Virus record (IMG/VR): IMGVR_UViG_3300036832_001306
Span: 1-30,546 of that record
Direction: 5' to 3' (one strand)
DNA: 30,546 nt
Source: a virus
Shown piece after piece: positions 1-30,546 of this stretch. How positions within the stretch are numbered: position 1 is the stretch's first letter; the number at the start of each line of letters is the position of its first letter. The notes beneath the pieces are model-generated. The model saw nothing but the letters and a program-made list of their open reading frames with translations. It ran no database searches and was not told where the DNA came from. The translations under genes and the position numbers were made by a program.

Positions 1-2
1 CG

Positions 3-620
3 AAGAGCGAAATCCTTCTGAAGCAGATCATCGGTCGGAGTCTGCGCACCGCGCCGCCAGGAACCGAACCTAAGCCATATGCGCTAATCCTCGATCACAG
101 CGACACCACTTCGCGGCTCGGCTTCGTTACCGACATCGAGCATGACCATCTGGATTCGACCGAGCGGCGGATCAACCACGCCGAGCGCAAGAAGCCGCTG
201 CCGAAGCTGTGCAGCAAGTGCGAAGCGCTGCTGAGCAAGAAAGCCGACAATTGCTGGAATTGCGGACACGCGTTCGCGAAGCTGTCGGCGATCCAGGAAG
301 CCGATGGCGACCTGGTCGAAGTCCAGCGTGGTACGATTCCAAAGTTCGCGAAAGGCGGCAAGCGCGAGTACAGCATGAGCGAGAAGGCGGAATGGTTCTC
401 GCAGATCAAGCGGCTTCGGGTCGATCGCAACAAGTCGGAAGGGTGGGCGGCACACACCTACAAGGCGAAGTTCGGGGTGTGGCCGAATGATCCTCGTGTT
501 CGCCATGTCGAGATCGCCGACTTCATCACCACCGAGGTCTATTCCTTCGTCAAGTTCCTCAACATCCAATACGCGAAGCGGATGGAAAAGCAGCGGGCCA
601 TGGGGGGCGGCCATGTCTGA
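3..620 (+). CDS. SF2 DNA helicase, C-terminal part (5' truncated by window)
   Basis: The frame is open from the window edge and ends at a TGA at 620; about 205 residues are visible. Near its start lies the helicase motif VI-like stretch QIIGRSLRTAP, followed by a LILDHSDTTSRLGFVTDI segment typical of the end of the second RecA-like domain in phage DEAD/DEAH helicases. Next comes a four-cysteine zinc ribbon, CSKC...CWNC (about residues 65-80), then a basic tail. ATP-dependent DNA unwinding during phage replication is the expected role. The ATPase motifs I-V would lie upstream of the window. The end overlaps the primase start by 8 bases, so the two are probably co-translated. SF2 assignment is fairly sure; the precise subfamily cannot be told from this fragment. 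Confidence 0.85.
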   Translation, partial: KSEILLKQIIGRSLRTAPPGTEPKPYALILDHSDTTSRLGFVTDIEHDHLDSTERRINHAERKKPLPKLCSKCEALLSKKADNCWNCGHAFAKLSAIQEADGDLVEVQRGTIPKFAKGGKREYSMSEKAEWFSQIKRLRVDRNKSEGWAAHTYKAKFGVWPNDPRVRHVEIADFITTEVYSFVKFLNIQYAKRMEKQRAMGGGHV

Positions 621-1533
621 GATCGGCGATCGTTGTGTCGGCCGCTGGCCGGACATCCTCATGCACATCGGGATCGAGTCGAGGTTCTTGCGCAATCGCC
701 ATGGGCCGTGCCCGATGTGCGGCGGCAAGGATCGTTTTCGCTTCGACAACAAGGAAGGCCGTGGGACGTTCTTCTGCAGCCAGTGTGGTGCAGGCGATGG
801 TCTCAATCTGGTTATGCTGGCGAAGCGCGTCGAGTTTCCCGATGCGGTGAAGCTGGTCGAGCCGCTGGTCGGCACGGCGCGCCGCACGGCGCCGAGAGCG
901 CCAGCGCGCACATCGGTTAACGAGCTGCGCCGGATGTGGCGCGACTCCTGGCCGGTGAAGGGCGACAACACAGCCGGCCGCTATCTGATGCGTCGCTGCA
1001 AGATCGATCGTTTCCCCAAGGCGCTTCGCCATATCGACACGCTGCGCTACTGGGGCGGTGACGACCCCTGTTACTTTCCCGGCATGCTCGCCTGTGTGAC
1101 GGCGCCCGACGGCAAGGGCACCCAGCTCTATCGGACCTATCTCGTCGATCCAGATCAGAAGGCGCCGGTCGAATGCCCGCGCCGCATGATGCCCGGCGAG
1201 GTCGCCCGCGGCTCGGCGGTGCGGCTTGCCGAGCTGGCCGGTTCGACGCTCGGGATCGCCGAGGGCATCGAGACCGCGCTCAGCGCTGGCGTGCTGCACC
1301 AGCTGCCGGTGTGGGCGGCGATCGGCACCAAGGGCATGGAAAACTGGTGGCCGCCCGCTGGGATCGAACGCGTCGTGATCTTTGCCGACCGCGACGAGAA
1401 TCACGCTGGCCAGGTTGCCGCTCACACGCTGGCGCACCGGCTAATCCTCAAGGGCATCGGGGCCACGGTAGAGGTGCCGCCGCTCGGCGACTGGAATGAC
1501 TATCATCAGTCCTTGCCCGCAAAGGTCGCGTGA
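613..1533 (+). CDS. DNA primase, zinc ribbon plus Toprim
   Basis: A 306-residue protein. Residues 31-58 form a zinc ribbon of the primase/helicase type (CPMC at 33-36, FCSQC with Cys55 and Cys58), with the DRFRF stretch typical of that family between them. The C-terminal half has a Toprim core: Glu217 in IAEGIETALSAG and the DxD pair Asp259/Asp261 in VVIFADRDE. These residues usually bind the catalytic metals. It would make RNA primers for phage replication. The ATG at 613 is chosen because the zinc ribbon follows at the usual distance and it overlaps the helicase stop (ATGTCTGA); an in-frame upstream ATG at 487 would add 42 residues antiparallel to nothing conserved. No helicase domain follows, so it is a stand-alone primase working with the adjacent helicase. 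Confidence 0.9.
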   Translation: MSEIGDRCVGRWPDILMHIGIESRFLRNRHGPCPMCGGKDRFRFDNKEGRGTFFCSQCGAGDGLNLVMLAKRVEFPDAVKLVEPLVGTARRTAPRAPARTSVNELRRMWRDSWPVKGDNTAGRYLMRRCKIDRFPKALRHIDTLRYWGGDDPCYFPGMLACVTAPDGKGTQLYRTYLVDPDQKAPVECPRRMMPGEVARGSAVRLAELAGSTLGIAEGIETALSAGVLHQLPVWAAIGTKGMENWWPPAGIERVVIFADRDENHAGQVAAHTLAHRLILKGIGATVEVPPLGDWNDYHQSLPAKVA

Positions 1534-1808
1534 TGACCGATCTTGAACGCATCGAGCGTATAACCATGCACGAGATCATGCTGGCGCTAAATAGATTCGA
1601 CAGTGCGCTGCGCAAGGCTGTCCGTAAAGACACCATGGCGGAAATGGCCGAGGAATGGGCGCCAGCCAAATTGAAGGCATGCGATCTCGCGTGGGTGGAA
1701 GCAAAGGCTGCGCGCGCTGAACTGGAAGCCATGATCGTAGAGTTGATCGTTATCAAACAAGCGTGGAAAGGCGAGAAAGACCCCACGCTCGAAGGATCGG
1801 ACGCATGA
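1533..1808 (+). CDS. Hypothetical small helical protein
   Basis: A 91-residue protein of unknown function. It starts at an ATG sharing one base with the primase stop (TGATG), so translation is probably coupled; a GTG one codon upstream is also possible. The sequence is charged and rich in Ala, Glu and Lys, predicting mostly alpha helix, with no cysteines arranged for metal binding and no signal peptide. It ends in an ATGA overlap with the next gene. Its place between primase and SSB suggests an accessory role in replication, but nothing in the sequence demonstrates it. Confidence 0.7.
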   Translation: MTDLERIERITMHEIMLALNRFDSALRKAVRKDTMAEMAEEWAPAKLKACDLAWVEAKAARAELEAMIVELIVIKQAWKGEKDPTLEGSDA

Positions 1809-2035
1809 AAAAGCCCAGACGCATCCAGCGTGTGTGGCCGCGCGAGGGTGTGCGGGAATGGCGCTGGTCGAACGACGAGAGGTCGTGGACGAATTGGCAA
1901 CAGATACCGCATGCGCAGTGTGGTTCGCTGCATGAGTGCTTGTCGGCGTGCTTCGTGCAGTCGCGCATGTGGTCGGAACAGTATGGCTGGGAGATCGGGC
2001 CCGTGAGTATCGATCGCGAGTGGATGGTGAAATGA
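1805..2035 (+). CDS. Hypothetical Trp-rich small protein
   Basis: A 76-residue protein starting at an ATG that overlaps the preceding stop (ATGA). It is unusually rich in tryptophan (eight or so, including RVWPREGVREWRW and RSWTNWQQ) and Arg, which suggests a compact nucleic-acid or protein-binding fold, but no known family was recognised. It stops in an overlap with a possible 26-residue ORF. Coupling to its neighbours on both sides supports it being a translated member of the replication operon. Confidence 0.65.
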   Translation: MKKPRRIQRVWPREGVREWRWSNDERSWTNWQQIPHAQCGSLHECLSACFVQSRMWSEQYGWEIGPVSIDREWMVK

Positions 2036-2112
2036 AGTACAGCATCGACGCCCAGAGAATGCACGTCTTCGAATGTGGGTATCGTCGATCAAACCCTTCA
2101 TCGATGGTTTAG
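2032..2112 (+). CDS. Possible 26-residue micro-ORF
   Basis: An ATG overlapping the preceding stop (ATGA) opens a 26-residue frame ending at TAG 2112, followed 17 bases later by the next gene. Only the coupling pattern, which nearly every gene here shows, supports it. There is no recognisable domain. It may be a translated leader that carries ribosomes to the TTG start at 2130, or simply chance. Confidence 0.35.
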   Translation: MKYSIDAQRMHVFECGYRRSNPSSMV

Positions 2113-2129
2113 TTGAGAGGATATGAATC

Positions 2130-2456
2130 TTGATCCGCAATTTCACCCGCGACGGCCGCGGCAAATATGCGGTAATCCTGATGCAGAAACTGCCGGATGA
2201 TCCCGGGCGCCGCGCCGATATCGATCATGCGCTGCGCCTACTTGAAGACAACGGCATGGTCGAGTGGGGCGAGCCTCATTCGGCTGGCGAGTTCTTCGTT
2301 CTCATGCTCAAGGATCGATTCTCTCAGGCTGCGCTTCGCGCCTATGCGTGCGCGGTGCTCGATGTCACCGATGCCGATGAAGCCTATGCCGATGATGTGC
2401 TCGATCTGGCGAATCGCGCCGGTCCGAATTCACCGTTTTGCAAGAAGCCCGACTGA
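2130..2456 (+). CDS. Conserved-type phage hypothetical protein
   Basis: A 108-residue protein beginning at TTG, with the ribosome binding site GAGAGG (2115-2120) about nine bases upstream; an ATG at 2123 is in another frame and stops early. The sequence has a short helical N-terminal half (an arrangement resembling a small winged helix) and ends with the motif RAGPNSPFCKKPD. From memory, small proteins ending in GP-SPFCKRPD occur in phages of alphaproteobacteria, but no function is known. It lies directly ahead of SSB in the replication operon. Confidence 0.7.
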   Translation: MIRNFTRDGRGKYAVILMQKLPDDPGRRADIDHALRLLEDNGMVEWGEPHSAGEFFVLMLKDRFSQAALRAYACAVLDVTDADEAYADDVLDLANRAGPNSPFCKKPD

Positions 2457-2490
2457 CAATTTCTTTGTCCGCGTTGAAAGGCACACCCAA

Positions 2491-3063
2491 ATGTCATCCC
2501 TGAACCGCGTTTGTCTGATTGGCAATCTAGGTGCTGATCCCGAGGTGAGGCACACACAATCCGGTGGCATGATTGTCAATATGCGCATAGCGACCAGCGA
2601 GAAGTGGAACGATAAGCAGAGTGGTGAGAAGCGCGAGAGGACCGAGTGGCATACGATCGCCATCTTCAGTGAAGGCTTGGGCAAGGTGGCCGAGCGCTAC
2701 TTGCGCAAAGGGTCCAAGGTCTATGTCGAGGGAAAATTGGCCACCGAGAAGTGGCAGGATAAAAACGGCAACGATCGTTACACCACCAAGGTCGTGATGG
2801 ACGCCTACCACGGCAAGCTGGTGATGCTCGGCGAGGGCAAGGGCGGCGGCCGTGAGGGTGACTATGGTCACGACGACGAGCGGCCGGCGAAGCAGGTCGA
2901 TCGCGGTGGTAACGGCGCCAGCACCAATGGCAGCGGCAATGGCTACGGCGATCACCGCGGCAGCGGTGGTGGTGAAAGGCGGTCGTTGGCCGATGAACTC
3001 GATGATTCCATACCTTTTGCTTACCCATTGGAATTCCAGCGTGTGAGAATCCAAGATGCCTAA
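2491..3063 (+). CDS. ssb: Single-stranded DNA-binding protein
   Basis: A 190-residue SSB. Residues 1-110 form the OB fold, recognised from LNRVCLIGNLGADPEVR at the N-terminus, TEWHTIAIF and the VYVEGKLATEKWQDKNG strand pair. A Gly/Asn-rich flexible linker follows (about 115-165). The acidic tip expected at the very C-terminus of SSB, here DDSIPF, is present but followed by 14 further residues, so it is not terminal. The protein coats single-stranded DNA in the phage replication fork and normally recruits partners through that tip. The ATG at 2491 follows a GAAAGG site and gives the standard N-terminus. The last bases overlap the next gene by 8. Confidence 0.95.
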   Translation: MSSLNRVCLIGNLGADPEVRHTQSGGMIVNMRIATSEKWNDKQSGEKRERTEWHTIAIFSEGLGKVAERYLRKGSKVYVEGKLATEKWQDKNGNDRYTTKVVMDAYHGKLVMLGEGKGGGREGDYGHDDERPAKQVDRGGNGASTNGSGNGYGDHRGSGGGERRSLADELDDSIPFAYPLEFQRVRIQDA

Positions 3064-3241
3064 ATACCAGGAACGCATTGTGACGTCGTCGCTCGATCCC
3101 GCCAAGGTCGAAGAGTGGCTCACCAAGTGGCGCATTACCGAGCGCATGAACATGGCCAAGCGCGCCAAGCAGATCGATGACGGGTTGCGTCATCTGACGC
3201 CGTCGATGGAAGAGGACATGCTTGCGAAAGGCGATCTATGA
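3056..3241 (+). CDS. Hypothetical small protein
   Basis: A 61-residue protein starting inside the last codons of SSB and ending in an ATGA overlap with the next gene. It is charged and predicted helical (EEWLTKWRITERMNMAKRAK). No family was recognised. Overlap on both sides argues that it is a translated operon member. The start fixes the SSB C-terminal extension: those SSB codons also hold the initiation region of this gene. Confidence 0.65.
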   Translation: MPKYQERIVTSSLDPAKVEEWLTKWRITERMNMAKRAKQIDDGLRHLTPSMEEDMLAKGDL

Positions 3242-3450
3242 GCGACGACGTGCGTGCTGGCCAGGTTTGGCGTCGAAGCAAGGATGGCAAGGAGTTCTTC
3301 GTGGTCGGCGTGTTCGAATTGGTCGGCGATGTCGGTGGTGTGAAGAGCGGCACCATGATGGTCGGGTTTCGTGTGCACATGTCGTCCAAGAAGTTCTGGG
3401 TCTCGACGCTGGAATCCTTCAGCGCTGTAATGACGGAAAGGGTGAAGTGA
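3238..3450 (+). CDS. Hypothetical small beta-rich protein
   Basis: A 70-residue protein with an ATGA-coupled start. The N-terminal segment VRAGQVWRRSKDGKEFFVVG resembles the beta-barrel start seen in small phage proteins that begin with a 'GqvWr...' motif, followed by more alternating hydrophobic residues, suggesting an SH3-like or OB-like barrel. Function unknown. It shares one base with the following gene (TGATG). Confidence 0.65.
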   Translation: MSDDVRAGQVWRRSKDGKEFFVVGVFELVGDVGGVKSGTMMVGFRVHMSSKKFWVSTLESFSAVMTERVK

Positions 3451-3998
3451 TGGCGCGGCTGCTTGCATCATCGGTGGCTGGTCAGATCATTGATCCTGAT
3501 TGGTCACCGCTTGATACCGCCGAGGCGCCCGAATACGTGCCGGTCGCGTGGCATGGCTGGCACGTCGGCGTGCGGCTGGTCGAAGCGTTTCGCATCTTGG
3601 CGCGCATGCCGCAGCAAGCGCCGAGCGGCCACAAAACGATCTGGCCGCTGTACCAGTACGATGTCCGGGAATACTACGCGGCGCTGGTCGGCGCCTCGGG
3701 TGAGATCGCCGAAGATTTACAGGCGGGCCGCAATCGCGTGCGGCTGCAGGCTGGCGCGGCCGACATACAGCGCATGGAAACCGCGCTCGCGTGGCCCGCG
3801 CACTTTCTCGGTATGGACCGCTTATTGTGCGTCGTCGTCAACGAGGTTGCGTTTTTCCGTGCGCGCGGGCTTGATCTCGACCGAATCGCCCGTAAAACGA
3901 AGCCGCGGTGCTCGACCAATCTGTTACGGCACCGCAATCAGCATGGGCTAGACTTGATCGCCGAGGGGCTTCGGCGAGAGCAGGTGCCGGTGTTCTGA
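3450..3998 (+). CDS. DUF6362-like phage protein with probable HTH
   Basis: A 182-residue protein whose ATG shares one base with the previous stop. Features resembling DUF6362 phage proteins can be seen: VRLVEAFRILARMPQ near residues 40-55, then KTIWPLYQYDVREYYAAL, a DIQRMETALAWPAHFLGMD segment, and a C-terminal helical region ending in a likely helix-turn-helix (DLDRIARKTKPRCSTNLLRH). In that family the C-terminal part looks like a DNA-binding HTH, and a packaging or regulatory role has been proposed on context. The family match is from memory and only moderately sure. Confidence 0.65.
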   Translation: MARLLASSVAGQIIDPDWSPLDTAEAPEYVPVAWHGWHVGVRLVEAFRILARMPQQAPSGHKTIWPLYQYDVREYYAALVGASGEIAEDLQAGRNRVRLQAGAADIQRMETALAWPAHFLGMDRLLCVVVNEVAFFRARGLDLDRIARKTKPRCSTNLLRHRNQHGLDLIAEGLRREQVPVF

Positions 3999-4033
3999 AA
4001 CAACAAACATGCGTGTAGCACGCGGGGCAGTTG

Positions 4034-4285
4034 ATGTCGGCGAGGGGGCTGTCACCGAAGGCGTGGAATGGCAATAAGGCAGACTTCAATCTGAAGTATA
4101 AGCAGCGGCGGAAGGCGGCCGCTGCCGCCGGTCGGCCATTTCCTAATTACAAAACGGCATGCAATCAGTTGGACCTTGCGGTGCGGATCGCCAATGAACA
4201 AGGCGAGGTCACGGGCATTAACGAATTCTGGGACTTTGTTTTCAGGCCGCCTGAAAAGGTTCCAAAGAAGGTGAAAAATGGTTGA
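4034..4285 (+). CDS. Hypothetical small protein
   Basis: An 83-residue protein. ATG at 4034 is preceded by CGGGGC at about eight bases; a TTG one codon upstream is also possible. It is basic in the first half (KYKQRRKAAAAAGR) and ends in a Lys-rich tail. No domain recognised. It is separated from the previous gene by 35 bases, which contain no clear promoter or terminator, so it probably belongs to the same transcript. Confidence 0.55.
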   Translation: MSARGLSPKAWNGNKADFNLKYKQRRKAAAAAGRPFPNYKTACNQLDLAVRIANEQGEVTGINEFWDFVFRPPEKVPKKVKNG

Positions 4286-4288
4286 CGG

Positions 4289-4681
4289 ATGAATTTGCCT
4301 GTGGTTTCGTGCGCGCACGTGCCCGCGCCGGGGCGTATCTTGCCCAGCGCACACCTTCCTGACAATCCTGACACGTTGCGCCGCATTTATTGCGTGGTGC
4401 CTGGCTGCGGGTGTACCCGCGAGGCGCCAGCCGGACTGGACGTTTCCGAGTACATCTGCCGCGGGCATTGGCGGCTGATCCCACGGCGGCGGCGGCGCGC
4501 TTGGGGGAGGCTCGTAGGGCATTGGCGGCGGTTTGGGCCTGTCAGGGTGCCCGAGGACGGCAAAAACGCGCCAGCGGGCTTCCGGCGGGCGTGGCAGGCT
4601 ATCCGGCGGGCCGCGATTGAGGCGGCAGCGGCGGATGTTTCCACTCGCCAAACCGGCGCACCAGCCGCCGCACAACCTTGA
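4289..4681 (+). CDS. Putative zinc-binding phage protein
   Basis: A 130-residue Arg-rich protein. A metal site of the form C-x4-C-x-C (CVVPGCGC, about residues 35-42) followed by CRGHW is visible; many phages carry small proteins with a C...C...C-x2-HW site next to replication genes, of unknown function. The C-terminal 27 codons overlap the end of the convergent minus-strand gene at 4599 by 83 bases, an unusually long tail-to-tail overlap, so one of the two ends could be misread. The cysteine pattern makes the N-terminal two-thirds credible. Confidence 0.6.
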   Translation: MNLPVVSCAHVPAPGRILPSAHLPDNPDTLRRIYCVVPGCGCTREAPAGLDVSEYICRGHWRLIPRRRRRAWGRLVGHWRRFGPVRVPEDGKNAPAGFRRAWQAIRRAAIEAAAADVSTRQTGAPAAAQP

Positions 4682-5297
4682 TGCGGCGGTTGCGGTGGGT
4701 GGCGTCGGGGCCCGTCCGCCAGCCGGTGTTATCCGGCACGTCGTACCAGACCTGGCCGAAGATGTAGTTGTAGCCGGGGTTGTCTTCGTCCTCGTGCATC
4801 AGGAATGTGGCGGCCAAGTTTTGCAGGCCTTGTCGTTCCCCGAGTTCTGGTGGAATGGTGACCGGCGCCTCGGGGTCAACCTTCACTGCAATCATCGGCG
4901 AGAGGTTGCCGCGCCAGGCGGGTCGGTCGACGCACTGGTAGAGTGTCGTGTCGATCAGCCAGTCCTGGGCGATGACCACCATGTGCCCCGACCAGAGTCC
5001 TGGCGGTGCCGGTCTTGGATCGAGCGGCTTGCCGATCCCGAGCGAGTGCAGCGGGGTGTCGCCTTCCAAGGCGCGGATCGCTGTCGCCACTGGGCGCACA
5101 TGCGCCTCGATGCCGATGGCTTCGAGAAAGTCGCGGACCGCCAGCGAGGCGAGGACGCATGATCGCTTGCTGATGCCGTGGACGAGCCGCACGTTGCGGT
5201 CGAATTCGGGGTGCAGGTGCTCGCTGATCACCGCGAGCGCCTTCAGGAGTTTTAGCGGTGGGATGCCACTGTATATCTGGAGATCGCCGAGGATCAT
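4599..5297 (-). CDS. Putative Cys-His-Asp protein (transglutaminase/NlpC-like fold)
   Basis: A 232-residue protein, last gene of the leftward operon. The start at 5297 is preferred because it forms an ATGA overlap with the gene upstream; a GTG at 5306 would add three residues. A helical segment with Cys47 (SKRSCVLASLAVRDFL), then His105 (SGHMVVIA) and Asp116 (DWLIDTTL) in that order and context resembles the catalytic triad of the transglutaminase/NlpC-type cysteine-peptidase fold. This is an inference from spacing; no named family was recognised. It could be a peptidase or a non-catalytic relative. The Arg-rich C-terminus overlaps the plus-strand gene 4289-4681. Confidence 0.65.
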   Translation of the reverse strand: MILGDLQIYSGIPPLKLLKALAVISEHLHPEFDRNVRLVHGISKRSCVLASLAVRDFLEAIGIEAHVRPVATAIRALEGDTPLHSLGIGKPLDPRPAPPGLWSGHMVVIAQDWLIDTTLYQCVDRPAWRGNLSPMIAVKVDPEAPVTIPPELGERQGLQNLAATFLMHEDEDNPGYNYIFGQVWYDVPDNTGWRTGPDATHRNRRIKVVRRLVRRFGEWKHPPLPPQSRPAG

Positions 5298-5497
5298 GCC
5301 CACCACCGTTTGAGGCAGTCGTCACAGAATCGGGCAGAGCCGCCGTCCTCTCGCCACAGGATCAGAGGCACGCAATTCCGGTCGATTCCGGCGCTGCAAT
5401 AGGCGCACAGCACGCTGGGCGGGGACTCGGGTGTACCCCATGTGACGTGATCCCAGTCGAAGCCTGGGCGTGGTTGCAGCGTGCCTTTTGTTTTCAT
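5294..5497 (-). CDS. Small four-cysteine zinc-ribbon protein
   Basis: A 67-residue protein with CAYC near the middle and FCDDC near the C-terminus, the typical spacing of a treble-clef or zinc ribbon. Tryptophans cluster at both ends. No enzymatic domain is present, so a nucleic-acid or protein-binding adaptor is likely. It is coupled to the downstream gene by an ATGA overlap and lies six bases downstream of the gene before it, within the leftward operon. Confidence 0.7.
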   Translation of the reverse strand: MKTKGTLQPRPGFDWDHVTWGTPESPPSVLCAYCSAGIDRNCVPLILWREDGGSARFCDDCLKRWWA

Positions 5498-5503
5498 GGT
5501 GCC

Positions 5504-5716
5504 TCACAACTTATCGATCGTTGATTGCAGATCGGTGTGGATGTCGGCCAGCATTGTACCGGCACGGTCGAGTGCGCCACGCACGTTGGTGATCAGTTCG
5601 CGTATCGTGGCGTCGCGGCCATGGTCCTGCAAATCGCCGAGCAGGCTGTCGAGCACGGAGATTGCGGCATAGGCCTCGGCGAGTACGAAGGCCAAGCGGT
5701 CGGTGCATTTGGTCAT
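5504..5716 (-). CDS. Hypothetical small helical protein
   Basis: A 70-residue, almost entirely helical protein (LAFVLAEAYAAISVLDSLLGD and later heptad-like segments), perhaps a coiled-coil. ATG at 5716 has GGGAG about seven bases upstream; an in-frame ATG at 5722 overlaps the preceding stop (ATGA) and would add two residues. No known family. Confidence 0.65.
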   Translation of the reverse strand: MTKCTDRLAFVLAEAYAAISVLDSLLGDLQDHGRDATIRELITNVRGALDRAGTMLADIHTDLQSTIDKL

Positions 5717-5718
5717 GG

Positions 5719-6081
5719 TCATCTCCCGTTGTGCCATTCGAACGGTGGTGGGAATCCGGTTTGGCCGATGCATGGCCACTTGGCCTTGAGCGCGAGCACG
5801 ATCATTCGGACCGGCGTCTCGTTGCGGGCGATGCGCAGCGCGTAGTCGATGGCGAAGTCGGCGATCTCGGGTGGCTGCACCTGGGGCGGGATGCAGAATT
5901 GCTGGGCCGCGATGTAGGCGTCGACGACGCCAGCGATGAATGCGACGCAGGCGATGTGCCGCTCGCGGTTCTTTGCCGTGCAGTTGTTCAAGAATTCAGG
6001 GCCCGCGATGTAGTTTCGGATCGGCTGGGCGGCCGCGGGTGTGATGGCGAGCGCTGCTGCCAGGATGAGGGTGCGGATCAT
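5719..6081 (-). CDS. Rap1a/Tai-like secreted protein
   Basis: A 120-residue protein with a clear signal peptide (MIRTLILAAALAITPAAAQ), so it is exported to the periplasm. The mature part follows the layout of the Rap1a/Tai immunity family: an early Cys (NNCTAKN), then IACVAFIAGVVDAYIA, QQFCIPP, a helical stretch ending ALKAKWPC. The Cys positions and the C..(F/Y)..G..D core match that family. Members include immunity proteins of type VI secreted amidases, but many Rap1a-like proteins in phages and proteobacteria have unknown roles. Start and stop overlap both neighbours by ATGA. Confidence 0.7.
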   Translation of the reverse strand: MIRTLILAAALAITPAAAQPIRNYIAGPEFLNNCTAKNRERHIACVAFIAGVVDAYIAAQQFCIPPQVQPPEIADFAIDYALRIARNETPVRMIVLALKAKWPCIGQTGFPPPFEWHNGR

Positions 6082-6314
6082 TTACTACCTTCGACTTCGT
6101 GTTCTGCTGCGTCGAACGCAATTGATGCAGCAGCCACGGCTTTGATTGCTGCGTGCCAGTCTTCGAAGACGATCGCGTTCCCGTCAGCTATGGCCAACTC
6201 CAAGTTTTGATCTTGGAGTTGTAGTAGGCGGTGTGTGTCCACCAAATCTTGCACTGCGTGGGCGAGCTTGTTGTTTGCGTCGACGTATCGTTTCATTGTT
6301 TCTCGGTCGGTCAT
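6078..6314 (-). CDS. Hypothetical helical protein
   Basis: A 78-residue protein predicted to be helical, with hydrophobic heptads (NNKLAHAVQDLVDTHRLLQLQ) followed by an Ala-rich second half. It begins at ATG 6314, which overlaps the upstream stop (ATGA), and ends overlapping the Rap1a-like gene the same way. No family recognised. Confidence 0.65.
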   Translation of the reverse strand: MTDRETMKRYVDANNKLAHAVQDLVDTHRLLQLQDQNLELAIADGNAIVFEDWHAAIKAVAAASIAFDAAEHEVEGSK

Positions 6315-6727
6315 TCGTTTTCTCCGGGCCCTTGCTTGGCGTCGACATGCTCCTGGTGCAGGCGCTGGCCACAGTTGTCGTCGCGGCAGTACAGATGGCC
6401 GCCGCCGAGCCATAAGGCGCGCTCGCCGGTTTCGATGGCGCGACCACATTCGTGGCAGTCGGATGGATAACGGGTTTCGATCCAGCGGAAGTCGCGGATC
6501 GACTTGCCGAGATCGGCGAGCGTGTTGTCGAGCGCCTCGTTGAACCATGTGCGCATCTGTTCGCCGTCACCGCTGCCGAGTAGTGTTGGGGCGAGCAGCG
6601 CGGCGAGCACATAGACCACCTCGTAGATTCTCTTGCGGTCGCGCTTGTCGGATTCGATATACGCTTTGATGATGGCGGCTAGGCTTTCCATCAGGTGGCC
6701 GGTTCGTACCGTATGAAGTTCGTTCAT
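6311..6727 (-). CDS. Hypothetical protein with C-terminal zinc finger
   Basis: A 138-residue protein. The first 80 residues are helical and include a hydrophobic stretch (IYEVVYVLAALLAPTLLG), perhaps a helical core rather than a membrane segment. The last third holds CHEC near residue 90 and YCRDDNC near 115, a four-cysteine site, with a trailing His pair (LHQEH). Zinc-binding and interaction roles are plausible but unproven. It overlaps both neighbours by ATGA in the leftward operon. Confidence 0.7.
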   Translation of the reverse strand: MNELHTVRTGHLMESLAAIIKAYIESDKRDRKRIYEVVYVLAALLAPTLLGSGDGEQMRTWFNEALDNTLADLGKSIRDFRWIETRYPSDCHECGRAIETGERALWLGGGHLYCRDDNCGQRLHQEHVDAKQGPGENE

Positions 6728-6981
6728 TGTGCTTCTTCCTCTCCCGTGATCTGGCGCACCTCCTCTGGCGTCAGCTTGAAGTGACGCATGAGTTCGAGCG
6801 TCATCACCACGGCGACTGGCAGGTGGCGTGTGCCGCGCAACCAGCGTCGGACGAGATCGTCGTCAATGCCGAAAAATTTGGCGATCTGGCGTGACGACAT
6901 GCCGAGGTCCTCGGCGAGTGCCATGAATTCGTTGGCTGTGATGCTGCTGAATTCGGTGTTGATTGTTGGTCGGTCTCTCAT
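6724..6981 (-). CDS. HTH transcriptional regulator, Cro/XRE-like
   Basis: An 85-residue protein. Residues about 15-65 form a helix-turn-helix: FMALAEDLGMSSRQIAKFFG then DDDLVRRWLRGTRHLP, the pattern of Cro/C1-type or MerR-less XRE repressors that read DNA with the second helix. ATG 6981 overlaps the preceding stop (ATGA). Being internal to the leftward operon it could autoregulate that operon or the divergent early genes; its operator cannot be picked from sequence alone. Confidence 0.75.
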   Translation of the reverse strand: MRDRPTINTEFSSITANEFMALAEDLGMSSRQIAKFFGIDDDLVRRWLRGTRHLPVAVVMTLELMRHFKLTPEEVRQITGEEEAQ

Positions 6982-7538
6982 TTTCGTCGTCCCTTCGCTT
7001 TGATCGCGTCGCGCAGAGGCTCGATTACCATGGTGCAAGCGGTGAGCGGGCGATTCGGCAGGCCATCGCTTCGTAGAGGGCGGACGGTGGATACCGTGTT
7101 GTGAAAGTCCATCGCCTTCTGCAGGCTGCCAAATCGCTGCGCCTGCGTCGGGTCGTCGGTGAAGTCGCCGAAACCGCGGCCGTTGTGGGCGTTGAAGTCG
7201 AAGGTTTTCAGCCACTCGCCTGCGATCAGGCATGCCTCGCTGTTGGCAAAACCGGTGACGCGCATGACGTGCTCGACCGGTGCGTTCGCGGCCATGATCG
7301 ATGTGACAACATCAGGTGGGCCGATTATCGCGAAGTTGCAGCCGCGGCTTTTGATATCGGTGACATGGCCGCACTCTTCGCATTTGCCTTCGGCGAAGAA
7401 CTTGTCCTGCTCTTCGATGGTCTGGCGCGTGCCGCAGTTGGTGCAGCTAAATTTTTGATGGAAATGGCAGTTGTTTTCCAGGTACGGCTTTACGCTTTTC
7501 ATGCAGAGTTCGATCGGATAGTCGTTAGGCTGGGTCAT
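6978..7538 (-). CDS. Hypothetical protein with N-terminal zinc ribbon
   Basis: A 186-residue protein. The N-terminal 65 residues contain CTNC and CEEC about 22 residues apart, a standard zinc ribbon, preceded by C...C...H residues (LENNCHFHQKF). The remaining 120 residues are mixed alpha/beta with no recognised domain. A GAGGTG ribosome binding site lies about seven bases upstream of ATG 7538. It overlaps the HTH gene by ATGA. Confidence 0.65.
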   Translation of the reverse strand: MTQPNDYPIELCMKSVKPYLENNCHFHQKFSCTNCGTRQTIEEQDKFFAEGKCEECGHVTDIKSRGCNFAIIGPPDVVTSIMAANAPVEHVMRVTGFANSEACLIAGEWLKTFDFNAHNGRGFGDFTDDPTQAQRFGSLQKAMDFHNTVSTVRPLRSDGLPNRPLTACTMVIEPLRDAIKAKGRRK

Positions 7539-7596
7539 TAATGCACCTCAGAAACGCGGCATTGCACCTTGTCGGCTGTGATGTAGTAGTATTCAT
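7525..7596 (-). CDS. Possible 23-residue micro-ORF
   Basis: ATG 7596 overlaps the stop of the membrane-protein gene upstream (ATGA), is preceded by AAAGGAAC at about nine bases, and opens a 23-residue frame that ends 14 bases inside the next gene. Only coupling and the ribosome binding site support translation. It may exist to hand ribosomes on to the 7538 gene. Confidence 0.3.
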   Translation of the reverse strand: MNTTTSQPTRCNAAFLRCINDPA

Positions 7597-8288
7597 TTTT
7601 GGTGTTCCTTTTGGGGGAGAGTGGTGGCATAGGCGGCCTTGTCATGAAGTTCATTGGCTTGATCGGCTACGCTGTCGGTTTTTTGTCTAGCCTCGTCGCT
7701 GAGACGGTAAAGTCTCTCAGCCTCACTGGGATTCAGTGGCGCCATCCGATATGCGCGGTTAAAATATTCTTCGTCTACTTTGCGTAGCTCAGCCACCTTG
7801 TCACGGAGTGCATTTGACTCGATGAGCCATTGTTGCCGTTGCGCGAAAAGCTCGTCACTCTGCTGCGGGCCGTGGCCGATGTAGCGAAACCGGTCTGACT
7901 CAGTCCAAAAGCATTCGTTTAAGGATAGGGGGGTGACGCACAGGTAAGTATTTTCCCGCTTTGTCACGTGATAAAATTCGAAGGTTGGTGGTGTTTCGTC
8001 CCACGCTACATTGCATTGATCGAAGAATTCAGCTTGCAGTCCATCTGGCCAATCGCCTTTCCAGGAGAAGGATTTTGCGAGCCGATCATAAGCCTCGATC
8101 GACCGGCATATCGGTACGCCATAAGGAATGGTGGCGGTCGATACCGACTTTTGGTTTGCTGTTTGCGTGGCACGTTTTTGGTTGTTGTTGCTGGCGATAG
8201 CGAGGGCCAGAGGCACCAAAAGGATGGTGGCGATGATCCCGCGATGAAGTCGGTGTCGGCGCGGCGGTGGCGTGATGTTAGTGCTCAT
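7593..8288 (-). CDS. Membrane-anchored hypothetical protein
   Basis: A 231-residue protein with a basic N-terminus (PPPRRHRLHR) followed by one transmembrane segment (GIIATILLVPLALAIA, about residues 17-33), predicting an N-in, C-out single-pass protein. The outside part contains four cysteines (CRSIEAY, QCNVAW, YLCVTP, ECFW) that may pair in the periplasm, and a C-terminal charged helix with coiled-coil character. No family recognised. It might act at the cell envelope, for example in superinfection control, but that is speculation from topology. Confidence 0.6.
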   Translation of the reverse strand: MSTNITPPPRRHRLHRGIIATILLVPLALAIASNNNQKRATQTANQKSVSTATIPYGVPICRSIEAYDRLAKSFSWKGDWPDGLQAEFFDQCNVAWDETPPTFEFYHVTKRENTYLCVTPLSLNECFWTESDRFRYIGHGPQQSDELFAQRQQWLIESNALRDKVAELRKVDEEYFNRAYRMAPLNPSEAERLYRLSDEARQKTDSVADQANELHDKAAYATTLPQKEHQK

Positions 8289-8315
8289 GGGTGTTTCTCC
8301 GGGTTTTCGTTGTGG

Positions 8316-8597
8316 TCAGGTGAGATCGTTCTTGAGGACTGGAATTCCGGCGGCGCCGAAGTGCCGACGGGTATTTTCGAATTCGTGGCGTTGCTGTTCT
8401 TCAAATTGCTTGCGGCTGATCGGCATGTCTTTATTCCATGGCATCTGCGTCATGAGCACGAGAGCGCCGTCCCGCTTGTGGAAGATCAGGCCGGAGCGTG
8501 GGATGTCCCATGTGCCGCCCTCGGCCATGCGGTTGAACAGAGTGCGGCGCCACGCGACCTCCGCAGGTTTGAGTGGTGGAAAATCTGGCAGGCTCAT
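8316..8597 (-). CDS. Hypothetical protein, first firm gene of leftward operon
   Basis: A 93-residue protein. ATG 8597 is chosen because GGAGA sits about six bases upstream; an in-frame ATG at 8630 has no such site. The sequence is rich in Arg, Pro and Trp with a helical C-terminal half (RKQFEEQQRHEFENTRRHFG). No known domain. An upstream frame ends in an ATGA overlap with this start. Confidence 0.6.
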   Translation of the reverse strand: MSLPDFPPLKPAEVAWRRTLFNRMAEGGTWDIPRSGLIFHKRDGALVLMTQMPWNKDMPISRKQFEEQQRHEFENTRRHFGAAGIPVLKNDLT

Positions 8598-8955
8598 TGG
8601 GTGTCTCCGTTGGGTGGTTCGATCAACCATCCCGTCTCGCCGGACTCACTGCTGGCCGACAGGCGTTTTATTTGGTCCCGAGCTTGGGATGGTTGGTCGA
8701 ACGACCTTGTTTGGTGAAGGTGGAGAGCGGCCCATGAGGATAGGGGGGCGCTATTGAGCCGCTCTCCGAGACGCCCGCCGGGCATGGCGGGCGTCTAGTT
8801 CTCACTCTGCGGCGGTGACGGCGATCCGGTAGCCAGAATATGTCCATCGGACGGTGGCTGGGGAGGGTGGTCATTTGGTGGGCCTTTCTCGGGGCTGTGC
8901 CGCCGGGTCTGGAGTGTCGGGGCTGCGCCACCGACAGGACTAAAATAGTGGGGCC
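8598..8955 (-). other. Leader of the leftward operon, no firm gene
   Basis: About 350 bases between the promoter candidate and the first confident minus-strand gene. It holds two strong hairpins (8722-8796) and several short frames of uncertain value. One frame, open back to 8785, ends at 8594 by ATGA with the next gene and carries GWLIEPPNGD near its end, but its only ATG lies inside the loop of a hairpin. A 68-residue frame (8668-8874, ATG with GAAAGG upstream) is Arg/Pro-rich and looks like chance. A frame closing at 8802 reads VRWTYSGYRIAVTAAE but has no start codon. I regard the stretch as mainly regulatory. Confidence 0.4.
8722..8796. repeat. Two adjacent strong hairpins
   Basis: Arm pair 8722-8731 / 8758-8767 is a perfect 10-bp inverted repeat around a 26-base loop; arm pair 8769-8779 / 8786-8796 is a perfect 11-bp GC-rich inverted repeat around a 6-base loop. 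Only one base separates the two. Neither is followed by a T run on either strand, so they are not typical intrinsic terminators. Their place in the leader of the leftward operon suggests RNA structures or protein-binding palindromes. Confidence 0.7.
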
Positions 8956-8983
8956 ATCAGAAAATGCAAGGCGTCCTTGTCAA
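8956..8983 (-). promoter_or_regulatory. Candidate sigma-70 promoter for leftward operon
   Basis: On the minus strand TTGACA (8983-8978), a perfect -35 box, is followed after 16 bases by TCTGAT (8961-8956), four of six matches to the -10 box. It lies in the most AT-rich part of the divergent region and faces the leftward genes. Transcription would begin near 8949. Not tested against background; only a pattern match. Confidence 0.45.
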
Positions 8984-9016
8984 TATTTTTAATGCTAGCA
9001 CTTTCAACGTTTTGCC

Positions 9017-9238
9017 ATGGGGATGATCTGGCGCTGCGGGCGCTGCGGTGAGCTTTCCACGGTGATGTTTGAAGCGGCTGGCGGCGCGATCTGCGGCCGC
9101 TGCTACCAGAAAACCAATGTGGCGAGCAGGCCACGATCGCCACGGCCGCCGCGTCGGCGCAAGCCGGTAAGGCCGCGGCGCCGCGCGGGTGCCACGGCAG
9201 CGTCTTTTGTTTGCCGCGATCCCGGGTCAGGGTGTTGA
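9017..9238 (+). CDS. Small zinc-ribbon protein with basic tail
   Basis: A 73-residue protein, alone on the plus strand between two minus-strand groups. CGRCGE at residues 7-12 and CGRCYQK about 20 residues later form a four-cysteine ribbon; the second half is Arg/Pro-rich (RPRSPRPPRRRK) and probably unstructured and nucleic-acid binding. ATG 9023 is an alternative start. A strong terminator begins 25 bases after its stop. The absence of a good ribosome binding site lowers confidence. Confidence 0.5.
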   Translation: MGMIWRCGRCGELSTVMFEAAGGAICGRCYQKTNVASRPRSPRPPRRRKPVRPRRRAGATAASFVCRDPGSGC

Positions 9239-9262
9239 GGTACCGAAGGATATAACTACCCC

Positions 9263-9298
9263 AACAACCCGCCGGAGAAAGCCCTGGCGGGTTGTTTT
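9263..9298. terminator. Bidirectional intrinsic terminator
   Basis: A perfect 11-bp stem (9263-9273 with 9286-9296) with a 12-base loop, followed on the plus strand by TTGTTTT. It lies between convergent genes: the plus-strand zinc-ribbon gene ends 25 bases before it, and the minus-strand gene at 9297 ends at its edge. On the minus strand the stem also ends in GTTGTT, so it may stop transcripts from both sides. Confidence 0.8.
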
Positions 9299-9533
9299 AC
9301 ATGTCCTCGTAGGGGATGACTTTGAGGGACGGTAGAAAATCCTCGCGGAAGCCTTTGAAATCGATCTCGGTACCGTCGGCTTGTAGCACCGCGTCGATGA
9401 CCGCCAGCACCATGCGCTTGTGATCCGCGGTGTACACCTGGCTTCGCGCGGGCGGCACGCTGCCGATATCGTACTGATTGCGCAGCCACAACAGCGCGCC
9501 GAGCAGCTCGGGCGCTTCCATCTTTCTGGTCAT
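9297..9533 (-). CDS. Hypothetical small protein
   Basis: A 78-residue protein. ATG 9533 has AAGGA about five bases upstream and overlaps the preceding stop (ATGA). Predicted helix-strand-helix (PELLGALLWLRNQYDIG, MVLAVIDAVLQADG) with no known family. Its stop touches the terminator. Confidence 0.65.
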   Translation of the reverse strand: MTRKMEAPELLGALLWLRNQYDIGSVPPARSQVYTADHKRMVLAVIDAVLQADGTEIDFKGFREDFLPSLKVIPYEDM

Positions 9534-9877
9534 GGTTCCTTCTTGTGGCATGCTTGATCGCTCGGGTATTTGCCGCAGAATCCCTGCGCCTGTTGTGTGA
9601 TCCATTCGCGCGCGCCATCCTGGTCGAAATCACGCCAGGACTTCTCGTGGTGCACCATCACGGTACGGGTCTTCACGATCGGCACCGGTCGGCGGACCTC
9701 GGCCTTGCGCTCGTGCCGTGTGTGCTCGCGCCGTGGTTGTTCGCGCCTTGGCTGGTGGTGGCGCACGGCTGGTTGCTCGAACTGAGTCCATTGTGGCCAA
9801 TAGGGCTGCGCATATTGCCATTGTGCACATGCGGGCGCTGAGATCAGAGTCAGCGTGACAGCAAGTGCAAGTTTCAT
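9530..9877 (-). CDS. Secreted basic hypothetical protein
   Basis: A 115-residue protein with a signal peptide (MKLALAVTLTLISAPACAQ). The mature part has a His/Arg/Gln/Pro-rich low-complexity segment (residues about 35-62) and a C-terminal region with two cysteines (GFCGKYPSDQACHK) that may form a disulfide. Probably periplasmic; function unknown. It overlaps the next gene by ATGA. Confidence 0.65.
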   Translation of the reverse strand: MKLALAVTLTLISAPACAQWQYAQPYWPQWTQFEQPAVRHHQPRREQPRREHTRHERKAEVRRPVPIVKTRTVMVHHEKSWRDFDQDGAREWITQQAQGFCGKYPSDQACHKKEP

Positions 9878-10009
9878 TTAGCTTATCCATTTCAAGACGA
9901 TAACGACGGGTGTGGCTGATTGGCCGATCTCGAATCCGAGCACGCCACCGAGCGCCGCGGCGACTGCTGCTGCCAACAATACACCTTTTGGGGTGTCCCA
10001 GAATGTCAT
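9878..10009 (-). CDS. Small single-pass membrane protein
   Basis: A 43-residue protein with a Gly/Ala transmembrane segment (GVLLAAAVAAALGGVLGF). ATG 10009 has GAGGA about five bases upstream; a longer frame to 10063 would run into the divergent gene start and lacks a good site. It ends directly before the secreted protein start. Small phage membrane proteins of this sort can be holin- or lysis-related, but nothing here proves it. Confidence 0.6.
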   Translation of the reverse strand: MTFWDTPKGVLLAAAVAAALGGVLGFEIGQSATPVVIVLKWIS

Positions 10010-10061
10010 AGGGTCCTCGCAGGCTTGACCAGCTGCTATTGACGACACCACGTTGCAAGCC

Positions 10062-10538
10062 ATGAACGATCAGCCACGCAAAAAAAGCCTTGTGACAGAG
10101 CCGCGTCTGCCGCGGCGTCCTGGCGGAAGGCCTTTCAAGAAGGGAATGGCCAAGCCGCCGACCTCGGGCCGCAAGCCGGGCCAGGCCAACCACATGACGA
10201 TCGCCATGCGCGACGCCGTGGTGCAGGCGATGGAAATCGCTGGTGAGAAGCGTTGGAATCCTAAGACAAAAGCGTGGGATAAGCCCGGCTCTGGTGGCAT
10301 GCTTGGCTACATGATGCACCTCGCTTTGCACAACGAAACGCTATTTGCGCCATTCGCCCTACGGGTGTTGCCCATGCACGTGCACGCCACCGTGCAGAAT
10401 GCCCGCTACAAGACCGAGGACGAGATCAGGGCGCTGTGCGTGGCGCGGGGCATAAGCTACGACGTTATGATGGAAGCCGCTGAGCCCGCCGAGGGCGAGC
10501 TGATCGACATCACGCCGGAAAGGTCGGGGATTGACTAA
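10062..10538 (+). CDS. DUF5681-like protein, possible terminase small subunit
   Basis: A 158-residue protein starting at ATG 10062. The N-terminal part contains a Gly/Pro/Lys motif (GGRPFKKGMAKPPTSGRKPG, residues about 20-40) of the DUF5681 kind, often found upstream of large terminase genes and suspected to belong to DNA-recognition or small-terminase proteins. A helical middle (MRDAVVQAMEIAGEKRW) follows, and an acidic C-terminus. Its position at the head of the plus-strand chain leading to the large terminase supports a packaging role, as inference. It overlaps the next gene by 8 bases. Confidence 0.7.
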   Translation: MNDQPRKKSLVTEPRLPRRPGGRPFKKGMAKPPTSGRKPGQANHMTIAMRDAVVQAMEIAGEKRWNPKTKAWDKPGSGGMLGYMMHLALHNETLFAPFALRVLPMHVHATVQNARYKTEDEIRALCVARGISYDVMMEAAEPAEGELIDITPERSGID

Positions 10539-11070
10539 GCTCACCGACAAGGATGTGATCTCACATTTGCCAGCGTGGAATCGGCGCAAGTTGCGGGCGC
10601 CGCAGAACAATTACTATGCGCCGCATATGATGACGGACCTGATCGAGAGCCGGACAGAGACGGCGCTGGCGTATATTGCGAGCCCGTCCGGGGTGCACCC
10701 GGGCCCGTGGTTTCACGCGCAGGACTGGGGGCCAACGGGGCCGATCGCTACTGGCGAGGCTCTGGCCCGCGCGTTTGATCCGTATTCGACCGCCCGGCGA
10801 GAGGGTTATGTGGTGAATGGCGAGACAGCCAAGCGCGAGCCGGTGCCGCCATTGCGGTCCATCAGCATGGTGGATGGTGCTGTCGTGGTCGGGGACGTGG
10901 TGAAGCTTGTCGCGGCTGGTGAGACAAAACCCGTGCGTGAGACAAAACCCGTGCGTGAGACAAAACCCGTGCGTGACAAGGGCGGCCGTCCTGCTGGTGA
11001 TAAGCCGTGGTTGGCGGCAGGGGTCTCGAAAGCGACATGGTACCGACAGCATAAGCGGGGCAAGCCATGA
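10531..11070 (+). CDS. Hypothetical protein with C-terminal HTH-like segment
   Basis: A 179-residue protein starting at TTG 10531 inside the previous gene. The middle carries three exact copies of a six-residue unit (ETKPVR), and the C-terminus reads GGRPAGDKPWLAAGVSKATW, a helix-turn-helix type ending seen in small phage DNA-binding proteins. It may bind DNA in packaging or regulation. The repeat acts as a flexible linker between an N-terminal domain of unknown fold and the HTH. Confidence 0.65.
   Translation: MTKLTDKDVISHLPAWNRRKLRAPQNNYYAPHMMTDLIESRTETALAYIASPSGVHPGPWFHAQDWGPTGPIATGEALARAFDPYSTARREGYVVNGETAKREPVPPLRSISMVDGAVVVGDVVKLVAAGETKPVRETKPVRETKPVRDKGGRPAGDKPWLAAGVSKATWYRQHKRGKP
10921..10974 (+). 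repeat. Three perfect 18-bp tandem repeats
   Basis: The 18-base unit GAGACAAAACCCGTGCGT occurs three times without a mismatch (10921-10938, 10939-10956, 10957-10974). It is in frame and encodes the linker of the surrounding gene. Perfect identity suggests recent slippage expansion. Confidence 0.95.
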
Positions 11071-11366
11071 AGCGTTCTTCGCCTTGGGCAAAGCCAGACG
11101 ATCCGCATCGTCATCCGCCGGTGGCGTGTCTGAGCTGCGGCAATATGCTGGACAGTGCAGCGGGAATCGATGGGGCTATCACGCCGTCGGCCGGTGATCT
11201 CTCAATCTGCTTGCGCTGCGGCCACATGGCGAAGTTTGTCGACAGCAACACGATCCGTCAGCTGACGGGGACTGAGTTGATCGAGGTTTGCGCTGATCCT
11301 GGTATCGCCAGGATGCAGCGGGTCCGAGCGGCATTCATGGAGCGGCGCGGGCCTGGCAAAGCGTGA
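11067..11366 (+). CDS. Zinc-ribbon hypothetical protein
   Basis: A 99-residue protein with an ATGA-coupled start. CLSCGN and CLRCGHM, about 27 residues apart, form a four-cysteine zinc ribbon; a helical C-terminus rich in Arg follows. The form resembles small phage zinc proteins of unknown function. It ends with a GTGA overlap with the following gene. Confidence 0.7.
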   Translation: MKRSSPWAKPDDPHRHPPVACLSCGNMLDSAAGIDGAITPSAGDLSICLRCGHMAKFVDSNTIRQLTGTELIEVCADPGIARMQRVRAAFMERRGPGKA

Positions 11367-11674
11367 CAAGTCATAACGCCAAAGGAATCCTCGGCCCAAC
11401 CCCGAGGAGGAGAGGGCCGATCGTCGCGAAGCTCCCCAGTCAAGTGGTCGATCGGCCCGATCCGCAAAGTGTGGTGCAGCAAATGATAAAACGGGACGAA
11501 ACAGACTTCGCCGTGGCCGAGCAGGCCCAGCGCGACCACAACGACTTCGGGCCGCTCGTCGACTATCTGACGCAGGCGCGTCCGTTGACGGCTTCCAACA
11601 AGATGACGATCGCCAATGTGATCCGGAAGTTGGTGGCGGCTGCGAAGGTTCCTGGCATGGGCGAGCAGCCCTGA
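11363..11674 (+). CDS. Hypothetical protein
   Basis: A 103-residue protein with a GTG start overlapping the previous stop (GTGA). The first 25 residues are basic and Pro-rich, the rest helical and charged (VVQQMIKRDETDFAVAEQAQ). No known family. Coupling at both ends supports expression. Confidence 0.6.
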   Translation: MTSHNAKGILGPTPRRRGPIVAKLPSQVVDRPDPQSVVQQMIKRDETDFAVAEQAQRDHNDFGPLVDYLTQARPLTASNKMTIANVIRKLVAAAKVPGMGEQP

Positions 11675-11808
11675 TGGCGCATGTGAAGAAAGGTCATCTG
11701 GTCAGAGCACCGCAGTGGTGGAAACACCTGCGGGATTGGAAGCGTGTGTTCTGGAAAAAGCACCGTAAGGCAGAGCGTCGATTGGCAAGAGAGTCCGCAA
11801 AGCCATGA
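11674..11808 (+). CDS. 44-residue basic Trp-rich protein
   Basis: A small frame with ATG sharing one base with the previous stop (TGATG) and an ATGA overlap with the next start. The core WWKHLRDWKRVFWKKHRK is strongly basic and aromatic. From memory, phages often carry small proteins with a WWKHLR...FWK pattern; function unknown, nucleic-acid binding likely. Confidence 0.65.
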   Translation: MAHVKKGHLVRAPQWWKHLRDWKRVFWKKHRKAERRLARESAKP

Positions 11809-12026
11809 TGGACTCCAAGCTTGAGTTGATTGCTGAGCCAATCGTCCGTGGCGAGGGCTTGACCTTTGCGCTCGCGGTCAACAGCGGCGATGCCAAGGAT
11901 ATTCACGAAGCGCGGGGTTATCTCAAGTTAGCGATTGTCGCAGCGTTGATTGCGGTGAGGGACGCTGAAGAGAAATGTCAGGCGGTCAAGGCAGGCACTG
12001 GCAAGCAGCCGGATCATCCGGCATGA
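11805..12026 (+). CDS. Hypothetical small protein
   Basis: A 73-residue protein coupled by ATGA on both sides. Alternating acidic and hydrophobic residues with a helical middle (ARGYLKLAIVAALIAVRDAEE). No domain recognised. Confidence 0.6.
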   Translation: MMDSKLELIAEPIVRGEGLTFALAVNSGDAKDIHEARGYLKLAIVAALIAVRDAEEKCQAVKAGTGKQPDHPA

Positions 12027-12112
12027 CGGATAAGGAGCGCGCCGAGCGCGCCTGGTGGTTTGATCTGAGTGAGTGGCGTAAACAAAGAGGAGGAGGCTTC
12101 TATGCAACATGA
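12023..12112 (+). CDS. Possible 29-residue micro-ORF
   Basis: ATG 12023 overlaps the previous stop (ATGA), and the frame ends 11 bases inside the next gene. The peptide is charged with three tryptophans (RAWWFDLSEWRK). The last codons contain the strong ribosome binding site of the next gene. Expression is plausible only because of the consistent coupling. Confidence 0.4.
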   Translation: MTDKERAERAWWFDLSEWRKQRGGGFYAT

Positions 12113-12290
12113 AACCAAAGCGGGGCTTCAAGAGATTAGTGCCAAGCTGCATTCGGCACTGGAGGGCGTCACGCTGACGCCTGAGCAGCAGGCCAAGGTC
12201 GACGAGGTCAAGGCCAAGATCGAAGAGTTCAAGGCGCAGCACCAGGAGCACGAGGCAGGCACCGAGCCGACACCGCCGCCGCAGCGCTGA
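12102..12290 (+). CDS. Small coiled-coil protein
   Basis: A 62-residue protein with a very strong ribosome binding site (AGAGGAGGAGG ending about eight bases before ATG 12102). Nearly all of it is a charged helix with heptad spacing (EQQAKVDEVKAKIEEFKAQH), ending in a Pro-rich tail. A coiled-coil oligomer is expected; function unknown. It closes the operon: a terminator follows 21 bases later. Confidence 0.7.
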   Translation: MQHETKAGLQEISAKLHSALEGVTLTPEQQAKVDEVKAKIEEFKAQHQEHEAGTEPTPPPQR

Positions 12291-12311
12291 CCGACCTTGT
12301 TTTTAGTTTTG

Positions 12312-12341
12312 ACGCCGCAGCGGTTTTGTTGCGGCGTTTTT
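12312..12341 (+). terminator. Intrinsic terminator before terL
   Basis: Stem 12312-12319 with 12330-12337 (8 bp, GC-rich), ten-base loop, followed by a T run (TTTTT ending at 12341). It sits between the small-gene chain and the large terminase, whose ATG is only 17 bases further on. Confidence 0.85.
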
Positions 12342-12357
12342 CATTGGCGCGTGGTCC

Positions 12358-13824
12358 ATGAACCTCAACGTTGCGCCGAAGCTGCGGTGGCCTGCCGACA
12401 AGGTCGAGGCCATCCTGATCCGCGAGGCCGAGCGCGCGCGTAAGAGCTTCGCCGCCTACCGGCGCATGATGCGTCCGACCATGAAATGGAATTGGTTCAC
12501 GCAGGAGCTGAGCGACGCCCTGCAGCAGTTTTATCAGGATATGCTCGACGGCAAGCGGCCGAAGCTAGCGATCATGGCGCCCCCGCAATCGGGTAAGAGT
12601 CTTGCTGCCGAGGACTTCGTGTCATGGCTGGCTGGCAACGCGCCCGACATGAAGACGATCTACGCGTCGCACAGTGAGAACCTCGGGCTCCGCTGCAACA
12701 TCGGTATGCAGCGCATGATCGAGAGTGAGCGCTACCAGCAGGTGTTCGAAACGACGATCGGCGCCAAGGGCTGGGTGTGCAACAGCGGCCTCGTCGAGTA
12801 CGTCAATAAGGCTGGCAGCTTTCGCAATGTCACCGTCAACGGTGGCATTAACGGGCTGGAGCTGCACCTGGGTATTCTCGACGATCCGGTGAAAGATCGC
12901 GCCGACGCCAACAGCATCGTCATGCGCGAGAAAATCTGGGATTGGTACACCGACGTTTTTCGTCCGCGCTTTGCCGCCAACAGCGGCATGTTATGGGTAA
13001 TGACGAGATGGCACCTTGATGACCCGCTCGGCCGCGCGCTGGCAAAAGAGCCCGAGATCAAGGTCCTCAAGTTCAAAGCCATTGCCGAGCACGACGAGAA
13101 GCATCGCAAGCGTGGCGAGGCGTTGTTTCCTGAGTTCAAGCCGTTGGCAATGTTGCGAGCTCAGCAGCGGCTGATGTCCGAGGCGTCGTGGGAAGCCGAG
13201 TACCAGCAAGAGCCGTACCTCGTCGGCGGTGGGATGTTTCCCATCGAAAAGCTGCACATCATTCCGGTATTCGATCGCAGCCAGATCGAGGCCTCGGTGC
13301 TCGCGGTCGACAAGGCTGGCACCAAGGCTGGCACCAAGGATGGCGACGGCGCCTGCACCGCCATCGTTCTCATGCACAAGCTCAAGAACGGGCAATTCCT
13401 GATCGAGACCGTGCTGCGTGGACGGTGGGGCGCGTTGGAGCGCGAGCAGGTGATTAAGGGCGCGGCCGAGGCGGCGCGGCAGTCGCTCGGGCAGATGAAG
13501 TGGAATCTTAAGGTGGTGGTGGAACAGGAACCGGGCAGCGGCGGAAAGGAGTCTGCCGAGGCCACGATAAGAAACTTGTCGGGATTTGTGGTTGTCGCAG
13601 ATAGGGTCACCGGCGAGAAGACGGTGCGCGCCGAGCCGTTCGCCGCGCAGGTCCAGGGCAGCAACGTGTTGCTGGTTGCAGGCCGTTGGGTCGAGGGGTT
13701 CCTCGAAGAGCTGGAAGGATGGCCGTTCAGCAAGACACTCGACCAGGGCGATGCGGCGAGCATGGCGTTCAGCCACCTGACATCCGGACCTTTGTACGAC
13801 TCGAGTTATTCTGGGTTCTCCTAA
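12358..13824 (+). CDS. terL: Terminase large subunit
   Basis: A 488-residue protein. The ATPase domain has Walker A APPQSGKS (74-81), Walker B LGILDDP (171-177) and a coupling motif MTRWH (215-219). The C-terminal RNase H-like nuclease has the expected acidic residues: Asp318 in LAVDKAG, Glu389 in VVVEQEPGSGGK, and Asp465 in DQGDAASMAF. It translocates DNA into the procapsid and cuts the concatemer. A small duplication (AGTKAGTK, 320-327) lies just after the first nuclease Asp and may lengthen a loop. Length is normal for phage terminases. No confident small subunit is adjacent; the 10062 gene is the best candidate. Confidence 0.95.
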   Translation: MNLNVAPKLRWPADKVEAILIREAERARKSFAAYRRMMRPTMKWNWFTQELSDALQQFYQDMLDGKRPKLAIMAPPQSGKSLAAEDFVSWLAGNAPDMKTIYASHSENLGLRCNIGMQRMIESERYQQVFETTIGAKGWVCNSGLVEYVNKAGSFRNVTVNGGINGLELHLGILDDPVKDRADANSIVMREKIWDWYTDVFRPRFAANSGMLWVMTRWHLDDPLGRALAKEPEIKVLKFKAIAEHDEKHRKRGEALFPEFKPLAMLRAQQRLMSEASWEAEYQQEPYLVGGGMFPIEKLHIIPVFDRSQIEASVLAVDKAGTKAGTKDGDGACTAIVLMHKLKNGQFLIETVLRGRWGALEREQVIKGAAEAARQSLGQMKWNLKVVVEQEPGSGGKESAEATIRNLSGFVVVADRVTGEKTVRAEPFAAQVQGSNVLLVAGRWVEGFLEELEGWPFSKTLDQGDAASMAFSHLTSGPLYDSSYSGFS

Positions 13825-13846
13825 CGGCTATGACTGAGGACTTCGC

Positions 13847-16800
13847 ATGGCGACTACGCAATCCGGAATTGACACGGAAATTGATACGAATCTGGCATCG
13901 GGCAAGCCAGGTGGTATTTTGGCGGCCGATCTCCGTCCGGTTTTGCATGACATCAATGCTGCGGCATTTACTGGGGCATCTGGGGCTGGGGCCAACACGA
14001 AGACGTATATCCTAAAATCCGATCTCCAGAATGATCATGTCCCGTCCGGCATTCAATATGCGAGAGTGCTCGCTGTTGCTGGGGCGTATCCTGCTCCAGC
14101 GGGACAGGTGTCTACTCCGTTGACGTACCGACGTGTTTCTAGTTCCTCGTTGTATGGCAATGTCACGGATGCTGGCGGGCAGATTTGGGAACCGATCTAT
14201 TCAACCTATCCCGTTAATTGTGGGGAGTTCGGAACCGTTGGCGATGCTGTGTCATCGATGTTCAGCGCTGGCGGCTCGTTCATGGCGACGTACACTTCTG
14301 GGTCGTCTGTGCTTACGCTGACTGAAGATGTTCCGGCAGTGACTATTCATGTTGGCGATCGGATATCCAACATCAACTACGCCACCAATGGAGCGCTGTT
14401 CCAGTCAACGGCGACTATTGGCACTATAACTGGTACGGTTGACTCTAATGGTAATTATCCGTCCGGAAGCACTCTAACCATAACCAATAGTACGGCTGCA
14501 GCGGCTATTACTATTCCTAGTATCGGATTCAAATACAAAGCGCAACTTGGTCTTCAATACAAACCGACGCCGGCGTTCCCTCCGAACACTCCGTATACCG
14601 GCATTCAATTTGTGTCCTGGCCTGACACTCTGACCGGCACAGACAACACTAACGCTCTCCAGCAGGCCATCAATTTTGCCTTGCTCAATCAGTTCCCGGA
14701 TGTTGAGTTGCCAATCGGCAAGTATCTTATCAGTGATACGATCATGCTGGGGTGGGGTTTCGGGACTGTTCTTTTTGCTCAAATTTCGTTGCGTGGAAAT
14801 CGGCGTGGTGGTTACGACGCTAACTGGGGAACAGCTATTTTCCCGACACAAAAAGATCGGCCGGCAATCAATATTCAGGGTGGGCGCAATTGCGGGGTTT
14901 TTGGGATAGCCATCAAGGGGCGAAATTTTCTATACAACGTTTATAGTGTCGGACAGATCAGCAACACATCTGAGAACAAAAATGATTGGTTGGCGCCAAA
15001 TTTGGCAGCGAGTGGAACTGCTCCCGGTGGGATTCAGCCGCATTCGCCGTATTGCGGCATTGCTGTCGATGCCTACGCGGGGGATAAGTCATTTGACTTT
15101 TATCCTGATCGCGGCGGGAAAGGTGACCAGCTTCCAGGCGACACCAGGACAAGTGTGTATCAAAGTGCCGTTTCCTCTGATACCACGATAGATGATTGCA
15201 GTATTGGCGGCTTTGCTGTCCAGATCGTCAATCAACCAAATGGTGACGGCAATGGCGATTTCACACGCATCAGAAATTGCTTTTTTCACGCTGGGGTATA
15301 CGGGATTGTTATTGCTAATACGCAGTCGAGAAGCGTTGAGCTTCGCAATAATCTGGCGACTGCATTTCATACAGTAATAAAAAATTATAATTTCGGTCGC
15401 CCAAATGGATCGTCAGGAGCAACAACAGACACCAATATAGGAACGATGATTGGACCGATTGACAACTTTCATTGTGATTTGAGTTTTCAAGTATTCGATG
15501 TGATAACGAATATGAGTCTTCCTCTGGTGATTACAGCTATGTATAGCGAGGCGCTTTGCCGTATAGGTAATTTTCTGAATTCTGGCGCTGATTCGTGTGC
15601 AATTGTTTTCAATGGCGGTAGCTTCAGCGTTGACGATCAAATAACTCATGCGCCGAAATCTCTTATCACAGCGACGGTGCCAGTTAGTTTCAATGGGACC
15701 AATGTACGCGGGCCGACTCGAATTGCTAATTTTAATGATGGGGTGGCGCCGTTATACTTTGTAAATAATACAATGCGTGGCGGACGCAACAATGGCACGA
15801 GTGCTGCAAGTATTAGAGCCATTAATTATACTGGTGGCATTTTTGCCGGTGGTCCCCGATTTAATGCTAATAACGTCAACGAGGTATTTGCAAACACGGT
15901 GAACGGGACATACTACAAAACGGCCTGGGCTGGATTTGCTGCTGATGGGTCATATAATTCGACCACTGGAGTTGTGACGCTTACTCTTGATACAGCTATC
16001 GGGTCAGTCGGAGATATGATATATGTGTCGAGGGCTTATGATAGCGTTAACGGACTGACCGGAGATATTACTTTCTGCAATGGGGCTTTCACAATTACAA
16101 GCACCACACCTGTTGATCCATACCTTCAAATTACGTACAACAGCGGGGTTACTGGCAAGGTAATAAACGCCATCAAAACAGCAAAGATAAGCTTTCCTGT
16201 TGTGGATTGGGCTATGTTTACAATTGAGTATATCCCGAGCACTCAACGCCGTGAAATGAATCAATATATCAGGACTTACGTGGATAGTTATGGGCGATCG
16301 TGGCGCTTCAGCCAACCGTTTGAAAACGGACCGTCTGTTTCGATAACCAGCTATGTGAATGACCTTGTTACTTTCACTTATGATAGTTCGAATGAAACTA
16401 ACGGGACCATGTTTATTTTTGAACCCGGTGACATGATTTACCATTATGCATCGGCCACACTTTATATCATTGAAACAGTGAGTGCCGTTGGCGTTCCGTC
16501 AGGCACGCTTCGCACGATTACCGCTCGGCAGCAGAACAGATTGCTTCTTGCTTATGATGGAACGTGGATCAAGAATCTGGGCGCGACTGGCGGTAGCGAT
16601 GCTAATACAGGATTTACTAGTGTTTCTCTTATCAAGACCGGAGCGGTTTTGCCTAGGAATATGGCTTGGGGAACGATAGCTGTTGGGTCAGATACTTTTT
16701 CTAGTGTAGATTTTGCCGGTGATGGTGTTGCAACACAACTGAACAATAATTATAAACATGGCGATCCAATTTTTGGTAATACTTCACTTCCTGGCTCGTG

Positions 16801-16939
16801 GATTGGTAATGGTAATTATATAAAGTCTGTTACCCCATACTCTACTAGTCCGGGGGCCATAGTTATGCGTAATACTACGAATCCTAACACTATCATTACC
16901 GGAACGCGTCAATTGATCTTCCCTTACGAATTGCGTTAG
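13847..16939 (+). CDS. Tail spike / receptor-binding protein, beta-helix
   Basis: A 1030-residue protein. The N-terminal 110 residues probably attach to the virion. From about 265 the sequence enters a pectate-lyase-like parallel beta-helix: DNTNALQQAINFALLNQFPD, then IGKYLISDTIML and many short Asn/Gly-rich turns, the pattern of phage tail spikes that bind or cut surface polysaccharide. No catalytic residues can be assigned by eye. The DNA is clearly richer in A+T than its neighbours, with codons such as AAT, ATT and TAT common, suggesting separate ancestry. Its place between terL and portal is unusual; spikes normally lie with the tail genes. The start at ATG 13847 is not marked by a strong site. 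Confidence 0.85.
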   Translation: MATTQSGIDTEIDTNLASGKPGGILAADLRPVLHDINAAAFTGASGAGANTKTYILKSDLQNDHVPSGIQYARVLAVAGAYPAPAGQVSTPLTYRRVSSSSLYGNVTDAGGQIWEPIYSTYPVNCGEFGTVGDAVSSMFSAGGSFMATYTSGSSVLTLTEDVPAVTIHVGDRISNINYATNGALFQSTATIGTITGTVDSNGNYPSGSTLTITNSTAAAAITIPSIGFKYKAQLGLQYKPTPAFPPNTPYTGIQFVSWPDTLTGTDNTNALQQAINFALLNQFPDVELPIGKYLISDTIMLGWGFGTVLFAQISLRGNRRGGYDANWGTAIFPTQKDRPAINIQGGRNCGVFGIAIKGRNFLYNVYSVGQISNTSENKNDWLAPNLAASGTAPGGIQPHSPYCGIAVDAYAGDKSFDFYPDRGGKGDQLPGDTRTSVYQSAVSSDTTIDDCSIGGFAVQIVNQPNGDGNGDFTRIRNCFFHAGVYGIVIANTQSRSVELRNNLATAFHTVIKNYNFGRPNGSSGATTDTNIGTMIGPIDNFHCDLSFQVFDVITNMSLPLVITAMYSEALCRIGNFLNSGADSCAIVFNGGSFSVDDQITHAPKSLITATVPVSFNGTNVRGPTRIANFNDGVAPLYFVNNTMRGGRNNGTSAASIRAINYTGGIFAGGPRFNANNVNEVFANTVNGTYYKTAWAGFAADGSYNSTTGVVTLTLDTAIGSVGDMIYVSRAYDSVNGLTGDITFCNGAFTITSTTPVDPYLQITYNSGVTGKVINAIKTAKISFPVVDWAMFTIEYIPSTQRREMNQYIRTYVDSYGRSWRFSQPFENGPSVSITSYVNDLVTFTYDSSNETNGTMFIFEPGDMIYHYASATLYIIETVSAVGVPSGTLRTITARQQNRLLLAYDGTWIKNLGATGGSDANTGFTSVSLIKTGAVLPRNMAWGTIAVGSDTFSSVDFAGDGVATQLNNNYKHGDPIFGNTSLPGSWIGNGNYIKSVTPYSTSPGAIVMRNTTNPNTIITGTRQLIFPYELR

Positions 16940-16941
16940 CT

Positions 16942-17157
16942 GTGGCGAGCTACAGCCAGGACCTTCACGCGCTGGCGATCAACCTGGCGCAGGTGATCAA
17001 CGCGCTTTACGACGACCCGCAGTTACCGCTGCGCACGCGTGAGCGCCGGGTGGCGCTGGTCTCCGAGCACATGGAAGAGCTGTTGCGGGCCCACCGCAAA
17101 GAGATCGCGCAACTGCGCGCCGAGATTGCCGATCTGCGGAAGCAGAATCCTTGCTGA
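16942..17157 (+). CDS. Small coiled-coil hypothetical protein
   Basis: A 71-residue protein starting at GTG two bases after the tail spike stop. The C-terminal half is a charged helix with heptads (KEIAQLRAEIADLRKQ), ending in Cys. No family recognised. It returns to the GC-rich codon use of the rest of the genome, in contrast with the gene before it. Confidence 0.6.
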   Translation: MASYSQDLHALAINLAQVINALYDDPQLPLRTRERRVALVSEHMEELLRAHRKEIAQLRAEIADLRKQNPC

Positions 17158-17288
17158 CCTGACTACACTTGACACAGGATGGCAAAAGGGGCGGCCCTCT
17201 TGGCGCGGGTCAGGGCACACTGGTTTGACGGTGCGTTGCGCCCCGAGGCAATTCCTAAGCGAAGACCGAACAATGAATGGAGGGCGTC

Positions 17289-17639
17289 ATGCGTGCATTT
17301 CGAGCGGCTCTGTTATCGCTGGCGCTGGTGGCGTGCAGCGGCTCGTCGGTCAACGTCGCCGACATCGTCGCCAAGATTCAGGAGACCTGCGGCTTCGTTA
17401 CCAAGTGGCAGGACATTGCCAAGGTGATCACGACAATCATTTCCGGCTTCAATCCCGACGCGGGCGACAAGGCGAGCGTTCCGATCGGCATTGCCAATAC
17501 GGTGATCGGCGCCGTGTGCAGCGCGGTGAAGGACAAGGCCAGCGGTGCGACGCAGCAGTCGATCACGCCGACCAGCGCCTCGGTTGTCGTCAACGGTGTC
17601 CCGGTGAGCGGGCGCATGGTGGACACCAGCGGGAAATAG
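17289..17639 (+). CDS. Putative lipoprotein
   Basis: A 116-residue protein with a type II signal peptide: basic start, hydrophobic core and the lipobox LVAC at residues 13-16, so the mature protein would begin at a lipid-modified Cys16. Two further cysteines (ETCGFV, AVCSAV) may pair. ATG 17289 is chosen because GGAGG lies about six bases upstream. Phage lipoproteins with this layout are sometimes spanin- or superinfection-related; the position near other small envelope genes fits a lysis-type role only loosely. The 131 bases before it (17158-17288) hold no gene I can support. Confidence 0.75.
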   Translation: MRAFRAALLSLALVACSGSSVNVADIVAKIQETCGFVTKWQDIAKVITTIISGFNPDAGDKASVPIGIANTVIGAVCSAVKDKASGATQQSITPTSASVVVNGVPVSGRMVDTSGK

Positions 17640-17701
17640 GACGCACCCTGTCTCTGATGTCGTGGCCAGCCGATTGGATTGCCCCTTGGGGGAAAGGCTT
17701 C

Positions 17702-17953
17702 ATGTTTACCACTTTGATTGCCGGATTGTGCGCCGTGGTGATCGATCATGCAGGCTTTGCGCTGGTCGGTATCGGCACGATCAAAGGGCAGACGTGCGAG
17801 TTCGTGCTCATGCTGCAGGACAATATGACGACCCCGGTGATCGAGGACGAGCGCCTCGGGCACCACCGGTTCGGCGCGCGCATCGGCACCTATGCGGCGA
17901 TCGTCAACGTCGATCAAATGGAGTTTCGCGTGCCGCGTGGCGAGGCGTTATGA
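17702..17953 (+). CDS. Hypothetical protein with N-terminal hydrophobic segment
   Basis: An 83-residue protein. ATG 17702 is preferred because GGGGAAAGG ends about five bases upstream; an in-frame ATG at 17657 would give 98 residues but lacks a ribosome binding site. It begins with a hydrophobic segment (FTTLIAGLCAVVI), perhaps a signal or membrane helix, then a mostly beta-like domain. No family recognised. Confidence 0.55.
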   Translation: MFTTLIAGLCAVVIDHAGFALVGIGTIKGQTCEFVLMLQDNMTTPVIEDERLGHHRFGARIGTYAAIVNVDQMEFRVPRGEAL

Positions 17954-17977
17954 CCACGCAGTGGAAGGTATGACGCA

Positions 17978-18142
17978 ATGTCACCGCTGGAAGACATGAT
18001 TAACGAGCGGCGAGCCGGGGCTGGGCCTGGCCGGGTCCGGCTCGGCCGGGCTGGGCGGTCGTGGCGTGTCCAGTCGTGGTTCGGCGTGGTTCGGCAGGGC
18101 TCGGCCTGGTCAGGCGGTCGAGGCATGGCCGACCAACGCTAG
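17978..18142 (+). CDS. Doubtful 54-residue ORF running into pentamer repeats
   Basis: ATG 17978, with AAGG about ten bases upstream, opens a 54-residue frame beginning MSPLEDMINERRAG. After residue 12 it is encoded by the GGCNN pentamer tract, giving Gly/Arg/Trp-rich sequence. The N-terminus looks gene-like, the rest does not. It could be a small gene invaded by the repeat, or chance. Confidence 0.25.
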   Translation: MSPLEDMINERRAGAGPGRVRLGRAGRSWRVQSWFGVVRQGSAWSGGRGMADQR

Positions 18143-18181
18143 GCTAGGCGAGGCCGGGTCTGGATCGGCTCGGCATGGCAA
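18009..18181 (+). repeat. Degenerate GGCNN pentamer array
   Basis: About 34 five-base units, most of form GGCNN (for example GGCTA GGCGA GGCCG near 18142-18156 and GGCTC GGCAT GGCAA at 18167-18181), run with strict five-base phase. The phase slips only at two four-base units, TCGT (18059-18062) and TCGA (18118-18121). The third and outer positions vary, so the array keeps GG every five bases rather than exact copies. It lies in the gap between the 17953 gene end and a terminator. Confidence 0.85.
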
Positions 18182-18187
18182 TCGGAG

Positions 18188-18216
18188 ACGGCGGCAGATC
18201 AGTCTGCCGCCGTTTT
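18188..18216 (+). terminator. Intrinsic terminator before portal gene
   Basis: A perfect 11-bp stem (18188-18198 with 18203-18213), tetraloop TCAG, followed by TTTT and a further T-rich stretch. Among the strongest terminator shapes in the window. It ends 25 bases before the portal GTG. Confidence 0.9.
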
Positions 18217-18241
18217 CATTTTCGGAAGAAAGGAGGCGCGC

Positions 18242-19765
18242 GTGGTTGACATGAATAATATTCTCAAATTTCCGCGCGCTTTCTTTAGCGGGATGACGAC
18301 AGATTCTTTTAGAAATTTTCTCGCTGGTTTTGGTATGCCTGGCCGCGATAAGGCGACCGGTCAACAATGGTGGTTATGTCCGTTGGACAACGGGCAGTTG
18401 GAGGCCGCATACCGCGGCGATTGGGCGGCGCGCAAGATCATCGAAATTCCAGCGTTCGATATGACGAGAAGTTGGCGCCAGTGGCAGGCGAGCAAGGAGC
18501 AGGTCACCGCGATCGAAGACACCGAACGATCTTTTAATATTCAAGGAAAAATGATGGACGCACTAATCAAGGCGCGCCTCTATGGTGGCGCCGCGATGAT
18601 CATGGGCGTCGATTGCGGATCGTTCCAGGACGAGCTGGACCTCGATGCGATTAAGAAGGGCGATTTGAAATTTGTGCATGTCGTTAGCAAGAACTTCCTC
18701 GCTGCTGGCCCGATGGTGCGCGAGATCACGTCGCCGTGGTATTCAGAACCGACGTGGTTTATGCGGGCAAATACCGTCACCACTGATCCGCCCGATCCGC
18801 GCATCGCCAATGTCGGCCTGCCGACGATGGGCCAGGCGCCCGGCGATGCGATCTATATTCACCCAAGTCGTGTGATCCGGTTGGTCGGCGCCGCCTATCC
18901 CGACATCGAGAATGCGCAGGACGCGTGGGGCGATAGCGTGCTGCAGGTGGTGCAGGACGCGCTCAAGTCGGCTGGCATGGCGTCGTCTTCGGTTTCGTCG
19001 ATGATCGCCGAGGCCAAGCTCGACATTTTCAAGGTGCCGAACCTCACCGCCAAGATGATGACGGCGGAAGGCACGCAGGAGCTGTTCAATCGCTTCAGCC
19101 AGGGCAACATCGGCAAGTCGACGATCAACGCGCTGCTGGTCGATCTCGCCGAGGAGTTCGAGCGCATCACGCCGCAGCTTTCCAATTATGATAAAGTGAT
19201 TGGTATTTATTATATGCTGGCATGCGCTGCTGCGGATATCCCGGCGACGCGTTTTATGGGCAAGTCGCCCGATGGCATGAATGCGACCGGCGAGAGCGAC
19301 ATAAGGAATTACTACGATAGATTATCGTCCGATCAAAAGGTGAAATACACGCCGCTACTGACGCGGCTCGACGAGGTGTTGATCCGCACGACGTTCGGCT
19401 CGCGCGACAAGTCGATCCGCTACGATTGGAATCCGCTATGGCAATTGTCGGCGATCGAGAAGGCCGACATGAATCTGAAGGTGGCGCAGGCGCATCAGAT
19501 CGATGTCAACGCGGGAATCATTTCTCCCCACGTATTGCAGACCGGGCGGCAGAATTTCTTGATGGAGGATGGCTTCCTCTATCCCGGACTGGAGCAGGCG
19601 ATCGACGCGGAGGACGATTGGGACCCTGAAGAGAGTCTGCAGCCTGATGTGCCCAACGGCGTGATCGATCCCAACAATCCCAATGCGGTGACAGGGGCGA
19701 AGCCTCAGCAACAGTTGCCGCCGCCGCAGCAAAAACCACCACCGAAAGATGACGGCGGAAATTGA
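18242..19765 (+). CDS. Portal protein, DUF1073-like
   Basis: A 507-residue protein of normal portal length. It resembles the DUF1073 portal group: NGQLEAAYRGDWAARKIIEI early, ARLYGGAAMIMGVD, IHPSRVIRLVG, then the conserved middle KVIGIYYMLACAAADIPATR followed by FMGKSPDGMNATGESDIRNY. The C-terminus is Pro/Gln-rich. Twelve copies would form the ring at one capsid vertex for DNA passage. The GTG at 18242 is supported by AAGGAGG about seven bases upstream; ATG 18251 would be too far. It shares one base with the head morphogenesis start (TGATG). Confidence 0.9.
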   Translation: MVDMNNILKFPRAFFSGMTTDSFRNFLAGFGMPGRDKATGQQWWLCPLDNGQLEAAYRGDWAARKIIEIPAFDMTRSWRQWQASKEQVTAIEDTERSFNIQGKMMDALIKARLYGGAAMIMGVDCGSFQDELDLDAIKKGDLKFVHVVSKNFLAAGPMVREITSPWYSEPTWFMRANTVTTDPPDPRIANVGLPTMGQAPGDAIYIHPSRVIRLVGAAYPDIENAQDAWGDSVLQVVQDALKSAGMASSSVSSMIAEAKLDIFKVPNLTAKMMTAEGTQELFNRFSQGNIGKSTINALLVDLAEEFERITPQLSNYDKVIGIYYMLACAAADIPATRFMGKSPDGMNATGESDIRNYYDRLSSDQKVKYTPLLTRLDEVLIRTTFGSRDKSIRYDWNPLWQLSAIEKADMNLKVAQAHQIDVNAGIISPHVLQTGRQNFLMEDGFLYPGLEQAIDAEDDWDPEESLQPDVPNGVIDPNNPNAVTGAKPQQQLPPPQQKPPPKDDGGN

Positions 19766-22245
19766 TGCGCGTGACTCGCGCCGCCGTTAGCAGCTCGGCC
19801 TCCTGCTCATGGGATGCCGGGGTTTCCTCCCTGACTGGGGCGGCAGACGCGTCGCCCCGTTTTTTTGGAGATGACGGAAAGCGGCGCAGCGATCCGACTG
19901 GCACCGGTCCGATCCGCCGCGCCTTCCGGGCCGAAGCGGCGATGCGGCTGCGTCGGTTTAATGCCGAGGTCAGAAAGCTTGTGATCGACCACGACGTTCT
20001 GGCGTTGGGCCAGAATAGCGTGCTCGGGTTTCATCCCGCCCAAGTTCGGCTAGACGCATTCGGCCATTCGGTACACGCCGCTATGATGGGCGTTGCGGGT
20101 GGAGATTGGACGCGCGTTTTTCTTCAGCGAGCTTGGCGGGATGGCGTGGCGGCGGCGGTTTCCGAGACGGGGGCCGCCGCCGCTGGCGCCGGTGGCGATG
20201 ACGAATTCGAGGGCCTCATGGCCCTGACGCGGCGTGAGCTGGATGGTATTTGCGCTGCCATCGAGCAGCGGCTGGCGCGCGTTGCCGACGTGATTATCGC
20301 CGCCAGCGCGCACCAGCAGATTACACCGGTGCGAGCGTTCCGGCGCATCCAGGTAGAGCTTACCAAGGTGGCAGGCCAGCGTCTGCCGCTCCTGGCCGAT
20401 ACGGCGCCGGTGCTGGCATGCACCCGCGCCATACTCAACGTCTACCGCCAGACCGGCATCGAAGCGGTGGGCGTCGAGCCCGAGGCTGGCGCAGGAAGCC
20501 GTCTGACATCAGATGCTGCGCCACCTCGGCGCGATCCGCCGACGCCGATGGAGCGCTACGGGGAGCTGCGCGAGAAGGCGGTGCCCAAGGCGTATGCCAA
20601 GGCGAAGTTCGTTGGGGTGCGGACTGCGGGCGACGAGAAGGTGTGCTTTCCGACTTGGACAATGGTACGAACGTCAATGGGTGACAGGCCGATTCAAGAC
20701 ATCAGGATTGGCGACTACGTTCTTACGCGAGCTGGTATCAAAAAGGTTGTCAAGATTCACCAGCATCACTGGTTTGGTGATCTTGTTAGAATTGACACGA
20801 TGCCCTTTACCAAAATTGATGAGCGGATCACCGTACCGGTGCCATTTTTTCCAATGCGGACCGCAGAGTCCTCTAGAGCGATGGGGGCGGTTGCAGCGGT
20901 CGACGGAGCATGTGGGCCGTTGTCGTCGATGTCTGATCGGGATGCCGTGACGCCAAAAGTTCGAGTAATGTCCCGTGCAAAAGCCTTTTGTCTTTGCCAT
21001 TTTTTCGCAGAATTCCACCGAACATTTGTGTTTGGGCAGAGTTGGATGGTGGGGCATCTCGAATGCACGCCGAACCATCCCATCTGGTGCGTTGGTCTGG
21101 GGTTCGTCCGTGCAGATGCTCTCAAGATCGGTGACTGCCTGCAGACGGTCTCTAATAAGTTTGTCCAGGTCGTTCGCATTGGTAACGTCAAGCGTGTCGA
21201 GACGAAGCACCTTCCATCCCGCATCTTCAAACGCCTTGTCTCGTTTTGCGGACTGCGCCCCATTTCTGTGCCAATACGCTCCATCAACCTCCAAGGCGAT
21301 GTTGCCTATGGCAAAGTCAATGCACCATCGATCAAATTGAAATTCCTGGGTGAAGAGAATACGAAGACGTTCAAGCGATTTTCTGACCATGGCTTCGGGG
21401 CGTGTTTCCCCCCGGAATCGACGATAGCAAGCGCGCGAGCAGAAACGCGTATTGGAGGTTGGGATTTTGCGAAAGCGTTTGTTGCAGTTCTCACAGATGG
21501 CAAAGACTGGCGGTCGGCGGCATTGTTCCGAACAATAGGCATTGCGTGGCCATTTTCCGCGCTGCTTGTTTTGTCTAAACAACTTGTCGCATCGTTCACA
21601 TTTTATGTCGCGCCGCTTAACCGACTTCTGTTTGCACGCCCACGAACAGAAATTATAGCGGTCGGCGATCGCGCTGCTGATGGTGAACAGTTCTTTGCAG
21701 CCAACACAGGTCTTGGTGACCAAGTTGGCACGGCTAGCGTCGTAGCAAACTCGCGAACAGAATGCTCGGCCTGGGACCCAGTACCGACCGGCAGGAACGG
21801 TGGTGCTGCCGCAATGCTTGCATGGGCCGCGGGGCTTTTTCAGAAATCCTTTGACGGGCATGGTGGTGTGCTCGTTTACAATCTGACGGTAGAGGATGTG
21901 CCGGAATTTTATGCCAATGGCATCCTTGTACACAACTGCCAGATTTGCGAGGACCTCGCCGCTGATGCGCCCTACACGATTGCGGAATATATCGGTCTAT
22001 TTCCTCGGCATCCTCGCTGCCGCTGTAGACCGATTCCGTGGTTTGACAAGCGCTTCGCTCGCGATCGCGCGCCGCGGCTCACGCGCGATCATCACATGCA
22101 CGGCTTCAACAGGTGGTGGGCACCAGACGCTGGAGCAGGCGCCGACGATGAGCTAACTGCAGCCGTCGACGCTGGCGATCAAGCGGAAGGCGCATCGCCG
22201 CCGGAATTCGACGAGCCGCCGTTCAAGCAACTCAACGAGGAATGA
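19765..22245 (+). CDS. Head morphogenesis protein (Mu F/SPP1 gp7-like) with in-frame intein
   Basis: An 826-residue precursor; removal of the intein would leave 395 residues. The N-extein (1-293) is helical and ends ...RTAGDEKV; the C-extein resumes CQICEDLAADAPY and HPRCRCRPIPW. Joined, these give the conserved C-x2-C...H-x2-C-x-C region of the Mu F-like family, so the intein splits the most conserved Cys site. The protein is a minor head component acting early in capsid assembly. The intein starts at Cys294 and ends at Asn724, and the +1 residue is Cys. The ATG at 19765 shares a base with the portal stop; a TTG one codon upstream is also possible. Without splicing the protein would probably be non-functional. 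Confidence 0.9.
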   Translation: MRVTRAAVSSSASCSWDAGVSSLTGAADASPRFFGDDGKRRSDPTGTGPIRRAFRAEAAMRLRRFNAEVRKLVIDHDVLALGQNSVLGFHPAQVRLDAFGHSVHAAMMGVAGGDWTRVFLQRAWRDGVAAAVSETGAAAAGAGGDDEFEGLMALTRRELDGICAAIEQRLARVADVIIAASAHQQITPVRAFRRIQVELTKVAGQRLPLLADTAPVLACTRAILNVYRQTGIEAVGVEPEAGAGSRLTSDAAPPRRDPPTPMERYGELREKAVPKAYAKAKFVGVRTAGDEKVCFPTWTMVRTSMGDRPIQDIRIGDYVLTRAGIKKVVKIHQHHWFGDLVRIDTMPFTKIDERITVPVPFFPMRTAESSRAMGAVAAVDGACGPLSSMSDRDAVTPKVRVMSRAKAFCLCHFFAEFHRTFVFGQSWMVGHLECTPNHPIWCVGLGFVRADALKIGDCLQTVSNKFVQVVRIGNVKRVETKHLPSRIFKRLVSFCGLRPISVPIRSINLQGDVAYGKVNAPSIKLKFLGEENTKTFKRFSDHGFGACFPPESTIASARAETRIGGWDFAKAFVAVLTDGKDWRSAALFRTIGIAWPFSALLVLSKQLVASFTFYVAPLNRLLFARPRTEIIAVGDRAADGEQFFAANTGLGDQVGTASVVANSRTECSAWDPVPTGRNGGAAAMLAWAAGLFQKSFDGHGGVLVYNLTVEDVPEFYANGILVHNCQICEDLAADAPYTIAEYIGLFPRHPRCRCRPIPWFDKRFARDRAPRLTRDHHMHGFNRWWAPDAGAGADDELTAAVDAGDQAEGASPPEFDEPPFKQLNEE
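20674..21861 (-). CDS. Putative homing endonuclease, zinc fingers plus Vsr/DUF559-like nuclease, antisense to intein
   Basis: A 395-residue protein encoded wholly within the intein on the opposite strand. Domains in order: four treble-clef fingers CxxC...FC-x3-C (CKHC/CSRVC, CVGC/CSWAC, CERC/CSEQC, CENC/CSRAC, residues about 14-150); a PD-(D/E)XK/Vsr-like core with FQFDRWCIDFAIGNIALEVD, GAYWHRNG and KRDKAFEDAGWKVLRLD (about 165-250), resembling DUF559 and the EDxHD homing nucleases; and two fingers CSVEFC...CTGH and CSVDRC...CGPH with the YGDP ending (about 285-350). The last 40 residues are antisense to splicing block A. ATG 21861 is the first ATG; a GTG at 21933 would add 24 residues. Such an enzyme would cut intein-free alleles. 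Antisense codons coincide exactly with sense codon triplets. Confidence 0.85.
   Translation of the reverse strand: MPVKGFLKKPRGPCKHCGSTTVPAGRYWVPGRAFCSRVCYDASRANLVTKTCVGCKELFTISSAIADRYNFCSWACKQKSVKRRDIKCERCDKLFRQNKQRGKWPRNAYCSEQCRRPPVFAICENCNKRFRKIPTSNTRFCSRACYRRFRGETRPEAMVRKSLERLRILFTQEFQFDRWCIDFAIGNIALEVDGAYWHRNGAQSAKRDKAFEDAGWKVLRLDTLDVTNANDLDKLIRDRLQAVTDLESICTDEPQTNAPDGMVRRAFEMPHHPTLPKHKCSVEFCEKMAKTKGFCTGHYSNFWRHGIPIRHRRQRPTCSVDRCNRPHRSRGLCGPHWKKWHRYGDPLINFGKGHRVNSNKITKPVMLVNLDNLFDTSSRKNVVANPDVLNRPVTH
21906..21935 (-). promoter_or_regulatory. Weak promoter candidate for antisense endonuclease
   Basis: On the minus strand TTGTGT (21935-21930) and TAAAAT (21911-21906) are spaced by 18 bases; the -10 matches five of six bases, the -35 three of six. 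Transcription would start near 21899, about 38 bases before the endonuclease ATG. The bases also encode intein block G on the plus strand. Only a pattern match. Confidence 0.3.
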
Positions 22246-22247
22246 CA

Positions 22248-22592
22248 ATGGCTGGCAACATTGGCGATACGTTTAGTTTTGCACTGCGCCTGTTTCAGAA
22301 TCGCGACAAGATCATGGAGCTAATGCGCAGCTTCACCGACCTCTGGAAGGTGCTCAAGCCGCCAGTTGATATCGGCATCACGCCAGCGCCGGAGCCGAAG
22401 TACGACGTGAAATGGGTGCAGGACAGCCTGAATAAAGTGCTCGGCACCAACCTCAAGGTTGACGGTGATATGGGACCGACGACGCACGATGCGATCAAGC
22501 AGTTTCAGTCTGCACATGGTCTCGAAGCCGACGGCTGGATGGGGCCGCTCACCGCGGCTGCGCTCGACGCAGCGATCAAGGGGCACGGTTAA
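22248..22592 (+). CDS. Peptidoglycan-binding domain protein
   Basis: A 114-residue protein. The second half (about 45-112) is a PG_binding_1 domain: VKWVQDSLNKVLG, LKVDGDMGPTTHDAIKQFQ and GLEADGWMGPLTAAALD, with the repeated DG.(M/W)GP motif. The first half is helical (FALRLFQNRDKIMELMRSF) and may join it to the virion or to another protein. There is no catalytic domain, so it is not a complete endolysin; it could be a structural or lysis helper that holds cell-wall material. ATG 22248 has GAGG seven bases upstream; ATG 22242 overlaps the previous stop. Convergent with the minus-strand gene by four bases. Confidence 0.85.
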   Translation: MAGNIGDTFSFALRLFQNRDKIMELMRSFTDLWKVLKPPVDIGITPAPEPKYDVKWVQDSLNKVLGTNLKVDGDMGPTTHDAIKQFQSAHGLEADGWMGPLTAAALDAAIKGHG

Positions 22593-22768
22593 TAACCGCA
22601 AGTCAATCTGACGGTCGTGCTTCCCATCCAGAAGCCCAAGCCGAAGATCGCGGCGCCGAATGCGATTCCGAGCAGCGCCGCTGGCCACGGGCTGAATAGC
22701 CAATAGTACTGCACGAAACCGTACGCCTCGCGCAGCCTCTGCTGCTCGCGTTGCCGCGCCGTTTTCAT
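22589..22768 (-). CDS. Small membrane protein, reverse-oriented
   Basis: A 59-residue protein encoded against the direction of the morphogenesis operon. A basic N-terminus (KTARQREQQRLRE) precedes one transmembrane segment with aromatic flanks (LLGIAFGAAIFGLGFWMG). GGAGG lies about seven bases upstream of ATG 22768. Its start is only 15 bases from the divergent prohead gene. It might be a holin-like or envelope protein; alternatively the frame is chance, though the topology and ribosome site argue otherwise. Confidence 0.5.
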   Translation of the reverse strand: MKTARQREQQRLREAYGFVQYYWLFSPWPAALLGIAFGAAIFGLGFWMGSTTVRLTCGY

Positions 22769-22783
22769 TTGGAGACCTCCCAC

Positions 22784-24319
22784 ATGCCCTTGACGGCCAA
22801 AGGCGAACGTATCATGGCGGCGTTCCAGGAACAGTACGGCGAGCGGGCCGAGGAAATGTTCTACAAGGCAAAAAACGCCGGGACCATTACCGGCGTCGAC
22901 TCAATGCCGATCGGGGTGGTCGACCTTCTTTATTACGACCCGATTACTGGATCGCAGGACCCGCGCAACAAGCGTTACGGCGGCAGTCGCAAGGTCACGC
23001 AGCGCGATCCGATGGGCCGCTTGATCTCTGAATTCGAGGAGGAGGACGCAATGCCGTTGTTTCGTGTCATCGGCGATGCGGCGCCCGTCGGCGCAGCCAC
23101 GGTCAACCTGGTCGATGCGGTCGACCTAGATGATGCGGCTAAGGTCAGCTACACCGAGGACGGTGTGATGAAGGCGATGCCGCGCATAGCTCGGACCGGA
23201 ATTCAAACCTATGCCGGCGAGGAGTGTGGGATCGCTGATCGTGAGTGGGTGAAGGTGTATCGCCCGGCTGATAGCGTATTTCATAAGGACGCGTGGAAGA
23301 CCTACACGCATATTCCGGTGACGCTTGATCATCCGCCGGTGCCAGTGACAACCGACAACTGGAAGAAGTTCGCGGTAGGTGAAACCGGCGAGGACGTGCT
23401 GCGTGATCAAGAAGCCGTGCGGGTTCCCATGATGCTGCGTGACGCCGCCGCCATCGCTGCATTCAAGGCTGGCACCAATCAGCTCTCCGTCGGCTACACC
23501 TGCGACCTCGAATGGTCGCCTGGCGTCACCGAGCGCGGCGAGACCTACGACGCGATCCAGCGAAACATCAGGGCAAACCACTTGGCCGTCGTCGCCGCGG
23601 CTCGAGGCGGCCCCAGCTTGACGATCGGCGATGACAAGAAACAGGAGAGCACGATGAATTTGAAGACCGTGATGGTTGACGGCATCGAGTGCCAGATGAC
23701 CGACACCGCCGCCGCGCTGGTCGCGCGCACGATCCAGACGTTGCGCGACCAGATCGAGAATCTCGAAAAGAAGAAAAAGGACGACGATGATTGCAAGAAG
23801 GACTCGGCGGTGAAGATCACCGAGCTGACCACCGCCTCGGCCACCAAGGATGCTGAGATCGTCACGCTCAAGAAGCAGCTCGCCGACGCCAAGCTCACGC
23901 CGCAAGCACTCGACGCGCTGGTGAAGGATCGCCACGCGGTGGTCGACAAGGCGCGCAAGGTCCTCGGCGACAAGCTCGTTGTCGATGGCAAGACGATCGA
24001 AGACATGCGCAAGCAGGTTGTCGACGCCAAGCTTGGCGCAGCCGCACAGGGCTGGACCGACGAGCAGATCAAGGCGAGCTTCGACACGCTTGTTGCTGGT
24101 AGCGGCGGTTCGACTGTGAACGACGCCGTGCGCGTGTTTGCTGGCCGAACGTCACCTGGCTGGGCCCAGCCGCAGCAGAGTGCGCCAGTATTCGACAGCA
24201 GCAATCCGCAGCATATCCGCGATGCGGCGTACGCCATGAGCGTCTTCGACATGGAGACCGCGTGGATGAATCCCGAGCAGCGCAAGGCCGCTGCCGCAGC
24301 GCGTGGCATCCAGCTCTAA
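22784..24319 (+). CDS. Prohead protease/scaffold fusion, DUF2213
   Basis: A 511-residue protein. After a 95-residue N-terminal region comes the DUF2213 domain (about 85-290), with likely catalytic positions in VTLDHPP (His), NQLSVGYTC (Ser) and ANHLAVV (His), the arrangement of phage prohead serine proteases. The C-terminal half is a charged coiled coil (QTLRDQIENLEKKKKDDDD and ITELTTASATKDAEIVTLKK), typical of a scaffold, ending in a short helical tail. It would guide capsid assembly and then be cleaved. ATG 22784 has GGAG about nine bases upstream. The triad is inferred by position. Confidence 0.85.
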   Translation: MPLTAKGERIMAAFQEQYGERAEEMFYKAKNAGTITGVDSMPIGVVDLLYYDPITGSQDPRNKRYGGSRKVTQRDPMGRLISEFEEEDAMPLFRVIGDAAPVGAATVNLVDAVDLDDAAKVSYTEDGVMKAMPRIARTGIQTYAGEECGIADREWVKVYRPADSVFHKDAWKTYTHIPVTLDHPPVPVTTDNWKKFAVGETGEDVLRDQEAVRVPMMLRDAAAIAAFKAGTNQLSVGYTCDLEWSPGVTERGETYDAIQRNIRANHLAVVAAARGGPSLTIGDDKKQESTMNLKTVMVDGIECQMTDTAAALVARTIQTLRDQIENLEKKKKDDDDCKKDSAVKITELTTASATKDAEIVTLKKQLADAKLTPQALDALVKDRHAVVDKARKVLGDKLVVDGKTIEDMRKQVVDAKLGAAAQGWTDEQIKASFDTLVAGSGGSTVNDAVRVFAGRTSPGWAQPQQSAPVFDSSNPQHIRDAAYAMSVFDMETAWMNPEQRKAAAAARGIQL

Positions 24320-24356
24320 GCCGAGCACGGGCCAACTCAACTGAAAGGATACGAAC

Positions 24357-25226
24357 ATGACTGTTGTTCTTCAAAAAAGTTACAGCCCGCAGCAACGCCC
24401 TGCCCTGGTTGGTATGGTTTGCGATATGACGGAAGCTGCCATTGCCACTTGGGTCAACGAGACCGCCGCGGGAATTCCGTTCGGTATGGCCGTCGGTCAA
24501 GGCACCATCATTGATGCATTCGGCCGCGGTCGTGGCTGCGTGCTCGGTGGCACATCGTTCCTCGGCATCAGCGTTCGCGACGACACGTTGAGTTTGTCGC
24601 CGGTCGATCCGTACAGCAGCACGCCAAATCCGCTCGACGCCTATGGGCTGCGCACCAACGTTGGCGTGCTGACGCGCGGCCGCATCTGGGTGGGAGCGGG
24701 TGCAAGCGTCAATGCTGGTGATCCGCTGTTCTATGGTGCGACCGGCGTCTTCGCCAACAGCGCTTCGGGCACCGCGGCGACCGGCTGGGTGCAGTTCTCG
24801 AAGCAGCCGAATGCTGGCGACACACTGGTGATCAATGGCGCGACGTTTACTTTTGTGGCCTCGGGCGCGACCGGCGATCAGGCCAACATTGGTCCGACGC
24901 TTGGCGACACCGTCGCGGCGGCCGCGGCCGTGCTCGAAGGCTCGGCGACCGCGGGCTTCGCGGCGCTGCACTTCAATGCTTATCCGCCGTCGCCCGGTGG
25001 CTCGGCACAGGGCTCCGGCGCCGACACCATCATGATCAGCGCGGTGGCTCCCGGTGTTGCTGGCAACGCGCTTGCCATCACCACCGTGCCAGCTGGCGCA
25101 ACGAAGTCGGCCGGTACGCTGCTCGGCGGCACTGCCGCTGCGACCGCCATCACCGGTGGCCGTTGGCTCGACACCGTCAATGCTGCTGGCGGCATTGCCC
25201 GCGTGTCGCTCTCGCTGCAGATTTGA
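24357..25226 (+). CDS. Capsid cement/decoration-type structural protein
   Basis: A 289-residue protein, placed between scaffold and major capsid gene as cement proteins usually are. The core resembles phage Gp24-like cement proteins: VLQKSYSPQQRPALVGMVCD, IPFGMAVGQGT, LRTNVGVLTRGRIWV and VSLSLQI at the end. Between about residues 140 and 270 an Ala/Gly/Thr-rich domain is inserted (GDTLVINGATFTFVASGATG and AVAPGVAGNALAITTVP), a type of beta domain seen as an optional part of other phage structural proteins. AAAGG lies eight to nine bases before ATG. It probably sits on the outer capsid surface. Confidence 0.8.
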   Translation: MTVVLQKSYSPQQRPALVGMVCDMTEAAIATWVNETAAGIPFGMAVGQGTIIDAFGRGRGCVLGGTSFLGISVRDDTLSLSPVDPYSSTPNPLDAYGLRTNVGVLTRGRIWVGAGASVNAGDPLFYGATGVFANSASGTAATGWVQFSKQPNAGDTLVINGATFTFVASGATGDQANIGPTLGDTVAAAAAVLEGSATAGFAALHFNAYPPSPGGSAQGSGADTIMISAVAPGVAGNALAITTVPAGATKSAGTLLGGTAAATAITGGRWLDTVNAAGGIARVSLSLQI

Positions 25227-25313
25227 TCCCCTTGGCTTCCATGCCGTGCTCTCGCCGCGTTTCAGGGCCGCGGCTGTGAGCGGTCCACCGTCATCGCAAT
25301 AGGAGAGTTTCCG

Positions 25314-26261
25314 ATGTTTTTCCGCGATATGCCTAACGAACAAGCCGCCCTGAGTTTCTTGGTAAGCCAAATCACCTACATAGAGCCGGTTGTTTACCGG
25401 ATAAAATATCCAGATTTGGTTTGGCGGGATTTGATTCCGGTCGACAGCTCTGGAAATGAATGGGTCAAGTCCATCACGTTTTTCAGTATCGACCACGTCG
25501 GTGCCGCGGATTGGTTCCACGCCCAAGCGCAAGATGTGCCCCTGGCAGACGTTGTTCGCGCGAAGGGCGAGGTCGCCATCGAGATGGGCGCCATCGGGTA
25601 TCGATATAATACTGAGGAACTAGCTCAGTCGATGATGATACCAAACTTCAGTTTAAGCACCGAGCGCGCATCGGCAGCTCGTCGCGCTTCTGAAGAGTTT
25701 CTCCACAATTGCGCAATGTATGGAAATACTGCCAAAAACTGGCTCGGACTTACTAATCATACTCTGCCAGCGGTTATCAATACCGCGCATACTTGGGCCT
25801 ACGATCTCGCGCAAGCTCCGCCGCTGATCCAGGCGATGCTCAATGACGTCAACCTTGCGCTGACGAACATCTGGCAATCGTCTCTCGGCATCGAAATGGC
25901 CGACATGCTCCTATTGCCGTTCTCCGCGATGGCGACGATCAATATGGCCCAGCTGCCGAACACCACGATGAACGTGTACGACTGGCTTCTCAAAAACAAT
26001 ATCTACACGCAACAGACCGGGCAACCGCTCACCGTGCGCGCCGTGCGCGGCCTCGATACCGCGGGCACTGCTGGCGGCGGCCGCATCATCGCGTATCGCA
26101 AGGACCCCGAGATCATCAAGGTGCACGTGCCGATGCCGCATCGCTTCCTGCCGGTGTGGCAAAGGGGGCCATTGGTGTATGATGTCCCCGGCGTGTTCCG
26201 CACAGGTGGCCTAGAAATTAGGCGGCCCGGTGCGATTCGGTATGTAGACGGGGTATGTTGA
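25314..26261 (+). CDS. Major capsid protein, DUF2184
   Basis: A 315-residue protein with the features of DUF2184 major capsid proteins: FLVSQITYIEPVVYRIKYPD near the N-terminus, an E-loop-like region, and a C-terminal GRIIAYRKDPEIIKVHVP with final RRPGAIRYVDGV. The fold is HK97-like. Length and position after the cement protein are as expected. ATG 25314 has AGGAG eight bases upstream. The gap 25227-25313 holds only this leader. The C-terminus is intact, so the HNH gene that follows did not disrupt it. Confidence 0.9.
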   Translation: MFFRDMPNEQAALSFLVSQITYIEPVVYRIKYPDLVWRDLIPVDSSGNEWVKSITFFSIDHVGAADWFHAQAQDVPLADVVRAKGEVAIEMGAIGYRYNTEELAQSMMIPNFSLSTERASAARRASEEFLHNCAMYGNTAKNWLGLTNHTLPAVINTAHTWAYDLAQAPPLIQAMLNDVNLALTNIWQSSLGIEMADMLLLPFSAMATINMAQLPNTTMNVYDWLLKNNIYTQQTGQPLTVRAVRGLDTAGTAGGGRIIAYRKDPEIIKVHVPMPHRFLPVWQRGPLVYDVPGVFRTGGLEIRRPGAIRYVDGVC

Positions 26262-26293
26262 CGTGGACGGCAAGCGCTAAAATAGTTATACCT

Positions 26294-26322
26294 GGGACCT
26301 CTGAAGTGATTAAGAGGTTCCC
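26294..26322 (+). promoter_or_regulatory. Hairpin sequestering HNH ribosome binding site
   Basis: Bases 26294-26302 pair with 26313-26322 to give a nine-bp stem with a single bulged T and a ten-base loop; the stem ends at the base before the ATG. The ribosome binding site AGAGG (26313-26317) is entirely in the stem, so translation of the endonuclease should be low unless the hairpin is opened. Confidence 0.65.
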
Positions 26323-26865
26323 ATGTGCTCGGTCGAAGGATGCGATGGTGCTGTTTTCTCAACAGGGATGTGCTGCAAGCATTACAATCGGATGCGGCGT
26401 AAGGGTTATGTCGAACTTGACCATGATCCTAACCGCGGTTGCTTAGTTAGCGGATGTACCAAGAAACATGATGCCCACGGCTATTGCAGCCTTCACCGTC
26501 AGCGGTGGGAGCGGTTTGGCGATCCTCTGCGGGAAAACGTTCTTACCGATGACGGCGAGCCCCAGAAGTTCATTGAATTGGCTCTAGCCTCGAACACCGA
26601 CGATTGCATCTTCTGGCCGTTCAGCCGCGATCATTTGGGCTATGCCAAGATCGCTGTTCTCTGTGAAGACGGGAAGTGGCGGCCGCGTCGAGTGCAGCGG
26701 ATCGTTTGCCAACATGTTCACGGGAAGCCGACAAAAAAACGCAACGACTCTGCTCATTCCTGCGGGAATGGTCACCTTGGCTGCATCAATCCGCGTCATC
26801 TTCGTTGGTTGACGCATAAGGAAAATCTGGCCGAAGGCCGAAAGTCGAAGGAGATACGATCATGA
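26323..26865 (+). CDS. Free-standing HNH homing endonuclease with two zinc fingers
   Basis: A 180-residue protein between the capsid gene and the next structural gene. Residues 1-75 hold two fingers, CSVEGC...CCKH and CLVSGC...CSLH, the second ending ERFGDP. Residues about 90-175 are an HNH_3-type nuclease: DCIFWPFSRDHLGYAKI, RRVQRIVCQHVHG, then AHSCGNG and CINPRHLRWLTHKEN with the Asn and His retained. The enzyme would nick or cut an allele lacking it. It is joined to the next gene by an ATGA overlap. The same finger type occurs in the intein endonuclease. Confidence 0.9.
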   Translation: MCSVEGCDGAVFSTGMCCKHYNRMRRKGYVELDHDPNRGCLVSGCTKKHDAHGYCSLHRQRWERFGDPLRENVLTDDGEPQKFIELALASNTDDCIFWPFSRDHLGYAKIAVLCEDGKWRPRRVQRIVCQHVHGKPTKKRNDSAHSCGNGHLGCINPRHLRWLTHKENLAEGRKSKEIRS

Positions 26866-27182
26866 AGAACGCAGTTCTTATTACCGACGTTGAGGGCAAG
26901 CCACACGTTCTCATTTTGTCGACGGTGACCGGGTGTGACGTCGAGCCGGGCGAACCTGGCGAGCCCGCGGTGCCAGCGCAGGAAGCGGTGGAAGGTGAGC
27001 CCGGCGAGCCCGCCAGCGAGGGCAATCCAGGCAAGCCCCCGGTCGAGGCCAAGCCTGCGGTCGAAGCCAAAGAGGCGGTGCCCGGGAAGCCCGAGACGGT
27101 GATCATTCACCGCGAGGGTGGCGAGGACATCAAGCTGCAAACCACACGCGCTGCCGTCGTCGATCTGCTGAATGGCGGCTAG
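26862..27182 (+). CDS. Pro/Glu/Gly-rich hypothetical structural-region protein
   Basis: A 106-residue protein coupled by ATGA to the HNH gene, with AGGAG about eight bases upstream. Residues about 28-75 are low complexity with PGEPGEP and EAVEGEPGEPAS-type repeats, flanked by ordered N- and C-terminal segments (VLITDVEGKPHVLIL and TVIIHREGGEDIKL). Similar small Glu/Pro/Ala repeat proteins occur after capsid genes in other phages, function unknown. Confidence 0.7.
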   Translation: MKNAVLITDVEGKPHVLILSTVTGCDVEPGEPGEPAVPAQEAVEGEPGEPASEGNPGKPPVEAKPAVEAKEAVPGKPETVIIHREGGEDIKLQTTRAAVVDLLNGG

Positions 27183-27184
27183 CT

Positions 27185-27400
27185 TTGTCTGATATCAGAG
27201 TGAACCCATCCTATGACGCGCTCGCTCTGATGCTCAAGAAGCACGCGCTGATATCGCGCATCCTGACGCGGCATCCGCCGCCGCCTCGGTCTCTACCAGG
27301 CGCGATGTTGCCTCCTGCCTTCATCCTGATGAAATGGCCGTTGGATGATCTCAGGGTGCTGGCGAAATATGAAAATCCATCAACAGCGGAGAAACTATAA
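27185..27400 (+). CDS. Hypothetical small protein
   Basis: A 71-residue protein with a TTG start (no clear ribosome binding site) two bases after the previous stop. Basic with a Pro-rich middle (TRHPPPPRSLPGAMLPP). It shares one base with the next start (TAATG). No known domain. The start codon is uncertain. Confidence 0.5.
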   Translation: MSDIRVNPSYDALALMLKKHALISRILTRHPPPPRSLPGAMLPPAFILMKWPLDDLRVLAKYENPSTAEKL

Positions 27401-27900
27401 TGCTCGAAGGACCCGTCGATCTCGAAGCCATGGCCGCCAAGTCGGCTAGCCGCCAACCGCAAGCGCCCAGCTCGCTGGCGCTGATGCCGGTGCTTGATGA
27501 GCCACGGCCGCAGCCGCGCGGCATTCCACAGCATACCATCCTGGCGTCGCCGGATCGGCTGCGGGAAGCTTCGCAGTGGGTGACGATGAAGAACTTCCAC
27601 CCGGTGCAGACCCACATCATGATCGATCGGTATTACCAGACGCAGGCGCTGGCGCCTGGCGAGACCAAGTGCTTCGAGATGACGGTGAGCGATATCGAGT
27701 CGCACCGCGAGAAGACGCAAGCCGATCGCGGGTACTATTCATCGGGCCACCTGGTCGGCCAGCCGCTGCCGATGCATCCGGTGCGGTTCGTCGATGTCGA
27801 GCCCTTGCCGTCGGCGCGCCAGGACAACGGGCCCGACGCGGCGATTGCTGCCGCCGCTGCCGTGGCCGCCGCGCGGGCAACGGGGGCGCGAAAGGGCTAG
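27400..27900 (+). CDS. Hypothetical structural-region protein
   Basis: A 166-residue protein. The ordered core is residues about 45-130 (REASQWVTMKNFHPVQTHIM, GETKCFEMTVSDIESHREKT), the ends are Ala/Pro-rich. It lies in the head-tail connector region of the operon, so a virion role is possible. No family recognised. Confidence 0.65.
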   Translation: MLEGPVDLEAMAAKSASRQPQAPSSLALMPVLDEPRPQPRGIPQHTILASPDRLREASQWVTMKNFHPVQTHIMIDRYYQTQALAPGETKCFEMTVSDIESHREKTQADRGYYSSGHLVGQPLPMHPVRFVDVEPLPSARQDNGPDAAIAAAAAVAAARATGARKG

Positions 27901-27901
27901 A

Positions 27902-28396
27902 ATGGCCGCAGCTGATTTCTCTGCCGCTGATTTTAGTCGTGTCGATTTTTCGACTTTCGATTCGCAGGTGCAGAAGGGATCGGTGATGACTGCGACGACG
28001 CAGGACGTCTTCTCTCTGAAGGCTCGCTTCGGCGAGTTCAGCACTGTGCCCGACGCTGCGCTGACCTCGGCGTTCAACGTCGTTGACATGCTGCTCGATT
28101 CCACCGTGTGGCCGAACCAGACCGACTTCGCCAACGCGCGGCTGTTCTATGCCGCACATCTCGCGACGATCCAGCAGATGCAGCTGGCGAATTCCGCAAA
28201 CGGCATTGGCACCGCTGATCTCTACATGTCGAGCATTACCTTCGGCGAGCGCTCGGTGGCGTTCGGGCGCAGACTGAATTTCGGCGAGCAGAAAGGACTC
28301 GCGGGCTCGGGCGAGGAAATGCTGTCGATGACAACGTACGGACAACTTTTTATTCAGCTCCGAAACCGAAATATTTTTGGAGTCATGGTAATCTAA
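27902..28396 (+). CDS. DUF4054-like head-tail connector protein
   Basis: A 164-residue protein with AAAGGG about seven bases before ATG 27902. The DUF4054 layout is visible: VFSLKARFGEFSTVPDAALT, then STVWPNQTDFANARLFYAAH, a QMQLANSANG region and the ending TTYGQLFIQLRNRNIFGVMV. The family is found next to capsid genes in phages and is thought to form the head-tail adaptor. The C-terminus is complete, so the GIY-YIG gene entered after it. Confidence 0.8.
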   Translation: MAAADFSAADFSRVDFSTFDSQVQKGSVMTATTQDVFSLKARFGEFSTVPDAALTSAFNVVDMLLDSTVWPNQTDFANARLFYAAHLATIQQMQLANSANGIGTADLYMSSITFGERSVAFGRRLNFGEQKGLAGSGEEMLSMTTYGQLFIQLRNRNIFGVMVI

Positions 28397-28419
28397 CGCC
28401 TCACCAATTGGGGGTTTCC

Positions 28420-29034
28420 ATGACTGTATGGACAACTTTTCCGAGCGATCGCCCGGCCGTCACTGACCTGAGGTGGGAGGCTGGCTACTATGTCTATGAA
28501 ATCACCGTCGACGGTATCGTCAGGTATGTCGGCTGCGGCAAGAACGGCAAGAACGGCAGGGTCTTCGATCATCTGCGCGAAACCAGATACGCGCCTGCCG
28601 TAATGATACGGGCGGTCATCGCGAGTGGAGCGAAGGTCCAATATCGCATCGTCTGTGACGGTATGGCCAAGAAGGACGCACTTCGAGAAGAGCGTAAGTT
28701 AGTGGCCAGCCACAGTAGCTTATGGACTCCCAATCCGGCTTACCGTGGTCAAGCGAGCAAGAGGCGCTGGTTTAAGCCTGGGGCAGGTGCTCACCACTCT
28801 CAAAAGATGCGCGATAAGTGGAATGAACCAGAATTTCGAGAGACGCATACCGCTCGTCTCAAGAGAGTATGGCACCGACGCGAACGCGGCATCAAGCTAA
28901 CGAAGGATAAGGTGATGGAGATACGTGGCTTGATCGGCACCGAAACGCAAGCCGCTATCGCCAAGCGTTTTGGCGTCTCGCAATCGAGTGTTTGCGATAT
29001 CGCCAAGGGGCGCACTTGGTTACGGGAATTATAA
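28420..29034 (+). CDS. Free-standing GIY-YIG homing endonuclease
   Basis: A 204-residue protein. The catalytic domain (20-105) has YYVYEI (23-28) and RYVGCGK (35-41) as the GIY-YIG pair, followed by Arg47, His51, the catalytic-type Glu in ALREERKLVA (90-91) and Asn105. The C-terminus (165-204) is a helix-turn-helix: QAAIAKRFGVSQSSVCDIAK and RTWL, the common DNA-binding tail of phage endonucleases. GGGGG lies five bases before ATG 28420. It sits between two intact connector genes. Confidence 0.88.
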   Translation: MTVWTTFPSDRPAVTDLRWEAGYYVYEITVDGIVRYVGCGKNGKNGRVFDHLRETRYAPAVMIRAVIASGAKVQYRIVCDGMAKKDALREERKLVASHSSLWTPNPAYRGQASKRRWFKPGAGAHHSQKMRDKWNEPEFRETHTARLKRVWHRRERGIKLTKDKVMEIRGLIGTETQAAIAKRFGVSQSSVCDIAKGRTWLREL

Positions 29035-29035
29035 A

Positions 29036-29479
29036 ATGCTCGACTGGCGCATCCTGCAGGGATGGATGGACGGTATCGTCGATGATCAGTTCGCCGAGCC
29101 GGTGCATTTGATTCCGTGGAGTGGCGGCCAGCGTGTTTCCGATGAGGGCACACAGGACCCGGCGCGGGCGGTTGTCATCACGGTCGGTGTTTATCGCACG
29201 TCTGGCTCTGCGACCGGTGATGTGATGGCGCCGGGCGTCACCGTGCAGACGCAGGTTGCGCAGGAGTGGGTCGAGATCACCGAGCAAAACATGGGTGACC
29301 CCGCCAACTGGCACGCCTACGACCGGGTCTTCCTGCCAGACCAGTTGCCGAACCAGCAGTGGCACACCATTCTGAAGGTCAATCCGTCGGCGACCAAGCG
29401 CTACCAGGTTATGCTGGCCCGGCTGCAGCAAGGGCCCGGCTGGGTCCCTGAGCAAGAGACCTGGACGCGACCGCCATGA
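29036..29479 (+). CDS. Putative head-tail joining protein
   Basis: A 147-residue protein starting one base after the GIY-YIG stop, with weak upstream GGGAAT. The middle and end are mixed strands and turns (ARAVVITVGVYRTSG, TVQTQVAQEWVEIT, WHTILKVNPSATKRYQVMLA). Its position between DUF4054 and the partial 29958 gene points to a neck/connector role. No family name is certain. Its last bases overlap the HNH start (ATGA). Confidence 0.65.
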   Translation: MLDWRILQGWMDGIVDDQFAEPVHLIPWSGGQRVSDEGTQDPARAVVITVGVYRTSGSATGDVMAPGVTVQTQVAQEWVEITEQNMGDPANWHAYDRVFLPDQLPNQQWHTILKVNPSATKRYQVMLARLQQGPGWVPEQETWTRPP

Positions 29480-29961
29480 TGACACCAGCACAGTTTTTCC
29501 GCGCAGCTCTCGTCTACGAAGGCGATGATTGTTTGCTTTGGCCGTACGGCACTGGAGCTGGTCGCCCTGGTATTAAATATCCGCAGATGTCTGTTGGCGG
29601 GGTGAGGTGCAGTGTTCATCACAAGGTTTGCGAGCATGCGCACGGCCTGCGCCCCAGTATGAAGCATGGTGCTCTTCACTCTTGTGGAGTGAGTCTATGC
29701 GTTGCGAAGCGACATCTTTATTGGGGAACACAGAAAGACAACGTGGCCGACGCCAAGCGGCACGGCACCTTTGTCGCCGTTGTCGATACCGGCAAACGAG
29801 CGCGTGGCATTGATCATCAAAATACTAAGCTCACCATCGAGCAGGTACGAGAGATCAGGACATTGAAGCTTTCGCAAAGAAAGATTGCTGCACGTTACGG
29901 TGTATCGCGTGGTGCGATTATGAGTATCCAATACGGGCGCAGCTGGGGTTGGCTTCAGTGA
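29476..29961 (+). CDS. HNH endonuclease, possibly inactive
   Basis: A 161-residue protein. The HNH_3-like domain (about 15-95) contains DDCLLWPYG, VHHKVCEHAHG and LHSCGVSLCVAKRHLYWGTQ with KDNVADAKRHG. Where the family has CxNPxHL, this protein has CVAKRHL, so the central Asn is missing. The C-terminal 45 residues are a helix-turn-helix (TLKLSQRKIAARYGVSRGAI, GRSW). It overlaps both neighbours by four bases (ATGA before, GTGA after). Its Asn loss may make it catalytically weak. Confidence 0.85.
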   Translation: MMTPAQFFRAALVYEGDDCLLWPYGTGAGRPGIKYPQMSVGGVRCSVHHKVCEHAHGLRPSMKHGALHSCGVSLCVAKRHLYWGTQKDNVADAKRHGTFVAVVDTGKRARGIDHQNTKLTIEQVREIRTLKLSQRKIAARYGVSRGAIMSIQYGRSWGWLQ

Positions 29962-30546
29962 GTCTCCTGAGAGCTATCTTGCGCGCCTGTGCGGTGGGTT
30001 CATTGCGGGATCAGACTTGGGCAGAGGAGAGGGTGTTCGACTCTGATCTCACCCCGCTGGCGCAGGCGGTTTACGGTGGTCCGGCAAAACCGTATATCGT
30101 AATTTACACTGATCAAGACGATGTTGTGCCGGTTATGGGCGTCGGCGAGATTTACTCCGGCGAGAACCGGTCGCTGTCGCTTGCCATCGAAATCGGCATT
30201 GCAGGCGCGGTGCGCTCGACACCCGGCGATCCGCTTTCGCCATTGACGATCAAGTTTGCGGCGACCGACATGGGCATGGAATGGGCGTGCGACGTGGTGT
30301 CGGCGCAGGTGCTCGCGGCGTTATCGGGCAATGCCAAGAGCGAGTGGGGCGAGCTGTTCAAGAAGATGACCGCGAGTATCCGCCGCATGCCGTCGCGGCG
30401 CGGTGGTCAGGCGTCGACTGGCGTGCGTTTCGCGTCGCGGCGCATCATCTTCGTGCTGCAGCCGATGTACGATTTCTCGCCAGGCGTCGTGCCGTCGCCG
30501 AAGCATCCGGTGTGGGAGTTCATCGCGCTGGCGCGCTCGCAGCCTG
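29958..30546 (+). CDS. Head-tail completion-type protein, partial (3' end outside window)
   Basis: The frame opens at GTG 29958, overlapping the HNH stop, and stays open to the window end (196 residues visible). It begins SLLRAILRACAVGSLRDQTW and continues KPYIVIYTDQDD, a pattern found in phage genes after connector genes, then LSPLTIKFAATDMGMEWACD. Likely a neck or tail-completion protein; the family name is uncertain. No anomalies seen. Confidence 0.7.
   Translation, partial: MSLLRAILRACAVGSLRDQTWAEERVFDSDLTPLAQAVYGGPAKPYIVIYTDQDDVVPVMGVGEIYSGENRSLSLAIEIGIAGAVRSTPGDPLSPLTIKFAATDMGMEWACDVVSAQVLAALSGNAKSEWGELFKKMTASIRRMPSRRGGQASTGVRFASRRIIFVLQPMYDFSPGVVPSPKHPVWEFIALARSQP

Follow-up and report, generated by a model that had tools for sequence, protein, structure and literature searches.

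Where does an intein keep its homing endonuclease when the reading frame that holds its splicing blocks shows none? The question is raised by a viral contig of 30,546 bp (source record IMGVR_UViG_3300036832_001306; this whole stretch of DNA is called the window here), in which an intein interrupts a phage head gene. Our reading, to which we assign a probability of roughly 85%, is that this intein is mobile and that its homing endonuclease is encoded by a gene of its own, written on the other strand of the linker DNA.

A contiguous intein within a phage head gene

Positions 19762-22245 (+) form one sense ORF of 827 aa that passes from head protein into intein and back into head protein. The host gene encodes a phage minor head or head morphogenesis protein, as judged from PHROG matches on the C-extein. 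Its N-extein (19762-20643, +) shares the ORF with intein and C-extein and is 89% identical in DNA sequence to L011, an intein-free allele of the host gene. The empty site of L011 reads GTG|TGC and the window reads GTG|TGC...AAC|TGC, with the C-extein (21937-22245, +) starting at Cys+1 (CQICEDL...). The intein itself is contiguous (431 residues, 20644-21936, +), open in frame throughout, and carries all Hint splicing blocks (A, B, F and G, with Cys1, TxxH, HN and Cys+1); Pfam Hint_2 matches its start at 5e-7 and TIGR01443, the intein C-terminus, matches at 9e-7, both over the cut-off.

AlphaFold predicts three confident Hint segments (about residues 1-58, 137-186 and 409-431) with unfolded linkers between them. 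The first segment (20644-20817, +) holds Cys1 and block A within the Hint_2 match, with pLDDT of about 95-98 that falls at its end; the second (21052-21201, +) holds block B with TPNH and a PT-HINT match, with pLDDT of 95-98 through residue 180; and the third (21868-21936, +) holds VYNLTVED...VHN within the TIGR01443 match, with pLDDT of about 89-97. Linker 1 (20818-21051, +), between blocks A and B, and linker 2 (21202-21867, +), at the usual position of endonuclease insertion, are predicted to be disordered, with pLDDT below 50 at residues 61-134 and 203-383, respectively. The best structural match of the intein model is the gp41-1 intein (Foldseek 6riz/6qaz, E 3e-6, TMt 0.68), with further inteins matched as well, and the sense inteins also match intein structures in profile searches. 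The first-pass annotation of this DNA had described a sense strand with every splicing block and with linkers devoid of endonuclease motifs, and both statements stand: a profile search of the sense linkers returned no nuclease match.

An endonuclease gene on the opposite strand

The reverse strand of the same DNA holds an ORF at 20674-21933 (-), of 419 aa when counted from an upstream GTG at 21933, within which we place an EDxHD endonuclease gene of 395 codons that begins with the ATG at 21861 (20674-21861, -), on the basis of its DUF559 and I-Bth0305I profile matches, its register and its codons. Its TGA stop is read on the sense strand as the Ser codon TCA (20674-20676). The predicted product opens with a zinc-finger array (residues 12-150; 21412-21828, -) whose C..C/C..C units are conserved among 37 homologues (pLDDT mostly 86-97, with dips to 70-75), continues into an EDxHD nuclease core (residues 153-245; 21127-21405, -; pLDDT above 90 over most of it), and ends with a pair of C-terminal fingers (20821-21048, -) that match the HNH family phrog_1271 at 2e-26 and have no confident AlphaFold model.

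Several comparisons place the core among EDxHD nucleases, and the earlier description of fingers joined to a Vsr/DUF559-like core is borne out. The ORF matches DUF559 at 3e-5, over the cut-off, and Vsr weakly, and a profile of the 37 homologous nucleases searched against structures finds 3r3p at 2e-15, 3hrl at 4e-9 and Vsr at 0.003. Structural comparison gives VIA-align Z scores of 12.1 to 3r3p and 9.8 to Vsr (1cw0); 3r3p, the catalytic domain of I-Bth0305I, deposited as a 'Mobile intron protein', is the best structural match of the nuclease. Across the 37 homologues, E156, E191, D193, W197 and H198 are invariant. Foldseek with the nuclease model also returned weak matches to mitoribosome proteins.

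The C-terminal fingers lie opposite sense linker 1, a stretch that is missing in 26 of 26 aligned homologues. From this alignment, the Hint domain of the window carries a second insertion between blocks A and B, which on the antisense side adds two further putative fingers to the nuclease.

The arrangement recurs in related loci

We searched IMG/VR with the nuclease and classified the resulting loci by profiles for the nuclease and for the two Hint ends. Contiguous inteins in this set contain 29 distinct antisense nucleases, all in register -0 and none in -1 or -2, together with 12 same-strand nucleases that all occupy one other frame and eight more that are in frame; the remaining frames are empty. 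All 29 antisense loci have an intact nuclease frame and both Hint halves in one ORF, and the overlap ranges across them from several hundred to about 1,200 bp. Of the 30 contiguous loci that we examined first, 27 gave complete splice junctions, and in nearly all examined loci the head gene is interrupted at one shared site (...D[DE].V|C...VHN|C..C); L089, which comes from the sequenced Gordonibacillus kamchatkensis genome, shows this layout in another host gene. Because the layout recurs in about 29 distinct loci, we regard it as a real arrangement. A protein search for nested antisense copies in cultured phages gave distant relatives alone, apparently outside inteins.

Split inteins also occur with this nuclease. 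It lies antisense between the two halves in two loci (L041 and L047), which substantiates the link to split-intein designs that the first-pass annotation had proposed, and three further loci are same-strand split inteins. In L041 and L047 the antisense nuclease spans the break of the split intein, an intermediate between the contiguous and the fractured designs, and in the same-strand split inteins L061, L115 and L116 the nuclease is seemingly fused in frame behind the N-intein half. The head protein of L002 (minus-strand ORF 2487-6026) harbors a second intein beside the antisense one, with an EDxHD-like nuclease in frame (EVDGAYWH).

Register and stop avoidance

The two frames of the window coincide exactly, as had been claimed: (21859-20644) mod 3 = 0, and each antisense codon is therefore the reverse complement of a sense codon. 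Among the 22 Leu and 20 Ser codons of the nuclease there is no TTA, CTA or TCA, again in agreement with the earlier description. An open sense frame would arise by chance with a probability of 7e-4 given the nuclease's own composition (1,500 synonymous recodings) and of 10^-1.8 given flanking codon usage. Taken over 21 antisense nucleases, the forbidden codons number 0 against 153.6 expected from each gene's own GC3, and 0 against 72.8 expected from flanking codon usage (19 loci), a zero that holds partly by definition because the loci were grouped by their open frame. Independent of that grouping are the location of both Hint ends within one ORF and the ordinary use of these codons in other layouts: in homologues that are not antisense, the same codons occur 32 times (34.7/19.8 expected) and 84 times (116/77 expected). 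In recoding simulations, the host frame alone was stop-free, in the antisense and the same-strand groups alike.

These counts bear on the possibility that chance or codon bias has left the sense frame open and that what we see is in truth a split intein or simply an inserted nuclease gene. Such an opening would come most easily in the -0 frame, where fewer stops are expected in the window than in any of the other four alternative frames, and the homologous loci L041 and L047 are truly split. However, the absence of stops where 73-154 were expected over 21 loci statistically excludes chance for the contiguous loci, 29 loci have both Hint halves, N and C, within a single ORF, and the Hint fold is predicted with confidence, such that we consider a fortuitously open frame scarcely credible.

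Coordinates also show how the two products share the DNA. Across from the unfolded sense linkers, the antisense strand encodes the nuclease fingers and most of the core, with linker 2 facing the N-terminal fingers and most of the core, and Hint block B faces the interdomain linker of the nuclease. Folded parts are encoded on both strands over about 75 bp (21127-21201).

Selection on the two frames

Estimates of selection rest on one pair, L096 and L101, the sole loci close enough for the purpose; near-identical loci within clusters have too few differences for dN/dS. The antisense nucleases of this pair are 89% identical, and the nuclease frame has a dN/dS of 0.17 over 272 codons, versus 1.01-1.05 for the same stretch read as sense linker. 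This difference indicates that the nuclease is selected within the overlap and that the intein side must merely stay open, and it contradicts constraint on the sense frame alone, the pattern that the first-pass annotation had named as counting against its proposal. The roughly 52 synonymous nuclease changes in this pair introduced no sense stop, a weak point, since chance alone yields that result 5% of the time.

The surroundings of the two nucleases are almost identical (21 differences in 647 codons and 2 in 103 for the extein and Hint DNA), which implies that the nuclease segment was exchanged or diverged separately. With about 10% divergence in that segment, the pair looks like an exchange of the nuclease module alone.

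Together, the comparisons of sequence and predicted fold support the view that a homologous endonuclease of the EDxHD type, kept by selection, is encoded antisense within a contiguous Hint intein.

Expression signals

Shine-Dalgarno motifs of at least five bases precede the antisense start in eight of the 29 loci (1.1 expected) and the same-strand start in six of 12 (1.8 expected). The antisense gene of the window has no clear Shine-Dalgarno at its start, and a scan of the region detected no sigma-70-like promoter. In L005, L058, L059 and L069, the motif for the same-strand nuclease falls within the Hint K/E-(x)-G-D codons (e.g., AAA GGA GAT), and the nested gene apparently uses a TTG start. 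In this same-strand group, a ribosome site inside a conserved Hint motif suggests that the intein itself may supply it.

The missing signals in the window could mean that the intein splices while the antisense gene merely rides along, silent or decaying: a once free-standing nuclease gene would have landed in a mini-intein and dropped out of use. Homing endonucleases commonly end in such silent decay. However, the catalytic residues and finger cysteines are kept in every layout, the low dN/dS of the L096/L101 nuclease frame speaks of constraint, and Shine-Dalgarno motifs are enriched at antisense starts whose nuclease frames are intact in all 29 loci. We thus hold disuse to be distinctly improbable.

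Free-standing relatives and the origin of the nested gene

Eight relatives of the nuclease are free-standing, each arranged tail-to-tail with a convergent neighbor at an overlap of 0-26 bp. Where its motif is readable, the neighbor is an intein-free head gene, and where the distance is measurable, the uninvaded site lies about 90-270 bp from the stop of the nuclease. In the nuclease tree, free-standing and antisense copies interleave on well-supported branches (L024 with L036, L021 with L049, L048 with L042, and L018 in the clade of the window), from which it seems that nuclease genes switched between free-standing and nested states several times while keeping the antisense orientation, in a tree that does not fix the direction from free-standing to nested. 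At L013 (4172-4690), a 172-aa ORF just upstream of the relative's intein-free head gene looks like a free-standing HEG.

The existence of relatives without an intein indicates that the nuclease can act on its own, and the antisense nuclease might be active in another role than intein mobility. It could, for example, cleave competing phages at other sites, or its antisense RNA could regulate the head gene, whose mRNA any antisense transcript would be bound to encounter. However, the proximity of the free-standing copies to the uninvaded site is what homing on the head gene predicts, and nearly all nested copies share one insertion site. We consider such a separate role unlikely, and favor the reading of the nuclease as the homing endonuclease of its intein.

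The variety of layouts within one nuclease family (same-strand out of frame, in frame, split and free-standing) suggests how the antisense form may have arisen. The nested nuclease probably derives from a free-standing gene, tail-to-tail with the head gene beside it, that moved into the intein; such an origin would explain the fixed orientation of the nuclease.

Other phage inteins with out-of-frame endonucleases

A search with the intein C-terminus returned 80 loci, mostly further phage inteins, and showed that the phenomenon is wider than the first-pass annotation had held: same-strand out-of-frame endonucleases are common in phage inteins. Fifty-three loci contain a nested same-strand out-of-frame ORF, in +2 relative to the host frame in 47 and in +1 in six. 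The 51 contiguous same-strand loci tested have no stop in the host frame (343 expected), and the nested ORFs proved to be HNH_3 endonucleases in six of six tested.

About 50 such same-strand cases fall within L228-L297 (e.g., L229:2379-3020 and L245:2322-2960). Isolated phages are represented as well: the terL inteins of Tetrasphaera phage TJE1 (L298; HQ225832.1, 12991-17211) and Acinetobacter phage Highwayman (L300; OZ038341.1) contain an unannotated out-of-frame HNH, in loci annotated solely as terminase. In Vibrio phage 1.238.A (L299; MG592603.1), two annotated proteins hold the Hint parts of the terminase, an HNH-like match separates them, and the locus looks like a split intein.

We lean, by a small measure, towards a joint reading of these observations. 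Phage inteins would as a rule carry their endonuclease as a separate overlapping gene and not as a fused domain, in several coding solutions (same strand out of frame, antisense in register, or between split halves) reached by repeated exchange with free-standing endonucleases beside the target, and the antisense solution would exploit the fact that the folded domains of one strand lie mostly opposite the linkers of the other.

A model for the locus

We infer splicing, antisense expression, cleavage, homing and the direction of evolution, and combine them as follows. Translation of the sense mRNA would run through the entire intein, whose three Hint segments would fold together with the long linkers, meaningless in themselves, looped out, and the intein would excise itself from the head protein. 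A separate antisense transcript would yield the zinc-finger EDxHD nuclease, which would cut an intein-free head gene near the insertion site, with repair then copying the intein in. Within the overlap, selection would keep the sequence of the nuclease, and the sense side would need just the absence of stops.

Comparison with known systems

The literature search found no report of an antisense endonuclease inside an intein, in keeping with the claim that this form is new; a preprint on actinobacteriophage inteins with 'non-canonical architecture' lay outside that search. The antisense arrangement is real and recurring, and apparently undescribed. It would give inteins another way to own an endonuclease besides in-frame fusion and split halves, and its intermediate states (free-standing, split, same-strand overlap and antisense overlap) make the gain and loss of endonucleases in inteins directly testable. 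Because the overlap recurs with evidence from homology, fold and selection, it also adds a well-supported example to the contested subject of long antisense overlaps between protein genes. For annotation it serves as a warning, since a gene caller that disallows long overlaps retains one of the two genes, and to protein engineers it suggests the use of inteins in which unstructured linkers of at least 200 residues are tolerated.

I-Bth0305I is an EDxHD homing endonuclease of a phage group I intron, encoded within the intron on the sense strand. It provides the closest solved fold and sequence match to the nuclease core, but its DNA-binding part differs from that of the window nuclease. Dassa et al. 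2009 reportedly described fractured genes, in which split inteins have an EDxHD (Vsr-like) endonuclease gene between their halves. The nuclease family and its position between intein halves are shared with our loci, and L041 and L047 have split halves too. However, fractured genes are split, whereas the window and 28 others are contiguous precursors in which nuclease and intein linker overlap fully on two strands; the single ORF at 19762-22245 rules out a fractured-gene split intein for the window. PMC12350094 cites Dassa et al. 2009.

Intein endonucleases have been described as fused domains nested at one conserved site (PMC6801210, PMC3943268). Canonical large inteins of the PI-SceI type share with the window the Hint blocks, a conserved site in an essential gene, and linker 2 between blocks B and F. 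Their endonuclease is in the intein frame, whereas that of the window is a separate gene on the opposite strand, outside the Hint reading frame, and a canonical large intein is thereby ruled out. The ShiLan domain, an insertion in a phage methylase with an out-of-frame same-strand HNH and no splicing domain (PMC11855218), is likewise a phage insertion that stays open in the host frame and hides an endonuclease gene in another. The window differs in being a Hint intein with an antisense EDxHD nuclease, and the antisense gene together with the splicing domain rules out a ShiLan-type insertion. The same-strand form may be known in part, and a Gosselin 2025 preprint and Gorbalenya 1998 may describe it.

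The nearest parallel in orientation comes from nuclear group I introns, which also have an endonuclease gene opposite a self-splicing element and whose antisense homing endonuclease genes have been shown to be expressed and active (PMC9548176). There, a ribozyme in rDNA does the self-splicing and no second frame has to stay open, whereas in the window both strands are protein-coding.
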